A DNA stretch of 64,000 nucleotides, taken from positions 1 to 64,000 of the forward strand of contig JAFSSE010000012.1 in the NCBI GenBank assembly GCA_017445755.1. The letters are read 5' to 3'. A program made the translations under genes and the position numbers. The notes under the pieces are model-generated. The model was not told the origin of the DNA, searched no databases, and saw only the letters and a program-made list of their open reading frames with translations. Position 1 is the first letter of the stretch, and each line of letters opens with the position of its first letter. The DNA comes from Bacteroidales bacterium (GTDB lineage: Bacteria; Bacteroidota; Bacteroidia; Bacteroidales; UBA932). Shown in pieces: positions 1 through 64,000 of the stretch.

Positions 1-678
1 GCCCGGAACCGTATGAGGGCATACATTGACCTGTATCTGAAGGAGGAGATTATCGAAGAGGCGCTTGTCCAGAATGTGGATGAGTTTGTCCGCTTTATGG
101 AAGTGGCTGCCATCATGGATGGAGAAATCCTCAATTATGAGAATGTAGCCAGTGATTGTGAGGTATCTGCCAATACAGTGAAAGCGTACTATAAGATTCT
201 GGTGGATACGCTTTTGGGATTCGAGGTGCCAGCATACAGGAAGGTCATCAAAAGGAAACTGTACAAGTCGCCCAGATTCTACTATTTCGATGTGGGTATT
301 GCCAATCACCTTACCAAGAGATACAACCTTGCGCCAAAGACGCCAGAGTATGGCCATGCCTTCGAGCACCTTATCATGCAGGAGATTGTTGCCTATCTGG
401 GCTATACGAACAGCGATGAGGAACTGACCTACTGGCACACCTATGAGAACCTTGAAGTCGATGCTGTCATCGGCGATGCCCGCGTGGCCATTGAAATCAA
501 GTCAAAGGAGCACATCGACCTTGATGACAAGAAGGGTGTAACGGAGTTTGCCAAGGAGCATCCGGACACTAAGCAAATCATCGTGTCCAGGGACCGCATC
601 AGTCGCCGCAGCGGTGATGTGGACCTCTACTACGTGATCGACTTCTTCAAAGCCCTCTGGGCCGGTGAGATAATCTGA
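1..678 (+). CDS. DUF4143-family ATPase, C-terminal part (5' end outside window)
   Basis: The frame is open from base 1, so the N-terminal AAA part lies outside the window; 225 residues are visible. They match the C-terminal half of AAA_14/DUF4143 proteins: a YIDLYLKEEI segment, a winged-helix-like middle (SANTVKAYYKIL, DTLLGF) and a PD-(D/E)XK-like end with FEHLIMQEI, LEVDAV and AIEIKSK supplying the acidic and lysine positions of that fold. These proteins are common, patchily distributed accessory genes whose cellular role is poorly known. Codon use is more AT-rich than in the housekeeping genes downstream, consistent with horizontal acquisition (inference). The internal ATG at position 13 is not a convincing start because the family motif already runs across it. 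Confidence 0.85.
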   Translation, partial: ARNRMRAYIDLYLKEEIIEEALVQNVDEFVRFMEVAAIMDGEILNYENVASDCEVSANTVKAYYKILVDTLLGFEVPAYRKVIKRKLYKSPRFYYFDVGIANHLTKRYNLAPKTPEYGHAFEHLIMQEIVAYLGYTNSDEELTYWHTYENLEVDAVIGDARVAIEIKSKEHIDLDDKKGVTEFAKEHPDTKQIIVSRDRISRRSGDVDLYYVIDFFKALWAGEII

Positions 679-880
679 TATGCCTACGCTTTCGAGAAAT
701 GCCGGGCGATCCTCACCACCTCTCCCCGTTGGACAGATGCTGCGCCGTATTAAGAAAACGGCAGTGTTTTAGCCGGTAAAAACCGAGCATTTTTTAGTTT
801 TATTTTCAACACCCGGCTCAATGGGGCATTCCGCCCCGGTCGCGACGCGTCCCTCTGACACTCCCCCGTCCTCTGTAGTT

Positions 881-910
881 CGTGGGCAAAACAAACCGTT
901 TTTGCCCACG
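881..910. repeat. Perfect 11-bp inverted repeat (hairpin)
   Basis: Arms CGTGGGCAAAA (881-891) and TTTTGCCCACG (900-910) pair perfectly around an 8-base loop. The position, 74 bases before the dipeptidase start and about 200 bases after the DUF4143 stop, would suit a terminator-like structure or a protein-binding palindrome. No T-tract follows directly, so an intrinsic terminator is less likely. Confidence 0.6.
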
Positions 911-970
911 AGATTGGGGCTGGCGGCTGAAACGGCTGAACTTTCGGATGACAATTCTGTCTAAAAACAG

Positions 971-978
971 TATATTTG
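971..978 (+). promoter_or_regulatory. Bacteroidota -7 box TATATTTG
   Basis: Exact match to TAnnTTTG, ending 5 bases before the ATG at 984. If used, the transcript would start almost at the start codon. No clear -33 TTG element was identified. Confidence 0.6.
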
Positions 979-983
979 CCATC

Positions 984-1858
984 ATGAAAAAAATATTAAC
1001 CGCGGTCCTTGTCATCGCATCCATCCTCTTATGCCAATCGCCGGCGGACGCATGTACCAATCTTATTGTCGGCAAGAAGGCATCCGCAGACGGCAGCGTC
1101 ATCTGCACTTATAACTGCGACGGCTTCGGCTTTGCCGCTTCACTCGGTTTTTATCGCCCCGGCCGCCATGAAAAAGGCGAGATGATCGCCATACGCCAGG
1201 GCTGGGGACCGGACGCAAAAATCAATTATATTCCCCAGGTGGAATACACCTACGGGGTTGCCGGCCTGGTGAACGAGAAGCAGGTTTCCATTGTCGAGAC
1301 CACATGGAACGGGCGGAAGGAACTCCGCAATCCCGACGGATGGCTGGACTACTTCACGCTGATGAACCTGACGCTCCAGCGGGCGTCATCGGCAAGGGAA
1401 GCCATCGGTATCATGCACTTCCTGGTCCAGGAGTACGGTTACAACTCCACGGGAGAATCTTTTGCCGTCTGCGACAAGGATGAGGCCTGGATCATGGAAC
1501 TGATCGGAAAAGGTCCCGGCAGGAAGGGGGCGGTATGGGTGGCCATGAGACTGCCCGACGACTGTATTACCGGCTATGCCAACTCCAGCCGGATCCGCCA
1601 GTTCCCCCCAGGGCGCTGAATCTTACTGCCGGGGAGCTGTCGGACTACCTCACAGAAAAGACAATCGCCTATACCGACAAGATGATGAAACGCTGGGATA
1701 AACTCGCCAAGCTTCTGATTGTCAAGCATAACGACCAGATCATGCTGCCCTCAAAAGACGGTGAACTCATTCCGGGAAGGCACACTTCACCTGCCTACTT
1801 CCCCGTTTTCATCGATGCCGTCAGGCATCAGACCGGAGACCGGTATGTAAAGCCGTAA
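984..1858 (+). pseudogene. C69-family dipeptidase, internally deleted and frameshifted
   Basis: The start at 984 gives a signal peptide followed by ACTNLIVGKKAS, in which the Cys is the N-terminal nucleophile expected of C69 (U34) dipeptidases after processing. The family pattern continues through GESFAVCDKDEAWIMELIG to about 1607, then stops at 1617-1619. From about 1613 another frame encodes a family C-terminus: a helix with a DKMMKRWDKLAKLL segment, LIVKHND and TGDRYVKP at 1858. Intact members have roughly 530-560 residues; here about 285 remain, so roughly 230-270 central residues are missing at a junction near 1607-1613 together with a frame change. An active product is unlikely. A sequencing error alone cannot explain it because the middle is absent. 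Confidence 0.85.
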
Positions 1859-1875
1859 AAAGCCGGAAGAAAGTA

Positions 1876-4800
1876 TTACCTAACCCGGAAATCGGATCCG
1901 AATACAATCTTCTCCGCAACGGAACGAAGTTTCGCAGCATCCTCCGAAGGGATGTCGCAGTCCGAAGGATGGGCGCCGAAGGGCTCTCCGAAGAGTATCA
2001 GATAGTTGACGCAGGCCTTCAGGTAGGACCCGTAACGGCTTGGATGATAATTGTCGGTATAGAGAAGATAATTGTATGCAGCGCCGAAACCGCCCTCACT
2101 TCGCGCCTTTGCGAAGGCCTTGCCGATCGGAGACAGCCAGTTGATATTGGCGTCAGCCGCGGCGATCTCAGTCGAGCCCTTCCACATCATCTCGTCGAAT
2201 GCGTCGAAGCTCCCAAATCCCAGATAGTTACCTGTCGTCTTATAGGAATATGACCATACGCTCTCGAGAATAATTTCCGCCGAGGGGGACTTTTCCTTTA
2301 CAGCTGCACTCATGCGCCGGGTTAAGGCGAGTATTTCCTCAGGGCTGTACTTCGGGGTCACATCCGCGATTTTCGACGCATCCCCAAGTCCGTATTCAGC
2401 ATGGAAGTAGGAGCCGTCCTGGAGGATCGCCCTGTCATATCCGCCTTCCGCAACGAGCCGCTGCGAGAAAGGAAGGACATCGAGATGGTGCTCGAATTCC
2501 TGGGAACCCTTTACATTGATTCTCACGTCGGTGGCATGGCCTTCCGCACGGCAGATCTGCTTCAGCTTGAAGGCGGAACCATGATAATAGGTAAAGCTGT
2601 TCCCGAGCTGGAGCAGTTTCACCGGCTTCGATTCCTTTGCAGAGACCCCTGGATAAGCGGCAATCTCACAGGCATGATAGGTCATGCAAGGGAGATTTAT
2701 AAAGGCGCTCGGGGAAGGCGTGAGAGCTGAACCGGAACAGTTCACACTCCCGACAGCGCGGACCCTCATCTTGACAAAATCCCCGCTGACCGGCTCTGAG
2801 AGCTGGAAAGTGGTGATATAAGTACGGTGGTTCTTGCTGTCATAATCATAGACGTCGAAGGAATAGTCGGTCCCGTCTTCCGTGGCTTTATACCTCGGCT
2901 GGGCGTTCCAGCTGCCCTTGTCCCAGTATTCGAAGATGAAATACTTCGGAGTCTTGTTATTGTTAGTATTGATTGTCAACATGAAATCGACATCAGTCCC
3001 GGCCGGGAGAGTCGTAACCGGCACGCTGAACTGGATATAGTCCCCGGAGCCCATGTTGCCGACGCTCAGGGTCTGGGTTCCTCCGGGAGCGACCGAAAGG
3101 ACCAGTTCATTCCCGGTCGTGGAGCCGACGGTAATATATCCCGTTCCGGGATTATTTGAAGGGGCATCTGAGGCCGCCACCGTCGCCGCTACGCCTTCCC
3201 TTATCCAGCGTTTCCCGGCTTCATTGCTCTCGGTATAAGTCACCCCCTTTGTAATCTCCCAACGCGCGGGGAAACCGTCCACCGCGGTATAGAGATTATC
3301 CTGGGAGAGGGTCACACTCTTCGTATCTCCGCCCTGCTCGGAGAAGGTCAGCGTTCCGGACCGCTTTTCGGACACATTCCCGTTCCGGGGCTGGACAGGA
3401 ATGGTCACAGAGCGCATTGCAGCAATCTCCGAGGGTATGGAGGAGGTCTTTATCCAGTCGATATCCTTAGCCGAAACCGTTACTGGCTTTTCCCCTGTCG
3501 TTACCCTCAGCAGAGTCTGGGTATAGCCCGACCCCGGGAAACTGACAGCGGTTTCGCTGACAGCAAAGACCCCGGCAGGAAAAGAATCTCCACCTGAAGA
3601 GGCCGGAGCCGTCCCTCCCCCTACAATATTGGATTCATCCGCGGCCTTCCCGTTCACGGTGCCACCATATACACAGGAAGCAATTGTCCCTTCATTATAT
3701 CCGGCCACGGAACCGGCATAATGCTTTCCGGATTCGTCCGCCGTCTTTGTCGTAACCGTGCCTTTCCCGGCTCCGCTCTGCATCGTGGAACTCTGCAGAC
3801 GTCCTATGATTCCGCCGGCGTAAATCTCCGAAGGGACGGAGGTCGCGGTCGTAGTTTCGGCATTGAGGGTGCCGGTAAACTCGTTCTCCGAGAAATAGTC
3901 AATCACTCCCAGATCATAACCCACGATCCCGCCGGCATGCACTATCGCCGGATACGCTGCCTTAGATGCAGAAAAAGCGTTCTCCGCCAGGACTTTACCC
4001 TCATTCCGGTTCCGCTCCAGGGAGGTTACCCCGGATGCCATTCCGACAAGTCCTCCGGCGTTTACCCCGTAGAAAACCGAGGAGGAAGAAGGAGTCTTGT
4101 TGTGGCCCGAAGAAGCGACCTTCATCGATACTTCCCCGGTATTGACATTATCCGTCAAGAAGTTCTCACCGTAAGAAGTCGTCGTCCCTCCAAGAATGCC
4201 GCCAATTACCTGGAAACGCGTGGAGGCATGGGCGCTATGGTCTATCATGACCCGACCTTCATTGGTGCAGTCACTGATCCTCACCCCGTCCCCGCAGCCG
4301 GTAATGCCTCCGACATAGTGCTGATGGACCGCCTCGCTGTAGATATCTCCCCTGTTCGTACACCCATGGACAGTCACTTCCTGCCCGGGATCACCGGAGA
4401 TTTTCCCTCCGATTCCGCCGATGGAGAAGGCGTCGTTCTGGGTCTCTGAATACAGCAGCTCAAGCCGTCCCTCGTTTGTACAGTTATCTATGGAAACGGA
4501 AGAACAGGTGTGATATACTACACCTATGATACCTCCCATTCCGAATTCGCCGCTGTTCCGGCTGGTCATTGAAGCGTGGTTGTGGCAATTTGAAACCGTC
4601 ACCTCCGCAGAAGCGGTATTGGCTCCTCCAAGAATTCCGGCGGCAGAGAGATATTTGTATGTGGACCCCTCCGTAATCGGGTGGTTCTCGACCGTTATGG
4701 TTCCGTAGTTATGGCAGCCGGAAATTGAGTTCTTTCCGGTTGCCCAGGCGGCGATTCCGCCTACACGGCTACTCCTGTTGGACGAAGCGGTAACGGTGAC

Positions 4801-6006
4801 CGGAATGAAATTGGTCAGATTCTCTATATCCGCTCCCGGAAGCGTAACGGGGGCGGTATAGCTCCAGTATGAGGTGGTGGAACTTGTGTTGTAACCACTT
4901 ATGATACAGGATGTTCCATCATATGTTTTCCCGTCCTCGGACCCGAGGATGAGATCATGGATCTCCTTTGAATAGTCCTTCCCGAAGAAACCGAGGTGGG
5001 CAAGGGCCGAAGACTGGATATTGATATGGCTGATACAGTGTCCGTTGCCAAGGAGCTCTCCGGGATAGCTGTCGGTGAGCGGAGTCCACGGTTCGTCCTT
5101 CATATTGATATCACCGATGATTACAACCGTCTCTCCCTCGGGGTCCCAGTGGGCGGAATCACCCCTCCATGCAAGAAGGTCTTCGTAATTCGCAATCCGG
5201 TAGCCCCACTCGAGCCCGGTAAGGTTGAAACTACCGAGAAGCTGTGACCTGCCCCTTACCCTCTCGACTTCAGTTCCGGACGGGCGAGTCCCCTTCCTGG
5301 CGTCTTCCGTGCGGGAGAGCGAGACTTCCACTTCCACCTTTTCGCCGGGAATAACCGGGACATAACAGGTCCCGGGCGTAATGGAGGAGCCGGACGGGGT
5401 CAGAACGATGCAGTCGCTTCCGGCCTCGATGCCGAGGACCTCTCCCGTTGAGCCGTTTACCCTGAACTTTCCGGCAAGGGAGCTACCTTCCTTTACCGAC
5501 AGGGTCGCTCCTTTAATTCCTTCGCCGCTGAAACGAAGCTCCAGAAGCGAACATGCACCATGGAAAACCAGAGTGGAATCCGTCGTCTTTGCAACACAGG
5601 GAATCACCCCTGCCGCCCCGGTTTTCAGATTGGAAGGAAGGGACAGAACGACCTCCCCTTCCGAGAATGATTCCGCAGAAGATGCGGGCCAGACAGCATA
5701 GAAGGGGCCTTTCATCTTGGCTTCACCCTTGAAAACCGCCTTCCCGGAACTGATGGATGAGAGCGTCAATACAGCCGAAGCGTTTTCCGCTCCAAAGAGT
5801 TTTACCTGATCTCCTTCCGACCATGCCGGCATATCCGTAGAAACCGCCTCTGCAAAGGTTGCCGTAAAAGTACAGGCCCCGTCCAGGACAAATTCCGTCG
5901 GAGTCACGACAACCGGTCCGTCTTTCCCGTCATCGACCGGATTTGGCTCACGATGACAAGACAGCGTAAACAAAAGGAGTAAGGGTAAAACAATAAATCG
6001 TTTCAT
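1876..6006 (-). CDS. Giant surface lipoprotein: fimbrillin-like, GLUG-like repeats, BACON-like, SGNH hydrolase (DUF4886-like)
   Basis: 1376 residues starting at the ATG at 6006, which places the lipobox LSC at residues 16-18. Visible order: fimbrillin-like region (about 20-240); about nine GLUG-like repeats (about 420-790) recognised by GCxNxG-type units such as GCHNYGTI, NCTNEGRL, GCTNRGDI and DCTNEGRV alternating with GGIIG/GGILG; a BACON-like beta domain (about 820-905); a beta-rich carbohydrate-binding-like region (about 910-1115); and a C-terminal SGNH-like domain (about 1127-1370) with LGNSFTYY (nucleophile Ser) and the late DNYHPSRYG block (Asp/His). Probably exported and anchored at the surface, where the SGNH domain could de-esterify a glycan while the repeats act as stalk or adhesin. 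Substrate unknown. It is monocistronic, and divergent from msrA. Confidence 0.8.
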   Translation of the reverse strand: MKRFIVLPLLLLFTLSCHREPNPVDDGKDGPVVVTPTEFVLDGACTFTATFAEAVSTDMPAWSEGDQVKLFGAENASAVLTLSSISSGKAVFKGEAKMKGPFYAVWPASSAESFSEGEVVLSLPSNLKTGAAGVIPCVAKTTDSTLVFHGACSLLELRFSGEGIKGATLSVKEGSSLAGKFRVNGSTGEVLGIEAGSDCIVLTPSGSSITPGTCYVPVIPGEKVEVEVSLSRTEDARKGTRPSGTEVERVRGRSQLLGSFNLTGLEWGYRIANYEDLLAWRGDSAHWDPEGETVVIIGDINMKDEPWTPLTDSYPGELLGNGHCISHINIQSSALAHLGFFGKDYSKEIHDLILGSEDGKTYDGTSCIISGYNTSSTTSYWSYTAPVTLPGADIENLTNFIPVTVTASSNRSSRVGGIAAWATGKNSISGCHNYGTITVENHPITEGSTYKYLSAAGILGGANTASAEVTVSNCHNHASMTSRNSGEFGMGGIIGVVYHTCSSVSIDNCTNEGRLELLYSETQNDAFSIGGIGGKISGDPGQEVTVHGCTNRGDIYSEAVHQHYVGGITGCGDGVRISDCTNEGRVMIDHSAHASTRFQVIGGILGGTTTSYGENFLTDNVNTGEVSMKVASSGHNKTPSSSSVFYGVNAGGLVGMASGVTSLERNRNEGKVLAENAFSASKAAYPAIVHAGGIVGYDLGVIDYFSENEFTGTLNAETTTATSVPSEIYAGGIIGRLQSSTMQSGAGKGTVTTKTADESGKHYAGSVAGYNEGTIASCVYGGTVNGKAADESNIVGGGTAPASSGGDSFPAGVFAVSETAVSFPGSGYTQTLLRVTTGEKPVTVSAKDIDWIKTSSIPSEIAAMRSVTIPVQPRNGNVSEKRSGTLTFSEQGGDTKSVTLSQDNLYTAVDGFPARWEITKGVTYTESNEAGKRWIREGVAATVAASDAPSNNPGTGYITVGSTTGNELVLSVAPGGTQTLSVGNMGSGDYIQFSVPVTTLPAGTDVDFMLTINTNNNKTPKYFIFEYWDKGSWNAQPRYKATEDGTDYSFDVYDYDSKNHRTYITTFQLSEPVSGDFVKMRVRAVGSVNCSGSALTPSPSAFINLPCMTYHACEIAAYPGVSAKESKPVKLLQLGNSFTYYHGSAFKLKQICRAEGHATDVRINVKGSQEFEHHLDVLPFSQRLVAEGGYDRAILQDGSYFHAEYGLGDASKIADVTPKYSPEEILALTRRMSAAVKEKSPSAEIILESVWSYSYKTTGNYLGFGSFDAFDEMMWKGSTEIAAADANINWLSPIGKAFAKARSEGGFGAAYNYLLYTDNYHPSRYGSYLKACVNYLILFGEPFGAHPSDCDIPSEDAAKLRSVAEKIVFGSDFRVR

Positions 6007-6039
6007 GGTCATCAGTTTTTTGGTATTTCTGCCAGAGTA

Positions 6040-6047
6040 CAAAAGTA
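6040..6047 (-). promoter_or_regulatory. -7 box (TACTTTTG) for the SGNH lipoprotein gene
   Basis: Reverse complement reads TACTTTTG, matching TAnnTTTG, 33 bases before the ATG at 6006. It lies back to back with the forward box at 6068-6075 in the divergent intergenic region. Confidence 0.55.
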
Positions 6048-6067
6048 AGAAAAATCTATTAAATCAT

Positions 6068-6075
6068 TATATTTG
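6068..6075 (+). promoter_or_regulatory. -7 box TATATTTG for the msrA operon
   Basis: Exact TAnnTTTG match ending 5 bases before the ATG at 6081, the same spacing as at 971-978; a nearly leaderless transcript is possible. Confidence 0.6.
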
Positions 6076-6080
6076 CACTT

Positions 6081-7019
6081 ATGAAAGAACTCTATCTGGC
6101 TGCTGGCTGTTTTTGGGGCGGGGAGAAGTATCTCTCCCTGCTCGACGGCGTAATCGAAACAGAAGTCGGATTCGCAAACGGAAACACCGAAAATCCGACT
6201 TACAGGGAGGTCTATACCGATACGACCGGCTATGCCGAAACCATAAGGGTGGTTTTCGACCCCGAAGTCCTGCCGCTCGAAAAGCTTGTCAGGATGTACT
6301 TCCGGTCCATTGACCCCCTTAGCGTCAACCGCCAGGGAGAGGACGAAGGAACCCGCTACAGGACAGGGGTTTATTATGTCGATGCCGAAGATCTTCCCGC
6401 CCTTAAAGCGGTATTTGCGGAAGAAGAGGCGAAGGCCGGAGCCCCGCTTGCCGTAGAACTGCTTCCCCTGAAGAATTTCTATCCGGCCGACGAGTCCCAC
6501 CAGGATTATCTGGAAAAGAATCCGGGGGGATACTGCCACCTTCCCTTCGCCCTCTTTGAATTCGCATCCTCCGAGGCGGGGAAGAAAAAACGCGCCTACC
6601 GGGAAATCGAAGATATGCTCGCCTCCCTTCTCGAAGGCGAAACCGACCCCGTCGTAAGGATGGCTGAAACCGCGGCGGTGGTCCATGAAAGGATGGGGTT
6701 CTTCTGGACCGGCTTTTACCGTGTCCGCGGGGATGAACTCCTCCTTGGCCCCTTCCAGGGCCCTGTCGCCTGTATTCATATTCCCTTCGGGAAAGGTGTC
6801 TGCGGAACGGCATGGAAGGAAAACAGGACCATTGTAGTCCCCGATGTAGAGGCCTTCCCCGGCCATATCGCATGCAGCAGCCGCTCCAGAAGCGAGATTG
6901 TCGTGCCCCTGCGGGAGAAAGGCCAGGTCGTCGCCGTCCTCGATATAGACAGTACAGAAACAGGAACCTTCGACAGCACTGACGCCCTTATGCTCGAACG
7001 ACTTCTAAGAATTGTATAG
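6081..7019 (+). CDS. msrA: Fusion of MsrA with free methionine-(R)-sulfoxide reductase (GAF)
   Basis: 312 residues with no signal peptide, so cytoplasmic. Residues 1-155 are MsrA: GCFWG with nucleophile Cys10, and YPADESHQDY followed by GGYCH (Cys152, likely resolving). Residues about 175-312 are a GAF-type free Met-R-sulfoxide reductase (YebR/fRMsr): WTGFYRV, LGPFQG, IPFGKGVCGTAW, HIACSSRSRSEI and LDIDS. Its three expected redox cysteines are present at 231, 241 and 265. One chain would therefore reduce S-sulfoxides (free and protein-bound) and free R-sulfoxide. The usual Bacteroidota fusion partner of MsrA is MsrB, which is absent. First gene of an operon, 21 bases before the ACT protein gene. 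The methionine/aspartate-family link to that neighbour is inference. Confidence 0.92.
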   Translation: MKELYLAAGCFWGGEKYLSLLDGVIETEVGFANGNTENPTYREVYTDTTGYAETIRVVFDPEVLPLEKLVRMYFRSIDPLSVNRQGEDEGTRYRTGVYYVDAEDLPALKAVFAEEEAKAGAPLAVELLPLKNFYPADESHQDYLEKNPGGYCHLPFALFEFASSEAGKKKRAYREIEDMLASLLEGETDPVVRMAETAAVVHERMGFFWTGFYRVRGDELLLGPFQGPVACIHIPFGKGVCGTAWKENRTIVVPDVEAFPGHIACSSRSRSEIVVPLREKGQVVAVLDIDSTETGTFDSTDALMLERLLRIV

Positions 7020-7040
7020 CAACTTAGTAACCTTTTGGAT

Positions 7041-8309
7041 ATGGAAACCAGATCTTTCGTCCTCCGGCGCGACAACCACGCCTCCATTGTCAAACTGATC
7101 GGCAGTGACACCATCGCCGTAGTCCGGCCGGAAAAATACGTCGAGAACCTTTTCCGGGAGCTTATCCATCGGACTATCGTAGAGAAAAAAAGCGGGAAAG
7201 CCGAGCTGGAAAGCGTTCTGGACTATTTCCGCAGCATCTCCTCCGAGGCGGCTTACCTTGAAAAAGTGGACGAGTTCGAGCAGATGGTAAAGGCCTATCT
7301 GAGCGAAGGCATGTTCGTATATGCCCCGCTCAGGAGCGTCGAAGACTACCTCCTAGCCCGCTGCGCCCGGCTCTGCGCCGAGGCGGTTGCATGCGGAGTG
7401 AAAGGGAGCAGGGTTATTGACGGAACAGGGCTCGTAGTCTGCCGTCCGGACGGAGTTTTCGACTGGGCCGTTTCCAGGGAAGCGATTAAGAAAAAATGCA
7501 AAAACGGGCTCCTGATCGTCTCCGGCGGCTATGGCCGTCTGGAATCCGGCTACGTTGTCCGGATCGGGAAAGACGGGTCGGACATGCTTTCCTCCCTTAT
7601 CGCATCGGCAATCGGTGCAGACAGGGTGGAGTTCTATGTGGAGACCCCGGGGCTCGGAAACAATGCGAGGATGACATATGACGAGGCGGTCCATTTCCTC
7701 GCCTCCGACAATGCTCCCCTCGACTCCTCCGTCCTCTGGCCCGCGAAGAATTCAGGTATCCCGGTGGTTGTAAAGAGCATCTATGAGCCGGAAAAGAGCG
7801 GAACCCTGATTTCCGCCGAACCCTCCGGCAAGGCGGGCGCACCTTCCGGCATTCTGGTCGATGGGGACGTGGAGCTTGTAACAGTATATGGAACCGGCCT
7901 TCTCGGGAAGGTCGGAATTTCCTCGAACATCTTCTCAAAACTCGGCGAGGCCGGCGTCAACATCCGTTTCATCGCCCAAAGTTCCTCTGAATACAGCATC
8001 AGTTTCGCCGTTCCCTCGAGCCAGGGGGAAGTTGCGGCGAGGACCCTTAAAACCCTCGTCGGGGGAAATCCCATGCTCCCGCTGGACGATGTCATGATTC
8101 TGAACCGGAAAGTCGGCATTGTAACGGTCTATGGATCAAGTATCGCCAATATCCCGGGGGTTTCCGGGAGGGTTTTCTCAGCCCTCGGGGATGAGGGTGT
8201 CAGCATCATCGCCTCCGCCCAGGGCGGAGAAGAGCTCAGCATTTCGGTCGTCGTCGATGAAAAGGACCTTCCGTCAGCCAGAAAAGCCCTTGAAAAACTA
8301 GATAAATAA
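7041..8309 (+). CDS. Aspartokinase-like protein with degenerate kinase domain and two ACT domains
   Basis: 422 residues from the ATG at 7041; a TTG six bases upstream is a weaker alternative. The C-terminal half is a standard aspartokinase regulatory pair: ACT1 about 277-340 (LVTVYGTGLLGKVG, SEYSISFAV) and ACT2 about 357-420 (IVTVYG, ELSISVVV). The amino-acid kinase part is strongly altered. The N-terminal KFGGTS phosphate-binding motif is absent, and the TDVDGVxTADPR region is replaced by ETPGLGNNARM, while IGKDGSDMLSSLIA and MTYDEAV keep the family layout. Catalysis of aspartyl phosphate formation looks doubtful; an amino-acid-sensing regulatory protein or kinase partner is an inference. 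Lies between msrA-fRMsr and the sialate esterase-like gene with gaps of 21 and 7 bases, so it is probably co-transcribed. Confidence 0.75.
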   Translation: METRSFVLRRDNHASIVKLIGSDTIAVVRPEKYVENLFRELIHRTIVEKKSGKAELESVLDYFRSISSEAAYLEKVDEFEQMVKAYLSEGMFVYAPLRSVEDYLLARCARLCAEAVACGVKGSRVIDGTGLVVCRPDGVFDWAVSREAIKKKCKNGLLIVSGGYGRLESGYVVRIGKDGSDMLSSLIASAIGADRVEFYVETPGLGNNARMTYDEAVHFLASDNAPLDSSVLWPAKNSGIPVVVKSIYEPEKSGTLISAEPSGKAGAPSGILVDGDVELVTVYGTGLLGKVGISSNIFSKLGEAGVNIRFIAQSSSEYSISFAVPSSQGEVAARTLKTLVGGNPMLPLDDVMILNRKVGIVTVYGSSIANIPGVSGRVFSALGDEGVSIIASAQGGEELSISVVVDEKDLPSARKALEKLDK

Positions 8310-8316
8310 GCCGTCC

Positions 8317-9762
8317 ATGAAAAAACTGACGCTGATTCTTGCAGCCATACTGGTTTCCGCCGCAATGCAGGGAGGGAACCTGAAAACCGCCCACATCTTT
8401 TCCGACCATATGGTCCTCCAGAGGGAAACTTCCGCCCCCGTCTGGGGCTGGGGCGAAGCCGGAAAGACAGTAGCTGTAAAGACCTCCTGGAACGGGAAAA
8501 CATACAGGACGGCTGTCGGAGACGACGGGAAATGGAGGGTCTCCATTTCTACCGCCGAAGCCGGCGGCCCCTATTCCATCACGGTAAAATCCGGAAAGGA
8601 AAGGGTTGAAATAGCGGATGTCTTCCTTGGAGAGGTATGGATTTGCAGCGGCCAGTCCAATATGGAAATGCCCGTAGGTGGCTTTGGCTTCCAGGAACTT
8701 GAGGGCTCGAATGAAGCGATCATGGAGGCCTCGGAGACCAGTTCCCTCGTCAGGGTGTTCGATATCCGTACGGATAAGAAAACCGAACCCATAGAAGATG
8801 TCGAGGCGCAGTGGGAGCTGACTACCCCGGGGGTAACCGCAAAGACCTCGGCCATCGGCTATTTCTTCGGAAAACGGCTCGCAAAAATCCTCGGAATGAG
8901 GGTCGGGATAATCGTCAACCCATGGGGCGGGAGCCGGATTGAGCCATGGATGACAAGGGAAACTATAGAAGGGGCCGGAATCCCCGCTGAAGATCTGAAA
9001 GAAATCTACTCCCTCAAGGATATCCCCGGACGCTGGCCGGAAATTCCGGAGCTGATCTGGAACGGCCGGGTCGCTCCGATTGTCGGCTATGCCGCAAAAG
9101 GAATCCTCTGGTACCAGGGCTGTTCCAATATCCTCCAGAAGTCATATGACAAGCTCCAGGCCGCCATGGTGCGCCAGTGGCGGGAGGCATGGGGACTCGA
9201 GCTTCCGTTCATCTATACCCTCCTCGCCCCCTATGACCACAGCATGCCGGAAGGCCGCTGGCGTCCCCGCTTCGTGGAAACCCAGCTCCGGACAGAGGAA
9301 CTCGTCCCCGCCTGCTGGGCAATTTCGACCGAAACCCTGGGAAGCGAGGTCTCGATCCATCCTCCGAAGAAGAAGGAAATAGCTGACATGATGGTACTTC
9401 GCGCCCTTAAGAGCGTTTACGACTACCCTTCCGGGATTACTGCCATAGACCTTCCCCGGCTCAAGAGCGTAAAATACCTCGAGGACGGGACGGCTGTAGT
9501 CCACCTGACGAGGACAAAATGCGGCCTCGGCTCAATCTCTTCCCGGGATGTCGTCGGCTTCGAGCTCGCCGGAGAAGACCGGGTTTTCCACCTCGCAGAG
9601 GCGCGAATCGACATGGACGGACAGACTATCCGCGTCAGGTGTAAAGAAGTGCCCCACCCAATTGCGCTTCGCTACAGCTTCCGCAACTGGATGGGTGCAA
9701 ATCTCCAAAAATCAAATGGTATTCCCGTTCCGCCCTTCAGGACGGACGACTGGGATGACTAG
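8317..9762 (+). CDS. Sialate O-acetylesterase-like SGNH hydrolase with altered motifs
   Basis: 481 residues with a cleavable signal peptide (about 1-19). The layout follows bacterial sialate O-acetylesterases: FSDHMVLQRE, VWGWGEAG, EVWICSGQSNMEMP (nucleophile Ser114), NPWGGSRIEPWM, ILWYQG and IHPPKKKEIA. Two family positions differ: the usual WYQGESN reads WYQGCSN, and the usual DIHP block reads SIHP, so the Asp of the Ser-Asp-His triad is not in its normal place. The protein may be inactive, use another acid, or act on a different acetylated glycan. Periplasmic or secreted. Last gene of the msrA operon; its stop overlaps the convergent outer membrane protein gene by 4 bases. Confidence 0.85.
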   Translation: MKKLTLILAAILVSAAMQGGNLKTAHIFSDHMVLQRETSAPVWGWGEAGKTVAVKTSWNGKTYRTAVGDDGKWRVSISTAEAGGPYSITVKSGKERVEIADVFLGEVWICSGQSNMEMPVGGFGFQELEGSNEAIMEASETSSLVRVFDIRTDKKTEPIEDVEAQWELTTPGVTAKTSAIGYFFGKRLAKILGMRVGIIVNPWGGSRIEPWMTRETIEGAGIPAEDLKEIYSLKDIPGRWPEIPELIWNGRVAPIVGYAAKGILWYQGCSNILQKSYDKLQAAMVRQWREAWGLELPFIYTLLAPYDHSMPEGRWRPRFVETQLRTEELVPACWAISTETLGSEVSIHPPKKKEIADMMVLRALKSVYDYPSGITAIDLPRLKSVKYLEDGTAVVHLTRTKCGLGSISSRDVVGFELAGEDRVFHLAEARIDMDGQTIRVRCKEVPHPIALRYSFRNWMGANLQKSNGIPVPPFRTDDWDD

Positions 9763-11357
9763 AACCTCCACCCGAGGGTAAGGAGGGTCTCGAACCTGGT
9801 CTGACGGTTGCAGAGCTCAGGAGAGAGAATCGTGTCCGAATAATCCGGATATACGAGGAAGTAATCGTCCGGCAGGTAATTCAGCCGGCAGGCAAGGTCG
9901 GCGAAGAAAGAGCCGGATGAACTGTAACCGAGACCGAAGGATACGGCCTGGCTGTTTGCATCCACATAATTGCCGATATTGTCAAGCCCGGGATCCGTTG
10001 TCAGGTTGTAACCCACGCGAATCGCATACTGGGGCAGCGGACGGAGTTCGAAGCCGGCGCGGAGCATATGGGAAATGCCATATGCGGACGGGATGTCGGA
10101 GTTGAGCGAAGAGAAGTCGTCGTCGAAATAGACCTCGGAGAATTTCATAGACCCGTAATCGCACATCTCGTAGTCGAAGCTGATGAGCCCGAACTTGCCG
10201 ATTGTATATGCGAGACCGGCGTTCAGACGGAACGGCGAGCGAACCTTGTATTCATAATTGCCTTCACCGGAATTGGCCCTGGCGTTGAAAGATGCGTCCG
10301 TGAAGGTAGTCTCACCTTCATATCCGTAATACTCATGGATGCGGTACACGGTCGGGGTCTGGATCGCAGCGCCGAGGCGGAGGCCCTGGAACGGCAGCCA
10401 GATGAAACCGGTCTTCAGATAAGCGCCGCTGCCGGAGCACTCATAGGAGTAGTTCATCTTCAAGGCATCGAAATACGTGTCCGCCGTGGTAGTCTCTCCC
10501 GTGCTGAACTGCAGAAGGAAATTCGAAGGGGTTATCGATTCCTCCTTCCAGTATTCATAGGAGTTCATTGACAGCGAGGAGAGCCCGAGGTTGAATCCCA
10601 GGAAGAACCTGTCGTTGTAATTGAGGCCGACATTGAACAGGATATCATACTTGTTTCCATAACGGAGCCAGCCATAATACTGGTTGATTCCGTCCGCAAG
10701 GCCGATTCCATCCGTAGTCTGCTTCTCGGTGACGCCGATATACCTGTTGTCAACGCCTCCGTAGGTTGCAATCATATTGGACTGATACCCAACGACACTT
10801 CTCCAGTCGGCATAATCATAGCCGGTAGCGGAATTGAGAACGTTCGAGGAGGTTCCGTCTGCAAGGGTCGAAAGGAAGCCGGCATAGGTCGTATTGTAAT
10901 TGGACCCGCTTGCGTAGGTCTCAATCTGATAGTTGTTGGTCATATGGCCCACAAGACCTACCGTCCAGCTCTTGAGTCCTGTCTTCCTCCCTGTCTCCAC
11001 ACGGGCAGTCGCTCCGAAGGAAGGCATGCCCATCCTGGCGTAGCGCGTCATGTTCGGGTCCTCGAATCCATAAGGGGTCGTAGAACCGGAAAGGGGCGTT
11101 CCCTGGCTCCGGGTCGTTGACACGGTAACCGAAGGGGTCAGCGAGAACTGGGAATATCCCGCAATCGCCGAGCCGGCCGGGTTGAAAACGATGGATCCGA
11201 GATCTCCGCCTACGGCAGTCATGGCGTTTCCAAGAGCCACGGAACGGGCGGTTCCGACATAGTTTTCCTGACTGAAAGTATAGGCGTCAAAAGCCGTCTG
11301 AGCGGCCGCATTGACGGCTAATGCTGCAAATGCAATAAAAAGAATGGACCTTTTCAT
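9759..11357 (-). CDS. OMPP1/FadL-like outer membrane beta-barrel protein
   Basis: 532 residues from the ATG at 11357; an in-frame ATG at 11363 would add two residues. A signal peptide ends near NAAAQ. The N-terminal pattern GTARSVALGNAMTAVGGDLGSIVFNPAGSA is shared by FadL/OMPP1-type proteins and Bacteroidota homologues. The rest alternates aromatic and polar residues typical of beta strands, and the protein ends in LGWRF with a terminal aromatic residue favoured by the BAM machinery. Probable role: uptake channel for hydrophobic compounds, ligand unknown. It follows the Ser-rich lipoprotein gene after an 18-base gap (12 from the alternative start), so the two are likely expressed together. 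Confidence 0.8.
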   Translation of the reverse strand: MKRSILFIAFAALAVNAAAQTAFDAYTFSQENYVGTARSVALGNAMTAVGGDLGSIVFNPAGSAIAGYSQFSLTPSVTVSTTRSQGTPLSGSTTPYGFEDPNMTRYARMGMPSFGATARVETGRKTGLKSWTVGLVGHMTNNYQIETYASGSNYNTTYAGFLSTLADGTSSNVLNSATGYDYADWRSVVGYQSNMIATYGGVDNRYIGVTEKQTTDGIGLADGINQYYGWLRYGNKYDILFNVGLNYNDRFFLGFNLGLSSLSMNSYEYWKEESITPSNFLLQFSTGETTTADTYFDALKMNYSYECSGSGAYLKTGFIWLPFQGLRLGAAIQTPTVYRIHEYYGYEGETTFTDASFNARANSGEGNYEYKVRSPFRLNAGLAYTIGKFGLISFDYEMCDYGSMKFSEVYFDDDFSSLNSDIPSAYGISHMLRAGFELRPLPQYAIRVGYNLTTDPGLDNIGNYVDANSQAVSFGLGYSSSGSFFADLACRLNYLPDDYFLVYPDYSDTILSPELCNRQTRFETLLTLGWRF

Positions 11358-11375
11358 AATCATATCTGCTGTTGT

Positions 11376-12731
11376 TTAGCGCCTGCTGCTCCCGCCATGG
11401 CTGGAGGAAGAGGAGTGGCTAGACGAAGAGGAGTGGCTGGACGAAGAGTGGCTCGACGAGGAAGAATGGCTGCTTCCGGACGAATAGCTGCTGCTTCTGG
11501 AAGAACCGGAAGAGTAGCTCGAAGAGGAGCTGCTGCTCCGGTAGCTGGAGCCGGATGAACGGGTGGAAGAACCGAAGGACGAACTCGAAGATGAGCCGCG
11601 GCTATAGCTTCCCGAAGAAGAACCGGTACTCCTGGATGAGCTGGAAGAGCTTGAGGGGGCGCGGTAAATACTGGAGGAAGAGCGGACGGAACTTCCAGAG
11701 GAAGAACGGGCAGAGCTACTCGAGGAAGAACGGACGGAACTTCCCGAGGAGGAGCGGATGGAACTTCCTGAAGAAGAGCGGGCTACGCTCGAGGAAGAGC
11801 CGATGCTCCTGCCTGTCGAGGAGCCGGGCTGGATGCCCGAAGAGCGGGAAACTCCACGTCCGGACGAGGAGGCCGCGGTAGCACGGGTCGTGGCGCGGTT
11901 GACCTCTGTTGCCGAAGTGCGGCTGCCGGAGGCGGGACGGCTCACAGCGGTTCCGCGGGTTGTCCTGGTCACAGCCGAACCCGAGGTTGAGGAGCCCTGG
12001 CGGGCGCTGCGGGATACGGACGAAGCCCCTCCCACCGCACGGGTACTGCTCCTGTGATATGTCTGGGGCATTCCGCTCCTTCCGGCTATCCTTCCGGGAT
12101 CTACACGGGGAGCGAACCTGTGACCATGGCCTCCGTAGCCATAGTAGTAATCATAGTAGTGGGGATAGTGGGGATGGTGATAATAACCATAGTACCCGTA
12201 ATGGTGCCAGTAGGGATTGTACCAGGGATCATAGCACCAGTCGTAATACCAGTCATAGTACCAAGGATCCCAGTATGCCCCGCTCCAGTACCAGGAATGC
12301 CAGTAAGGACCGTACATTCCGTACATATGCCTCAGACCCGGATCATAATACCAGGGATCGTACCAGGGGGTTATCCCATACCAGCCGCGCATATACCACG
12401 GGGAATAGCTCCAGGAATATCCCCACCAGGGATCGTCATAGACATTGACGGTTATGGAGCGGTCGTTGTTGAAAGTAACGGCAGCGGCCTTACCCTTCGG
12501 CAGGGTCAGGGTATCGCGATCTCCCCTCTCGAGGAAAAGTTCTGAAGTCATGGTCTCGGCGACGAGGGCATCCATCTCCGCCTGGGAGGTGGCGGCCATT
12601 GCGTCGCTTTCGCCCTTTGTATAATAGATTCCGTCCTGGAACTGCTGCGAGGAGGAAGAGAACAGGGCCGACGTACCGCACGAAACCATTGCGAGCGATA
12701 CTACGGCAAGCAGGATAATGTTCTTTTTCAT
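11376..12731 (-). CDS. Low-complexity lipoprotein: Tyr/Trp/His-rich then Ser/Arg-rich
   Basis: 451 residues. The lipobox VSC is at 16-18, giving a lipoprotein. Residues about 20-97 are ordinary. Residues about 98-205 are dominated by Tyr, Trp, Pro and Asp with a His-rich end (repeats of DPWYYD-like units). Residues about 230-451 are a Ser tract with regularly spaced Arg, ending in SSSSH repeats. No catalytic domain is recognised; similar aromatic/Ser-rich 'vitellogenin-II-like' lipoproteins occur in Bacteroidales without known function. The His clusters could bind metal, and the aromatic block could bind glycan or stack in an aggregate (inference). The Ser tract is repetitive at DNA level (11380-11860), so length variation between strains is likely. 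Upstream in the operon with the FadL-like gene. Confidence 0.8.
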   Translation of the reverse strand: MKKNIILLAVVSLAMVSCGTSALFSSSSQQFQDGIYYTKGESDAMAATSQAEMDALVAETMTSELFLERGDRDTLTLPKGKAAAVTFNNDRSITVNVYDDPWWGYSWSYSPWYMRGWYGITPWYDPWYYDPGLRHMYGMYGPYWHSWYWSGAYWDPWYYDWYYDWCYDPWYNPYWHHYGYYGYYHHPHYPHYYDYYYGYGGHGHRFAPRVDPGRIAGRSGMPQTYHRSSTRAVGGASSVSRSARQGSSTSGSAVTRTTRGTAVSRPASGSRTSATEVNRATTRATAASSSGRGVSRSSGIQPGSSTGRSIGSSSSVARSSSGSSIRSSSGSSVRSSSSSSARSSSGSSVRSSSSIYRAPSSSSSSSRSTGSSSGSYSRGSSSSSSFGSSTRSSGSSYRSSSSSSSYSSGSSRSSSYSSGSSHSSSSSHSSSSHSSSSSHSSSSSHGGSSRR

Positions 12732-12764
12732 AGCGCAGATCTCCTATATTTGAGTAAATTTTAA

Positions 12765-12772
12765 TATCTTTG
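12765..12772 (+). promoter_or_regulatory. -7 box TATCTTTG for proS operon
   Basis: Exact TAnnTTTG match about 100 bases before the proS ATG at 12872. A second match, TATATTTG, lies at 12745-12752. The resulting leader of about 95 bases is long for this window, but no convincing riboswitch or T-box fold was recognised in it. Confidence 0.5.
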
Positions 12773-12871
12773 CGTCCGGTAAACGGATGCTTTTCATTCA
12801 AAGATGCAATTTCTGTACCTTTTGTGGCGGCATCCCGGATTCAAGAAACAAAATTAGGAAAATTTTCAATA

Positions 12872-14350
12872 ATGGCAAAAGAGGTAACGAACCGGGCGGA
12901 GAATTATTCCCAGTGGTACAACGACCTGGTAGTGAAAGCAGACCTCGCGGAACAGTCCGCGGTCCGCGGTTGTATGGTCATAAAACCCTATGGCTATGCT
13001 ATATGGGAAAAAATGCAGAGCATTCTGGACGGAATGTTCAAGGAAACCGGCGTAAAGAACGCCTATTTCCCTCTTTTCATACCGAAATCCTTCCTCAGCC
13101 GTGAAGCGGAGCATGTCGAGGGGTTCGCGAAAGAGTGCGCGGTTGTGACCCACCACCGGCTCATGACCAATCCGAACGGTCCGGGCGTGGTTGTTGACCC
13201 TTCCGCGAAGCTAGAAGAAGAGCTGGTCGTACGTCCGACCTCTGAAACCATCATCTGGAGCACCTACAAGAACTGGATCCATTCCTGGCGCGACCTTCCT
13301 ATCCTCTGCAACCAGTGGTGCAACGTCGTCCGCTGGGAGATGCGAACCCGCCTCTTCCTCCGCACCGCGGAATTCCTCTGGCAGGAGGGTCATACGGCCC
13401 ATGCCACCGCTGAGGAGGCCTACGCCGAAGCCGAGCGCATGGTTGAGGTTTACGCAAAATTCGCCCGCGAGTATATGGCAATGCCCGTAGTTGTCGGCCA
13501 CAAGAGCCCCAACGAGCGCTTCGCCGGGGCCCTCGACACCCTGACAATCGAGGCCATGATGCAGGACGGAAAGGCCCTCCAGGCCGGTACGTCCCACTTC
13601 CTCGGCCAAAATTTCGCGAAGTCCTTCGATGTCCAGTTCACGGACAAGGAAGGGAAGCTCCAGTACGTCTGGGCCTCCTCATGGGGAGTCTCGACCCGTC
13701 TGATGGGTGCGCTGATCATGGCCCACGGGGACGACAACGGACTGGTCCTGCCCCCGGCTCTCGCCCCTATCCAGGTAGTCATGGTCCCGATTTACAAGAC
13801 CCCCGAGGAGCATGAGGCCGTACTCGACAGGATGTACGAGCTGAAAAAGAATCTTGAAGCGAAGGGCCACAGCGTCGAAATCGACGACCGCGATACGCTC
13901 CGGCCGGGCTTCAAATTCGCCGAATGGGAGCTGAAGGGTGTTCCGGTCCGGCTCGCAATGGGCCCCCGCGACATTGAAAACGGTACCGTCGAGGTCCATC
14001 GCAGGGATACGCTCGAAAAGGTAACGGAGCCCCTCGAAGGACTTGAAGACAGGATTATCTGGCTCCTCGACGCAATCCAGAAGAACATCTATGACAAGGC
14101 CTTCGCCTTCCGTGACACCCAGGTCCGGAAAGTCGATACCTGGGAAGATTTCAAGGTTGAGATCGAGAAGGGCGGCTTCCTCCTCTGCCACTGGGACGGC
14201 ACCGCCGAGACCGAGCAGAAAATCCAGGAAGAGACCAAGGCCACGATCCGCTGCATCCCCGCCGACAGCTATGTCCTCGAAGAAGAGGGCAAGTGCGTCT
14301 ATTCCGGAAAACCCTCCCATCGTCGTGTTATTTTCGCAAGATCCTATTAA
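12872..14350 (+). CDS. proS: Prolyl-tRNA synthetase
   Basis: 492 residues from the ATG at 12872, chosen because the family begins with [15 protein letters not shown]; the frame is open further upstream without homology. This is the shorter eukaryote/archaea-type ProRS lacking the INS editing domain. Class II features are visible: [39 protein letters not shown] and [18 protein letters not shown]. The anticodon-binding domain and the type-specific C-terminal extension ending in FARSY follow. It charges tRNA-Pro in the cytoplasm. First gene of a tight operon with the DUF3078 protein (7-base gap), tilS and the phosphoesterase. Confidence 0.97.
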
Positions 14351-14357
14351 AAAGAAT

Positions 14358-15410
14358 ATGAAGAAGTTACTCCTTTCCATCGCGGCCCTTGCCGCCATAG
14401 TCCCCGCCTTCGCCCAGGACGCCCAGGAAGCCGCCGCCAAAGCTGCAGCTGCCCTCACGGCCGCCCAGGATGTCCCGGAAGTGGTAAAGAAACCGGTTTA
14501 CTGGACAGAATCCATCCTGACGAATATCAACTTTACGCAGACCTCCCTGACCAACTGGGTAGCCGGCGGTTATGACAACTACACGCTTACCGCGAACATT
14601 GACGCAAACGCGAACTACCTGAAGGATAAGATGAAATGGAACAACCGTCTCCAGCTCGACTACGGTTTCCTCTACTCCGAGGACAAGCCGCTGTTCCAGA
14701 AGAACAAGGACCGGATCTATTTCGAGAGCAAGTGGGGCTTTGCAACGCCGGTCCAGCACCTCGACTATTCCGCATCCTTCGACTTCAAGACCCAGTTCGA
14801 CAACAACTACACCTACAAGACTCCGGCCACCTCGACCGACGCTGAAGGCAATGTCATAGAGCCGACGACTGACGACTGGAAGGCCGCCCGTGTACTGAAG
14901 TCCGGTTTCTTCGCGCCCGCCTACATCAACCTCGGTCTCGGTCTTGACTGGACGCCGACCAAGTGGCTGTCCGTCAACTTCGCCCCGGTTACCGGAAGTA
15001 TCGTCGCGGTTGACATCCCCGAACTGAGGAAGACCTACGGTATGGCACTGAAGGACGGAATCGACACCGCAACGTCCGGAGATGACTACCGCTCGATGAG
15101 GTTCGCATTCGGTGCCCAGCTGAAAGCCGACGCCAAGTTCGTGATCAATGACAACCTCAACTACACGACCCAGCTCGTCCTCTTCACCGATTATCTCAAC
15201 CAGCCGATAACCCACACCCGTGTCAACTGGGACAACAAGGTGTTCTGGAAGATTGCAAAGTACTTTGCTCTGACCTTCTCCACGAACATGATCTATGATC
15301 CGGAAGTCATCGTGACCCTCGAGGATTCGACAGAGGTCCAGTCCGCAATCCAGTTCAAGGAGTTCTTCGAGTTCGGTTTCACCTATACGTTCTCTCCGAG
15401 GAAGAAATAA
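14358..15410 (+). CDS. DUF3078 outer membrane protein
   Basis: 350 residues. The ATG at 14358 gives a signal peptide ending at AFAQD; the much longer open frame starting inside proS is not used. It shows the DUF3078 pattern: YWTESILTNINFTQTSLTNWVAGGYDN near the start, repeated amphipathic strands, and a final FGFTYTFSPRKK. A beta-barrel protein of unknown substrate, common in Bacteroidota. Co-transcribed between proS and tilS (gaps of 7 and 8 bases), which is genomic convenience rather than a clear functional link. Confidence 0.85.
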   Translation: MKKLLLSIAALAAIVPAFAQDAQEAAAKAAAALTAAQDVPEVVKKPVYWTESILTNINFTQTSLTNWVAGGYDNYTLTANIDANANYLKDKMKWNNRLQLDYGFLYSEDKPLFQKNKDRIYFESKWGFATPVQHLDYSASFDFKTQFDNNYTYKTPATSTDAEGNVIEPTTDDWKAARVLKSGFFAPAYINLGLGLDWTPTKWLSVNFAPVTGSIVAVDIPELRKTYGMALKDGIDTATSGDDYRSMRFAFGAQLKADAKFVINDNLNYTTQLVLFTDYLNQPITHTRVNWDNKVFWKIAKYFALTFSTNMIYDPEVIVTLEDSTEVQSAIQFKEFFEFGFTYTFSPRKK

Positions 15411-15418
15411 GTCCTCTG

Positions 15419-16747
15419 ATGGAACCGCTTCTTTCCATGCCGTCGCTCAAGGTGCTTGCTGCCGTCAGTGGCGGCATGGATTCAATGTGTCTCGCCGCCC
15501 TCCTGCACAGGGAAGGTGCGGACTTCGGAATCGCCCACTGCAACTTCTCCCTTCGCGGGGAAGAGAGCGACGCCGATGAGCTCCTTGTAAAGACCTGGGC
15601 CGAAGAGAGAGGAATTCCCTTCCACGGGGTCCGTTTCGATACCGCCTCCTGGGCAAAGGAACATGGGGTCAGCATCGAGATGGCGGCCCGTTCCCTGAGA
15701 TACTCATTTTTCGCCGAAACCGCAAGGAAAGAGGGCTACGAGGCCGTCGCTGTAGCCCACCACGCCGACGACAACGCCGAGACACTTATCCTGAACCTCC
15801 TCCGCGGAAGCGGAAGCCGGGGGCTCTCGGGAATGAAGGAGAAAGGGGTGCTCCCTGTGCCGGGAGCTGAAGACATTCCCCTTCTCCGACCCCTTCTTTC
15901 CTGGACCCGGGAGGATATCAAAGAATGGGTCCTGCAAAGCGGTATCCCCTACCGGGAAGACAGGACAAACAGCGAGGACACCTTCCGGAGAAACCGGATC
16001 CGGAACCGGGTATTTCCGGTTTTCCGGGAAATCAATCCCTCCTTCGTCAAAACGCTGAACGAGGACGCTGCGAGAATTGCAGCCACCGACGCTATCGCGG
16101 AAGATTATTTCCATGAGGCGAAACCGAGGGTCTGTTCCCCCGACGGGAGCATCCTCACTGATGCCCTGAAAGAAGAGAAGCACCGCTCGTACATTCTATT
16201 CCGCCTTCTGGAAGAACTCGGCTTCCAGCCCTCTGTCTCCGAAGAGATTTCCGATCGTCTGGAAAGCTCTTTATTAAGAAGCGGAAGCACTTGGAATTCA
16301 CCGGATTATACCCTAACCGCCGCATCGGGAAGACTAGTTGTATCGAGGCGAATGGAGGAAACCCAGATACCGGAATCCATCATTATCTCCGGCCCGGGAG
16401 AGTATAGTTTCATGGGGAAGACTCTAACGGTCGGACGCCTCTTAAGGGAAGAAGCCGGGCAGCTGAAGCGAAAGGACGGGAGCGTCTCCTGGGACGAAGA
16501 CCGCCTTCCCTTCCCGCTGACGCTTCGGCCTTGGCAGGACGGAGACTATTTCGCCCCCTTCGGGATGAGGGGCGTCAAGAAACTCCAGGACTGGTTCTCC
16601 GACCGCCATTGGAGCATCCCGGAAAAAAAAACAGCCATTCTCGTCGTTTTGAAAGGAAGCCGCATTGCGGCGATCCTCGGAGAAACGATTGACCACTCAC
16701 TCCGGATTACCTCCGCGACCAAAACCATTATACGAATCAGTTTCTGA
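15419..16747 (+). CDS. tilS: tRNA(Ile)-lysidine synthase
   Basis: 442 residues, the usual TilS length. The N-type PP-loop SGGMDS is at residues 17-22, followed by IAHCNFSLRGEESDADE and the HHADDNAETLILNLLRGSGSRGLSGM block that binds ATP and tRNA. The C-terminal domain with FAPFGMRGVKKLQDWF is present. It ligates lysine to C34 of the tRNA-Ile2 anticodon so that it reads AUA; essential in nearly all bacteria. Located 8 bases after the DUF3078 gene and 20 before the phosphoesterase. Confidence 0.95.
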   Translation: MEPLLSMPSLKVLAAVSGGMDSMCLAALLHREGADFGIAHCNFSLRGEESDADELLVKTWAEERGIPFHGVRFDTASWAKEHGVSIEMAARSLRYSFFAETARKEGYEAVAVAHHADDNAETLILNLLRGSGSRGLSGMKEKGVLPVPGAEDIPLLRPLLSWTREDIKEWVLQSGIPYREDRTNSEDTFRRNRIRNRVFPVFREINPSFVKTLNEDAARIAATDAIAEDYFHEAKPRVCSPDGSILTDALKEEKHRSYILFRLLEELGFQPSVSEEISDRLESSLLRSGSTWNSPDYTLTAASGRLVVSRRMEETQIPESIIISGPGEYSFMGKTLTVGRLLREEAGQLKRKDGSVSWDEDRLPFPLTLRPWQDGDYFAPFGMRGVKKLQDWFSDRHWSIPEKKTAILVVLKGSRIAAILGETIDHSLRITSATKTIIRISF

Positions 16748-16767
16748 CGGAATAACCTGTATCTGAC

Positions 16768-18465
16768 ATGAACCGAAGATTTTTCCTGTTTCTCATGGCC
16801 GGCGCCGTAGGCGCCTGCGCCTCGAAGGTCAAACTGGATCCTTTTAATCCTGACGGAAAGGATGACGGCTTGGAAAAAGACGGCATCCTGAACGGAACAA
16901 AGATTGCCGATTTCAACAATATCTACGGGCTTATCCGGGATACCGACGGAAATCCGGTCGAGAACGTCACGGTAACCGATGGCTACCGTTTCTCCTCCAC
17001 GGACGAAAACGGGGTTTACCAGATGATGGCCGATCCCAGAAGCAAGTATCTTTACTATTCCCTGCCTTCCGGCTACGCAATCATTCAGGATCCTTCCTCC
17101 CGTCTCCCCCTCTTTTTCCAGGAGATAGACCCTAATGCGGCAAAAGACCGGAAAGACTTTACGCTCGTCAAGCTCGCGGCGGCCTCCTCCGCCTTTTCCT
17201 TCGCCGTCCTCGGCGATATCCATGTCCGGGACGCCGCTACAGGGAACAAGTTCAAGAGCGGGGCGATGAAGCAGATCGGCGAGTATTTCAAGGAGAATCC
17301 CTCCGCCGGGCCCGCATTCGGGGTTGCGCTCGGAGACATCATCAACAATGCCAAGGATCCCGAGACCTTCAACTATACCAGAGAAGCCCTCGGAAGCGCC
17401 GCACTCGGCTCCGGGAAATACCTTCCCTTCTATGCGGTAATCGGGAACCATGACCACAACGCCCGCCTCGGAGACAGCTCGAAAACCGGCACTGACGGCT
17501 ATGACGCCGGCACGGACGGTAACTTTACCGCCACCTTCGGCCCGACATGCTACTCCTTCAACGTCGGCAAGGTCCACTTTGTCGCCCTTGACAACTACAT
17601 TGCCCGTGCAGCCCCTTCCAGCAGCAGTACAGCCCTTGCCTCCAGCGGTCAGAGCGGACTTTCCGACGATGTCTACAAGTGGCTCGTCAAGGATCTTTCA
17701 TTCGTAAAGAACAAGGGAGACAAGATGGTCGTCATCCTCCAGCACTGCCATATCCGTGGCTTTGCCGAGATCCCCCACCGGGAAGACATGCTCTCCGAAC
17801 TCTCCGCCTTCAACAGCGCTTATATTCTCTCCGGCCATGCCCATATCTGTGAGAGTTATAAATACAAGGTCACGACCAAAAACGGGAACCCCGTCATCGA
17901 AAAGATCCACGGCGTACCGATGGGTAATTTCTGGTACTCCCGGTACAATCCGGACGGTGCTCCGGCCGGTTTCTACATCTACAACGTTAAGGGAAACGAC
18001 TTCTCAAGCTGGGAGTACCGCCCTCTCCACGATCCTTCCGAACAGATGAGGGTTTACGACTCCAATGACGTCTATGATAAGGAGACCGACTGGTCCCGCC
18101 AGTACGCCTGGAGCAATGAGCCGCTTTTTGCCGGCGGAAACTATATCCTGGCCCATATCTACAACGGGGACGAAGACTGGGAGGTCACGCTTGAGCATGA
18201 CGGGAAGTCCGAAAAGATGACTTTCGCCAACAAGCGAATCTACGACTACTGTGTCAACTGCCACCTCGCCAACGACAATGTCTCAGGTATAAAGACCTCG
18301 TGGAAATACCACTGGGACTACTCCGAGAACTGGTGGTACCTGAAGCTGGACCGTCCGGCTTCGGAACTCTCGGGCTGGAAGGTTGTCGCCAAGGCAAAAT
18401 TCCCCGGCAGCGGCGAGACCAGGACCTACACCTGCAATAAGATAACAAAATCCGTCAGCGAGTAA
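16768..18465 (+). CDS. Calcineurin-like phosphoesterase lipoprotein
   Basis: 565 residues with a lipoprotein signal (GACASK, Cys near 17). A carboxypeptidase-regulatory-like beta domain (about 50-120) is followed by a metallophosphoesterase core with the dimetal motifs GDIHVRD, GDIINN, GNHDHN, LQHCHIRG and SGHAHI, and then a Metallophos_C-like beta domain with paired Trp and Tyr residues. Exported and membrane-anchored. Possible substrates are phosphodiesters or phosphosugars, but they cannot be assigned. Last gene of the proS operon; convergent with infB, with 1 base between the stop codons. Confidence 0.88.
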   Translation: MNRRFFLFLMAGAVGACASKVKLDPFNPDGKDDGLEKDGILNGTKIADFNNIYGLIRDTDGNPVENVTVTDGYRFSSTDENGVYQMMADPRSKYLYYSLPSGYAIIQDPSSRLPLFFQEIDPNAAKDRKDFTLVKLAAASSAFSFAVLGDIHVRDAATGNKFKSGAMKQIGEYFKENPSAGPAFGVALGDIINNAKDPETFNYTREALGSAALGSGKYLPFYAVIGNHDHNARLGDSSKTGTDGYDAGTDGNFTATFGPTCYSFNVGKVHFVALDNYIARAAPSSSSTALASSGQSGLSDDVYKWLVKDLSFVKNKGDKMVVILQHCHIRGFAEIPHREDMLSELSAFNSAYILSGHAHICESYKYKVTTKNGNPVIEKIHGVPMGNFWYSRYNPDGAPAGFYIYNVKGNDFSSWEYRPLHDPSEQMRVYDSNDVYDKETDWSRQYAWSNEPLFAGGNYILAHIYNGDEDWEVTLEHDGKSEKMTFANKRIYDYCVNCHLANDNVSGIKTSWKYHWDYSENWWYLKLDRPASELSGWKVVAKAKFPGSGETRTYTCNKITKSVSE

Positions 18466-18466
18466 A

Positions 18467-21229
18467 CTACAGCTTCTGCTTTATTTCCACTACGGTGAAT
18501 GCCTCGATGACATCCCCGATGTGGATGTCGTTGAAGCGTTCGAGGGAGCAGCCGCATTCCATGCCGGCGGGGACTTCCTTGGCGTCGTCCTTTCCTCTCT
18601 GGAGGGAAGCAAGCGCACCGGTGTAAACGACGATACCATCGCGGATTAGGCGGACCTGGGCCTTCTGGACAAGCTTTCCTTCCTTCACCTGGCAGCCGGC
18701 GACAGTACCGACCTTGGAAATCTTGAAGGTCTGCTTGACCTCGGCGGTGGCGGTAACCTCCTCCTTCTTTTCCGGCTCAAGCATACCCTCGATACCTTCC
18801 TTGACGTCGTTGATACAGTCATAAATGACGGAGTAGAGGCGGATTTCAATCCCCTCCTTCTCGGCAGAACGGCGGGCTTCGGTAGTAGGACGGACCTGGA
18901 AGCCGATGATAACGGCATCGGAGGCCTCGGCAAGGAGGATATCCGACTCGGAAATAGCTCCGACCGCCTTGTGGATCACATTGACCCTGACCTGCTCGGT
19001 GGAGAGCTTGATGAGCGAATCGGAGAGGGCCTCGACGGAACCGTCCACATCACCCTTGACGATGACGTTGAGCTCCTTGAAGTTGCCGATCGCGATACGG
19101 CGGCCGATCTCCTCGAGGGTGAGGTGCTTCTGGGTCTTGATACCCTGGATGCGGATCAGCTGCTCGCGCTTGTTGGCGATGGACTTGGCCTCTTTTTCGT
19201 CAGCCATGATGTTGAATTTCTCACCGGCGGACGGGGCCCCGTTAAGACCGAGCATGGAAACCGGAGTGGAAGGGCCGGCCTCGGAAACCTTCTGGCCACG
19301 CTCGTTGAACATGGCCTTTATCCTGCCGTAGTAACTTCCGCTGAGGATCACGTCACCGACATGGACCGTACCGTCCTGGACGAGCACCGTTGCGAGATAT
19401 CCGCGGCCCTTGTCGAGGGATGATTCGATAACGGCGCCGCTTCCGAGCTTCGAAGGATTGGCCTTGAGCTCGAGAAGGTCGGTCTCAAGAAGGACCTTGT
19501 CGAGGAGTTTGTCGACATTGATACCCTTCTTCGCGGAGATTTCCTGGCACTGGTATTTGCCGCCCCAGTCCTCCACGAGGATATTCATCTCGGAAAGCTG
19601 GCGACGGATAGTGTCGGGGTTGGCGCCCGGCTTATCTATCTTATTGATTGCAAAGACCATAGGCACACCTGCCGCCTGGGCATGATTGATGGCCTCAACG
19701 GTCTGGGGCATGACCGCGTCGTCTGCGGCGACGATGATGATCGCAAGGTCAGTCATCTGGGCGCCTCGGGCACGCATGGCCGTAAAGGCCTCATGGCCCG
19801 GAGTATCGAGGAAGGTGATGTGGCGGCCGTTTTTCAGCGTGACGTTGTACGCGCCGATGTGCTGGGTAATACCGCCCGCCTCACCGGCGATGACATTGGT
19901 ATTGCGGATATTGTCGAGGAGGGAGGTTTTACCATGGTCAACATGGCCCATGACCGTGATGACGGGCGGACGCTCGCAGAGGTCCTCCTCGCGGTCCGGA
20001 GTCTGCTCCTGGTTGATTTCCTCAGTCAGCTCGGCGGTTACGAACTCGACCTTGTAACCGAATTCCTCGGCAACGAGGACGAGGGTTTCGGCGTCGAGGC
20101 GCTGATTTATGGATACCATCAGTCCGAGGGACATGCAGGCGCCGATAACCTTGACTACCGGGGTATTGTTCATAAGGGTGGCCAGGTCGTTGACCGTCAC
20201 GAATTCGGTCACCTTCAGGGTCCGGTTCTCGGCCATTGCCTGCTCCAGTTCCTCCTGGGAGCGCTGGGCGGCCATTTCCCTCTTTTCCCGGCGGTGTTTC
20301 GCTCCGAAGTTGTTCTTCGTCTCGTTCATCCGGGCGTAAGTCTCCTTCACCTGCTTCTGGATTTCCTTCTGCATTTCCTCCTGCTCGGCCTCGGTCATCG
20401 CAGGTTTGAAGCGCTCAGAACCGCGTTTGCGGCCCTTGAGGGCATCCTTCTTCGACTCGGCGTTCCTGTTATCCTGCTTCTTTGAAGCTTCATTCTTTTT
20501 CGCTGCGGAACGGGTTTCGGCTCCGACCTTGTTAACGTCAACTTTCTGGGAGCCCTTGATGCGCTCGCGCTTTTTCGCGGGTTTCTTGTCAAACTGGGAA
20601 AGGTCGATTTTTCCGACAACCTTGAAAGGAGTGGCGTCCGCTTCATTCTCTTCCCTGGGAGCTTCCGCCGGGGTTGTTGCGGGCTCTGAAGGGATTTCTT
20701 CGGTCTGGGGCTCCACTGGCAGGACTTCCGTCTCCTGAGGAGCAGGGGACGGCTCCGGTTCAGGTTCAGGTTCGGGGGCCGGTTCGGGCTCGGGTTCTGC
20801 AACCGGGACCTCTTCAACGACCGGTTCCGGCTCCGGGATTGGCTCCGGCTCAGGTTCCGGTTCATGGACCGGTTCCGGGGCCGGTTCCGGCTCGGGTACC
20901 GGTTCACGGGTCGGCTCCGGAGAACGGGAAAGACTTGTGCTCTTAATTATAGTCTCACGCTCGGGCTCGTACTCGTCGTCCTCTTCTTTCGGTTTACGGG
21001 CGGCCTTGTCGAGGATTTCCGTCATCTTGACATCGACCCTCTCCGCCTCCTCCTTGTGCTTGAGATCCGTTCCGAACTTACTCTGGATTCCGGCCATGTA
21101 CTCGTCGGAAACCTTCATGTTCGGATTGGCATCTTCAATACCTGCACCGAGGGAGTTGAGGAACTCGACCAGGGTGCCGAGTCCGATATTGTACTGCTTG
21201 ATAATTTTGCTCAGTCTGATTTCTGCCAT
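18467..21229 (-). CDS. infB: Translation initiation factor IF-2
   Basis: 920 residues. The N-terminal IF2_N domain (about 1-55, with LGTLVEFL) is followed by a linker with a dense Glu-Pro repeat (about 103-165), a charged Lys/Arg region and the GTPase. Motifs: GHVDHGKTS (about 425), DTPGHEAF and NKIDKPGA. Domains II-IV follow with [12 protein letters not shown] and the C-terminal fMet-tRNA-binding domain. It delivers initiator tRNA to the 30S subunit. Last gene of rimP-nusA-infB, a conserved bacterial order, 23 bases after nusA. The EP linker is repetitive at DNA level (20755-20900) and may vary in length. Confidence 0.97.
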
Positions 21230-21252
21230 ATTTTAACCCCGTTTTTAATAGT

Positions 21253-22521
21253 TTAGTCTTCAAATTCTGCGCGGAGGATGCGAAGCACATCTTCAACGGT
21301 CTCGTCTTCCAGGTCAGCACGGCTGGCAATATCCGCCGGCGCCAGGGCGAGGACGCTCTTTGCTGTATCGCATCCGATGGATTCGAGACGCTCGATGATC
21401 CATGGATCGATTTCATTCTCGAATTCAGAGAGGAGGACATCCTCTTCTTCGGCCTCTTCCTTCGGGAGCTCCCTCCAGACTTCGATTTCACGGCCGACCA
21501 GCATACCGGCGAGCTTGATATTGCATCCGCCCTTGCCGATACCTTTCTTCACTTCCTCGCTCTGCATGTAAACCTTGATCTTCTCGTCAGGAGAGCTGCC
21601 GAGGTCGATGGAGGAGACGCGGGCAGGATTGAGGGCCCTCTGGATGAGAAGCTGTGCGTTCGATGTCCACTGGAGGACGTCGATATTCTCGTTGCGGAGC
21701 TCGCGGACGATGCCCATGATGCGGGAACCCTTCACGCCGATGCAGGCGCCGATCGGGTCAATCCGGTCGTCATAGGACTCGACGGCGACTTTGGCCCGCT
21801 CTCCGGGAACGCGGACAACCTTCTTAATTGTGATAAGTCCGTCGTAAATCTCCGGAACCTCCATCTCGAAGAGTTTCTCGAGGAAGGCGTCGGAAGTACG
21901 GGAAAGCGTGATATAAGGTGTCGTATTGTTCTTCATCTCGACACTCTTGATGATAGCGCGGATGGTCTCGTTCTTCTTGAAACGCTCGGACGGAATCTGT
22001 TCGGATTTCGGGAGGTGGAGCTCATTGCCGTCCTCATCGAGGATGAGAACCTCACTCTTCCATGTCTGATAGACCTCACCGGTAAAGATTTCACCGACCT
22101 TCTCGGAATATTTCTTAAAGACGTTTGCCTTTTCGATATCCATGATGCGGCCCTGGAGATTCTGGCGGATGTTGAGGATGCCCCTGCGCCCGAAGGAGGC
22201 AAGGGAGAGTTTCCTCGTATAGGTATCCCCGATCTCGTAGTCGTCGTCACCCGTCTCTTCCGCAATCTGATCCACGGTAATCTCGGTTGAAGGATTCTCG
22301 ACCGTCTCGACCACCTCGAAGTTCTGGTAGATCTCACAGTCTCCCTTGTCAACGTTGATAATCACGTCGAAATTGTCGGAGGAACCGAAGGTCTTGGCGA
22401 GCTGGGTCAGGAACACGTCCTTCAGCACGCCCATCATCACCGGCCTGTCGATATTCTTCTCGCTCTTGAAATCCTTGAAGGCATCGATCAGGGTAATCAC
22501 ATTTTCATCTTTCTTTGCCAT
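21253..22521 (-). CDS. nusA: Transcription termination/antitermination factor NusA
   Basis: 422 residues: N-terminal RNAP-binding domain (1-125), S1 domain with GRIMDIEKANVFKK and GEIFTGEV, then two KH domains with GACIGVKGSRI and KGIGKGGCNIKLA. A C-terminal acidic tail carries a helix-hairpin-helix-like segment (LESIGCDTAKSVLAL). It controls pausing, termination and antitermination. Located 15 bases after rimP and 23 before infB. Confidence 0.96.
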   Translation of the reverse strand: MAKKDENVITLIDAFKDFKSEKNIDRPVMMGVLKDVFLTQLAKTFGSSDNFDVIINVDKGDCEIYQNFEVVETVENPSTEITVDQIAEETGDDDYEIGDTYTRKLSLASFGRRGILNIRQNLQGRIMDIEKANVFKKYSEKVGEIFTGEVYQTWKSEVLILDEDGNELHLPKSEQIPSERFKKNETIRAIIKSVEMKNNTTPYITLSRTSDAFLEKLFEMEVPEIYDGLITIKKVVRVPGERAKVAVESYDDRIDPIGACIGVKGSRIMGIVRELRNENIDVLQWTSNAQLLIQRALNPARVSSIDLGSSPDEKIKVYMQSEEVKKGIGKGGCNIKLAGMLVGREIEVWRELPKEEAEEEDVLLSEFENEIDPWIIERLESIGCDTAKSVLALAPADIASRADLEDETVEDVLRILRAEFED

Positions 22522-22536
22522 TTTTATCTGTTGTTT

Positions 22537-23004
22537 TTATTTGAACTCAATGTAAGGGGTAACGGAATTGATTTCGGAAAGGAGGAAACGGTCCTCATGG
22601 TCCACGCGGACCTTTTTCTTCTTTCCTTCAACCAGCTCAAGAGCCGCGTAGGCGAGGGTCACGGACTCTTCGTCCGCTGCCGTGAGCGTCGCGACGAGGC
22701 GCTTTCCGCCCCGGAAACGGACGTCCACCCTGGTCCCTACCGCCTTTTCAAACTGACGAAGGACCTTAAAGGGACGGTCCAGCCCGGCCGAAGAAACCGT
22801 CAGGGAGTAGTCTTCGACGTCCTGGTCGAAGAGTTCGTGGAAGCTCTTGTCAACCGCGGAACAGTCGTCCCAGTCGACAGAACCCTCCGCCTTTTCGATG
22901 ACGATTTCAACGTCGTTGTCGGCACTCACCGTTACATCGACGAGAAAACACCCGACAGAAGCAACTGCAGGGGCGATTTTTTCAACGATAAGCTCTTTAT
23001 TCAT
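22537..23004 (-). CDS. rimP: Ribosome maturation factor RimP
   Basis: 155 residues. The N-terminal domain contains LVDVTVSADNDVEIVIEKAEGSVDWDDC, and the motif SSAGLDRPFKVLRQFEKAVG is diagnostic of RimP, followed by a C-terminal Sm-like beta domain. Needed for 30S subunit maturation. First gene of the rimP-nusA-infB operon, with a promoter at 23062-23069. Confidence 0.94.
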   Translation of the reverse strand: MNKELIVEKIAPAVASVGCFLVDVTVSADNDVEIVIEKAEGSVDWDDCSAVDKSFHELFDQDVEDYSLTVSSAGLDRPFKVLRQFEKAVGTRVDVRFRGGKRLVATLTAADEESVTLAYAALELVEGKKKKVRVDHEDRFLLSEINSVTPYIEFK

Positions 23005-23061
23005 AACTCCTATAAACGAAAAATAGGGGACCCGGCGTCCTCTATCTCACAATCACGGGCA

Positions 23062-23069
23062 CAAAGTTA
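23062..23069 (-). promoter_or_regulatory. -7 box TAACTTTG for rimP-nusA-infB
   Basis: Reverse complement reads TAACTTTG, 57 bases before the rimP ATG. The divergent lpxD side has a near match at 23119-23125 (TACTTTG) that is one base short of the consensus. Confidence 0.55.
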
Positions 23070-23146
23070 ACCATTTTTTTTTAACAGGCAAAATTTCATT
23101 AATTCCATCAGAATTGCTTACTTTGCATTTCGAAAAGAAAAAAGAC

Positions 23147-24136
23147 ATGGAATATACGGCAAAACAGATAGCCCAGATAGTGAATGGCACCGTCGAGGGA
23201 GACGAAAACACCCGGGTGACCCGTTTCGCAAAAATAGAACACGGCCGCCCCGGCGCCCTCTCCTTCTTCGCCAACCCGAAATACGAAAAATACGTCTACA
23301 CCTCCAAGGCCTCCGTCCTTCTGGTAAACAGGGACTTCGATCCGAAAGAGCCGGTATCTCCGGTCCTTGTCCGCGTAGAAAACGCCTATACCGCCGTTGC
23401 CGAACTACTGAACTACGTGGCTCACAAAAAGAGGAAGACGGGGCATCACCGTTCGCTCCGCTCCCGCTACTTCCTGACGACAAAATTCGGGAAAGACGTC
23501 TATGTAGGCGACTTTTCCTATGTCGGCCACCGGACCACGGTCGGAGACCGGACCCTGATTTATGAGAACGTCTATATCGGGGACAACTGCAAAATCGGGT
23601 GCGACTGCATCCTCTACCCCGGAGCCCGCATCTATCCGGGCATGGAAATCGGGGACCGGGTGATTATCCACGCCAACGCCGTAATCGGCTCGGACGGCTT
23701 CGGAAACGCCCCCCAGCCGGACGGAACCTGGGAAAAAATCGAGCACCTCGGAAACGTCATCATCGGAAATGACGTGGAAATAGGGGCCAATACGACCATC
23801 GACCGCGCCCAGATGGAATCCACCATAATCGGCAACGGAGTCAAGATCGACAACCTCTGCCAGATCGCCCACAATGTCCAGATCGGGGACAACACCGTCA
23901 TGGCAGCCCAGTGCGGCATCGCCGGCTCCGCGATTATCGGGAAAAACTGCATCTTCGGCGGCCAGGTCGGCATCGCCGGCCACCTCCGGATTGCTGACCA
24001 CACCACAATCGGGGCCCAGGGAGGAGTTCTCGGCAGCATCAAGAAGGAAGGCGAGGTCCTCATGGGCTCCCCGGTCATTCCTCACATGCAGTATCTCCGC
24101 GCCTATGCCCGTTTCAAGGCGTCCGGAGCCGAATAG
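23147..24136 (+). CDS. lpxD: UDP-3-O-acylglucosamine N-acyltransferase LpxD
   Basis: 329 residues from the ATG at 23147 ([19 protein letters not shown] is the family start). An N-terminal uridine-binding domain (about 1-100) precedes a left-handed beta helix of hexapeptide repeats ([24 protein letters not shown]) and the catalytic His in [12 protein letters not shown]. It adds the second 3-hydroxyacyl chain in lipid A synthesis at the inner membrane. First gene of lpxD-lpxC-lpxA-wbqC; lpxC may also have its own promoter in the 65-base gap. Confidence 0.95.
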
Positions 24137-24159
24137 TTTTGGTTTTGCATAATATTTGC

Positions 24160-24167
24160 TATCTTTG
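24160..24167 (+). promoter_or_regulatory. -7 box TATCTTTG before lpxC
   Basis: Exact TAnnTTTG match in the lpxD-lpxC gap, 34 bases before the lpxC ATG. It suggests an internal promoter, so that lpxC-lpxA can be expressed apart from lpxD. Confidence 0.5.
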
Positions 24168-24201
24168 CGGACTGATTTAAAGTTCACAAAGACAGCAAAG
24201 C

Positions 24202-25110
24202 ATGCACCTCTACCAGCATACTCTCGCGGGAGAAGCCCGCTTCGAAGGGAAGGGGCTCCATACCGGACAGTACTCCCACATGACTCTGAAACCGGCTCCG
24301 GCCGACACGGGAATCGTTTTTTTCCGCACCGATCTCGGTGAGGGGAAAAGCGTGAAGGCCCTCGCGGAGAATGTATCCTCAACCGCACGCAGCACCACCA
24401 TTTCCGAAGGAGAGGTCTCGGTCTCGACAATCGAGCACCTTATGTCTGCCTTTACCGGAATGGGTATCGACAACTGCTTTGTTGAACTGGACAACATTGA
24501 GGTACCGATTCTGGACGGCAGCGCCCGCCTTTACGTCGAGGCGATTCTCGAAAAAGGTACCATTGAACAGAAAGAACGTGACTATATATCTATACCTCAA
24601 ACCGTCGAAGTAAAGGACGAGAAGACCGGCTCGTGGGTAAGAATCGAACCCGCCGACGCCCCTTCCGCCGAAATCACCGTCGACTTCAATTCCAGGGTTC
24701 TCGGAGTCCAGACCGCAAGTTGGGACGAGGGCACGGATTTTGCGAATGAAATTGCTGTCTGCCGCACTTTCGTGTTCTTCCACGAGATCGAGTTCCTCTT
24801 CCGGAACAACCTGATCAAGGGAGGAGATGTCGATAACGCAATCGTGATAGTCGAGCATCCGGTTACCCAGGAGCAGATCCGCTATGTCTCCGAAACAATC
24901 GGAAAACCGCTTCTCAAGGTTACTGAAAAGGGTTATCTCGACAACCTCACGCTCCACTTCGACAACGAATGCGGAAGGCACAAACTCCTGGACCTTATCG
25001 GGGACATGCGGCTTTCCGGAGGTTTCCTCCGCGCACGCATAACCGCGTTCAAGCCGGGGCATACGATTAACACGATGGCAGCCAAGGCGATTCGCCAGCT
25101 GCTTCATTAA
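24202..25110 (+). CDS. lpxC: UDP-3-O-acyl-GlcNAc deacetylase LpxC without fused FabZ
   Basis: 302 residues. Zinc site motifs are present: STIEHLMSAF (first His), and CGRHKLLDLIGDM (His and Asp). The C-terminal FKPGHTINTMAAKAI block supplies the other catalytic His. It removes the N-acetyl group in the committed step of lipid A synthesis. In most Bacteroidota LpxC is fused to the dehydratase FabZ in a chain of about 460 residues. Here the frame stops right after the LpxC domain and lpxA starts 11 bases later, so no FabZ part exists at this locus. There is no sign of a frameshift in the short gap. Confidence 0.95.
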   Translation: MHLYQHTLAGEARFEGKGLHTGQYSHMTLKPAPADTGIVFFRTDLGEGKSVKALAENVSSTARSTTISEGEVSVSTIEHLMSAFTGMGIDNCFVELDNIEVPILDGSARLYVEAILEKGTIEQKERDYISIPQTVEVKDEKTGSWVRIEPADAPSAEITVDFNSRVLGVQTASWDEGTDFANEIAVCRTFVFFHEIEFLFRNNLIKGGDVDNAIVIVEHPVTQEQIRYVSETIGKPLLKVTEKGYLDNLTLHFDNECGRHKLLDLIGDMRLSGGFLRARITAFKPGHTINTMAAKAIRQLLH

Positions 25111-25120
25111 ACAAAAAACT

Positions 25121-25933
25121 ATGGCTAAGATTCATCCGCTCGCATCCGTGAGCCCGGGCGCAAAGCTCGGAGAGAATGTCGAAGTTGGGCCGTACGCCTT
25201 TATCGACGACAATGTCGAAATCGGGGACGGCTGCAAGATTTTCCCCCACGCCACCATCTTCTCCTATGTCAAAATGGGCAAGGACTGCACTGTCTGGCCC
25301 GGTGCCGTCGTAGGCGCCATTCCTCAGGACCTGAAATTCGAGGGAGAAGTGACCTATGTGGAAATCGGGGACCGCGTCAACATCCGCGAGTGCGCTACCA
25401 TCAACCGCGGCACCAAGGCCAGCGGCAAGGGAGTAACCCGGATCGGGAACGATACCCTTATCATGTCCTATGTCCATGTCGCCCATGACTGCAAGATTGG
25501 AAATCACTGTATCCTTGTCAGTTACACCGGACTTGCCGGAGAAACGGACGTCGATGACTGGGCCATCCTCGGAGGCGGCAGCAAGGCCCATCAGTTCTCC
25601 AGAATCGGGGCCCACGCAATGGTCGGCGGCGTTTCCAAGATCAACAAGGACATCCCGCCCTACGCCCTCTGCGGCCGCGAGCCGATCTGCTATGTCGGCG
25701 TAAACCTCGTAGGACTCCGCCGCCGCGGTTTCTCTTCCGAGCAGATCCGCAACATCAAGGATATCTACGACACGATTTACTATCAGGGCATGAACGTCTC
25801 CGACGGCCTTGCCAAGGTGGAATCGGGGTTCCCGCAGTCCGAAGAACGCGATACCATCATCGAGTTCATCCGCTCCTCCAAGCGCGGCATCGTTCGCGCA
25901 ATCACCCCGGGCGAGAAGGTTTCCATCGACTGA
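25121..25933 (+). CDS. lpxA: Acyl-ACP--UDP-N-acetylglucosamine O-acyltransferase LpxA
   Basis: 270 residues. A left-handed beta helix of hexapeptide repeats has the catalytic His in YVHVAHDCKIG, followed by ILGGGSKAHQFSRIGAHAMVGG and a C-terminal helical domain with LVGLRRRGFS. It catalyses the first step of lipid A synthesis. Located 10 bases after the lpxC stop and immediately upstream of the WbqC gene. Confidence 0.96.
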   Translation: MAKIHPLASVSPGAKLGENVEVGPYAFIDDNVEIGDGCKIFPHATIFSYVKMGKDCTVWPGAVVGAIPQDLKFEGEVTYVEIGDRVNIRECATINRGTKASGKGVTRIGNDTLIMSYVHVAHDCKIGNHCILVSYTGLAGETDVDDWAILGGGSKAHQFSRIGAHAMVGGVSKINKDIPPYALCGREPICYVGVNLVGLRRRGFSSEQIRNIKDIYDTIYYQGMNVSDGLAKVESGFPQSEERDTIIEFIRSSKRGIVRAITPGEKVSID

Positions 25934-25936
25934 CGG

Positions 25937-26575
25937 GTGCTGCTCCAGACTGCATATTTTCCGCCTGTTGAGTATTTCGCTCTTCTATCACGAGACATGA
26001 CCCTGTCACCGGACAGGGTCATTCCGTCCCATGCCTCCATAGAGGCCATGGAAACCTACCGGAAACAGTCCTACCGGAACCGCTGCTATATCCTCGGCGC
26101 CCAGGGCAGGGAGATGCTGCAGGTCCCGGTCATCCATTCTGAGGACATGGCCATACGCTCCGTCAGGATTGAATACACGACTCCGTGGGTCATCCGGACA
26201 GAGCGAGCAATCGATGCCGCCTACAAGTCTTCCGCCTGGTTCGACGAGTACCGGGACCAGCTTTTCGCCATCCTCGATTCCCGTCCGGAGCACCTCTTCG
26301 ACCTCAACCTGTCCCTTATCCGATTCTTCATCAAAAAAACGGGTATCAGCTGCGACCTCTCGGAAACGACCTCCTTCCAGCGGACGGCTCCGGACGATTT
26401 CCGGGAAGTCATCCACCCGAAAAGGGACAACACAATCCTTCGGGACCTCGGTCTTGAACGTCCTTATTATCAGGAATTTTCAGAAAAATACGGCTTCGTC
26501 CCGCACCTCTCCATAATGGACCTTCTCTTCAACGAAGGTCCCGACTCCATACTCTGGCTAAAATCGCTCCAGTAG
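25937..26575 (+). CDS. WbqC-like family protein
   Basis: 212 residues from a GTG start at 25937, chosen because the family begins MLLxTAYFPPVEYFA and because it lies 3 bases after the lpxA stop. It shows the WbqC pattern: YRKQSYRNRCYILGAQG, VPVIHSED, WVIRTERAIDAAYKSSAWFDEYRDQL and NLSLIRFFIKK. WbqC-like proteins are found with O-antigen or amino-sugar genes, but the activity is unproven. The position after lpxA supports an envelope-related role. The palindromic element at 26585 follows. Confidence 0.85.
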   Translation: MLLQTAYFPPVEYFALLSRDMTLSPDRVIPSHASIEAMETYRKQSYRNRCYILGAQGREMLQVPVIHSEDMAIRSVRIEYTTPWVIRTERAIDAAYKSSAWFDEYRDQLFAILDSRPEHLFDLNLSLIRFFIKKTGISCDLSETTSFQRTAPDDFREVIHPKRDNTILRDLGLERPYYQEFSEKYGFVPHLSIMDLLFNEGPDSILWLKSLQ

Positions 26576-26584
26576 CAACGCACC

Positions 26585-26702
26585 AAAAAATTACCTGCTT
26601 CATTTCCGCAAACCATGCCACCCTCGGCACTGTAAGAGGGAGGGGCCCTTTAGGGAGGGGTCGCGTAAGCGACGTTGGCGGAGGTGAAGCAGGTAATTTT
26701 TT
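26585..26702. terminator. 118-base palindromic element with A/T tracts at both ends (bidirectional terminator or MITE-like repeat)
   Basis: Outer arms AAAAAATTACCTGCTTC (26585-26601) and GAAGCAGGTAATTTTTT (26686-26702) are perfect 17-bp inverted copies. Pairing can extend to about 25 bp through G-U wobbles (left ATTTCCGC against right GCGGAGGT). Inside are two small hairpins: CCCTC/GAGGG, and GTCGC-GTAA-GCGAC, whose loop is a GNRA tetraloop. The element fills the gap between two convergent genes (stops at 26575 and 26711), and each arm provides a U-tract on one strand, so two-way termination is plausible. Its size and perfect ends also suit a repeated, mobile non-coding element. Confidence 0.7.
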
Positions 26703-26710
26703 AAAAACCC

Positions 26711-27895
26711 TTACAGGAGAAGGAGCAGGGCTAGCAGATAGAGCAGGAAGCCGCTGGCGCGGATGCGTCCGCGATTGAGGTAGGAAACGGCGACCTCTAC
26801 GGGATCGTTCGAAGCGACCGAAGCGATTTCCCCGGAATCCGGAAGATCCCTAGCATGCCACTTCTTTGCGATGAAACCGTTGTCGATATAAGTCAGACCG
26901 CCATTGCTGCGGTTCAGAGTTATCAGGGTTTTATAGTCCGCCACATATGAATACTCCGAAAGGTAAGAAGGAATATCTCCGTCAGGGGTAAGGACTATGG
27001 GCGTTCCACCGGAGGCAAAGATATCCTCCGACCTTGCGAAAAGGTCCATCCAGGCCCCGTCAGAGAGCTTCGAGGGCTCCGGGACCGAGAATACAAAGAC
27101 CTTTCCGAGTACCGCAAGCTCATCCTGGTACTCTCCGTCGGCGTCGCGGAAGGAAAGCGATGGATGGCGTTTCCCGAAGGCAAGGGTATTGTGGCGAAGG
27201 GTATCGTTCCTCTCGAAGGTCCATGTCGAATCGGGATGCCGGTTACCGGCAAAGGAACCACTCTGGCCGTTCCGCCGGTACACCTTCGCAAAAAAGATAC
27301 CGTCATCCTCCTGATAATCGTTATCCAGCGAGGCCTGGAGCTCATTTCCGACGGCAAAGTCCGTAAAGTCAACGGTCGGAAGATGGCCCAGGTTATACCC
27401 GAGGGCAACGGCAAAGGAGAGGGCCATAATGCAGAAGGAAACGTATTTCCGCTTCGCCGGCTCCCCGAATGACCCGAACGGGACAAAGGCAAGCCCTGTC
27501 AGGACCAGAAGGATGAGGTTTTTGAGGAAACTCTGGAGGTGGCTAAGGTGAATCGCCTCCCCGAAGCAGCCGCAGTCCATCTCGGGATTCGCGATCAGAA
27601 GGATGAGGGTCACCAGGGTAAAGACAGCCGTCAGCACCTCCGTAAGTACGGCGCTTATCCGGCGGAAGGTCCCTGTCACAAGGGCCGCTCCGAGCAAGGC
27701 CTCGGTAAGGGCAAGGACGGCTCCGAAGACCCCGGCCGCCGCAGCGAGGGCACCAAGGTGGAAAAAGCGGAGATAAGAGGTTACAATCAGCGAAGTCCCG
27801 ACCGGATCATGGAGTTTCAAAAGGCCGGATACCAGGAAAACAATACCGATAAGGACGGCCGCTATTCTCCGTATACTATGGTGGAATTTATTCAT
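26711..27895 (-). CDS. BT_3928-type DoxX/MauE-like membrane protein
   Basis: 394 residues from the ATG at 27895. About five transmembrane segments span the first 200 residues, including FLVSGLLKLHDPVGT and the MDCGCFGEAIHLS cysteine motif seen in DoxX/MauE-like proteins. A soluble region follows with VLGKVFVFSVPEP and GGTPIVLTP, resembling a thioredoxin-like fold without its CxxC motif, and then a final hydrophobic helix rich in Leu. Members are assumed to act in envelope redox or electron transfer; the role is not established. Two bases after tmk, so co-transcribed with it. Confidence 0.75.
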   Translation of the reverse strand: MNKFHHSIRRIAAVLIGIVFLVSGLLKLHDPVGTSLIVTSYLRFFHLGALAAAAGVFGAVLALTEALLGAALVTGTFRRISAVLTEVLTAVFTLVTLILLIANPEMDCGCFGEAIHLSHLQSFLKNLILLVLTGLAFVPFGSFGEPAKRKYVSFCIMALSFAVALGYNLGHLPTVDFTDFAVGNELQASLDNDYQEDDGIFFAKVYRRNGQSGSFAGNRHPDSTWTFERNDTLRHNTLAFGKRHPSLSFRDADGEYQDELAVLGKVFVFSVPEPSKLSDGAWMDLFARSEDIFASGGTPIVLTPDGDIPSYLSEYSYVADYKTLITLNRSNGGLTYIDNGFIAKKWHARDLPDSGEIASVASNDPVEVAVSYLNRGRIRASGFLLYLLALLLLL

Positions 27896-27897
27896 TT

Positions 27898-28581
27898 TCA
27901 ACGATTTAAAAAGTCGTCAACAACCTTCCGTACACGCGCCGCAATCTCCCCGGGCGGAAGCATGGACCCGTCGGGAGCCGAGCCGTCCACACGGATAAAC
28001 TTCGAATCCAGCGAGGCCTCCCGCTCATACATGCTCTTGACGGCTTTCTGGAAGGCGATATTCCCTTCATGGATATCATTTCCGCCCTCGAGGTAATCGC
28101 GGTCATGGCCGTTGCGATGGGAGGAAAGGCGCTCCTCGACAAAACCGATCGGAACATCGAGGTAGATGTTAAGGTCAGGCCTCGGAAGGTCGAATTCCCC
28201 GAATTCCGTATTCAGAATCCATTCCCGAAGGTCCTCACGCTCCTCGCTGTCGGACAGCTTGGCACACTGATAGGCGATATTCGAATATACATACCTGTCC
28301 AGAAGGACTGTCCCGCCGGAAGAAAGGACACGCTTGATCTCAGGTCCGGCTCCGTGGCGGTCCTCCGCGAAAAGGAGGGCGACCAGCTGGGGGTGGACAG
28401 TCTCGTTGGTACCGAAATCGCCGCGGAGAAAACGGGAAATCAAATCGCCGTAAACCGGGGCGTCATAACGGGGAAAGTGGATGTATTCCAGCTTACCCGT
28501 AACGTTTTCAAGATATTCCTTCAGCAGGGCCACCTGGGTCGATTTTCCCGCCCCGTCGAGCCCTTCAAGAACTACAAGCAT
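27898..28581 (-). CDS. tmk: Thymidylate kinase
   Basis: 227 residues from the ATG at 28581 (MLVVLEGLDGAGKST). The P-loop EGLDGAGKST, the VLLDRYVYSNIAYQ motif holding the DRY-type Arg, and PDLNIYLDVPI are all present. It phosphorylates dTMP to dTDP. The lid region has EERLSSHRNGHDRDYLEGG rather than the short E. coli lid. First gene of an operon with the DoxX-like protein; divergent from folP, with the two promoters nearly touching. Confidence 0.94.
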   Translation of the reverse strand: MLVVLEGLDGAGKSTQVALLKEYLENVTGKLEYIHFPRYDAPVYGDLISRFLRGDFGTNETVHPQLVALLFAEDRHGAGPEIKRVLSSGGTVLLDRYVYSNIAYQCAKLSDSEEREDLREWILNTEFGEFDLPRPDLNIYLDVPIGFVEERLSSHRNGHDRDYLEGGNDIHEGNIAFQKAVKSMYEREASLDSKFIRVDGSAPDGSMLPPGEIAARVRKVVDDFLNR

Positions 28582-28605
28582 TTCCTTTTTTCTTTTTTTC
28601 CTCTG

Positions 28606-28613
28606 CAAATATA
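28606..28613 (-). promoter_or_regulatory. -7 box TATATTTG for tmk
   Basis: Reverse complement is an exact TAnnTTTG match, 24 bases before the tmk ATG. Only 2 bases separate it from the forward box at 28616-28623. Confidence 0.6.
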
Positions 28614-28615
28614 AC

Positions 28616-28623
28616 TATTTTTG
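28616..28623 (+). promoter_or_regulatory. -7 box TATTTTTG for folP
   Basis: Exact TAnnTTTG match ending 8 bases before the folP ATG at 28632, so the leader would be only a few bases long. Confidence 0.6.
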
Positions 28624-28631
28624 CGTCAGAT

Positions 28632-29435
28632 ATGAAATCCGGAAAAAAGATAGCCATTCTCGGAATCGTCAACCTGACCGACGACTCGTTCTATGCGGCA
28701 AGCCGCATGCTCGGTGCTGGGACTTCCGCCCTTCTCGCCCTTGTGGAGCGGCACCTCGAAGAGGGGGCCGACAGGATTGACATAGGCGCCTGCAGCACCC
28801 GTCCCGGAAGCGTTCCCGTTGAAATGGAAGAGGAGTGGAGCCGCCTCTCACCCGCCCTGGAGGCAATCCGGAGCAATTTTCCGGAGGCGCCCCTCTCCGT
28901 TGATACCTTCCGCTCGGAAATCGTCCGCCGGACCTTTGACCTCGCCGGGCCCTTCCTTGTCAATGACATAACCGCGGGGGCCGCAGACCCCGGGATGCTG
29001 CCCCTCGTCGGCTCGCTGGGCCTCCCCTACATAGCCATGCACATGAGGGGAACCCCGGAAACCATGCATACCCTCACCGGATACGAAGACATCTGCGAAG
29101 AGGTGCTGGATTATTTCACCGCCTTTGCCGGGAAGGCGGAGCGCTACGGAATCCGGGACTGGATCCTGGACCCCGGCTTCGGGTTCTCGAAGACCATAGA
29201 CGAGAATTACACCCTCCTCTCCTCCCTTGACCGTCTTCAGGTGCTGGGACGACCGATACTCGTCGGCGTCTCCCGAAAGAGCATGATTTATAAGAAACTG
29301 GGAATCAGCCCTGAAGAAGCTCTCCCGGCAACACAGGCCGTCCATATGGCGGCCCTCGAAAGAGGGGCCGAATGGCTGAGGGTCCACGATGTAAAAGAAG
29401 CGAGGGAAACCGTCCGGATCTACCTTACGGTATAG
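28632..29435 (+). CDS. folP: Dihydropteroate synthase
   Basis: 267 residues, TIM-barrel DHPS. Motifs: GIVNLTDDSF (the usual NxTPDSF loop has Asp in place of Pro here), IDIGACSTRPGS, LSVDTFRSEI, VNDITAGA, MHMRGTPE, DPGFGF, VGVSRKS and a C-terminal RVHDV that binds the pyrophosphate. It joins p-aminobenzoate to the pterin pyrophosphate for folate and is the sulfonamide target. The P-to-D change sits in the flexible loop 1 and may be lineage-typical. Its 3' end overlaps the convergent DivIC-like gene by 16 bases. Confidence 0.93.
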   Translation: MKSGKKIAILGIVNLTDDSFYAASRMLGAGTSALLALVERHLEEGADRIDIGACSTRPGSVPVEMEEEWSRLSPALEAIRSNFPEAPLSVDTFRSEIVRRTFDLAGPFLVNDITAGAADPGMLPLVGSLGLPYIAMHMRGTPETMHTLTGYEDICEEVLDYFTAFAGKAERYGIRDWILDPGFGFSKTIDENYTLLSSLDRLQVLGRPILVGVSRKSMIYKKLGISPEEALPATQAVHMAALERGAEWLRVHDVKEARETVRIYLTV

Positions 29436-29725
29436 ACGTCTTCATCCGGAGCCGCAAAACCGAAATTCTCCCGGGCAAACTTCTCCAGCGAGTCACGGTC
29501 GGTCGTAAGGAGTTTTATCTCGCGGTCCATCCGGGAAATCTCATCCTGATAACGCTCAATCTGCTTTCTCTGCGAGCGCAGCTCAATACTCGCCCTTACC
29601 CAGTTGAGAAGTCCGTTGCGGTTGAAGGTGACATAAAGAAGAAAAAGCGCCGTCGCAATCACCGCAAACTTTGAGAAAGAACGGTGGTCGCTGTTCCAGA
29701 ACGGATTCTTCTTTTTCTTCGACAT
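29420..29725 (-). CDS. Septum formation initiator (DivIC/FtsB-like)
   Basis: 101 residues: a basic cytoplasmic N-terminus (MSKKKKN), one membrane helix (about 20-37), then a coiled coil (about 45-82, SQRKQIERYQDEISRMDREI) and a short C-terminal segment with KFARENFGFAAPDEDVY. The layout is that of FtsB/DivIC, which links FtsL and FtsQ in the divisome. Convergent overlap with folP. No partner division gene is nearby. Confidence 0.85.
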   Translation of the reverse strand: MSKKKKNPFWNSDHRSFSKFAVIATALFLLYVTFNRNGLLNWVRASIELRSQRKQIERYQDEISRMDREIKLLTTDRDSLEKFARENFGFAAPDEDVYTVR

Positions 29726-29762
29726 TTTAGTGGAAATGCTGGTTTATCAACCGCGAATTTAC

Positions 29763-29770
29763 TAAATTTG
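29763..29770 (+). promoter_or_regulatory. -7 box TAAATTTG
   Basis: Exact TAnnTTTG match, 34 bases before the nucleotidyltransferase ATG at 29805. Confidence 0.55.
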
Positions 29771-29804
29771 CGTCAGCTTTGAAAATAAAATAAACAGAAA
29801 TATC

Positions 29805-30734
29805 ATGAAACCTACCCTTCTGGTCCTCGCTGCAGGTATGGGCAGCCGTTACGGTGGCCTGAAACAGATGGACGGGCTCGGCCCCTCCGGAGAAACCATT
29901 ATCGACTATTCCATCCATGACGCCGTAGAAGCCGGTTTCGGCAAGGTGGTCTACATTGTCCGCGAATACTTCAAGGAGCAGATGGAAGAACATGTAAAGG
30001 CGAAATACAAGGATGTCAAAACCATCGACGGAAGCCCGCTCGAATTCGTTTTCGTAACCCAGGAGCTGGACCGCATTCCCGGACGTTTCACCCTTAATCC
30101 CGCCAGGGAGAAACCGTGGGGAACGGCCCATGCCGTACTGATGGCAAAGGATGTCATCCACGAGCCCTTCGCGGTAATCAACGGAGACGACTTCTACGGG
30201 AAGGAGTCCTTCCGTATTCTCGGAGATTGGTGCCGGGACCATGAAAACACGACCTCGCAGTACTGCATCATCGGTTTCCAGCTCGACCATACCCTTTCAG
30301 AATCCGGCGGCGTCTCCCGCGGAATCTGTGCCTATGACAAGGAAGGCCACCTTACCGACATAGTCGAGCACCTCGGCATCAAGGTCGAAGCCGACGGCGC
30401 CGTCCGCGGCGACAACTCCGCGACCGGAGAGCATGTGGCCCTCGACGAAAAGGCCCTCTGCTCGATGAACATGTGGGGTTTCACCCCGGACTACTTCGAG
30501 AAAAGCGCCGCGATTTTCGAGGCCTTCCTCGAAGAGAATATCAACGAGCTGAAAAAGGAATACTACATTCCCTACGCCATCGACTGCATGATCAAGGAAG
30601 GAATCGGCAGCTGCGACGTACTCTCCACCCCGTCCCACTGGTTCGGAGTAACTTACAAGGAAGACCGGCCGGCCGTCGTCGCCAAGTTCGCAGAGCTGGT
30701 CCGGGAAGGCATCTACCCCAGCCCCCTCTATTGA
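29805..30734 (+). CDS. Sugar-phosphate nucleotidyltransferase family protein
   Basis: 309 residues. The N-terminal LVLAAGMGSRYGGLKQMDGLGP is the nucleotide-binding loop of NTP transferases, and the metal-binding acidic pair is in VINGDDFYG. The remainder (GFQLDHTLSESGGVSRGIC, SMNMWGF) is typical of a Bacteroidota family of unassigned sugar specificity. Cytoplasmic. It is followed after 1 base by a CPBP protease gene. It is distinct in sequence from the MurU-like protein at 31691. Confidence 0.82.
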   Translation: MKPTLLVLAAGMGSRYGGLKQMDGLGPSGETIIDYSIHDAVEAGFGKVVYIVREYFKEQMEEHVKAKYKDVKTIDGSPLEFVFVTQELDRIPGRFTLNPAREKPWGTAHAVLMAKDVIHEPFAVINGDDFYGKESFRILGDWCRDHENTTSQYCIIGFQLDHTLSESGGVSRGICAYDKEGHLTDIVEHLGIKVEADGAVRGDNSATGEHVALDEKALCSMNMWGFTPDYFEKSAAIFEAFLEENINELKKEYYIPYAIDCMIKEGIGSCDVLSTPSHWFGVTYKEDRPAVVAKFAELVREGIYPSPLY

Positions 30735-30735
30735 T

Positions 30736-31665
30736 ATGGCATTTTTCGGATCCGGCAGAATCCGGAACGACTACGATATCTTCAAGGGATACTCGTACTA
30801 CGTTCCCACTGGCAAGGGTGTTTTCGCCCTGCTGGGACTGTTTATCCTCGGCATGATCCTCGGGATCATGGTCCAGAGCGTACTCGGAATCTTCATGAGC
30901 GAGAGGCAAATCCTTGATTACGGGATGATTGTCGTCTATCCGGTTCAGTTCCTTCCGGCAATGGTCTATACCTCGCTGCAGAGCCGCAAGAACGCCTTTT
31001 TCGGTAATGGCATCCGGCTTGACAACCGCCATTTCGCCCCCCTCGGAGGGGCCCTCGCGGTCCTTCTCTGCATCGTCGGTACACTGGCCCTCTCGATGGC
31101 CACCGACTGGATAAACTGGTGGAATCTCAAAATTACTACCGTCTCTCCTTTCCTGGCGAAGTTTTATGAGATCATAAAGATGGCCATGCAGCAGATGACC
31201 GGCGGGCCGCTCTGGTCATCCATCCTCGTGACCGGCCTCATGGCCGCCTTCTTCGAGGAATGGCTCTGCCGGGGTGAAGTGCTCCGGGGGCTTCTGCAGA
31301 AGATGAAACCCACCTGGGCCATCCTCGTTTCCGCCCTCTTCTTCGCCGTGATTCACGGGAATCCCTGGCAGGCCCTCAACGCCTTTATCATCGGCTGCGT
31401 ACTCGGCTATATCTACTACCGGACCGGATCCCTCGTACTGACGATGATAATGCACGCGACAAACAACATTACCGCCGTAATCCTCTCCCACATCGACTCC
31501 CTGAAGGACGTAGAGTTCTTCAAGGACATAATGGATCCGACTACCTACGGCATCGCCTCGCTTGTCTCGGTCATTGTCGTCGCCGCTGTACTCTTCGCCT
31601 TCTCGCGGATTCCCCTTCTCTCACCGAAGGGCAACTGCGACGAGGTCTCTCCGCTGGCAGAATAG
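30736..31665 (+). CDS. CPBP-family intramembrane metalloprotease
   Basis: 309 residues with about eight hydrophobic segments. CPBP (Rce1-like) motifs are EEWLCRGEVLRG (Glu-Glu and Arg), FFAVIHGN (His) and the later IMHATNNITA block. Related proteins cleave or process membrane substrates or take part in bacteriocin immunity; the substrate here is unknown. One base after the nucleotidyltransferase, so co-transcribed. Confidence 0.85.
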   Translation: MAFFGSGRIRNDYDIFKGYSYYVPTGKGVFALLGLFILGMILGIMVQSVLGIFMSERQILDYGMIVVYPVQFLPAMVYTSLQSRKNAFFGNGIRLDNRHFAPLGGALAVLLCIVGTLALSMATDWINWWNLKITTVSPFLAKFYEIIKMAMQQMTGGPLWSSILVTGLMAAFFEEWLCRGEVLRGLLQKMKPTWAILVSALFFAVIHGNPWQALNAFIIGCVLGYIYYRTGSLVLTMIMHATNNITAVILSHIDSLKDVEFFKDIMDPTTYGIASLVSVIVVAAVLFAFSRIPLLSPKGNCDEVSPLAE

Positions 31666-31690
31666 CGTAGGACAATAAAAATTCCCTTAC

Positions 31691-32422
31691 CTAGAGGGAG
31701 AATTCTTCCGCGAAGGATATTGCTTCAGACAGTGTCTGGAGCTTTCCTACGTCTACCATCCTGAGCCCCTCGGGGACATACCCGTAAATCGGGTAGCGGC
31801 GGCAGACGGAAACATAGAAATCTATAATGGGGAAGCGCTCAGGGCAGTTTTCATCTTCGAAGACATCGAAGATTCTTCCGGAAAGGAAGTGTATTCCGGA
31901 GAAAGCGAGCTTCCTGTATTTCGAAGGGTCCAGGTCAGGATACGGACTCCTCACCTCCCCCGTTTTTATATTGGTCCAGCCGCATAGCCGAAGTTCCTCA
32001 TCGAAAAGGAGATACCGGCTCGTCTCCCTTTCACTGACGACAAGGGTGGCGAGGGCGTCCTCCCTGCAGGCGGACACAAAGCCGGGAAGGTCTATATTCG
32101 AAAGGATATCCACGTTATGGACCAGAAAAGGTCCTCCCTCGAGGAATGGACGGGCATGGAGGATTCCGCCGCCGGTCTCCCGAAGAAGGTCCGTCTCGTC
32201 GGAAATATGGACCCCGGGGTCGTTGGAAGCGAGGTAATCCCGGATCATGGAGGCAAAATGATGGACATTGACAGTTATGTCGTCAAAGCCCGAGCCGCGA
32301 AGCTTCGAAAGGACATGGTCAAGAAGCGGACGGCCGGCGACGGGCACCAGTGCCTTCGGCATCGTGTCCGTCAGGGGTTTCAACCTGGTTCCCAGGCCCG
32401 CCGCAAAAACCAGTGCCTTCAT
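31691..32422 (-). CDS. murU: MurU-like nucleotidyltransferase
   Basis: 243 residues. The N-terminal MKALVFAAGLGTRLKPLTDTMPKALVPVAGRPLLDH is the nucleotide-binding loop and sugar-phosphate region of MurU-type enzymes; the acidic metal site is in VHNVDILSNID. MurU converts MurNAc-1-phosphate to UDP-MurNAc in the recycling route that bypasses de novo synthesis. Its start abuts the stop of the kinase-RapZ gene with no gap, the same gene pair known for AmgK/MurU, which supports the assignment over other sugar nucleotidyltransferases. Confidence 0.8.
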   Translation of the reverse strand: MKALVFAAGLGTRLKPLTDTMPKALVPVAGRPLLDHVLSKLRGSGFDDITVNVHHFASMIRDYLASNDPGVHISDETDLLRETGGGILHARPFLEGGPFLVHNVDILSNIDLPGFVSACREDALATLVVSERETSRYLLFDEELRLCGWTNIKTGEVRSPYPDLDPSKYRKLAFSGIHFLSGRIFDVFEDENCPERFPIIDFYVSVCRRYPIYGYVPEGLRMVDVGKLQTLSEAISFAEEFSL

Positions 32423-33847
32423 TTAGAGGATTTTCTCGATATTGAGTTCCCGGTGGGAAAGGGTTATCTTCACGTCGAATTTACCGGCGAGGTGTTTAGC
32501 AAGATGCTCCGCCGCATAGACCGAACGGTGCTGGCCGCCGGTACAGCCGAAACAGACCTGCAGGTGGGTGAACTTACGTTCCATGAAACGTTTGACATGC
32601 GCGTCAACCAGTTTGTAAACGCTGTCCAGGAAGACCTTGATTTCGCCGTCATCCTCGAGGAAACGTATAACCTCGGGGTCGTTGCCGTTGAACTGGCGGT
32701 AGTGCTCGTACTTCCCGGGATTGTTTATCGAACGGCAGTCGAAGACGTAGCCGCCACCGTTTCCGGTACTGTCCACGGGAATTCCCTTCTTGTAGGCAAA
32801 ACTGCATATCCTCACCTCGAGCCGGTGGTCCTCCGTAATCTCATTGAACTGAGGCATGGTGGTCAGCTTTGTGAGGATTCCGTTGAGGTAAGGATACTGG
32901 TCAAACGGGGTCTGAAGCAGTTTCCGAAGGTTGGAAAGGGCATATGGAACGCTCCCGAGGAAGTGGGGCTTTTTCTCGAAATACCCCCTGAATCCATAGG
33001 CGCCGAGCACCTGGAGGGTCCTGAAGAGGACGAAGAGGCGGAGACGGTCCCTGAACTGCTCCTCGTCCACATCGGGGACAAAGGTTCTAAGCGCACGGAG
33101 ATAAGTCCGTATCATCTCTTCCTTGAGGTCCTCCGGATAGCGGGACCTGGCCTGCCAGACGAAGGACGCCACGTCGTAGTAAATCGGTCCCCTGCGTCCG
33201 CCCTGATAGTCTATGAACCAGGGCTCTCCGTCCCGGATCATGACGTTTCTGGCCTGGAAGTCCCTGTACATGAAGGTATTCCCCATCTCGCCGAGGAGAT
33301 CGGCCTTAAGCCGTTCGAAGTCGTCCTGGAGCTCGACCTCATTGAATTCGAGGCCTGTTGCCTTCAGGAAACAGTACTTGAAATAATTCAGGTCAAAGTC
33401 CACCATCCTCTCATCAAAGGCGGGCTGGGGATAGCAGACACTGTAATCGAGCCCCTGAGCCCCACGGAACTGGAGCTTCGGAAGCTGTTCGATTGTCCGG
33501 CAGAGGAGATTGCATTCGTAGGAACCATAGGATCCGCTCTCGCGACCCTGGGCCACGAGATCATACAGGACCTTGTCTCCGAGGTCCTCCTGGATATAGC
33601 ACATCCCGTCCTCGCTTACGGAAAAGACCTGGGGAACACGGAGTCCCTTGTCCCGGAAATGGCGTGTCAGGCCGATGAAAGCCCGATTTTCCTCGAGTGA
33701 GGTCCCGACTACTCCGACGACGGAAACATCCCCGCCCTTAAGGCGGTAATAGCGCCGGTTGCTTCCGGAAGACTTCATCTCGATTTTCTCCGCAAGCGGC
33801 TGATGGGTATAGGATTCAAAGAGAATCCGAAGCATATCTTCTGCCAT
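32423..33847 (-). CDS. amgK: AmgK-like sugar kinase fused to a RapZ C-terminal domain
   Basis: 474 residues from the ATG at 33847 (a TTG further upstream is rejected). Residues about 1-330 are an aminoglycoside-phosphotransferase-fold kinase: SNRRYYRL, catalytic YRDFQARNVM, metal-binding FIDYQGGRRGP. Residues about 340-474 match the C-terminal domain of RapZ: ICSFAYKKGIPVD, YVFDCRSINNPG, CFGCTGGQHRSVYAAEHLA and SHRELN. The RapZ N-terminal Walker ATPase is replaced by the kinase. In gammaproteobacteria the RapZ C-terminal domain binds glucosamine-6-phosphate and sRNA. Here it may make the MurNAc/GlcNAc anomeric kinase responsive to amino-sugar levels (inference). Confidence 0.88.
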   Translation of the reverse strand: MAEDMLRILFESYTHQPLAEKIEMKSSGSNRRYYRLKGGDVSVVGVVGTSLEENRAFIGLTRHFRDKGLRVPQVFSVSEDGMCYIQEDLGDKVLYDLVAQGRESGSYGSYECNLLCRTIEQLPKLQFRGAQGLDYSVCYPQPAFDERMVDFDLNYFKYCFLKATGLEFNEVELQDDFERLKADLLGEMGNTFMYRDFQARNVMIRDGEPWFIDYQGGRRGPIYYDVASFVWQARSRYPEDLKEEMIRTYLRALRTFVPDVDEEQFRDRLRLFVLFRTLQVLGAYGFRGYFEKKPHFLGSVPYALSNLRKLLQTPFDQYPYLNGILTKLTTMPQFNEITEDHRLEVRICSFAYKKGIPVDSTGNGGGYVFDCRSINNPGKYEHYRQFNGNDPEVIRFLEDDGEIKVFLDSVYKLVDAHVKRFMERKFTHLQVCFGCTGGQHRSVYAAEHLAKHLAGKFDVKITLSHRELNIEKIL

Positions 33848-33865
33848 GTTTTTTTCTTTAGCATC

Positions 33866-33873
33866 CAAATTTA
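33866..33873 (-). promoter_or_regulatory. -7 box TAAATTTG for amgK-murU
   Basis: Reverse complement is an exact TAnnTTTG match, 18 bases before the ATG at 33847. The forward side of this divergent region has a one-mismatch box TATATTCG at 33896-33903 for the L7/L12-domain gene. Confidence 0.55.
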
Positions 33874-33980
33874 CGGATTTTTCATCGAAATTGCCTATAT
33901 TCGTGGAAATTTTATAAAATTACCCTGTCTTCGGACGGCATAATAATTGCAATTTTCCGTACGGATCAAAAACATACATT

Positions 33981-34334
33981 ATGAAAAAAACTGTATTGAA
34001 CCTTATTCTGGCCTGCTGCGCCCTCGTTCTTGCGTCTTCAGCAAACGTATTCGCCGCCCCTGTCCAGGAAGAAAATCTCTCTGGCTTTGTCCAGACTAAC
34101 ACCGATGTCAAGACCATCGTCCTGACAGATGCCGGTGAGAACAAGGTCAAGGTTATCAAACTTATCCGCGACTACCTCGGAATCGGTCTGAAAGAGGCCC
34201 ACGCCCTCGTAGGAGAGACTCCTGCCGTCATTAAGGAGAACGTCCCCTCCAAGGAAGCCGAGAAGCTCGCCGCAAGTCTCCGCGAGCTCGGTGCAAAGGT
34301 GGAGCTCAAAGCAGGACAGCCGGCCGAAGAATAA
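33981..34334 (+). CDS. Exported protein with a ribosomal L7/L12 C-terminal-type domain
   Basis: 117 residues. Residues 1-26 form a signal peptide (basic MKKT, hydrophobic core, cleavage after NVFA). Residues about 43-109 match the L7/L12 C-terminal domain in length and pattern: NKVKVIKLIRDYLGIGLKEAHALVGETP, PAVIKENV, KEAEKLAASLRELGAKVEL. The ribosomal dimerisation N-domain and hinge are absent, so this is not rplL, which should lie in the rpoBC region elsewhere. The domain is expected in the periplasm, where its function is unknown; protein-protein binding is the simplest guess. Followed after 19 bases by the putative porin. Confidence 0.8.
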   Translation: MKKTVLNLILACCALVLASSANVFAAPVQEENLSGFVQTNTDVKTIVLTDAGENKVKVIKLIRDYLGIGLKEAHALVGETPAVIKENVPSKEAEKLAASLRELGAKVELKAGQPAEE

Positions 34335-34353
34335 ACCGGCCGTCTCCCGGTAG

Positions 34354-36996
34354 ATGCAAGGAAGCTGGTCGAAAATACTGGTGCCCCTGACACTGGTCGG
34401 GATGGCACTTGCAGGCACGGGTGGAAATAATTTCCACGGCGTGCCGTCTGCGTATATGAGTGTACGCTCCATCGACCCCGACTCCCTGCGCATCAACCCC
34501 GGCAAAGACTCCATACGTACCCGTCCGGTATATACAATCCAGCACCCCGCAGGGGAATATATCGACTGGGAGGACATTGAAGATATCTATGAGGAGACCG
34601 AAGAGACGGATACGGTGCCGCTCTTCACAGCCAGGGATACCATGGTCGTCCCGGACTCCCTCCGCGACACGGACCCCTTCCTCTACAAGTGGTACGTCGC
34701 GACAAAGGATTCACTCGTCCACCGGATTGTAGTCGATTCCCTGAAAAACGCCGGGGACACCACGGACTGGGTCATCATAGACTCCCTCTACCTTAAGGAC
34801 TCGACGGATATTGCCGTAAAGGCCTTCAACGAGTGGTACAATTCCCTCGACAAGGCCGCCCGGAAGGCGTACGACTACAAGCAGCAACTGCCCATCCTCC
34901 TTCACCGCCAGGACAGCATCCTCCATCGGAAAGATTCAATCCGGAACCGCCGGGACAGCATTTTCGAGAACACGCCACGTATCCTCGAGACCGCCTACCT
35001 GCCGGATTCCCTGCAGTACAGGAGGATGCTCACATGGCACCATGACCGGGCGTTCAACCGGGTGGAGCTCTTCGACTACGACACGACTTTCAACTACCGG
35101 TTCCACGATTATCCATTCCAGCGGGAAGATGTCGGTGCGACCTGGCTGGGCATGGCCGGGTCCGCGGTCATGACCCACAATTTCTTCAAGCGGGGAAAGG
35201 TGGAAAGCGTCAGTTTCTTCGCCCCGTACGAGACCTGGACCGAAAATCCGGAGTCGATTCCCATATTCAATACGAAGACCCCCTATACCGAACTCCAGTA
35301 CAGCGGGACCCTTCTTTCATCGACCATGAAGGAGTCCAACAACCTCCGCCTTTTCACTACCCAGAACATCTTCCCCCAGCTGAACATCGCCCTTGAATAC
35401 CGGCGCTACGGCGGCAGCGGCATCCTCCAGAACGAGGCGACCGACAACCGGACCTCGATAGTGTCCGGGAACTGGATGGGCAAGAGATATCTAGCCCACG
35501 GAGGGTATATCCACAATAAGGTGACCCGCGGGGAAAACGGCGGCGTCAGGGATATCATGTGGATCAGGGACACCCTGGTGGATGCCCGTGAAATATCCGT
35601 CAACCTCTCAGGGGCATCCAACACATTCAAGAAGAACACCTTCTTTTTCGACCAGAGTTACCGCCTGCCCCTGTCCTTCCTCCTGAAACTCATCAAGCCG
35701 GGAGCCGATTCTCTCGAGACGGAGAACCTCTCGAGCGCCTTCGTCGGAACCTCCACCGAATACACCACCTATACGAAGCTCTATAATGACGCAATATCGG
35801 CCTCCAACTCGGTTGAGAGCGCGTTTTTCAATGACCGCTTCTACATCAACCCGACTAAGAGCGCCGACTCGCTGAGCATGACGCGCTTCGACAACAAGGT
35901 CTTTCTGAGAATCCAGCCATGGTCCGAAAACGCGGTTCTCTCCAAGATTGAAGGGGGCGTCGGGAACCGGTACCTCAGCCACTACATGCCAGGGAGGAAC
36001 TCCTATCTGACAACCCCTGAAAAAACCGTCTGGAATACCTTCTATACCTATGCAGGAGCGGAAGGACATCTTCCGGGGAATATCTCATGGAATGCCTTCG
36101 GCCAGATCGACCTTATCGGCGCCGAAGCGGGAGACACCTACCTCGGGGCCGATGCGAAAATGGTCCTGCACCCGTTCCGAAGGGACAGAAAGAGCCCGAT
36201 GACCTTTTCCGCCTCGATCTCCGAAGAGCTGGACACCCCCGACCTGTTCCAGCAGCAGTTCCACTCCAACCACTACTCCTGGAACAGTTCCTTCGACAAG
36301 GTCTCCACAACGAAGATCCAGGGTTCGGTTGACATCCCGAAATGGCGTTTCGCCGCCTCAGCCGGCTACGCCCTTCTGGCAAACAATATCTACTACGATA
36401 CGCTCGGCGTGGCCCGCCAGAATGCGGAGCCCATGAGCGTCCTTTCCGCTGCGGTGAGGAAGGACTTCGTAATCGGCGATTTCCTCCACCTCGACAACAG
36501 CGCCCTCATTCAGTATTCCTCCAATGAGGAAGTCCTGCCCCTTCCGCTCCTGGCCCTGAACTTACGCTGGTACATCCAGTTCAACGTTGTCCGGAAGGAC
36601 GTCATGCAGATGCAGCTCGGGGCGGATACCCGCTATACCACCCCGTGGTACCTGCCTTCCTACAATCCCGTGACCGGGACCTTCATGGCCCAGAATGCCT
36701 ACGCCTACGGCAACTGCCCGGTCTTCGACCTGTTCATGAATATCCAGTGGAAAAAGGCCTGCCTCTTCGTCAAATGGGAAAATGCCGGCCGCGGCTGGCC
36801 AATGTCCAAGAGGGACTATTTCAGCGCCCACCGCTATATATCGACTGACCGGGAAATCAAAGTCGGTATCTGGTGGCCCTTCTACGTCAGTTCCAAGCAG
36901 CAGAAAACGATGTCCGCCCGGGCCGGATCCGGCATGAGCGGCGGTGGAGGCGGCTTTGGAGGCGGGCTCGGAGGCATTAAAAACCTGGGAAGATAG
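34354..36996 (+). CDS. Putative porin (Bacteroidota Porin_10-like)
   Basis: 880 residues with an N-terminal hydrophobic export signal. A charged, Asp/Ser-rich region (about 35-235) contains several DSL/DSI units (KDSIRT, RQDSILHRKDSIRN). After that a long beta-barrel region follows the 'putative porin' family, with strand pairs such as WNTFYTYAGAEGHL and GIWWPFYV. The C-terminus is unusual: after the last strand a Gly-rich tail, MSGGGGGFGGGLGG, extends the chain. Outer membrane transport is likely; the ligand is unknown. The N-terminal extension may reach into the periplasm. Probably one operon with the L7/L12-domain gene and the lytic transglycosylase, which begins 3 bases later. Confidence 0.82.
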   Translation: MQGSWSKILVPLTLVGMALAGTGGNNFHGVPSAYMSVRSIDPDSLRINPGKDSIRTRPVYTIQHPAGEYIDWEDIEDIYEETEETDTVPLFTARDTMVVPDSLRDTDPFLYKWYVATKDSLVHRIVVDSLKNAGDTTDWVIIDSLYLKDSTDIAVKAFNEWYNSLDKAARKAYDYKQQLPILLHRQDSILHRKDSIRNRRDSIFENTPRILETAYLPDSLQYRRMLTWHHDRAFNRVELFDYDTTFNYRFHDYPFQREDVGATWLGMAGSAVMTHNFFKRGKVESVSFFAPYETWTENPESIPIFNTKTPYTELQYSGTLLSSTMKESNNLRLFTTQNIFPQLNIALEYRRYGGSGILQNEATDNRTSIVSGNWMGKRYLAHGGYIHNKVTRGENGGVRDIMWIRDTLVDAREISVNLSGASNTFKKNTFFFDQSYRLPLSFLLKLIKPGADSLETENLSSAFVGTSTEYTTYTKLYNDAISASNSVESAFFNDRFYINPTKSADSLSMTRFDNKVFLRIQPWSENAVLSKIEGGVGNRYLSHYMPGRNSYLTTPEKTVWNTFYTYAGAEGHLPGNISWNAFGQIDLIGAEAGDTYLGADAKMVLHPFRRDRKSPMTFSASISEELDTPDLFQQQFHSNHYSWNSSFDKVSTTKIQGSVDIPKWRFAASAGYALLANNIYYDTLGVARQNAEPMSVLSAAVRKDFVIGDFLHLDNSALIQYSSNEEVLPLPLLALNLRWYIQFNVVRKDVMQMQLGADTRYTTPWYLPSYNPVTGTFMAQNAYAYGNCPVFDLFMNIQWKKACLFVKWENAGRGWPMSKRDYFSAHRYISTDREIKVGIWWPFYVSSKQQKTMSARAGSGMSGGGGGFGGGLGGIKNLGR

Positions 36997-36999
36997 ACC

Positions 37000-37971
37000 A
37001 TGGGGAAAAAGGTCCTCACAGCCAGCATAATTTCGGTTTCCGTGCTCATTATCGCGGGACTGCTTCTCCGCCAGTCATCCAGGGAGGAACCGCTTGTAAA
37101 GGAAATGCGGACTATCCACGGGACCATATCCCTCCAGAACAGCCGCGAGGTCGGCGTTGCGACAGCCATTGCAAAAGGGCTGATAGGCGGGGCCGGCTAT
37201 AATACCGAAATCCGAAAGGCCCTCCCCGGCGAATCCCCTATCGATTCCCTACTCTCCCTCGCCACGGATTTTCTGATTACAGACTATTCGGACACCCTCG
37301 AGCGGGCGGGCCTGGTCCTGTCGAATCCAGTCGGGGACTACGACGAAATTGTCTGGGTGATTCGTGAAGAGAACCAGCTGCTGCTGAAGACCTTAAACAG
37401 CCGCCTTAATGAGATTGCCGGCTCCGACCACATCAAGAGAATCCGGAAGGACCACCTGAAGGGGAAGTATGACATCGGCGCAATAAGCCGTTATGACAAA
37501 CTTATCCGGGGCGGAGCCGCTTCCCTCGGCTGGGACTGGCGCCTCCTGGCCGCCCTGATTTACCATGAATCCCGATTCCATGTCGATGCCGGTTCCGGAA
37601 AGGGCGCCATCGGGCTCATGCAGATCCGAACCCAGAGAGTCAGCCAGGATTCCCTCCGTGACCCGGCCGTAAACATCGCTGTAGGAACCACTTACCTCCG
37701 AAAACTCCAGCGGCTTTTCTCTCCAATCGCCGCCGATGATACAGAGTGTATGAAATTCGTCCTTGCCGCCTACAACGCGGGTGAAGGCAATATTCTCCGC
37801 TGTATCAAGCAGGCCAGGGAGAGCGGCGTTGACTGCTCCCGCTGGAAAGAAGTCGCCTCCGTAATCCCGGACGTGAGGGGGTTTCGCGGACGGGAGACCG
37901 TATCCTACGTCACCAACGTCCTCGACACCTGGGCCGATTACTGCAGAATCTATCCTGAAACAATGCCGTAA
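37000..37971 (+). CDS. MltF-like lytic transglycosylase with a reduced binding domain
   Basis: 323 residues: an N-terminal membrane anchor (about 5-23), a short region (about 35-140) that resembles part of an SBP_bac_3 domain (LATDFLITDYSDTLERAGLVLSNPVG), and an SLT catalytic domain (about 170-300) with the catalytic Glu190 in IYHESRF and the GKGAIGLMQI, AYNAGEGN and TVSYVTNVL motifs. It cleaves the glycan strand of peptidoglycan with formation of anhydro-MurNAc. Normal MltF carries a full binding domain of about 230 residues, so this one is trimmed. Its products feed the amino-sugar recycling pair at 31.7-33.8 kb (pathway inference). Confidence 0.88.
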   Translation: MGKKVLTASIISVSVLIIAGLLLRQSSREEPLVKEMRTIHGTISLQNSREVGVATAIAKGLIGGAGYNTEIRKALPGESPIDSLLSLATDFLITDYSDTLERAGLVLSNPVGDYDEIVWVIREENQLLLKTLNSRLNEIAGSDHIKRIRKDHLKGKYDIGAISRYDKLIRGGAASLGWDWRLLAALIYHESRFHVDAGSGKGAIGLMQIRTQRVSQDSLRDPAVNIAVGTTYLRKLQRLFSPIAADDTECMKFVLAAYNAGEGNILRCIKQARESGVDCSRWKEVASVIPDVRGFRGRETVSYVTNVLDTWADYCRIYPETMP

Positions 37972-37995
37972 AAGCCGTTCTCAGGGGCAGGAAAG

Positions 37996-39159
37996 CTACT
38001 CCATACGGACCGTTTCGGCGGGGTCGATTCGGGCGATGTAGAGGGTCGGAATAAGGAGGAAGCCCATGATAACGAGATATGAAAGCAGGTCCGCTGCAAG
38101 AATCAGCGGCAGGTTGACATGGACCGGAACGAATGAGACGAAATAATTCGCCGGATTGAGGGGAATCAGATGGGTTGTCCCCTGGATGAGACAGAAAAGC
38201 AGGGCTATGGCGTTCCCGACCGCCATTCCCTTGATAACAAGGGTCGAAGCCGTGCGGAGAAAGACCATCCCGATGGAGCGGTCTTTCATACCGAGGGTCT
38301 TCAGGGTCCCGATTGTAGGGATGTTCCTGAGGAGCATGATAAGAAGCCCCGAAATCATATTGAATCCCGCCACGACCGTCATGAGGACAAGCAGTAGAAG
38401 GACATTGTTGTCGAGGAGGTTCAGCCAGTCGAAAAGCTGGGGATAGCGGCTTACGGCTGCACTGACCTTAAGTTCTTCCTCGGATTCATTTCCGCTGAGA
38501 AGGAGAAGGGTTCCTATCCTGGAGGCAAGTTCACGGGAAGAAGAAGCGGAACGCAGCCTGTCCTGGATGCGGATTTCCTGGATTGAGGCCTCATCGGAGG
38601 ACCATCCGTTTATTCTCTGGACGTCCGCAAGGGAACCGCGGACTATCAGCCGGTCGTCGAGGGCCACTACATCATCATGGACTGCCGAAATCCGGAATTT
38701 CCGGACCCGGACCTTCTCCCCGACAAAATAAGTGACCATTTCATCCCCGATCCCAAGCCCGGTAATTTCCCCGAGGCGGCGCGGAATCGAAACGGTCAGC
38801 GAGGAATCCTTCCAGGAAGGGGTCCCCTTGAGGAGGATGCCATGGATTATATCCCCGCTCCGGACGATGCCGGCGGCATAGGCGGCAGGAGCCATGGAAA
38901 CGACTCCCGGACGGGATAGAATCTCATATTCAGAAGGGAGGGAAGCCGGTATGGAACGGCTTTCCCCGAGGGTTGAAGAGGATATGGAGGAAATCTGGAG
39001 GTCACCCATGACCTCGGCGACGCCATCCCGTACGGCCTGTCTGAAGCCGGACGAGATGGCGAGGGCGAGAATCATTACAAGGTAGCTCACGGCGATGGAG
39101 ACCGCCGCGATCCTGCCCTGGAATCTTAGTTTCCGCGCTATGAAGCGGGTCGGATCCAT
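37996..39159 (-). CDS. LolC/E-like ABC transporter permease
   Basis: 387 residues with an N-terminal membrane helix (about 17-38), a large periplasmic MacB-like domain (about 45-245), and three helices near the C-terminus with the FtsX-type block LLLVLMTVVAGFNMISGLL and IPTIGTLKTLGMKDRSIGMVFL. It ends with the typical YIARIDPAETVRME. It probably takes part in lipoprotein release to the outer membrane. No ATPase gene is adjacent. It starts directly at the stop of the M13 peptidase gene, so the two are one transcription unit. Confidence 0.88.
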   Translation of the reverse strand: MDPTRFIARKLRFQGRIAAVSIAVSYLVMILALAISSGFRQAVRDGVAEVMGDLQISSISSSTLGESRSIPASLPSEYEILSRPGVVSMAPAAYAAGIVRSGDIIHGILLKGTPSWKDSSLTVSIPRRLGEITGLGIGDEMVTYFVGEKVRVRKFRISAVHDDVVALDDRLIVRGSLADVQRINGWSSDEASIQEIRIQDRLRSASSSRELASRIGTLLLLSGNESEEELKVSAAVSRYPQLFDWLNLLDNNVLLLLVLMTVVAGFNMISGLLIMLLRNIPTIGTLKTLGMKDRSIGMVFLRTASTLVIKGMAVGNAIALLFCLIQGTTHLIPLNPANYFVSFVPVHVNLPLILAADLLSYLVIMGFLLIPTLYIARIDPAETVRME

Positions 39160-41169
39160 CTACCAGATGTGGACACGTTCGCTCTCCGGGCGGAACATCG
39201 GATCACCTTCGTGGATATCGAAGGCATCGAAGAAGGACTGGAAGTTCCGTAGCGAAACATTCACACGGTTAACCGCCAGGGAGTGGGGATCCATATTGGT
39301 AAGGCGGGCCTTTTCCTGGTCAGTGATGTTCTGGGCCCAGATGGCACCATAGGAGAGGTAGAAGCGCTGCTCCGGCGTAAAGCCGTCAATCAGCCCCTGG
39401 GGACGTCCTTTAATGGCATTCTGCATAGCCGAGAAGGCAATCGACAGGCCGCCGTGGTCGCCGATGTTCTCCCCGAGGGTGAAGCGGCCGTTCGCATGGA
39501 CACCGGGAAGGACCTCAACCTCGTCGAACTGGGCTGCAAGGGCGTCTCCCTTCGCATCGAATTTCGCCTTATCCTCGTCCGTCCACCAGTTTACCATATT
39601 GCCGTTCGCGTCGAACATGGAACCCTGGTCATCGAAGCCGTGGGACATTTCATGGCCGATCACAACACCGATACCGCCATAGTTGACCGGGTCGTCAGCG
39701 TAAGGATCGAAGAAGGGCTTCTGGAGAATACCCGCAGGGAAGCAGATCTCGTTCGTGGTCGGGTTGTAGTAGGCATTAACAGTCTGCGGAGTCATGCCCC
39801 ACTCGGTCTTGTCCGTCGGCTTTCCAAGCTTCGAAAGGTTGTCGGCGACATACCAGGCGCTGGCGTTCCTGAGGTTCTCGTAGTAGGTATTATCGGGATC
39901 GATGTCGAGGGTGCTGTAGTCCTTCCACTTGTCCGGATAGCCGATTTTAACCGTAAAGGAGGCAAGTTTTTCCCGGGCACGGACCTTTGTCGTGTCGCTC
40001 ATCCAGTCGAGGGCGTCAATATGCTCCCCGAGGGCGGTGCGGAGGTTCTCGACCAGGGCGACCATCTTCTTCTTGGAACTCTCCGGGAAATAGCGGCTGA
40101 CATACATCTGGCCGACGGCCTCCCCGAGGATGCCGTTAGGAACGCTCATGGCCCGTTTCCAGCGGGGCTGCTGCTCTTTCGCACCCGACATTTCGCGGGA
40201 ATAGAACTCCCAGCTCGCGGTATAGAAATCATCCGAAAGGGCACCGGCCTGGTCGCTTACGAACTGGCAGAGGAGATAGTCCTTAAGGGTCTCCAGGGGA
40301 AGGGTGCTGAAAAGTTTGTCGAGCCCGTCAAAATAGGATGGCTGCTGGACGATAACTTTTTCCTGGGCAGGAATTCCGGCGGCTTCACTCATCCTGTCGA
40401 AACGGATTGCCGGCCACTTCGCGCAGATCTCTTCCGTAGACATCGGATTGTAGATGGCCATCATGTCGCGGTTCTGCTCCCTGCTCCAGAAAACCTCAGC
40501 CATAGCCATCTCAACGGTCATGTCGTTGGCGGCGACATCGGAAGGATTCTCAATCCCGGCGAGGGCGAGGACCTTCTCGAGATAAGCCACGTATGCGGCT
40601 TTGAGGTGGGCATTTTCCTCCTTGAGATAGTAGTCGCGGTCCCCCATTCCGAGGCCACCCTGGCCAAGGTAGAGAACCTGCATGTCGGAGTTTGCAAGGT
40701 CCGATTCCACACCGGCCCCGTAAAAACCACCCTCCCCGTAGAGATTCATCCTGCCGAGCCGGGTTGCAAGCTCGTCAAGGGAGGAAATCTGCCGGATCTC
40801 GGCAATATACGGCTGGATGGGCTCAGCTCCGAGGGCATTTCTCGTCGTGGAGTCAAGGGCCATCTTATACAGGTCCGAAATCTTCTGCTCGACAGTTCCG
40901 CGCTTTGCATTCATTTCCGACATGGAAGCGAACAGCTCATTGAGCTGCTTTCTGGTCGTTTCGGCAATGGCGTCGAAGGAGCCGTAGCGAGAAAACTCCG
41001 GCTTGAGCGGATTTTTCACCTGCCAGCCGCCGGTCGCATACTGATAGAAGTCAACCTTCGGACTGACCGTGGTATCGAGGTCGGTCAGATCAAGCGCAGG
41101 GGCGTGCTGTTTCGGAGCGCATGAGACCAGTGCAAGGAAAGGAATCATCATGATCAACAACTTTTTCAT
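39160..41169 (-). CDS. M13-family metallopeptidase (neprilysin/PepO-like) lipoprotein
   Basis: 669 residues. Lipobox VSCAP (Cys17). An N-terminal M13 alpha domain is followed by the catalytic domain with VIGHEMSHGFDDQGS (HExxH zinc site) and GENIGDHGG (third ligand Glu). Further family markers are NAYYNPTTNEICFPAGILQ and the final ESERVHIW, equivalent to the CxVW end of eukaryotic members. A zinc endopeptidase for oligopeptides, facing the periplasm or surface. First gene of a pair with the LolE-like permease. Confidence 0.93.
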   Translation of the reverse strand: MKKLLIMMIPFLALVSCAPKQHAPALDLTDLDTTVSPKVDFYQYATGGWQVKNPLKPEFSRYGSFDAIAETTRKQLNELFASMSEMNAKRGTVEQKISDLYKMALDSTTRNALGAEPIQPYIAEIRQISSLDELATRLGRMNLYGEGGFYGAGVESDLANSDMQVLYLGQGGLGMGDRDYYLKEENAHLKAAYVAYLEKVLALAGIENPSDVAANDMTVEMAMAEVFWSREQNRDMMAIYNPMSTEEICAKWPAIRFDRMSEAAGIPAQEKVIVQQPSYFDGLDKLFSTLPLETLKDYLLCQFVSDQAGALSDDFYTASWEFYSREMSGAKEQQPRWKRAMSVPNGILGEAVGQMYVSRYFPESSKKKMVALVENLRTALGEHIDALDWMSDTTKVRAREKLASFTVKIGYPDKWKDYSTLDIDPDNTYYENLRNASAWYVADNLSKLGKPTDKTEWGMTPQTVNAYYNPTTNEICFPAGILQKPFFDPYADDPVNYGGIGVVIGHEMSHGFDDQGSMFDANGNMVNWWTDEDKAKFDAKGDALAAQFDEVEVLPGVHANGRFTLGENIGDHGGLSIAFSAMQNAIKGRPQGLIDGFTPEQRFYLSYGAIWAQNITDQEKARLTNMDPHSLAVNRVNVSLRNFQSFFDAFDIHEGDPMFRPESERVHIW

Positions 41170-41245
41170 AATCTTACTTTAATTATATTGCAAGTTGCGA
41201 ATTTAAGCATTTTTGCAGATATTTGCACCAAATTTGATCCAAGAT

Positions 41246-41722
41246 ATGACTACAGAACAGAACAAGGAATACATGCGCGAGGCCATCCGTCTTGCAAGCG
41301 AGAGCGTCGAACGTGGCGGAGGCCCCTTTGGCGCCGTTATCGCAAAAGACGGGAAAATCATCGCAAGGGCTTCCAACTCCGTGACCCTTGAAAACGACCC
41401 TACGGCCCATGCCGAGGTCGCCTGCATCCGGGAGGCCTGCCGCGCCCTCGGGACCATCGATCTTTCCGGCTGCGAAATCTACTCATCCTGCGAGCCCTGC
41501 CCGATGTGCCTCGGAGCCATTTACTGGGCTCACATCGACCGGATCTATTACGCAAATGACCGTAAAGATGCGGCTGAGATAGGTTTCGACGACGATTTTA
41601 TCTATGAGGAGATCGGGAAAAAGCCCGAGGACCGAAGGACTCCCCTCCTTCCTCTCCTGAGGGATGAAGGGCTGAAATCATTCCGCCTCTGGAGCGAGAA
41701 AGAAGACAAGACGGAATACTGA
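41246..41722 (+). CDS. guaD: Guanine deaminase (cytidine deaminase fold)
   Basis: 158 residues from the ATG at 41246, length equal to Bacillus GuaD. Zinc motifs DPTAHAEVACIREAC and SCEPCPMCLGAIYWA are complete. The family-specific C-terminal part, IGFDDDFIYEEI and an ending EDKTEY, supports guanine over tRNA-adenosine specificity. It converts guanine to xanthine. It precedes a DMT-type transporter by 4 bases and a BASS-type transporter, suggesting a small purine or nucleobase uptake unit (inference). Confidence 0.88.
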   Translation: MTTEQNKEYMREAIRLASESVERGGGPFGAVIAKDGKIIARASNSVTLENDPTAHAEVACIREACRALGTIDLSGCEIYSSCEPCPMCLGAIYWAHIDRIYYANDRKDAAEIGFDDDFIYEEIGKKPEDRRTPLLPLLRDEGLKSFRLWSEKEDKTEY

Positions 41723-41726
41723 TCCG

Positions 41727-42638
41727 ATGATCGGTTTTTTCATACTTCTGACCCTTCTCATCGGCATTTCGATGCCGGTCCAGACCGCCGTCAACTCAGC
41801 CCTTGACAAAACGCTCGGAACGCCCCTGTCTGCGTCCTTCGCCGCCTTCTCCATAGGGACTATCATCAGCACTGTCATTGCCGTCTGCACCTGTGGAAGC
41901 GCCGACTTCTCCCTCGTCCGGGATTTCCCATGGTACGCCTGGACAGGAGGAATCTGCGGGGTCACCGGAATTACCCTCTACATCGTCCTCTTTCCGAGGA
42001 TAGGGAGCGTCCAGACTATCCTCCTTCCAATCCTTGGCCAGATAGCGACAGGAATGCTCATAGACCTCTTCGGCTGGTTCGGAATGAGCGCCAAGCCGCT
42101 TCCCCTCTCAGGGATCCTCGGCTTCCTCCTTGTCGTCGCAGGGGTTTGCATGGTAGTAATCAAAAAATCTGAAGAGGCGGACGGCCCGAAGGGCTCCAAA
42201 CTGCCCTTCCAGCTTCTCGGAATCTTTGCCGGCGTCATGATCGCGTCCCAGAGCGCCATGAACGGGGCCCTCGCATCGATGCTCCGCTCCCCCGCCGTCG
42301 CCTCGGCCATTTCCTTCATCTCGTCCACCCTTATCCTGATTGTCATCGTCCTCTTTTCAAAACGGGACCGGGAGTGTGTCCGTAGGATTCCGTCCGTCCC
42401 GAAGGTCTGGTGGCAGTGGACCGGCGGAGTTATCGGAAGCGGAATCGTCCTCGGCTTTGCGGCCGCAGCCCCGGTTCTCGGAGTCGGCCTGATGACTATT
42501 ATCAGTATCCTCGGCCAGCTCTCCTGCAGCGTCGCAATCGACCGTTTCGGACTAATCGGGGTGCGGAAGAGGAAAATCTCTCCGATTCAGTATGCCGGAC
42601 TCGCAGCAGTCCTTGCCGGATCCATTATCATATACTGA
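41727..42638 (+). CDS. DMT-superfamily transporter (DUF606/YdcZ type, duplicated)
   Basis: 303 residues with about ten hydrophobic helices in two homologous halves, each starting with a small-residue helix: GISMPVQTAVNSALDKTLGTP in the first and IASQSAMNGALASMLRSP in the second. This is the fused form of DUF606, which otherwise occurs as separate half-size proteins. The substrate is unknown; the guaD and BASS-type neighbours suggest a small metabolite. Its stop is 1 base before the next start. Confidence 0.82.
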   Translation: MIGFFILLTLLIGISMPVQTAVNSALDKTLGTPLSASFAAFSIGTIISTVIAVCTCGSADFSLVRDFPWYAWTGGICGVTGITLYIVLFPRIGSVQTILLPILGQIATGMLIDLFGWFGMSAKPLPLSGILGFLLVVAGVCMVVIKKSEEADGPKGSKLPFQLLGIFAGVMIASQSAMNGALASMLRSPAVASAISFISSTLILIVIVLFSKRDRECVRRIPSVPKVWWQWTGGVIGSGIVLGFAAAAPVLGVGLMTIISILGQLSCSVAIDRFGLIGVRKRKISPIQYAGLAAVLAGSIIIY

Positions 42639-42639
42639 C

Positions 42640-43590
42640 ATGGGGCGGCTGAAGGAACTGTTGAAAGAATGGATGCTGCCCCTTGCCCTCGTCAGCGGCA
42701 TTTCCATTTACCTCATCTACCACTTTATCCCGGCCCTCCATCCGATCGGCCCCGCCTGTCACCGGATCGTCTCCGTCTCCCAGCGGGTGACTATTGCAAT
42801 AATGCTGTTCCTGCAGTTCGTAAAGGTCTCCCCTCATGATTTAAAACTTACCCGCTGGCATCTCTACGCCGCACTCTGCCAGCTTATCTCATCCTTCGGG
42901 GTCGCCCTTGTCGTGATGTACACCCCTCACGGTGAAATCCGGATTCTCCTCGAGTGCGCGATGATCTGCCTTATCTGTCCTACAGCGGCCGCAGCCGGGG
43001 TTATTACCGACCGTCTCGGCGGGACCCTCTCCGCCACCATGACCTACGTGGTCCTAATCAACACCCTTGCGACCTTCGCCATCCCGACTATGATACCGCT
43101 GATCCACCCCTCCGCTGAACTCGGTTTCTGGCAGTATGTCCTCGGGATTGCCGCGAAGATTTTCCCCCTGCTGCTGCTTCCCTGCCTCCTGGCATGGGCT
43201 GTCCGCTACTCCGCCAGACGGCTTCAGCGTTTCCTCATGAGACGGGCTCACTGGGCCTTCTATTTCTGGGGCGTGGGGCTCACCCTGGCCATGATCCTCG
43301 CGACAAGGGCTCTCGTCACCAGCTCTCTCGGTTTCGGAGTCATCCTCTGCATCGTCATGGTCTCCGTAGCTGTCTGCGCCCTCCAGTTCTTCGCCGGAAG
43401 GCATCTCGGGAAGGACCACGCCGAATGCATCACAGCCGGCCAGGCCCTGGGCCAGAAGAACACCGGCTTCATGATCTGGCTGGGATACGCCTACCTTACC
43501 CCGATCACTTCGGTCGTGGGCGGACTTTACGCCATCTGGCAGAACATTTTCAATTCATGGGAACTCTTCCGGCACGAGCATGGAAAATAA
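42640..43590 (+). CDS. BASS-family (bile acid:sodium symporter-like) transporter
   Basis: 316 residues from the ATG at 42640; the frame extends upstream into the previous gene without homology. About nine to ten transmembrane helices. The pattern CLICPTAAAAGVITDRLGGTLSATMTYVVLINTLATFAIPTMI and QALGQKNTGFMIWLGYAYL matches SBF/BASS proteins, including the polar residues of the crossing helices. The substrate cannot be set. Last gene of the guaD cluster. Confidence 0.82.
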   Translation: MGRLKELLKEWMLPLALVSGISIYLIYHFIPALHPIGPACHRIVSVSQRVTIAIMLFLQFVKVSPHDLKLTRWHLYAALCQLISSFGVALVVMYTPHGEIRILLECAMICLICPTAAAAGVITDRLGGTLSATMTYVVLINTLATFAIPTMIPLIHPSAELGFWQYVLGIAAKIFPLLLLPCLLAWAVRYSARRLQRFLMRRAHWAFYFWGVGLTLAMILATRALVTSSLGFGVILCIVMVSVAVCALQFFAGRHLGKDHAECITAGQALGQKNTGFMIWLGYAYLTPITSVVGGLYAIWQNIFNSWELFRHEHGK

Positions 43591-43594
43591 TTCC

Positions 43595-43602
43595 TATATT
43601 TG
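43595..43602 (+). promoter_or_regulatory. -7 box TATATTTG for the DUF853 gene
   Basis: Exact TAnnTTTG match 26 bases before the ATG at 43629, immediately after the BASS transporter stop. Confidence 0.6.
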
Positions 43603-43628
43603 TACACAGACTAATAACACCCTAAGAT

Positions 43629-45266
43629 ATGCTTGACAAAGAACGCGGGCTGTACGTTGCCCACTCGGAAAACGGACCCATCTCTCTGGTTGGCAAGATG
43701 GCTAACCGCCACGGACTCATCGCCGGAGCTACCGGCACCGGAAAAACCGTAACCCTCCAGGTACTGGCGGAGACTTTCTGCCAGGCCGGCGTCCCCTGCT
43801 TCATGGCAGATATGAAAGGCGACGTCTCCGGCATCAGCCAGACGGGAAAACTCTCCAGCTTCATTGAGAAGCGCCTGCCCGAATTCGGCATCGAGGATCC
43901 CGCCTTCCAGGGCTGCCCTGTACGCTTTTTCGATGTTTTCGGAGAGCAGGGACACCCGATGAGGGCAACGATTTCGGACATGGGCCCGGACCTTCTCGGG
44001 CGGCTCATGGAGCTGAATGAGACCCAGACCGGCGTTCTCAACATAGTCTTCAAGATTGCGGATGACAACGGGCTCCTTCTGATAGACCTGAAGGACCTTC
44101 GGGCCATGCTCAATTTCGTCGGACAGAACGCCGCGGAGTTTACGACCAAGTATGGAAACGTCACCGCCGCCTCGGTCGGCGCGATCCAGAGGGCTGTCCT
44201 CGCCCTGGAGACCCAGGGAGGAGAGAAGTTCTTCGGAGAACCGGCCTTCGACATCTATGACCTCCTCCAGTGCGAGGGCGGAAAAGGTATCATGAACGTA
44301 CTTGCGGCCGACAAGCTGATGCTCCGTCCGAAACTCTACTCGACCTTCCTGCTCTGGCTCCTGTCGGAACTCTACTCGACCCTCCCGGAAGTCGGCGACA
44401 TGGATCTTCCGAAACTGGTCTTCTTCTTCGACGAGGCCCATATGCTCTTCGAGGATACCTCCAAGGCCCTTGTCAGTAAAATCGAACAGGTTATCCGCCT
44501 TATCCGTTCCAAGGGCGTCGGAATCTATTTCGTGACCCAGAGTCCGACCGATATCCCCGAGAACATCCTCGGCCAGCTCGGAAACCGTGTCCAGCACGCC
44601 CTCCGCGCCTATACCCCGAAGGACCAGAAGGCAGTAAAAACCGCCGCGGAGACCTTCCGCTCCAATCCCGCCTTTGACACCTACACAACCCTTCTCGAAC
44701 TCGGAACGGGCGAAGCCCTCGTCTCCTTCCTCGATGAAAAGGGAGCCCCGAGAATAGTCGAACGCGCAAAGATTCTCTTCCCGCTCTCCCAAATCGGCGC
44801 AATTACGGAAGAGCAGCGCAAGCAGATTATCAACTCATCCCGTCTCTACGGCCGCTATGACCATGTCGTCGACCGCGAGAGCGCCTATGAACTGATCACC
44901 CAGGCGACTCAGGAGGCCGAGCGGCAGAAGGCCGAACTCGAAGCCGCCGAAGAGGCCGCCCGCCAGAAGGAACTCGAGGCGAAGGAAGCTGAAAAAGCGG
45001 CCAAGGAAGCAGCCAGGGCCGAACGCGAGGCCGCAAAGAAAGCCAAGAACAGTATCGGCTCCAAGGTTCTGAAATCCGTCCTCACCGCCGTAACCGGCGT
45101 AGTCGCCGCCGGCGTTGCCGACGCTGTCACCGGAAAAGTCACCGGCACGAAGAAGACCTCCTCGACCTCCACTACAAAGAAGGCCGTCACCAAGGCCACC
45201 AACGCTGCCACAAAGACCGTGACCCGCGAACTTACCCGCTCGATTCTCGGCAACTTGATTAAATAA
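43629..45266 (+). CDS. DUF853/HerA-like ATPase with coiled-coil tail
   Basis: 545 residues. Walker A GATGTGKT near residue 34, Walker B LVFFFDEAHMLF near 260, and the FVTQSPTDIPENILGQLGNRVQHALRAYTPKDQKAV segment are typical of DUF853 (HerA-related) ATPases. From about 420 an Ala/Glu/Lys-rich coiled coil (QEAERQKAELEAAEEAARQ) is followed by a Gly/Ala-rich hydrophobic hairpin (VLTAVTGVVAAGVADAVTG) and a Thr/Lys-rich end. The cellular role of DUF853 proteins is unclear: DNA pumping by analogy to HerA, or a membrane-linked function given the hydrophobic segment. Confidence 0.85.
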   Translation: MLDKERGLYVAHSENGPISLVGKMANRHGLIAGATGTGKTVTLQVLAETFCQAGVPCFMADMKGDVSGISQTGKLSSFIEKRLPEFGIEDPAFQGCPVRFFDVFGEQGHPMRATISDMGPDLLGRLMELNETQTGVLNIVFKIADDNGLLLIDLKDLRAMLNFVGQNAAEFTTKYGNVTAASVGAIQRAVLALETQGGEKFFGEPAFDIYDLLQCEGGKGIMNVLAADKLMLRPKLYSTFLLWLLSELYSTLPEVGDMDLPKLVFFFDEAHMLFEDTSKALVSKIEQVIRLIRSKGVGIYFVTQSPTDIPENILGQLGNRVQHALRAYTPKDQKAVKTAAETFRSNPAFDTYTTLLELGTGEALVSFLDEKGAPRIVERAKILFPLSQIGAITEEQRKQIINSSRLYGRYDHVVDRESAYELITQATQEAERQKAELEAAEEAARQKELEAKEAEKAAKEAARAEREAAKKAKNSIGSKVLKSVLTAVTGVVAAGVADAVTGKVTGTKKTSSTSTTKKAVTKATNAATKTVTRELTRSILGNLIK

Positions 45267-45280
45267 AGAACTCCGCCCGC

Positions 45281-47371
45281 TTAGAACTCCGCCGTAAAAC
45301 GTACCGAAGGGAACAGCGGGAATATATAAATCTGTTTCCAGCACATATCCTCGGCATCATAGACCAGGGACACCGGATTGTGCCTGTTCAGGAGATTGTA
45401 TACTCCGGCATTCAAACTCATGGGATGCCGGTTCTTTTCCCATGATACGGTGCAGCCGAAATCCATCCGGATATATGCGGGCATACGGTAATTGTTTTTC
45501 CCCGAGTACCATTCGACAGGATCCGCTTCCTGCTCCTTAAGAAGCCACGGGGTAAACGACCCGACCGAGACTGTCTCGCAATGACCAGACTGGTATGTGA
45601 AGAATGCGTTCAGCCGGATATTGAATCCTGGTCTGGAAAGAAGAAGGCATGAACCGGTAGCGTTCAGGATGTGTGGGCGGTCAAACTGGGAAGGAAAAGG
45701 TTCGCCGCCATTAAGTTCAGCGAACAGGCGCGTAGAGTTGGAATAGGTATAGGCAAGCCGCAAGGACCATTCTTTCCTCTGATATTCAGCAAGGAACTCT
45801 ATTCCCCTGGACGTGCCGGAACCGATGACGACGTCGCTTTTCCATCCGGACAGCGAGGGGCTGAATAGATTGACGGCGTTCCTGTAGTAAACAAGATTAT
45901 CCATCCCCTTGTCGTAAACGTCTGCGGAAAGTGACAGGTTCTCTGCTCGATAAGACAGTCCGGCCGTCCACTGAAACGCCGTTTCATATGGAAGATCCCT
46001 GCTGGAAGGAACCATCAGATCCAGCGACCATCCCATGGGCAGCCCCTCGAGCTGATGGAAAAACTGGGAACGGTAATCAGCCGATAATTCTATGCTGAGC
46101 CCGCGCGACAGACCGATCGATGCCGCAACATCAAATTCCGGAACAAAGAACGATTCCGCCTTCTCGGGCTCTTCCGGAAAGTAGCGATAATTATTGACCC
46201 TTCCTCCGGCCCGAAACGTCAGCCAACGGAAAAGATTGCCGTTTATCTGGGAAAAGAGTGTCGTGAGGACGGACGGTCTGCTTTTTTCGGAAAACGCCGA
46301 TTCCGAAACTGACGGCCTGTCGCCGGACTCAAGATCATATTTCGCTCCCGGGAGAAAGGATGAAACCTGGCCATTGACTCCCAAAAGCAGATTTGTCTTT
46401 TTGCCGAGGCCGACTGTTCCGGAAGAAGAAAACGTTGCCTCCTTGACTGAACTCTCCACCGCGAAAGTATTCAGGGCTGAAAGCTCCTGCAGAAGCGTTT
46501 GATCAGACAGGAACCGATTCCAGGAAAGAGAGTTTTGTACCGTCCACCGTCCCCACTGCCCCTCATGCCGCAGCTGTGAAATCCAGTTGTTCCAGGAAAA
46601 TGTCCCCTTTGCCTGACGATAGGCAAAATAATAAGAATCTGTCGAGTAAAACGAGCTGATACTTAAGTGGTTCTTGTTACCAATCCGCCAATTGACCTTA
46701 CCGAATGCATCATAGACTGTTCCGGAAGCATCCTCCAGGGCCCCGGAAAAGACCTTGCATCCCCTGAGAAGAAGGGGCGCGGCGACCCCTGCAGGTGAAC
46801 CTCTAAGGGAACCTATAAAAGAAAGGCGGCCACTCTTGTCAGGGACACTGATGTCCCCTCCCAGAAGGAAAAGCGACCCGCTTACATGGCTTTTCAGCCG
46901 GGAGGGAATCTCCCGGGAAGTCGTCATGGCAATATGGGCCGAGGTAAAATTGCCATAGGCGGGAGAGAATCCGCCTAAAGAGATTCCGGCATCGGAACAC
47001 ACAGAAAGCGGAATTGCCTGGGTAAAGCCAAGAAGGTGGGAACTGCCATATACAGGGACACCGTCAAGGGTTATACGGCTGTTTCCTATGTTCCCTCCCC
47101 GCACATAGACTGCGGAACCTCCGTCTGACCCGGAAGACACGCCGGGAAGGAATTGGGTGAATTTAATAACATCGGGGTCGCCCATCGGAGTCACCTGTGA
47201 CCTCAACGCAGTTTCCTGTACAGTATAACCGCCCCCGCCAAGGCGGATGAAACGGGACGATTCTTTGACGGCCGCTGCAAGGGTATCCTGACGTTCGGTC
47301 TCCTCCTGGGCGAAGAGCGCCCCGGAGACAAACAGTAGGGGGAAAAGCAGAATATGATGCAGTCGGGACAT
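45281..47371 (-). CDS. TonB-dependent receptor
   Basis: 696 residues. A signal peptide ends at LFAQEE. There is no carboxypeptidase-like extension: a plug domain begins within about 40 residues (VIKFTQFLPGVSSGSDGGSAVYVRGGNIGNSRITLDGVPVY), followed by a barrel that ends with an aromatic residue (RFTAEF). It imports an unknown ligand through the outer membrane using ExbBD/TonB energy. The start overlaps the DUF4249 stop by one base (TAATG). It forms an operon with the DUF4249 lipoprotein and the clan CD protease, so a peptide or protein-derived ligand is a reasonable guess. Confidence 0.88.
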   Translation of the reverse strand: MSRLHHILLFPLLFVSGALFAQEETERQDTLAAAVKESSRFIRLGGGGYTVQETALRSQVTPMGDPDVIKFTQFLPGVSSGSDGGSAVYVRGGNIGNSRITLDGVPVYGSSHLLGFTQAIPLSVCSDAGISLGGFSPAYGNFTSAHIAMTTSREIPSRLKSHVSGSLFLLGGDISVPDKSGRLSFIGSLRGSPAGVAAPLLLRGCKVFSGALEDASGTVYDAFGKVNWRIGNKNHLSISSFYSTDSYYFAYRQAKGTFSWNNWISQLRHEGQWGRWTVQNSLSWNRFLSDQTLLQELSALNTFAVESSVKEATFSSSGTVGLGKKTNLLLGVNGQVSSFLPGAKYDLESGDRPSVSESAFSEKSRPSVLTTLFSQINGNLFRWLTFRAGGRVNNYRYFPEEPEKAESFFVPEFDVAASIGLSRGLSIELSADYRSQFFHQLEGLPMGWSLDLMVPSSRDLPYETAFQWTAGLSYRAENLSLSADVYDKGMDNLVYYRNAVNLFSPSLSGWKSDVVIGSGTSRGIEFLAEYQRKEWSLRLAYTYSNSTRLFAELNGGEPFPSQFDRPHILNATGSCLLLSRPGFNIRLNAFFTYQSGHCETVSVGSFTPWLLKEQEADPVEWYSGKNNYRMPAYIRMDFGCTVSWEKNRHPMSLNAGVYNLLNRHNPVSLVYDAEDMCWKQIYIFPLFPSVRFTAEF

Positions 47372-48435
47372 TATTTGAAATCATCTTTATAGCCGCGGAG
47401 GGCCCGTTCCTGTTCACGGTAAACAAGGGCACCGAAAACTCCGGTGCCGCCCTGGATGTTTGAGTAGACGTTATCGTGGTCATACACGTAACGTATATCC
47501 CGACCTTTGTTTTGCTCTTTCTGGTAAATGTCTTTCAAATAAAGGTCCAGTTCATCAGAAACAGCATATATATCAAATATTCCGCCCTCTGTCGGTTCGT
47601 AGTCCCGCGGATAATCCGTAATCAGTATGAAACTCTGGTCGGAATATAGCGGAGAATCATTCAACTCGTCGTAGGGATATCCGTTTGTGAAGCCGGTAGG
47701 GAATCTGAGGCGCACCATCTGGCTATGCATCGGGAGATCTGAATATTTATCACGAATCCATATTTTCTGCGAAAAAATTGATGTTTTCCAAAGCTTGACA
47801 GAATCTTTTCTGAAACACGGCAACTCTCCGACAGTCTTCTCTGTCTGATTAAAATCGTCGACAAGCGGATGCGTAGTCGCTATGTCCTGTCCCTCCTTAT
47901 GAAAAATCCAAAGATTTGCGCTCTTTCTGTATGCTGCTCCCCTCAAGTCTTCATAAGTATAGTAATCATGGTAGAAACGGCGGATTCTAAGTTCGCAAGA
48001 ACAATAAAGGTAATTGATAACCAACCCGGGCCGTATCTTCATAAACTGTTTTACATAAAACTCCTGTGGGAAAGTCGTTTCCGCCGAAAGGATTTCCCTG
48101 TCTGCAGTCGATACGGAAAGAGAATAGCGGCCGCCATATTCCGGTACCATGGCGCAGGCCCACTCTGATTCGGTATTTCTTCTAAATTCCCAACACTCGT
48201 CCTGTCCCTTCCCGGACAGCATGACCCGGATACCGTCCGGGAGCGCCTGCGGCACTGCCGTCCCGTGCGGAGACAACACCTTGAGGGAAAGGGTCTGCAC
48301 CGAGTCCCGTGTCAGGATACAATGGACCGACAGCGGCAGATTCTCCGCCGGTGAGAAGTCCACCGGTTCCACACACGATGCCATCAAGGCGGCGTACGCC
48401 GCCGCAGCAATCATATGTAAAACCTTATTGTTCAT
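47371..48435 (-). CDS. DUF4249 lipoprotein
   Basis: 354 residues with a lipobox (MASCVEP, Cys21). The pattern LPLSVHCILTRDSVQTLSLK, then beta-rich RYSLSVSTADREILSAETTFP, and a C-terminal VFGALVYREQERALRG, is that of DUF4249, a family found next to TonB receptors. It is assumed to be a surface partner that captures or presents ligand. The first 11 bases lie inside the protease gene, suggesting translational coupling. Confidence 0.85.
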   Translation of the reverse strand: MNNKVLHMIAAAAYAALMASCVEPVDFSPAENLPLSVHCILTRDSVQTLSLKVLSPHGTAVPQALPDGIRVMLSGKGQDECWEFRRNTESEWACAMVPEYGGRYSLSVSTADREILSAETTFPQEFYVKQFMKIRPGLVINYLYCSCELRIRRFYHDYYTYEDLRGAAYRKSANLWIFHKEGQDIATTHPLVDDFNQTEKTVGELPCFRKDSVKLWKTSIFSQKIWIRDKYSDLPMHSQMVRLRFPTGFTNGYPYDELNDSPLYSDQSFILITDYPRDYEPTEGGIFDIYAVSDELDLYLKDIYQKEQNKGRDIRYVYDHDNVYSNIQGGTGVFGALVYREQERALRGYKDDFK

Positions 48436-50194
48436 CTCCCAGCCGTATTACTCTCGCCAAGTCCCCACACGGGGTGTAATAACTTACCCAGACAGAGGGC
48501 TCCACCCCGCTTCCGTCCGTTTCAAAGTCCACGTACCGATATCCTTGATACAGAGGTGTCCAATCGGGATTGTCGCACTCCCATGAAAAGCCATATGCTC
48601 CCGCAGGACATGAAAAACTATATACACCTTCAAATCCGGAAATCAACTCCGAAGAAAAATAGTTCCCTACGCCCCAAAGTGTGATGTCTTTATAAATATC
48701 AATGTTTATCCCGGCTGACACGTTTGCATGAATAGTAGAACTCGTGAACGGACTGCTTATAAAGCATCCGGCTGTTGTAGAAGATGACGTCGTAGAGTAA
48801 AAATAAACATTTGTACCTGACCAAGTTATACCGGCACTTGAGGGAAGACCTGTTATATAATAGGTCCCGTTGTAATTATTTGACAAATTTGACGGCCCTT
48901 GTATTGCCGATAACTGAGGCGTCTCCAAGGTATTGATTTTTCCGCTATACTCCGGATATGACTCATATTGAGGCGTTTCAATTGCATTATCCGCCATCTG
49001 GGCATATGAAAATGCTTCGTAAAAAGAAATACCTGTCAAATCGTCGATATCCGCATCAACGGAACTCTCGTCTCCCACAACATACCCTTTCATTGAAGAC
49101 ATCCACCAGAAAAGGAATGCATCATATTCCAGGTTGCTCCTGGCATAGGATTCTTCATCCGCAGCGCACGCCGTTGCTATAGAAAAGTTCGGCTTATTCA
49201 TGGCCCCGACAAATCCTCCGCTATAACACTGGCCCATCACTATTCCGGTATGGCCCGAATAGTTATGCAGCTTATTGACCTCCGTCCTGAACTCGGACGG
49301 AGATAACAACTCGTTATTCCATAGACGAATATACGAAGTGTTACCTATCCGCTCACCGTGATCACAGACATATATGAACACATCGTCCCCGTCTGCGACT
49401 TGTTGACCAAGGGATGTGAAAACTGATTGCAAATTTGATTTAGTCGCCGAATATAAATTGCTCTCTGTGACTCCATCTCCATCATAATCTGTAGGAGACG
49501 ATACAAACGGACCCGTTATACGCTGACCATTCAGATAGTAATCATAATAACACAGGTTCATATCTTCATCCGAAGATGTTCCATCAGACATCAACAGGTA
49601 GATATGGCTTTTATTATAGTTATAATTCTGGGTCAGAATACGGAACATCTCGGAACAGTCATTCCAGTAGCGCTCGTAATTGTTTTCCTTTGTGACGCCA
49701 CCGCTAATGATTACAGCCCAATTATTACTGGATGAACTGCTTTTGGTGGTTTGGACTGATCTGTTTCCCGCAGAATTATGGACTGTCCTGGACGGAATAT
49801 CGGTAGGATATCGGAACCCCCACCATTTTCCGTCGTCTTCGAAAATGAAATAACGTTTCTCTGGCTCAATAAAGATGACACCCGTCTTTGCATTCACAAA
49901 TACGTATCTATATTTAGCTAAGCCATTTGATAGAGACTCGTACATCACGACCATCCACGACAAATAATTAGGAGTATAATAATCCGGAGCATAAGCCCCC
50001 TGCTTAATCGCTGTTTTCGGCTTAAGCGGTTCCGCTGAAATAAATGCACAGTCAAACATTTGCCACAGCTCTTCCGTAAGTTCTATGGCCTGATCACGGC
50101 TCACCAGAGAACCGTCCTCGTTATAGTATCCGCTGTTTTTCCGGCAGGAAAACAACACCAGCAGAATAAAAAGAAACAATACATTACGTTTCAT
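48425..50194 (-). CDS. Clan CD (C13 legumain-like) cysteine protease lipoprotein
   Basis: 589 residues. Lipobox LFSCRKN (Cys17). Residues about 20-150 form a propeptide-like region ending in a Ser-rich linker. Residues about 157-360 show a caspase-like fold: NNWAVIISGG, then DDVFIYVCDHGERIG with catalytic His279, then GIVMGQCYSGGF with catalytic Cys323 and ATACAADEESY. The HG and QCYSG pair and their spacing fit C13-like peptidases better than C25 gingipains or C14. The last 200 residues are beta-rich and Ser/Thr/Tyr-rich, probably binding or anchoring. AT-richer than its surroundings. First gene of the operon with DUF4249 and the TonB receptor: a cut, bind and import unit (inference). Confidence 0.8.
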   Translation of the reverse strand: MKRNVLFLFILLVLFSCRKNSGYYNEDGSLVSRDQAIELTEELWQMFDCAFISAEPLKPKTAIKQGAYAPDYYTPNYLSWMVVMYESLSNGLAKYRYVFVNAKTGVIFIEPEKRYFIFEDDGKWWGFRYPTDIPSRTVHNSAGNRSVQTTKSSSSSNNWAVIISGGVTKENNYERYWNDCSEMFRILTQNYNYNKSHIYLLMSDGTSSDEDMNLCYYDYYLNGQRITGPFVSSPTDYDGDGVTESNLYSATKSNLQSVFTSLGQQVADGDDVFIYVCDHGERIGNTSYIRLWNNELLSPSEFRTEVNKLHNYSGHTGIVMGQCYSGGFVGAMNKPNFSIATACAADEESYARSNLEYDAFLFWWMSSMKGYVVGDESSVDADIDDLTGISFYEAFSYAQMADNAIETPQYESYPEYSGKINTLETPQLSAIQGPSNLSNNYNGTYYITGLPSSAGITWSGTNVYFYSTTSSSTTAGCFISSPFTSSTIHANVSAGINIDIYKDITLWGVGNYFSSELISGFEGVYSFSCPAGAYGFSWECDNPDWTPLYQGYRYVDFETDGSGVEPSVWVSYYTPCGDLARVIRLGDEQ

Positions 50195-50224
50195 TGTAAA
50201 TCAGTGCTATAATTATGATTATGA

Positions 50225-50232
50225 CAAATGTA
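50225..50232 (-). promoter_or_regulatory. -7 box TACATTTG for the protease operon
   Basis: Reverse complement is an exact TAnnTTTG match 30 bases before the protease ATG at 50194. Confidence 0.55.
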
Positions 50233-50280
50233 CATAAAAACTTTCGATTTTAGGCCAATTGCATTTTAAAGAGGAAAAAT

Positions 50281-50318
50281 ATATATTTGGAGATGATGAA
50301 ATCTAAGAGAATCTTTTT
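50281..50318 (+). repeat. Left direct repeat flanking hipBA; copy of the sulfatase gene start
   Basis: 35 of 38 bases match 52205-52242, including a perfect 20-base core (50291-50310). It contains ATGATGAAATCTAAG, the same start as the sulfatase remnant; from 50293 it would encode only a 17-residue peptide before a stop. This is best read as a duplicated gene start left at the upstream edge of the hipBA module. Confidence 0.85.
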
Positions 50319-50376
50319 TGAGATTTGCTCGAAGATGCAGAAATAAACTATAATAAGATAATGTTTAAGTATAAAA

Positions 50377-50407
50377 TTTGATTTTTAACTATAATTAATT
50401 ACATTTG
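50377..50407 (+). promoter_or_regulatory. hipBA promoter: -33 TTTG and -7 box TACATTTG
   Basis: TACATTTG at 50400-50407 matches the -7 box, and TTTG at 50377-50380 is 19 bases upstream, the spacing expected for the -33 element. The hipB ATG follows 22 bases later. AT-rich flanks could serve as the HipB autoregulatory operator; no clear palindrome was identified. Confidence 0.6.
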
Positions 50408-50429
50408 CATCGATAAAGACTGATGCGTT

Positions 50430-50738
50430 ATGGACTTAAAAAAGTATTCGAACACCCAGATACTGCAGATGCTAGGGCTGAGGTTCAAGGATTACAGGTT
50501 GATGATGAACCTTTCCCAGGGAGACCTGGCCAAGGCGGCCGGGGTTTCTGTTTCCACAGTCCACAAGTTTGAGACAGGTACAATCACGAATATGAACATC
50601 ACCAACCTGATGGCCCTGCTCCGACCAGTTGGCCTGTTAGACCGGTTCGATGACTTGATTCCGGAGCAGCCCGAGAATCCATACTTGACTACTACGGAGC
50701 ATCAGAGGCAAAGAGTCAGGAGGAAGAACAATGGCTAG
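50430..50738 (+). CDS. hipB: HipB-like antitoxin (XRE-family HTH)
   Basis: 102 residues. A Cro/C1-type helix-turn-helix covers about 12-70: LGLRFKDYRLMMNLSQGDLAKAAGVSVSTVHKFETG. It should bind its own promoter and neutralise HipA. The last 8 bases overlap hipA, the usual arrangement of these modules. The pair sits between direct repeats. Confidence 0.88.
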   Translation: MDLKKYSNTQILQMLGLRFKDYRLMMNLSQGDLAKAAGVSVSTVHKFETGTITNMNITNLMALLRPVGLLDRFDDLIPEQPENPYLTTTEHQRQRVRRKNNG

Positions 50739-52230
50739 GAATATAGACAATGGCCGCCTGAGTGTCATGCTCTGGGGACAGGAGATTGGGCAAATCTGCT
50801 GGAATCCGAAAAAGGGGAACTCATATTTTTTCTTTTCACACGATTATCTTGCTTCGGGGCTGGATATCGCACCTCTGACCGCTTCGTCGAAAAGTCCTTC
50901 TGCCCGTTTCGCTATCTATGGCAACACGGATTCCGCGAAATATCAGAAACTCCCGCCCTTCATCGCGGATTCCCTTCCCGATGATTGGGGCAACACCCTT
51001 TTCGATCAGTGGTTCACCGAGCATCATTATCACGAAAAAGACAAGACTCCCCTGGCGAAACTTTCCTTTGTCGGCAGCCGCGCTATGGGTGCTCTTGAAT
51101 TCATTCCCTGCAGCGAGGAATCCTTCAGCGCCAATGAAAAGCTGATAATCCCGAAACTGTATGAACTGGCGAAGAAGATCGAACAGGACCGTGAACACGC
51201 CATCATCTCCCCGGAAGAGACCCTTACACAGAAAGCGCTGATGGCTGTCGGCACGTCCGCCGGCGGGCGGTTCAAGAAAGCGATTATCGCAATGGATGAA
51301 GGTGGAAACATCTTCTCCGGCCAGACTTCTGCACGGGGAGACCGGAAGTACTACATCCTCAAATTCAATACCCCTGAGTTCTGTCTCTCGGAGATAGAGA
51401 AGACCTGGTATGACCTTGCTACAACGGCGGGCATCACGATGATGCCCTCTCGACTGATTGAAGTGGAAGGCATCCACCATTTCCTGACCGAACGGTTTGA
51501 CCGTCGCGCCGGTGAGAAGGTCTTCACCCAAACGCTCGCAGCGGTCAATCCCGAGGCATATTGCTATGAGGATCTTTTCTCCACCTGCAGACAGCTCTCT
51601 ATCCCACAGGATGAGCTTAATGAGCTTTACTTGCGGATGGTGTTCAATATCCTTTCCAACAATACGGACGACCATGCTAAGAATTTCTCTTTCATCATGG
51701 AAAAAGACGGATCCTGGCACCTCTCCCCTGCTTATGATCTCTGCTTCATTTTGAAGACCGCTGCCGTGCCCGAGAAGAATCACGAGTTCTCCATTCGTGG
51801 GAAATTCGAAGATATCACCCTCGCAGACCTCCTGGCCTTCGCCGCCCAGAACGATATCAAAAATCCCGCGAAGTACATCGAAAAGGTCAAGGACACGCTC
51901 CGTGATTTCAGGGCGCTGGCGACATCGAATGGCGTCGCTCCCCTCTTCATCGACATAATAGAGACACGACTGCGTGAACTCTCTCCGGATGTCTTTGCTC
52001 CGGCCGTCGTCACTCCAGATCTTATCCGGTTCGAGATGACCGACTCTGGAAACATCCATTTGTATGCGACAATTGACGGCCAGGAAAAACGACGGGTCTT
52101 CACTAAGAAAAGCAAGCAGTATGAGGCCGTTCTCGATGCCATGAAAAAAACGCTCTCGAAAGAGGAACAGAAAGAGATTCTTGAAAGGTATTTGGGTTTT
52201 TTTCATATATTTATAGATGATGAAATCTAA
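50731..52230 (+). CDS. hipA: HipA-type serine/threonine kinase toxin
   Basis: 499 residues. HipA_N-like region (about 1-125, with LPDDWGNTLFDQWF), Gly-rich loop GTSAGGRFKKA (174-184), catalytic loop NTDDHAKN (311-318) and metal-binding SPAYDL (332-337), all as in active HipA. E. coli HipA phosphorylates glutamyl-tRNA synthetase and halts translation; the target here is unknown. It is longer than E. coli HipA (440 residues) by a C-terminal extension with QEKRRVFTKKSKQYEAVLDAMK. The last codons, including the stop at 52228-52230, lie within the right direct repeat, so the extreme C-terminus (IFIDDEI) is supplied by the target sequence. Confidence 0.92.
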   Translation: MARNIDNGRLSVMLWGQEIGQICWNPKKGNSYFFFSHDYLASGLDIAPLTASSKSPSARFAIYGNTDSAKYQKLPPFIADSLPDDWGNTLFDQWFTEHHYHEKDKTPLAKLSFVGSRAMGALEFIPCSEESFSANEKLIIPKLYELAKKIEQDREHAIISPEETLTQKALMAVGTSAGGRFKKAIIAMDEGGNIFSGQTSARGDRKYYILKFNTPEFCLSEIEKTWYDLATTAGITMMPSRLIEVEGIHHFLTERFDRRAGEKVFTQTLAAVNPEAYCYEDLFSTCRQLSIPQDELNELYLRMVFNILSNNTDDHAKNFSFIMEKDGSWHLSPAYDLCFILKTAAVPEKNHEFSIRGKFEDITLADLLAFAAQNDIKNPAKYIEKVKDTLRDFRALATSNGVAPLFIDIIETRLRELSPDVFAPAVVTPDLIRFEMTDSGNIHLYATIDGQEKRRVFTKKSKQYEAVLDAMKKTLSKEEQKEILERYLGFFHIFIDDEI

Positions 52231-52242
52231 GAGACTCTTTTT
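52205..52242 (+). repeat. Right direct repeat flanking hipBA
   Basis: Matches 50281-50318 at 35 of 38 positions; the perfect core is 52215-52234. It carries both the hipA stop codon and the start of the sulfatase remnant at 52217. Confidence 0.85.
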
Positions 52243-52566
52243 GGCAGCTGTGGCCACAACGGCCGCCGTCGGGTGTACCGGTAACAAAACGGCGACAAAG
52301 CCGAATATAGTCTTTTTCCTGGTCGATGACTACGGATGGCTCGACAGTAGCGTCGCCTACGGGGAAGAAGTCTATCCGAACAACCTGAGGATTGACACGC
52401 CGAATATGCAGCGGCTCTCCGAGCGGAGCAGCATGATGTAGCCGATGAGTATCCGGAAGTTACCAGCATCCTCGCCGCACGGCTCGGCAGTACGCTGACC
52501 CGTTGGAATGCCAGCATGCCTACAGTCCGTGCAACAGGAAAGCCGGTTCCTATGCCGGGCCGGTGA
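52217..52566 (+). pseudogene. Sulfatase remnant: head and tail only
   Basis: From 52217 a lipoprotein signal (VGCTGNK) is followed by the sulfatase start KPNIVFFLVDDYGW and TPNMQRLSE, then a stop at 52439-52441. From 52441 another frame carries a sulfatase-like C-terminus, EVTSILAARLGSTLTRWNASMP, ending at 52566. Family members have about 450-550 residues; only about 115 remain, and the catalytic Cys/Ser-x-Pro-x-Arg site is gone. The core was lost with a frame change. The start overlaps hipA by 14 bases. It converges on rsmD with 1 base between the stop codons. Confidence 0.85.
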
Positions 52567-52567
52567 T

Positions 52568-53098
52568 TTATTCAAAGAAGCTGAAATGGACCTTACCGTA
52601 AACCTTCTCCTTCTTGAAACGGGGATGGTCCCTGAATGAATACGTTCCGGGGTGCTCGAGGATGAAGTAGCAGCCGGGATGGAGGATGTCATGGGAAAAA
52701 ACCTTGTCAGGAATAGTGTCCAGGCCCTCAATTGCGTAAGGCGGGTCCGCGAACACGATATCGAATTTTTCCCGGCATAGAGGCAGGAAGTCGAAAACGT
52801 TGTTCCGGACCATGGTGACATTGTCCAGACCGAGACGCCTGGCCTCCGTTTTTATGAAGGAAGCGTTCTCACGGGCCATTTCAACGCAGTAAACCCGGGC
52901 AGCACCGCGGGAGGCGAATTCAAAGGAAATGGCGCCGGTACCTCCGAAGAGGTCCAGCACCTTCAGGTCCTCGAATTCATATTCGTTATCCAGTACATTG
53001 AAAAGCCCTTCCCTCGCGAAATCGGTCGTCGGGCGGGCCTTATAACCCTGAGGCGGGAGGATTGTCTTCCCCTTCAGGCGGCCGCCTATGATCCTCAT
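52568..53098 (-). CDS. rsmD: 16S rRNA (guanine966-N2)-methyltransferase RsmD
   Basis: 176 residues. RIIGGRLKGKTI at the start, RPTTDFAREGLFNVL, SAM-binding VLDLFGGTGAISFE, and catalytic DPPY in IVFADPPYAI define RsmD. It methylates G966 of 16S rRNA. Its ATG overlaps the DUF3822 stop by 4 bases. Confidence 0.95.
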   Translation of the reverse strand: MRIIGGRLKGKTILPPQGYKARPTTDFAREGLFNVLDNEYEFEDLKVLDLFGGTGAISFEFASRGAARVYCVEMARENASFIKTEARRLGLDNVTMVRNNVFDFLPLCREKFDIVFADPPYAIEGLDTIPDKVFSHDILHPGCYFILEHPGTYSFRDHPRFKKEKVYGKVHFSFFE

Positions 53099-53778
53099 AG
53101 CTTGTCCACGGATTTGAAATATCGGTAGAGGGAGAGCTCCTCTTCGTCAGAGACGGGAGTCCGGAGGGTAATTGTCGAAATCTCCGGATTGAGCTGTAGC
53201 TTTTTCAGGGCGAGGAAAATGAAATATTCCGCTGTCGTAAAGTCCGCGGCCTCATAGACATTCGCAAGGAGAAGACTCTTCCCCTGGGCTATGACAAGGT
53301 AGAGATATCCATCCCGGAAAGAGCAGACAATCCGGTTGTAGTCGGGGCAATCCGGAAGGTCACGGAGAAGGAAAAACATCTCCGGAAGCACCTCTGCGGC
53401 CGTTCCGTCGGAACGGAGCACCGTCTGGGCGATGACCCTGGAGAGGGATTCATCTATTGAGGGGGAATAGACCAGTACCGATGCGAAAGAAGGAATGCTG
53501 ACATAGGCGACCTGGTCGGTCTGACGGAGCGGAGAGACCTCGGAGAGAATCTGACGTGCAGTCGAGGGAGAGAAGAACGGCTCCGGGACAAGCGTACATT
53601 TAGGGGTGAAGAGGGATATCTCCACCTCGTCGTAGCGCTTCTGGAACTCGGGCGTAGTAAAAAGGCGCTCAGCGCCCATCCAGCCCGACGCCCAGGCGCG
53701 GGACCCTTCTTCAATAGCGAAAGAATATCCACTCAAGGATACTTGAATGGATATTCTGCTCTGATTCTGCCGTTCCAT
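53095..53778 (-). CDS. DUF3822 family protein
   Basis: 227 residues with no signal peptide. Starts MERQNQSRISIQVSLSGYSFAIEE, as in DUF3822, with an ASKHA-like (actin/RNase H) appearance: two beta-rich halves, each with an alternating strand-helix pattern. The family is restricted to Bacteroidota and regularly lies upstream of rsmD, as here. Function unknown. Located 11 bases after the 53790-54479 gene. Confidence 0.82.
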   Translation of the reverse strand: MERQNQSRISIQVSLSGYSFAIEEGSRAWASGWMGAERLFTTPEFQKRYDEVEISLFTPKCTLVPEPFFSPSTARQILSEVSPLRQTDQVAYVSIPSFASVLVYSPSIDESLSRVIAQTVLRSDGTAAEVLPEMFFLLRDLPDCPDYNRIVCSFRDGYLYLVIAQGKSLLLANVYEAADFTTAEYFIFLALKKLQLNPEISTITLRTPVSDEEELSLYRYFKSVDKL

Positions 53779-53789
53779 AGAAGAGCGGA

Positions 53790-54479
53790 CTACTCCCAGT
53801 TACCGGCGTTGTTGTTAGGTGCGGAAACGCTTCCGACCTGAAGTCCCTTATACCTGTTCTGGGTCTCGCAGTCGGCGTCGAGATTGATTCGGAGCTGGTT
53901 GTCCATACCCTTGAGAAGGGACTTCCAGGGCATCTTCGCCTCGAAGAGGGGAACATCGACACCGGAGACCTTCTTCACGATGGCATCCATTATGACTTCT
54001 TCCTTTCCGGAGAAGGGGATGTATTTCAGCGAGTCGATAACAAAGTCCTCACGGCCGTTGAAGAGAGTATCCTTGACAGCGATAGGAGTCGTAATCGAGA
54101 ATACCAGGGGCATACCCGTCTTGGACAGGGCGAGGAGTTCCTCGTTTGTAATCTTGCGGTTTTTCTTACGGACGGCGGCGGTATTTGCTACAGCCACGGA
54201 GTCATCCTGGGATCCAATCTGCATAACAACCTGCATCTTCCCGGTCTCGTAGAACTGCTTAAGCGAGTCTACGTCGGCGGTATAGTGGCCGGTAACGGAC
54301 TTGAAGGCGACTTCCAGGTCACGGATATCCTTCAGACGCTGTACTGCAACGACCTGGCGGGCATCCTTTTCCTTGTTGAAATTCACCGGTTCCATTATGC
54401 TGCTGTAAAGAAGATACACGAGCCCGACAGCGGCTGCAGCGAGAAGAACCTCAACGATGATTTTAACTGCTTTGTTCAT
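53790..54479 (-). CDS. Membrane-anchored Bacteroidales protein with a pseudopilin-like N-terminus
   Basis: 229 residues: an N-terminal hydrophobic helix (about 6-27), then SIMEPVNFNKEKDARQVVAVQRLKDIRDLEVAFKSVTGHYTADVDSLKQFY. A hydrophobic helix followed by a helix-rich segment with a 'YTADVDSLKQFY' module recalls type II secretion pseudopilins, but no prepilin peptidase site precedes it. The C-terminal half is beta-rich. Conserved in Bacteroidales without known function. It is first in an operon with DUF3822 and rsmD. Confidence 0.7.
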   Translation of the reverse strand: MNKAVKIIVEVLLAAAAVGLVYLLYSSIMEPVNFNKEKDARQVVAVQRLKDIRDLEVAFKSVTGHYTADVDSLKQFYETGKMQVVMQIGSQDDSVAVANTAAVRKKNRKITNEELLALSKTGMPLVFSITTPIAVKDTLFNGREDFVIDSLKYIPFSGKEEVIMDAIVKKVSGVDVPLFEAKMPWKSLLKGMDNQLRINLDADCETQNRYKGLQVGSVSAPNNNAGNWE

Positions 54480-54514
54480 TATGTAACTTTTTATCTTGTT
54501 TCGTAAACACCCTA

Positions 54515-54522
54515 CAAAGTTA
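54515..54522 (-). promoter_or_regulatory. -7 box TAACTTTG
   Basis: Reverse complement matches TAnnTTTG, 35 bases before the ATG at 54479. It drives the DUF3822-rsmD operon. Confidence 0.55.
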
Positions 54523-54554
54523 GGAAAATGATTTATTAATTACAAGAGAATTTG

Positions 54555-54562
54555 TAAATTTG
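54555..54562 (+). promoter_or_regulatory. -7 box TAAATTTG for the DHH phosphoesterase gene
   Basis: Exact TAnnTTTG match 21 bases before the ATG at 54584. Confidence 0.55.
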
Positions 54563-54583
54563 CAAAGCAAACCGATATTCGGG

Positions 54584-55627
54584 ATGGAAGAGATTACAAA
54601 AGCAAAAGTTCAGCAGTTTGACAGTATGCTCCGGGAGGCCCGGTGCGTTACCATCGCCGCCCATGTCAATGCGGACGGCGACGCTGTCGGCAGCTGCTCG
54701 GGCATGCTCCACTACCTTTGTGAAAACCGGGGTCTGGATGCCGTAGTTGCCCTTCCGGACCGGGATGCAGGCGTCTCCTCCTTCCTTATTCCGGAGGAAG
54801 ACCGCCCCTTCTTCCTCTTCCATGGGAGCAATCCCGAGGAGGCGGAGCGAAGGATTGAGGGCAGTGACCTTATCATCCTCCAGGACTGCAACGGATTCAG
54901 CCGCACCGAGGGGCTCGCTTCAGCCCTTGAGAAAGCCCCCGCGAAAAAGGTTCTTATCGATCACCATGTCGGTCCGGAAACGGAGAGTTTCGACCTCGTC
55001 TTCTCGACCTCGGAGGTTTCCTCCGCTTCGGAGCTCCTCTTTTTCATACTCATGGCCCTTCCGGACATCGGCGGTGACGCCGGGAAACTTCCTCAGATGA
55101 CAGGGCTCGCCCTAATGACCGGAATGACGACGGATACCAACAACTTCGCCAACTCGGTCTATCCGACAACCTTTGACATGGCTTCCCGTCTGATTGCCGC
55201 CGGCGTCGACAGGGATTCCATCCTCGGCCAGCTGTACTTCAGTTACAAGGAGAACCGGCTCCGCCTCATGGGTTTCCTTCTCAGCAAGATGACGATTACC
55301 CCCGAAGGGGTCGCATACATGATCCTGACGCGGAGAAACCTCGCCCATTTCGGGATTTCCGAAGGGGAAACCGAGGGATTTGTCAACCTGCCGCTCTCCA
55401 TCAAGGAAGTCAGGATGAGCGTTTTCCTGAAACAGGACAACGGCTGCTTCCGCGTCTCAACCCGTTCCAAAAAAGGTGTGTCCGCCCGGAAGTTCGCCGA
55501 GCGGTACTTCAATGGCGGCGGCCATGAAAACGCGGCCGGAGGACGACTCTACTTCTCCGACGAGATATCCTCCATCCGCGACGTCGTTGCCTACCTGGAA
55601 CAATCGATAAACGACTTTTTCGCATGA
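54584..55627 (+). CDS. DHH/DHHA1 phosphoesterase (NrnA-type oligoribonuclease/pAp phosphatase)
   Basis: 347 residues from the ATG at 54584. The DHH domain has AAHVNADGDAVGS, LIILQDCNG and LIDHHVG, followed by GMTTDTNNFANS. The DHHA1 domain ends with GVSARKFAERYFNGGGHENAAGG, which binds the phosphate. It probably degrades nanoRNAs, pGpG or pAp. Tight operon with two FKBP-like lipoproteins; its stop overlaps the next start by 4 bases. Confidence 0.9.
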   Translation: MEEITKAKVQQFDSMLREARCVTIAAHVNADGDAVGSCSGMLHYLCENRGLDAVVALPDRDAGVSSFLIPEEDRPFFLFHGSNPEEAERRIEGSDLIILQDCNGFSRTEGLASALEKAPAKKVLIDHHVGPETESFDLVFSTSEVSSASELLFFILMALPDIGGDAGKLPQMTGLALMTGMTTDTNNFANSVYPTTFDMASRLIAAGVDRDSILGQLYFSYKENRLRLMGFLLSKMTITPEGVAYMILTRRNLAHFGISEGETEGFVNLPLSIKEVRMSVFLKQDNGCFRVSTRSKKGVSARKFAERYFNGGGHENAAGGRLYFSDEISSIRDVVAYLEQSINDFFA

Positions 55628-56145
55628 AACGGAATATAATCCTCATTCTGGCGGTCCTCGCGTTATTCTCCTGCGCCAAACAGCAGCAGGAGAACTACTA
55701 CGCCAGCCAGGAGGCCCAGATTGAAAGATTCGTCAACGCCGCAGGCGGGGTCAGGACCGTCCATAACGGCGGCGCGACGCGCGTTGTCATTGCGGAGGGG
55801 ACCACGGCGGACTCTCTCGCCGCAAACGGTGTGGTTTCCTTCTACTATGCAGGATATATTCTGTCCGGGACCTCCGTTTCCTCCTCCAACCTCTTCGACA
55901 CCAACAATGAAAACCTGAACTGGCCGGTCAGCGATTCCACCTCGTTCAATATCCTCACCGTAAAACTCGACGAGGAGCCGCTCCTTCCCGGACTGAAGAG
56001 CGGTCTTACCGGGGTAAAGGGCGGAGAGGAGAGTTATATCCTCTTCACCGGAAAATACGGCTACGGGAATCACTCGTCAGGCACGATTCCTGCAAATGCA
56101 TCTCTCGTCTATCATATTTGGGTAGAAAGCATATCAAACGAATAA
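55624..56145 (+). CDS. FKBP-type peptidyl-prolyl isomerase-like lipoprotein
   Basis: 173 residues. Lipobox FSCAKQ (Cys17). The FKBP-like fold is suggested by GVVSFYYAGYILSGTSVSSSNLFDTNN, LLPGLKSGLTGVKGGEESYILFTGKYGYG and SGTIPANASLVYHIWV, the last two corresponding to the classic active-site loop and final strand. Several aromatic active-site positions differ, so isomerase activity is uncertain. Periplasmic side of a membrane. Confidence 0.8.
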   Translation: MKRNIILILAVLALFSCAKQQQENYYASQEAQIERFVNAAGGVRTVHNGGATRVVIAEGTTADSLAANGVVSFYYAGYILSGTSVSSSNLFDTNNENLNWPVSDSTSFNILTVKLDEEPLLPGLKSGLTGVKGGEESYILFTGKYGYGNHSSGTIPANASLVYHIWVESISNE

Positions 56146-56155
56146 ATTACTGGAA

Positions 56156-57199
56156 ATGAATAATATATCTAGATCATTAACCCTCTCCGCCCTGGCCGTG
56201 CTCATCCTTTCCGGCTGTGCAAAGGAAACCACCACGGCCCCGAATTTCGCGGCAAAGCTGTACTTCGACTCCTGGATTCAGGTCTGGCAGAGCGATCATG
56301 GCAATTCCGCCCGGGAAGCCGGAAACGGCATCTGGATCCTCGAAGAAGAGGTCGGGACGGGTGATACCTACGCCGACAGCTGCATGTTCGCAAACCTCGA
56401 CTATACCATTACGGACCTGCAGGGAAATGTATCCGGAACTACTTATGAGTCAGTAGCAAAGCGAGTTGGTACCTATAACAAGTCCTACTACTATGGACCG
56501 AAAATCAGCATAATCCAGGAAGGCGGCTGCTACGCAGGCCTCCAGGACGCCCTCTCCGGGATGAAGATCGGCGGAAGAAGGAAGGTCGCTATCCCCTCCT
56601 GGCTGATGACAACAGCCCGCTACGACTCCCCTGACGGCTATCTCGCCGTAACCACCAATATCAACCCCGCAATCTACGACATCACCTTACGGGAGCAGAT
56701 TTACAATATTTACGACTGGGAAACCGACTCCCTGGACGTTTACGCAAAGAAATTCATGAACGGAGCCGACTCGACCTTCTTCGCCGGAGATTCGACAGCC
56801 GCCCGCTACGGTTTCTACTTCGAGCCCCTCAACACCGGCTATGCCGAGGAGAAGCTTCCCTCCGATACTACCTTCAAGATCAATTACGTAGCCCGGCTCC
56901 TGAACGGCCAGGTCTTCGACACCACAATCGCCGATACCGCAAAGGTCTGGAACCTTTATGACCCCACAAAGACCTACAAGAGCGTGGAAGTCACCCTCAG
57001 CGAGAACGTCAACGAAATCACCATGAACGAGAGTTCAAACCTGCTCCTGGGGTTCCAGGCGGGCTGCGCAATGCTCCATAAGGGGATGAAAGGAAGGGTT
57101 GCCTTCTACTCGTCCTACGGATACACCTACAGCGGCACCGGATCGGCGGTTCCTCCGTTCTCTCCCCTGGTTTTTGACCTCTTCTATACGGAGGAGTAA
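56156..57199 (+). CDS. Tandem FKBP-like lipoprotein
   Basis: 347 residues. Lipobox LSGCAKE. Two FKBP-like units: the first (about 45-175) includes LQDALSGMKIGGRRKVAIPSWL, and the second (about 215-345) includes TFKINYVARLLNGQVFDTT, LGFQAGCAMLHKGMKGRVAFYSSYGYTYSG and PPFSPLVFDLF. The first unit lacks a recognisable GxGxxxxPxxxxL end, so it may have a structural role. Located 10 bases after the single-domain FKBP gene; it probably arose by duplication. Confidence 0.75.
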   Translation: MNNISRSLTLSALAVLILSGCAKETTTAPNFAAKLYFDSWIQVWQSDHGNSAREAGNGIWILEEEVGTGDTYADSCMFANLDYTITDLQGNVSGTTYESVAKRVGTYNKSYYYGPKISIIQEGGCYAGLQDALSGMKIGGRRKVAIPSWLMTTARYDSPDGYLAVTTNINPAIYDITLREQIYNIYDWETDSLDVYAKKFMNGADSTFFAGDSTAARYGFYFEPLNTGYAEEKLPSDTTFKINYVARLLNGQVFDTTIADTAKVWNLYDPTKTYKSVEVTLSENVNEITMNESSNLLLGFQAGCAMLHKGMKGRVAFYSSYGYTYSGTGSAVPPFSPLVFDLFYTEE

Positions 57200-57202
57200 C
57201 GG

Positions 57203-58600
57203 ATGGCAGCACAGAGCGCACCGACCGAACTCGGAACCAAAAGCATCAACTCCCTCATACGGCAATACGCAGTCCCTGGCATAATAGCCATGACCGCGTC
57301 GTCCCTTTACAATATGGTCGACAGCATTTTCATCGGCCATATCCCCCAGGCGGGGGCGCTGGCGATATCCGGACTTGCCGTCACCTTCCCCCTGATGAAC
57401 ATTTCCGCCGCCCTCGGCACCCTGGTCGGTGTCGGCGCAGCGACGATGATTTCGGTCCTCCTGGGCCAGAAAAACTACGGGACTGCAGGAAAGGTCCTCT
57501 CCAACGAAGTGACCCTGAACATAATTGTAGGCCTTGTTTTCACGGTGGCGACCCTGCTTTTCATGGATCCCATCCTGCTGTTTTTCGGGGCGAGCCAGAA
57601 CACCCTTCCCTACGCCCGGGACTACATGGTCATCATTTCCATAGGCAACGTCTTCACCCACCTCTACTTCGGGCTCAACAGCGTAATCCGATCCTCCGGA
57701 AATCCGCGGCTGGCGATGAACCTGACCCTGTTTACGGTCATTTCAAACGCCATTTTGGACCCGGTCTTCATCTTTGTCCTCGGAATGGGCATCCGCGGAG
57801 CCGCCCTTGCAACCGTAATCTGCCAGATTGCGGCCCTGGCCTATACTCTATACTATTTCTTCGACAGGAAGAAATTCCTCCACCTGGACCGCCGCCGTCC
57901 GCTCCAGCTCGACTGGCGCATCGCCAAGGACTCCCTCGCAATTGGCATGGGCCCCTTCCTTATGAACCTCGCGAGCTGCATCGTCGTACTGTTCATAAAC
58001 AACCAGCTGCTCAAATACGGCGGGGACCTCGCCATTGGCGCCTACGGAATCGCCAACCGGATTTCCTTCCTCTTCGCCATGGTGGTGGTCGGTTTCAACC
58101 ACGGCATGCAGCCGATTGCCGGCTACAACTACGGAGCAAGGCAGTACTCCAGGGTCCGGGAAGTATATGTAAAAACCTCCCTCTGGGCCACTGCAGTAAT
58201 GACTGTCGGTTTCATTATCTCGGAATTCCTTTCCGCACCGGCCGTATCGCTCTTTACCCATGACCCCGAGCTGACCGCCCTTGCGGAACGCGGAATCCGG
58301 CAAATGAACATAGTCTTCCCCATCATCGGCTTCCAGATGGTCACGACAAACCTCTTCCAATGCCTCGGAATGGTACAGAAGTCCATCTTCCTTTCCCTTA
58401 CGCGGCAGCTTCTTTTCCTCGTGCCCTGCGTCTATATCCTTCCCTCCCTCATGGGTTCGGAGGCGGGCGTCTGGTACAGTTTCCCTATTTCCGATTTCCT
58501 TGCATCGGTTCTGACCGCCATCTTCGCCGTTGACCTTCTCCGTAAGCTCGGCCATCTGAAAGACGGTGACGACCCCTCAATCCTCGGCAGCAAAATATGA
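57203..58600 (+). CDS. MATE-family efflux transporter
   Basis: 465 residues, twelve hydrophobic helices in two halves. MATE markers include PGIIAMTASSLYNMVDSIFIGHI, GLNSVIRSSGNPRLAMNL, DPVFIFVLGMGIRGAALAT and GFNHGMQPIAGYNYGARQYSRVRE. It exports drugs or metabolites with Na+ or H+. Located 3 bases after the FKBP gene, and overlaps the following kinase-like gene by 4 bases (ATGA). Confidence 0.93.
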   Translation: MAAQSAPTELGTKSINSLIRQYAVPGIIAMTASSLYNMVDSIFIGHIPQAGALAISGLAVTFPLMNISAALGTLVGVGAATMISVLLGQKNYGTAGKVLSNEVTLNIIVGLVFTVATLLFMDPILLFFGASQNTLPYARDYMVIISIGNVFTHLYFGLNSVIRSSGNPRLAMNLTLFTVISNAILDPVFIFVLGMGIRGAALATVICQIAALAYTLYYFFDRKKFLHLDRRRPLQLDWRIAKDSLAIGMGPFLMNLASCIVVLFINNQLLKYGGDLAIGAYGIANRISFLFAMVVVGFNHGMQPIAGYNYGARQYSRVREVYVKTSLWATAVMTVGFIISEFLSAPAVSLFTHDPELTALAERGIRQMNIVFPIIGFQMVTTNLFQCLGMVQKSIFLSLTRQLLFLVPCVYILPSLMGSEAGVWYSFPISDFLASVLTAIFAVDLLRKLGHLKDGDDPSILGSKI

Positions 58601-59205
58601 AAACCCTTATCACAATAGGACGCTCCTTTGGCAGCGGAGGCGGCTTTGTCGCCCAGGAGATTGGCCGCCGTCTCGGCATCAAAGTCTGGGACAACGACCT
58701 GATTTCCAAGGCCGCGGAAGAAAGCGGCTTCTCAAAGGACCTTTTCGCCCGCAGCGACGAGTCGAAAAGCGCCTTCTCACTCTCGAGCTTCTTCGCTTCA
58801 TGGAGGTTCGGCCAGGCCCAGGACTACGTCGGCTCCGACGCCCTCTTCAGAATCCAGAGCGAGGTGATCCGCCGCATCGCCTCTGAGGGTTCCGCCATTT
58901 TTGTCGGACGCTGCTCCGACTACATTCTGAGGGACATGGATACTCTCGACGTCTTTGTCGCGGCCCCTTCGGAGTACCGTATAGAGAGGGTGGCCCAGAG
59001 GGAGAACATGACTCCCGAACAGGCCGAAGAGCTTATCCGGAAAAAGGACCGCACGAGGCAGGCATATTACAATTTCTTCACCTTCGGGAACTGGGGCTCG
59101 GCAGACGGATACGACCTCTGCGTCGACAGCTCAATCCTCGGTATCGAAGGGACTGCGGACTTTATTATCGAATTCGGCAGGAGGGCAGGAAAGATTGATG
59201 GGTAG
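58597..59205 (+). CDS. Cytidylate kinase-like family protein
   Basis: 202 residues. A P-loop-like start, LITIGRSFGSGGGFVAQEIGRRLGI, then GSAIFVGRCSDYILRDM and QRENMTPEQAEELIRKKDRTRQAYYNFF. This family is widespread and distinct from Cmk proper; the nucleotide substrate is unproven. It overlaps the MATE gene by 4 bases and the next gene by 8. Confidence 0.85.
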   Translation: MKTLITIGRSFGSGGGFVAQEIGRRLGIKVWDNDLISKAAEESGFSKDLFARSDESKSAFSLSSFFASWRFGQAQDYVGSDALFRIQSEVIRRIASEGSAIFVGRCSDYILRDMDTLDVFVAAPSEYRIERVAQRENMTPEQAEELIRKKDRTRQAYYNFFTFGNWGSADGYDLCVDSSILGIEGTADFIIEFGRRAGKIDG

Positions 59206-60442
59206 GAAGGTGCTCGCTTCCGTTATTCTGTCTCTCGTGGCGCTGGTCGCCGCGGGACAGTACCGCTATCCCGTATCCATCAACGAAATGCTCTCCAACA
59301 GCATGTCCGAGACGCCTGAGCTTAAAAAGATGGATGAGAAGATCGACAGCTTCATGACCTTCTGGGGAATCCGAGGAGCATCGCTGAGCATAATGCGGGG
59401 AGATTCCCTGCTCTTTTCAAAGGGCTACGGCTGGGCGGACAAGGAAAGGGGACGAAGGATGGAACCCGGAACCACAATGCGCCTTGCCTCCGTTTCGAAA
59501 CTCCTGACCGCCGTAGGTATAATGACCCTCCAGGAAAAAGGGCTCCTGAATATCCAGAGCCCCGTTTTCGGACCTTACGGCATCCTCAGTGAATACGACC
59601 GGTACATCCGGGATGACAACTATTACCTTATTACCGTCGAGCACCTGCTCCGCCACCAGGGCGGTTTCACCCGGCGTTTCGGGGACCCCATGTTCTCGAC
59701 CCAGCAGCTGATGCGGCAGCACGGCCTGACTAGCCCGCCGGATGCCGAGACCATCCTTCGGACCCAGCTCCCCTACCGCCTCGACTTCGAGCCAGGGACA
59801 TCGACCTACTACTCCAATCTGGGATACCTCCTGCTTTCGCTTATAATTGAGAAAACCAGCGGCAAGAGCTATGAGCAGTTCATGCAGGAGGAGGTCTTTG
59901 AAAAGGCCGGCTGCTATGACTTCCATATCGCCGGAAACTACTACAAGGACCGCTACAATGGGGAAAGCCGCTATTACATGCAGGCCGACAGCGAACCTGT
60001 CCCGGATATTTCCGGGAGCGGAAACCTGGTGGAGAAATGCTACGGAGGAAACGATCTTCCGACCCTTTCAGGGGCCGGTGCATGGGTCGGGTCCACGCCG
60101 GAACTCGCCCGTCTTGTCGCCTCCATAGACGGCATTCTCCGGGTTCCGGACCTCCTCGGTTTTTTCAGCATCTACCAGATGACCCAGCGGCTCGGGGATG
60201 AGATTTACCCTCTCGGCTGGATTGACGCGACTTCCGAAGGGGAACTTACCCGTACCGGATCCTTCTCCGGGACTTCCGCCCTCATCAAATACTATCCCGA
60301 CGGGGAGTGCTGGATAATGGTCACAAACACCAGCACCTGGCGCGGCTCCCGGTTCACGAAGAACACCTCCGGCTTCTTCAATAAGCTGAGGCCCCGCTTC
60401 TCGGATAAACTCCCGAAGCAGGACCTCTTCATCAAACGGTAA
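59198..60442 (+). CDS. Serine hydrolase of the beta-lactamase (class C/DD-peptidase) family
   Basis: 414 residues from the ATG at 59198; a TTG three bases upstream is less likely. A signal peptide ends near VAAGQ. SVSK (SxxK) is near residue 97, and TYYSNLGY carries YxN. The C-terminal third of the domain has SGAGAWVGSTPELARLV and a TRTGSFSGTSALI region in the place of the KTG box. Probably a periplasmic esterase or D-aminopeptidase-like hydrolase rather than a true resistance enzyme. Last gene of the MATE cluster and convergent with ptb. Confidence 0.88.
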   Translation: MGRKVLASVILSLVALVAAGQYRYPVSINEMLSNSMSETPELKKMDEKIDSFMTFWGIRGASLSIMRGDSLLFSKGYGWADKERGRRMEPGTTMRLASVSKLLTAVGIMTLQEKGLLNIQSPVFGPYGILSEYDRYIRDDNYYLITVEHLLRHQGGFTRRFGDPMFSTQQLMRQHGLTSPPDAETILRTQLPYRLDFEPGTSTYYSNLGYLLLSLIIEKTSGKSYEQFMQEEVFEKAGCYDFHIAGNYYKDRYNGESRYYMQADSEPVPDISGSGNLVEKCYGGNDLPTLSGAGAWVGSTPELARLVASIDGILRVPDLLGFFSIYQMTQRLGDEIYPLGWIDATSEGELTRTGSFSGTSALIKYYPDGECWIMVTNTSTWRGSRFTKNTSGFFNKLRPRFSDKLPKQDLFIKR

Positions 60443-60450
60443 AAAACCTC

Positions 60451-61362
60451 TTATTTCACGACGGACATAACCGCCTCGGCGATCGAATTAAGCTTCGTAT
60501 CGACGGTATCGGCGCGGCTCGCGAGAACGCAAGGGACCTTTGTACCGACGAGCATACCCGCCTGGCGGACGCCGGAGGCAAGCTTGGAATTGGTCTTCCA
60601 GAATACGTTGGCGGACTCGATGTTCGGGAAGAGGATGCAGTCTGCATCTCCCGCAACCGGGCTCTCAAGTTTCTTGATTTCAACCGATTCCCTGTCAATA
60701 GCTACGTCAAGGGCAAGAGGGCCGTCACCGACGCAGCCCTTGATCTGGCCGCGGTCGCACATCTTTGCGAGCATGGCGGCCTCAATGCATGCGGGCATCG
60801 AATCGAGCATCTGCTCGGAAGCGGCGAGGAAGGCGATCTTCGGCTTTGCAATGCCGAAGGACCTGGCGACTCCGACGAGGAAGCCGGCGATCTTGACCTT
60901 CTGGCGGAAATCCGGGAGCGGAACGACGGCCATATCGCTCATGAAGATGAGCTTGTGGTACATCGGGTTCTCGAGGACCGCAACGTGGCTCAGAAGCCCC
61001 TTCGGAGGAAGGAGACCGGTCTCCTTGTTCAGGATGGCGCGGAGGAACTTGTCGGTGGAGCAGAGTCCCTTCATAAGGACGTCGCCTTCTCCGTCATGGA
61101 CCAACCTGACCGCCTCGGCGACCGCCTTGAGCTCGTCCTTTATATCGACAATGGTAAACTTCCCGACGTCGATTCCCCTTTCCTCGCAGACCTTTTTGAT
61201 AAGGTCCTCGTCGCCGGTAAGGGTCACGGTGACAAATCCGAGGTCTGTTGCCTTGGAAGCCGCTTCAATGGTGTGCTCATCGACAGCCCACGCTGCCACC
61301 ATCCGCTTGCAGATGTTCTTCGCCTTGAGCTCGGCAAAGAGGTCGTTGAATGTCTTTATCAT
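60451..61362 (-). CDS. ptb: Phosphate butyryltransferase (Ptb-type phosphate acyltransferase)
   Basis: 303 residues from the ATG at 61362. It matches clostridial Ptb along its length: MIKTFNDLFAELK start, VLMKGLCSTDKFLRAILNKETGL, LSHVAVLENP, DRGQIKGCVGDGPLALDVAI and a final VLASRADTVDTKLNSIAEA. It interconverts an acyl-CoA and acyl-phosphate. It follows a kinase gene after 4 bases. Because the partner is acetate-kinase-like, the real substrate could be acetyl-, propionyl- or butyryl-CoA. Confidence 0.9.
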   Translation of the reverse strand: MIKTFNDLFAELKAKNICKRMVAAWAVDEHTIEAASKATDLGFVTVTLTGDEDLIKKVCEERGIDVGKFTIVDIKDELKAVAEAVRLVHDGEGDVLMKGLCSTDKFLRAILNKETGLLPPKGLLSHVAVLENPMYHKLIFMSDMAVVPLPDFRQKVKIAGFLVGVARSFGIAKPKIAFLAASEQMLDSMPACIEAAMLAKMCDRGQIKGCVGDGPLALDVAIDRESVEIKKLESPVAGDADCILFPNIESANVFWKTNSKLASGVRQAGMLVGTKVPCVLASRADTVDTKLNSIAEAVMSVVK

Positions 61363-61366
61363 GTTA

Positions 61367-62581
61367 TTAATCCTGGGTTTGGGAAACAAGGTGCATTGTA
61401 TCGCGAGCAATGACCAGCTCTTCGTTTGTGCAGATGACGACGGCCTTGACCTTCGAGTCCGGAGTCGAGATAAGGGCATCGTGGCCGCCGGTCATATTGG
61501 CCTCATAATCGACCTTGAGGCCGAGATACGAGAAGTTTTCAAGGACGCGGCGGCGGAGGCGGCTGTTGTTTTCGCCGATTCCGCCGGTGAAGACGATCAG
61601 GTCTACGCCGTCCATGACAGCCACATAAGAGCCGATGTTCTTGATGATGTCATAGGTGAATTTCTTGAACGCGAGTTTCGCCTTGGGGTCGCCGTCATTC
61701 GCAAGGACGTTCATCTCGCGGGCGTCGGAGGTCTTCCCGGTGAGTCCGAGGAAGCCGGACTTGCGGTTCAGTATCGTGGACATCTCGTCGGGAGTGGTTC
61801 CGAGCTTTTTCATCAGGAAGAGGACGGCGTTGGCGTCGATATTGCCGACGCGGGTACCCATAATCATGCCTTCCAGCGGAGAGAAGCCCATCGAGGTATC
61901 GACGCAGCGGCCGCCTTCGATTGCGCAGATCGAGCTGCCGGCACCGAGGTGGCAGGTGATGATCTTCGATTCGGCGATGTCGAGCCCTGCGAAGCGGGCG
62001 CCCTTGCCGGCGACATACTGGTGGGAGGTGCCATGGGCGCCGTAGCGGCGGACACGGTACTGCTCGTAATACTCATAAGGGAGGGCGTACATGAAGGCCT
62101 TCGGGGGCATTGTCTGATGGAAGGCGGTGTCGAAGGTTACGACCTGCGGAACAGTCGGAAGGACATGGCTGATTGCACGGATTCCGAGGAGGTGGGCAGG
62201 GTTATGGAGAGGGGCGAACTCGGCGCAGTACTCGATTTTAGCGAGCACATCGTCGTTCACTATTGCACTTGAGGAGAAGAAATCACCACCCTGGACAATC
62301 CGGTGGCCGACTGCCTCGATGTCTTCCAGGGAGGAGAGGACGCCGTTTTCAGGATCCACGAGGGCGGAGAGAATCAGCTGCATGCCGACCTTATGATCCG
62401 GGATCTCTATATCCTTGACAATCTTTTCTTTCCCTGACGGGGCATATTGGAGGACACCCATGGGGAGTCCGATTTTTTCTGCGATTCCTTTGGCGATTAC
62501 ATCAAAAAGGTCATCGCTTTTCATGTCGAGAAGCTGGTATTTGATTGACGAGCTTCCGCAATTGATAACGAGAATGATCAT
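61367..62581 (-). CDS. ackA: Acetate kinase
   Basis: 404 residues from the ATG at 62581 (MIILVINCGSSSIKYQL). The length and motifs are those of AckA rather than Buk (about 355 residues): VGHRIVQGG, TFDTAFHQTMPPKAFMYALP, YGAHGTSHQYV, CHLGAGSSICAI, MGFSPLEGMIMGTRVG and FTGGIGENN. It makes ATP from acyl-phosphate. Upstream in an operon with ptb, in place of the usual pta partner. Confidence 0.95.
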   Translation of the reverse strand: MIILVINCGSSSIKYQLLDMKSDDLFDVIAKGIAEKIGLPMGVLQYAPSGKEKIVKDIEIPDHKVGMQLILSALVDPENGVLSSLEDIEAVGHRIVQGGDFFSSSAIVNDDVLAKIEYCAEFAPLHNPAHLLGIRAISHVLPTVPQVVTFDTAFHQTMPPKAFMYALPYEYYEQYRVRRYGAHGTSHQYVAGKGARFAGLDIAESKIITCHLGAGSSICAIEGGRCVDTSMGFSPLEGMIMGTRVGNIDANAVLFLMKKLGTTPDEMSTILNRKSGFLGLTGKTSDAREMNVLANDGDPKAKLAFKKFTYDIIKNIGSYVAVMDGVDLIVFTGGIGENNSRLRRRVLENFSYLGLKVDYEANMTGGHDALISTPDSKVKAVVICTNEELVIARDTMHLVSQTQD

Positions 62582-62602
62582 GATCTTAACTTTAAAGCGA
62601 CG

Positions 62603-62610
62603 CAAAGTTA
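62603..62610 (-). promoter_or_regulatory. -7 box TAACTTTG for ackA-ptb
   Basis: Reverse complement matches TAnnTTTG, 21 bases before the ackA ATG. The divergent comEC side shows TACCTTAG at 62644-62651, one mismatch from the consensus. Confidence 0.55.
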
Positions 62611-62679
62611 AGGAAAATCACTCACTTTACCATAAAAAATTGCTACCTTAGCCGATGCCTGCAGCATAAACTGTGAAAA

Positions 62680-63750
62680 ATGGATCAGCCGTTCCATATA
62701 GAAGTGCTTACCTGCTCCTTCACAGCCGGAGTCGCCCTCGGGACGCTTCCGGGTGCATCCTATACCCTCGCCCTTGTCTCAAGCGCCCTTCTCTGCATCC
62801 TGCTGCTCCTTCCCTTTGCGGGAAAAATCCTTCCCCTGACCTTCCTCCTGACAGGTTTTATGTGCTCCCTTACGGCCTCCTTCGGATCTCCCGCCGCGGA
62901 GCCAGGTCTTCTCGGACGGCTCGCTGAGGAATGTGTCGGGAAAGTCAGGGCCGTAATCGACGCCATACCCTTTCCTTCCTCCGGAACCGCCCCCCTCCTT
63001 AAGGCCTTCCTGACCGGAGACAGAAGCTCTCTTTCAAGGGAAACCACGGCTGTTTTCCGAGCGTCAGGGGCCTCCCACCTGCTGGCACTTTCGGGGCTGC
63101 ATATCGGGGTTATATACTTGATTTTCAAACGCGTAGGAGGCGTTCTCGGAAACTCTCCCGCCATCCGGGCCCTAAGGTCTTTACTTACAGTTGCCGCAGC
63201 GGGGTTTTTCACCCTTATGGCAGGCGCCTCCCCATCCATCGTAAGGGCCTTTCTCTTTATCGCAATAAGCGAAATCTCCGTACTTGGCGGAAGGCAGCGG
63301 AACTCCCTGAAAATCCTCTGCCTGGCCCTTTTCCTCCAGCTCGCCGCCAGCCCCCTGACAATCCGGTCCGTCGGGTTCCAGCTCTCCTACGCCGCTATGC
63401 TTGGAATCTTCCTTCTTTTTCCTGTCATGGACTCATGGTATCCCGCCCCTGAAAAGCCGGCTCCCGCTGTCTTTCACCCGGTCCGCAGAATCTGGCAGGG
63501 AGCAGCCCTTTCAATTTCCTGCCAGGCCTTCACAGCCCCGCTCTGCTGGCATTATTTCCACTCTTTCCCACGATATTTTCTGCTTTCGAATCTTCTGGCA
63601 CTGCCGCTCACAACGGGAATCATTACCCTTGCAATCGCGACCCTGGCGTCCTCTCTGCTTCCTTCGGGGCCGCCATCCATTCTGGTTTTCCTGACTGACA
63701 GGGCAGTTTCCCTGCTACTTGAAATCCTTGGGATTATCGCTTCACTTTAA
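62680..63750 (+). CDS. comEC: Short ComEC/Rec2 competence-domain protein
   Basis: 356 residues, mostly membrane helices. The competence domain is clear: LLKAFLTGDRSSLSRETTAVFRASGASHLLALSGLHIGVIYLIF, MAGASPSIVRAFLFIAI, SPLTIRSVGFQLSYAAMLGIFLLFP and SLPR-like HSFPRYFLLSNLLALPL. Full ComEC also has an N-terminal OB-fold domain (DUF4131) and a C-terminal metallo-beta-lactamase domain, about 700-800 residues in all. Here the OB part is nearly absent and the nuclease-like domain is missing. It is unclear whether it forms a DNA channel on its own. It overlaps the convergent apbE end by 4 bases. Confidence 0.85.
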   Translation: MDQPFHIEVLTCSFTAGVALGTLPGASYTLALVSSALLCILLLLPFAGKILPLTFLLTGFMCSLTASFGSPAAEPGLLGRLAEECVGKVRAVIDAIPFPSSGTAPLLKAFLTGDRSSLSRETTAVFRASGASHLLALSGLHIGVIYLIFKRVGGVLGNSPAIRALRSLLTVAAAGFFTLMAGASPSIVRAFLFIAISEISVLGGRQRNSLKILCLALFLQLAASPLTIRSVGFQLSYAAMLGIFLLFPVMDSWYPAPEKPAPAVFHPVRRIWQGAALSISCQAFTAPLCWHYFHSFPRYFLLSNLLALPLTTGIITLAIATLASSLLPSGPPSILVFLTDRAVSLLLEILGIIASL

Positions 63751-64000
63751 AAGCCGGGGCTGCGCCACGAGACCATTGACCCGTCAGCGTCGGAGGATAT
63801 GAGACAGGCCTCAACGCCATCGAGGGAAAGAATCAGCTCTCTCGATTTCTCCGTCCCGATTACCATGCACCAGGTTGCAAGGGCATCCGCCGCGGCGGCA
63901 GGCGAGGTCCCTCCGTCGGCGAAGGCGGGATGGACCGCGACCGTTGCGCTGAGGAGGGTGGATTCAGATGGGAAACCGGTCCTGGGGTCAATTGTATGGG
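63747..64000 (-). CDS. apbE: FAD:protein FMN transferase (ApbE), C-terminal part (5' end outside window)
   Basis: The reverse frame is open from base 64000 to the stop at 63747-63749, about 83 residues. It begins HTIDPRTGFPSESTLLSATV, the metal-binding HxIDPxTG motif of ApbE, and continues with ADALATWCMVIG and the final strands. The enzyme covalently attaches FMN to Rnf/Nqr-type proteins in the periplasm. The N-terminal signal lies beyond the window. Confidence 0.88.
   Translation of the reverse strand, partial: HTIDPRTGFPSESTLLSATVAVHPAFADGGTSPAAAADALATWCMVIGTEKSRELILSLDGVEACLISSDADGSMVSWRSPGF

Follow-up and report, generated by a model that had tools for sequence, protein, structure and literature searches.

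The hipBA toxin–antitoxin operon in a 64,000-nt stretch of Bacteroidales DNA (hereafter the window) lies inside a 38-nt direct repeat that carries the start of a sulfatase gene. Our analysis favors, with a confidence somewhat above even, the insertion of hipBA with a long target duplication into the 5' end of this sulfatase gene and a subsequent decay of the gene; that the duplication was made by the insertion is likely. The features of the locus are shown in Table 1.

Table 1 Features in and around the hipBA locus of the window
Feature	Position	Strand	Basis
Scar of IS110-family left end (first 41 nt, body missing)	50224..50264	+	95% identical to start of full IS110-type copy
Promoter-like TTG-N20-TATATTTG	50259..50289	+	Pattern found; first half inside IS scar
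Left copy of 38-nt direct repeat, carrying truncated sulfatase start	50281..50318	+	Repeat comparison
hipBA cassette (DNA common to relatives at other loci)	50343..52193	+	Similarity limits in relative loci
Cassette promoter region, TTG-N19-TACATTTG at 50378-50407, plus AT-rich repeats	50343..50429	+	Pattern search; conserved cassette start
hipB antitoxin, 102 aa	50430..50738	+	HTH_3 PF01381, E 3.2e-9
hipA toxin kinase, 499 aa	50731..52230	+	HipA_C E 2e-39, Couple_hipA E 2.1e-11
Right copy of 38-nt direct repeat: hipA stop and sulfatase start	52205..52242	+	Repeat comparison
Sulfatase N-terminal remnant, 74 codons	52217..52441	+	Best matches 53-74% identical to intact genus sulfatases
Sulfatase C-terminal remnant, 42 codons, different frame	52438..52566	+	Matches C-terminus of intact genus sulfatases at up to 62% identity

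Direct repeat around hipBA

The two copies of the repeat are identical at 35 of 38 nt with a perfect 20-nt core, and both contain ATGATGAAATCTAAG. The ungapped score of the pair was 29, compared with a best score of 12 among 575 mismatched pairs of left and right flanks from related loci; thus, the repeat is not due to chance. When the draft host genome (2.18 Mb, 83% complete, 44 contigs) was searched, the only two matches were the copies themselves. None of the other 150 genus genomes searched contained the exact 18-nt core, and among 316 loci compared the 38-mer matched only those overlapping the window, besides matches of 13–14 nt. The bracketing repeat described in the initial annotation is thus confirmed. 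Its claim that the right copy provides the last codons and stop of hipA was also borne out (TAA at 52228–52230), and so was the absence of a mobility gene, as only hipB and hipA were recognized between the copies and no transposase or integrase gene was found there. Judged against the usual size range of transposon duplications, a repeat of 38 nt enclosing hipBA is long. Gaps of 24 nt (left) and 11 nt (right) separate the repeat from the conserved cassette, and the three mismatches between the copies suggest that the insertion was not a recent event.

It is highly improbable that the repeat is an assembly artefact of a metagenome-type draft. The incomplete and fragmented host genome would fit such an error, but there are three mismatches between the copies, their longest identical run of 20 bases would be short for an assembly overlap, and the hipA frame continues across the right junction into a tail of the normal kind. 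Two other sources of the repeat were considered and rejected: old paralogues as a simple origin, given that the best sulfatase relatives differ at their start and that the core is absent from the 150 genomes, and a site-specific integrase (att) element, given the same absence and the lack of any repeat at 17 of 19 loci (see below).

The hipBA operon

Domain content and gene order identify hipBA as a type II toxin–antitoxin module: HTH_3, HipA_C and Couple_hipA all exceeded the Pfam cut-offs, and hipB overlaps hipA by 8 nt. The curated NCBIfam hip models scored below cut-off (couple_hipB, 37.2 bits with 71.65 needed; YjjJ, 35.2 bits with 401 needed), so that the assignment holds at the level of the Pfam family but not of a named NCBIfam subfamily. 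The hipA motifs NNTDDHAKNFS and SPAYDL align with the HipT and HipA chains, and from the roles of their residues we take them to be HipA kinase motifs. The last 14 residues of hipA, from residue 486 on, are locus-specific. On this basis hipBA is a predicted toxin–antitoxin pair with a complete operon, and the AT-rich repeats in its promoter region may be HipB operators. We also observed a weak match of hipA to the PADLOC candidate defence model PDC-M03A (E 1.7e-6), and a second, distant hipA is present in the host genome (G000:C40:83421-84695, 37% identity).

Limits of the cassette across the genus

We searched 400 genus genomes, including that of the host, with the hipBA stretch. Some DNA match was found in 58 of them, and 19 genomes besides the host matched at least 1,345 of 1,962 nt at 70–85% identity. 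Similarity started at window positions 50334–50351 in 23 of 29 relative loci, whereas L036 started at 50385 (cassette position 105 on) and the other five had no left end. These 29 loci represent 22 distinct contexts besides the window, and a common start (within 18 nt) was seen in 21 of the 22. On the right side, 11 of the 29 loci ended at 52178–52193, including one that stops where its contig does; the remaining 18 right ends were contig ends, points of earlier divergence or cases with a shortened or broken hipA. Several loci (L131, L133, L137, L139 and L140) had a hipA that was shortened or frame-broken near the 3' end and an intact hipB frame. The limits also agreed between pairs of relatives at 84–90% identity with both ends present, in which starts were mostly within 10 nt of each other (at most 39 nt, from a shared context) and ends within about 60 nt. 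Past the last shared residues, hipA tails varied from none (L128) to 16 residues (L126), as every locus supplies its own stop.

Proteins encoded in the flanks were mostly unrelated across contexts. Nine neighbors from seven loci could be classified, and they included GreA, arginyl-tRNA synthetase, citrate synthase, a DPP IV-type peptidase, an ABC transporter and a SIS-domain protein. One neighbor gene is common to L035 and L126 (68% over 136 aa), which makes the full independence of these two loci doubtful. Since the limits are the same, the flanks differ and the neighbors are ordinary, mostly unrelated genes, a unit of ~1.85 kb with its own predicted promoter recurs with nothing else alongside. 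Such limits could instead be kept by selection on the operon alone, without insertion of a unit; but at 88–90% identity the unselected flanks of a common insertion should align, and they do not. Thus, the view of hipBA as a discrete unit was upheld by the shared start in 21 of 22 other contexts and the shared end in 11 loci within unrelated flanks. No short target duplications at the cassette edges were seen when the locus alignment was examined by eye.

Repeats at other hipBA loci

Nineteen cassette-family loci had both flanks available, including L129 and L130, which represent one context, and L137, L139, L140, L142, L143 and L166, whose right edges were extrapolated because hipA was cut short or frame-broken. 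A direct repeat above the null was found at two of them, the window and L165 in G426, and at none of the other 17; widening the flanks to 1.5 kb added only a 14-nt match in L140. At L165 (G426:C130), hipBA is flanked on each side by a copy of a terminator-like hairpin (49 and 44 nt, around 1409–1441 and 3394–3429). A search of the G426 genome with the left hairpin copy returned only itself at E 0.001, and the right copy was too short to be listed.

A further case came from a more distant hipBA in another family of the order. In G096, a 99% complete genome, L269 (G096:C38) is bracketed by an 87-nt direct repeat of 92% identity (4268–4354 and 6332–6418), of which the genome has exactly these two copies. 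Both contain the start of one and the same reverse-strand gene, which reads on for 72 codons from one copy and breaks off in the other; this is the anatomy of the window locus again.

This locus belongs to a wider set in which 57 of 60 hipA loci were testable, three being dropped for short flanks. A direct repeat was found at 6 of the 57 loci and at 5 of 228 control intervals (one-sided Fisher P=0.010), or at 5 of 57 and 5 of 228 when a 22-nt hit was excluded to keep longer repeats only (P=0.030), a weak comparison in which the control hits (five hits at four loci) were taken uninspected. Five of the six hits in hipA loci were inspected, the 22-nt hit (L283) being the exception, and only L269 was clean. 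The repeats of L266 and L299 were of low complexity or had further copies in the same stretch. At L297 (G040:C169), a two-gene HipA module lies between full-length paralogous genes of 178 aa each (3659–4195 and 5838–6374). At L274 (G039:C23), hipBA is bracketed by a direct repeat of 215–229 nt (79% identity; 4245–4459 and 6136–6364) for which we have no explanation and which had no third copy among the compared loci of that genome. In an earlier test of 20 loci, of which 18 were testable (two had short flanks), three were above the null (best of 306 pairs, 13): L016 and L018, which correspond to L266 and L269, and L020, whose 29-nt palindromic repeat fell below the threshold of the wider test. 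The idea that long repeats generally surround hipA loci was rejected, as most of the inspected hits in the wider set were multi-copy, low-complexity, paralogous or unexplained.

Part of the earlier proposal therefore needs revision. Duplicated flanks around hipBA homologues, which it led one to expect, were found in G426 and G096, and a gene start left in duplicate was found in the window and at L269; but the absence of repeats at 17 of the 19 family loci and the diverse, ordinary neighbors indicate that landing at a gene start is no rule of this cassette.

These repeat-free loci also bear on the order of events. If the sulfatase start had been duplicated first, by slippage or local recombination, hipBA could have landed between the copies later in an unrelated event. 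Most cassette relatives are at repeat-free sites, so that insertion needs no repeat, and the repeat in the window stands off from the shared cassette edges, both of which accord with such an order. However, two events at one 38-nt spot would be needed, likewise in G096 and G426, and in both the window and G096 the repeat occurs nowhere but at the hipBA locus. We consider this order unlikely.

Sulfatase remnant and IS110-family scar

Intact relatives of the sulfatase in the genus have open frames of about 520–640 codons that match both pieces found downstream of hipBA. The gene at 52217–52566 is a pseudogene in which the two ends are retained, roughly 400 or more codons are gone and the frame shifts at about 52438. 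The right copy of the repeat runs on as MMKSKRLFLAAVATTAAVGCTGNK..., a lipoprotein-type sulfatase start whose frame stops after 74 codons, and the left copy reads MMKSKRIFFEICSKMQK, breaking off at the cassette edge. The earlier reading of a sulfatase start in both copies thus stands, but the gene downstream is a remnant and no working sulfatase. Just before and inside the left copy lies TTG-N20-TATATTTG, which fits the Bacteroidetes promoter consensus and is possibly the sulfatase's own promoter. The presence of this promoter-like sequence on one side of hipBA and of the gene body on the other agrees with the prediction of a target duplication.

The IS110-family scar ends 16 nt outside the left repeat. 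In the full IS110-type copy the transposase domains PF01548 and PF02371 are present, and the same left end is dispersed in 38 of 400 genus genomes, where several copies are also truncated; it was present in all 18 IS110 loci fetched. The 94.8-kb contig of the window contains no IS110 right end, no transposase and no other part of that element. We read the scar as an older, separate event that may have had a role in the rearrangement. A stronger version, in which an IS110-family element upstream of the sulfatase drove the rearrangement and was lost or recombined, with hipBA entering then, would be in line with the closeness of the 41-nt scar to the left repeat. It is quite improbable, considering the lack of a right end and a transposase on the contig, the absence of such a transposase from the 30 cassette loci compared and the absence of the left-end motif from all 29 cassette loci other than the window. 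A composite or IS-borne transposon was rejected as well: the left-end scar is on one side only, and the contig, checked for the IS110 type, lacks a right end and a transposase.

Empty sites and possible vehicles

The initial annotation proposed to look in relatives for an empty site with a single repeat copy. No such site was found, and none of the relatives among 400 genus genomes carried the target site: joining the window flanks without hipBA gave no match across the junction, with two candidates scored per genome. For the greA-context cassette of G122, searched in 61 genomes, greA-side matches in other contigs and genomes stopped before the junction. At the G426 locus, a search of 200 genomes for the empty site showed conservation of the right-hand gene alone, which by eye we take to be FabF.

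A plasmid collection yielded 728 records and a phage collection 5 records, all under 60% identity to hipA, and no viral contig carrying this hipA was confirmed; a closely related hipA was not found in the plasmid, phage or viral collections. These searches are relevant to a circular donor with hipBA and a piece of the sulfatase start, which by a single crossover at short homology would produce a repeat without target duplication. The same anatomy would result, and relatives of hipA do occur on Bacteroides plasmids (43% identity). On the other hand, neither the 24 nt nor the 11 nt just beyond the cassette edges matches the flank of any other cassette, the interval between the two repeat copies contains no plasmid backbone, and no close hipA was found in the collections. 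We give this route a small probability.

Proposed course of events

Target duplication is supported by a unique, near-identical repeat exactly around hipBA, by the gene body and the promoter-like sequence adjoining different copies, by the recurrence of the hipBA unit with constant limits at unrelated loci, by the further unique repeats at G096 and G426, by the excess of repeats in the wider set and by the precedent of restriction–modification systems. The missing empty site, the 17 of 19 family loci without a repeat, the flaws of most hits in the wider set, the 24- and 11-nt gaps to the cassette edges, the three mismatches and the IS110 scar, a trace of another rearrangement at the same spot, argue against it. 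Under insertion with target duplication, a self-contained hipBA addiction module would have entered the 5' end of the sulfatase gene and duplicated its target, of which 38 recognizable nt would remain on each side. The module would carry its own promoter and end at the last shared hipA codons, with local DNA then supplying the hipA tail and stop codon. Such an insertion would separate the sulfatase from the promoter-like sequence, which would stay with the left copy, and the sulfatase would lose its middle and decay while hipBA stayed intact. The molecular route would most likely be illegitimate recombination at staggered or resected ends, and addiction would select the cells that keep the insert. 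Old insertions would lose the recognizable repeat, and such fading may account for the rarity of repeats. We infer that the repeat was made by the insertion and infer the molecular route as well; the order of events has to be deduced because no empty site was found.

More broadly, hipBA modules of Bacteroidales might be autonomous minimal cassettes that spread transposase-free by a long-target-duplication route like that of restriction–modification systems. Their target would often be a gene start or terminator, and the repeat would fade with age, so that only younger insertions show it; addiction modules of unrelated biochemistry would then have one insertion route in common. We regard this generalization as possible but doubtful.

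Comparison with known systems

Insertion of restriction–modification systems with long target duplication is said to have been described by Nobusato in 2000 and Furuta in 2010. According to an excerpt of PMC3874152, some of these systems insert with long, variable target duplications of the order of 100 bp, and an excerpt of PMC3031569 states that comparison of related genomes suggested long-target-duplication insertion for all restriction–modification types. As far as these excerpts describe it, the hipBA locus is similar in having an addiction module inside a long target repeat with no transposase or integrase gene inside. It differs in that the module is a type II toxin–antitoxin pair with a HipA-type kinase, that the duplication in the window (38 nt) is shorter than the ~100 bp given in the excerpt of PMC3874152, and that the empty site of the window was not found. 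A search of titles and abstract starts in the open-licence literature found no description of a long target duplication around hipBA.

A horizontally acquired chromosomal type II module is relBE in the Qin prophage, an example that reportedly comes from Ramisetty and Santhosh in 2016. In an excerpt of PMC6379469, relBE shortens hokD; similarly, hipBA would have entered the chromosome as a bare operon and altered the end of a neighboring gene. In contrast to that example as given in the excerpt, the limits of hipBA were deduced by comparing many insertions within a single genus, and the toxin takes its last codons from local DNA. Like the toxin–antitoxin cassettes of super-integrons, as portrayed in part of PMC2654758, hipBA would move as a complete operon together with its promoter; unlike them, it is in no array, and in the 11 loci with an intact right end the shared unit stops within the last hipA codons, where a recombination site after the gene would probably have no space. 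The hipBA of Bacteroides plasmids (for example, NZ_OY725773.1) also pairs a toxin of the HipA family with a helix-turn-helix protein (hipA of the window is 43% identical to the plasmid protein), and hipA of the window resembles Escherichia coli HipA and Legionella HipT (E about 1e-7 to the solved HipA and HipT); hipBA of the window is chromosomal and distant in sequence from all three.

For the question of how toxin–antitoxin pairs that lack mobility genes spread between chromosomes, this cassette offers many insertions of one ~1.85-kb unit within a single genus, and the limits of the unit can be placed to within a few bases. In the window, G426 and G096, the duplicated target may mark the insertion event. 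If this is true, long-target-duplication insertion would extend from restriction–modification to a kinase toxin system.

Neighborhood of the locus

To place the locus in its surroundings, 18 stretches from 15 relatives, picked by rsmD or sulfatase matches, were compared. In 10 of the 15 relatives, the window gene nearest to rsmD on that side was the ATPase of 43629–45266, which was convergent with rsmD at 343–489 bp in six (L104–L108 and L118) and on the same strand at about 1.48 kb in four (L101–L103 and L116); it was missing from the rsmD side in the other five. No sulfatase pieces were found between the ATPase and rsmD in the 18 stretches, and three good sulfatase matches were located elsewhere, about 14–15 kb from rsmD. 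The C13-type peptidase of the window was found in none of 60 relatives. Considering the distribution of the peptidase and of the sulfatase pieces, the space between the ATPase and rsmD was probably filled in the host lineage. The peptidase itself (48425–50194) belongs to the legumain family (PF01650) and has a signal peptide.
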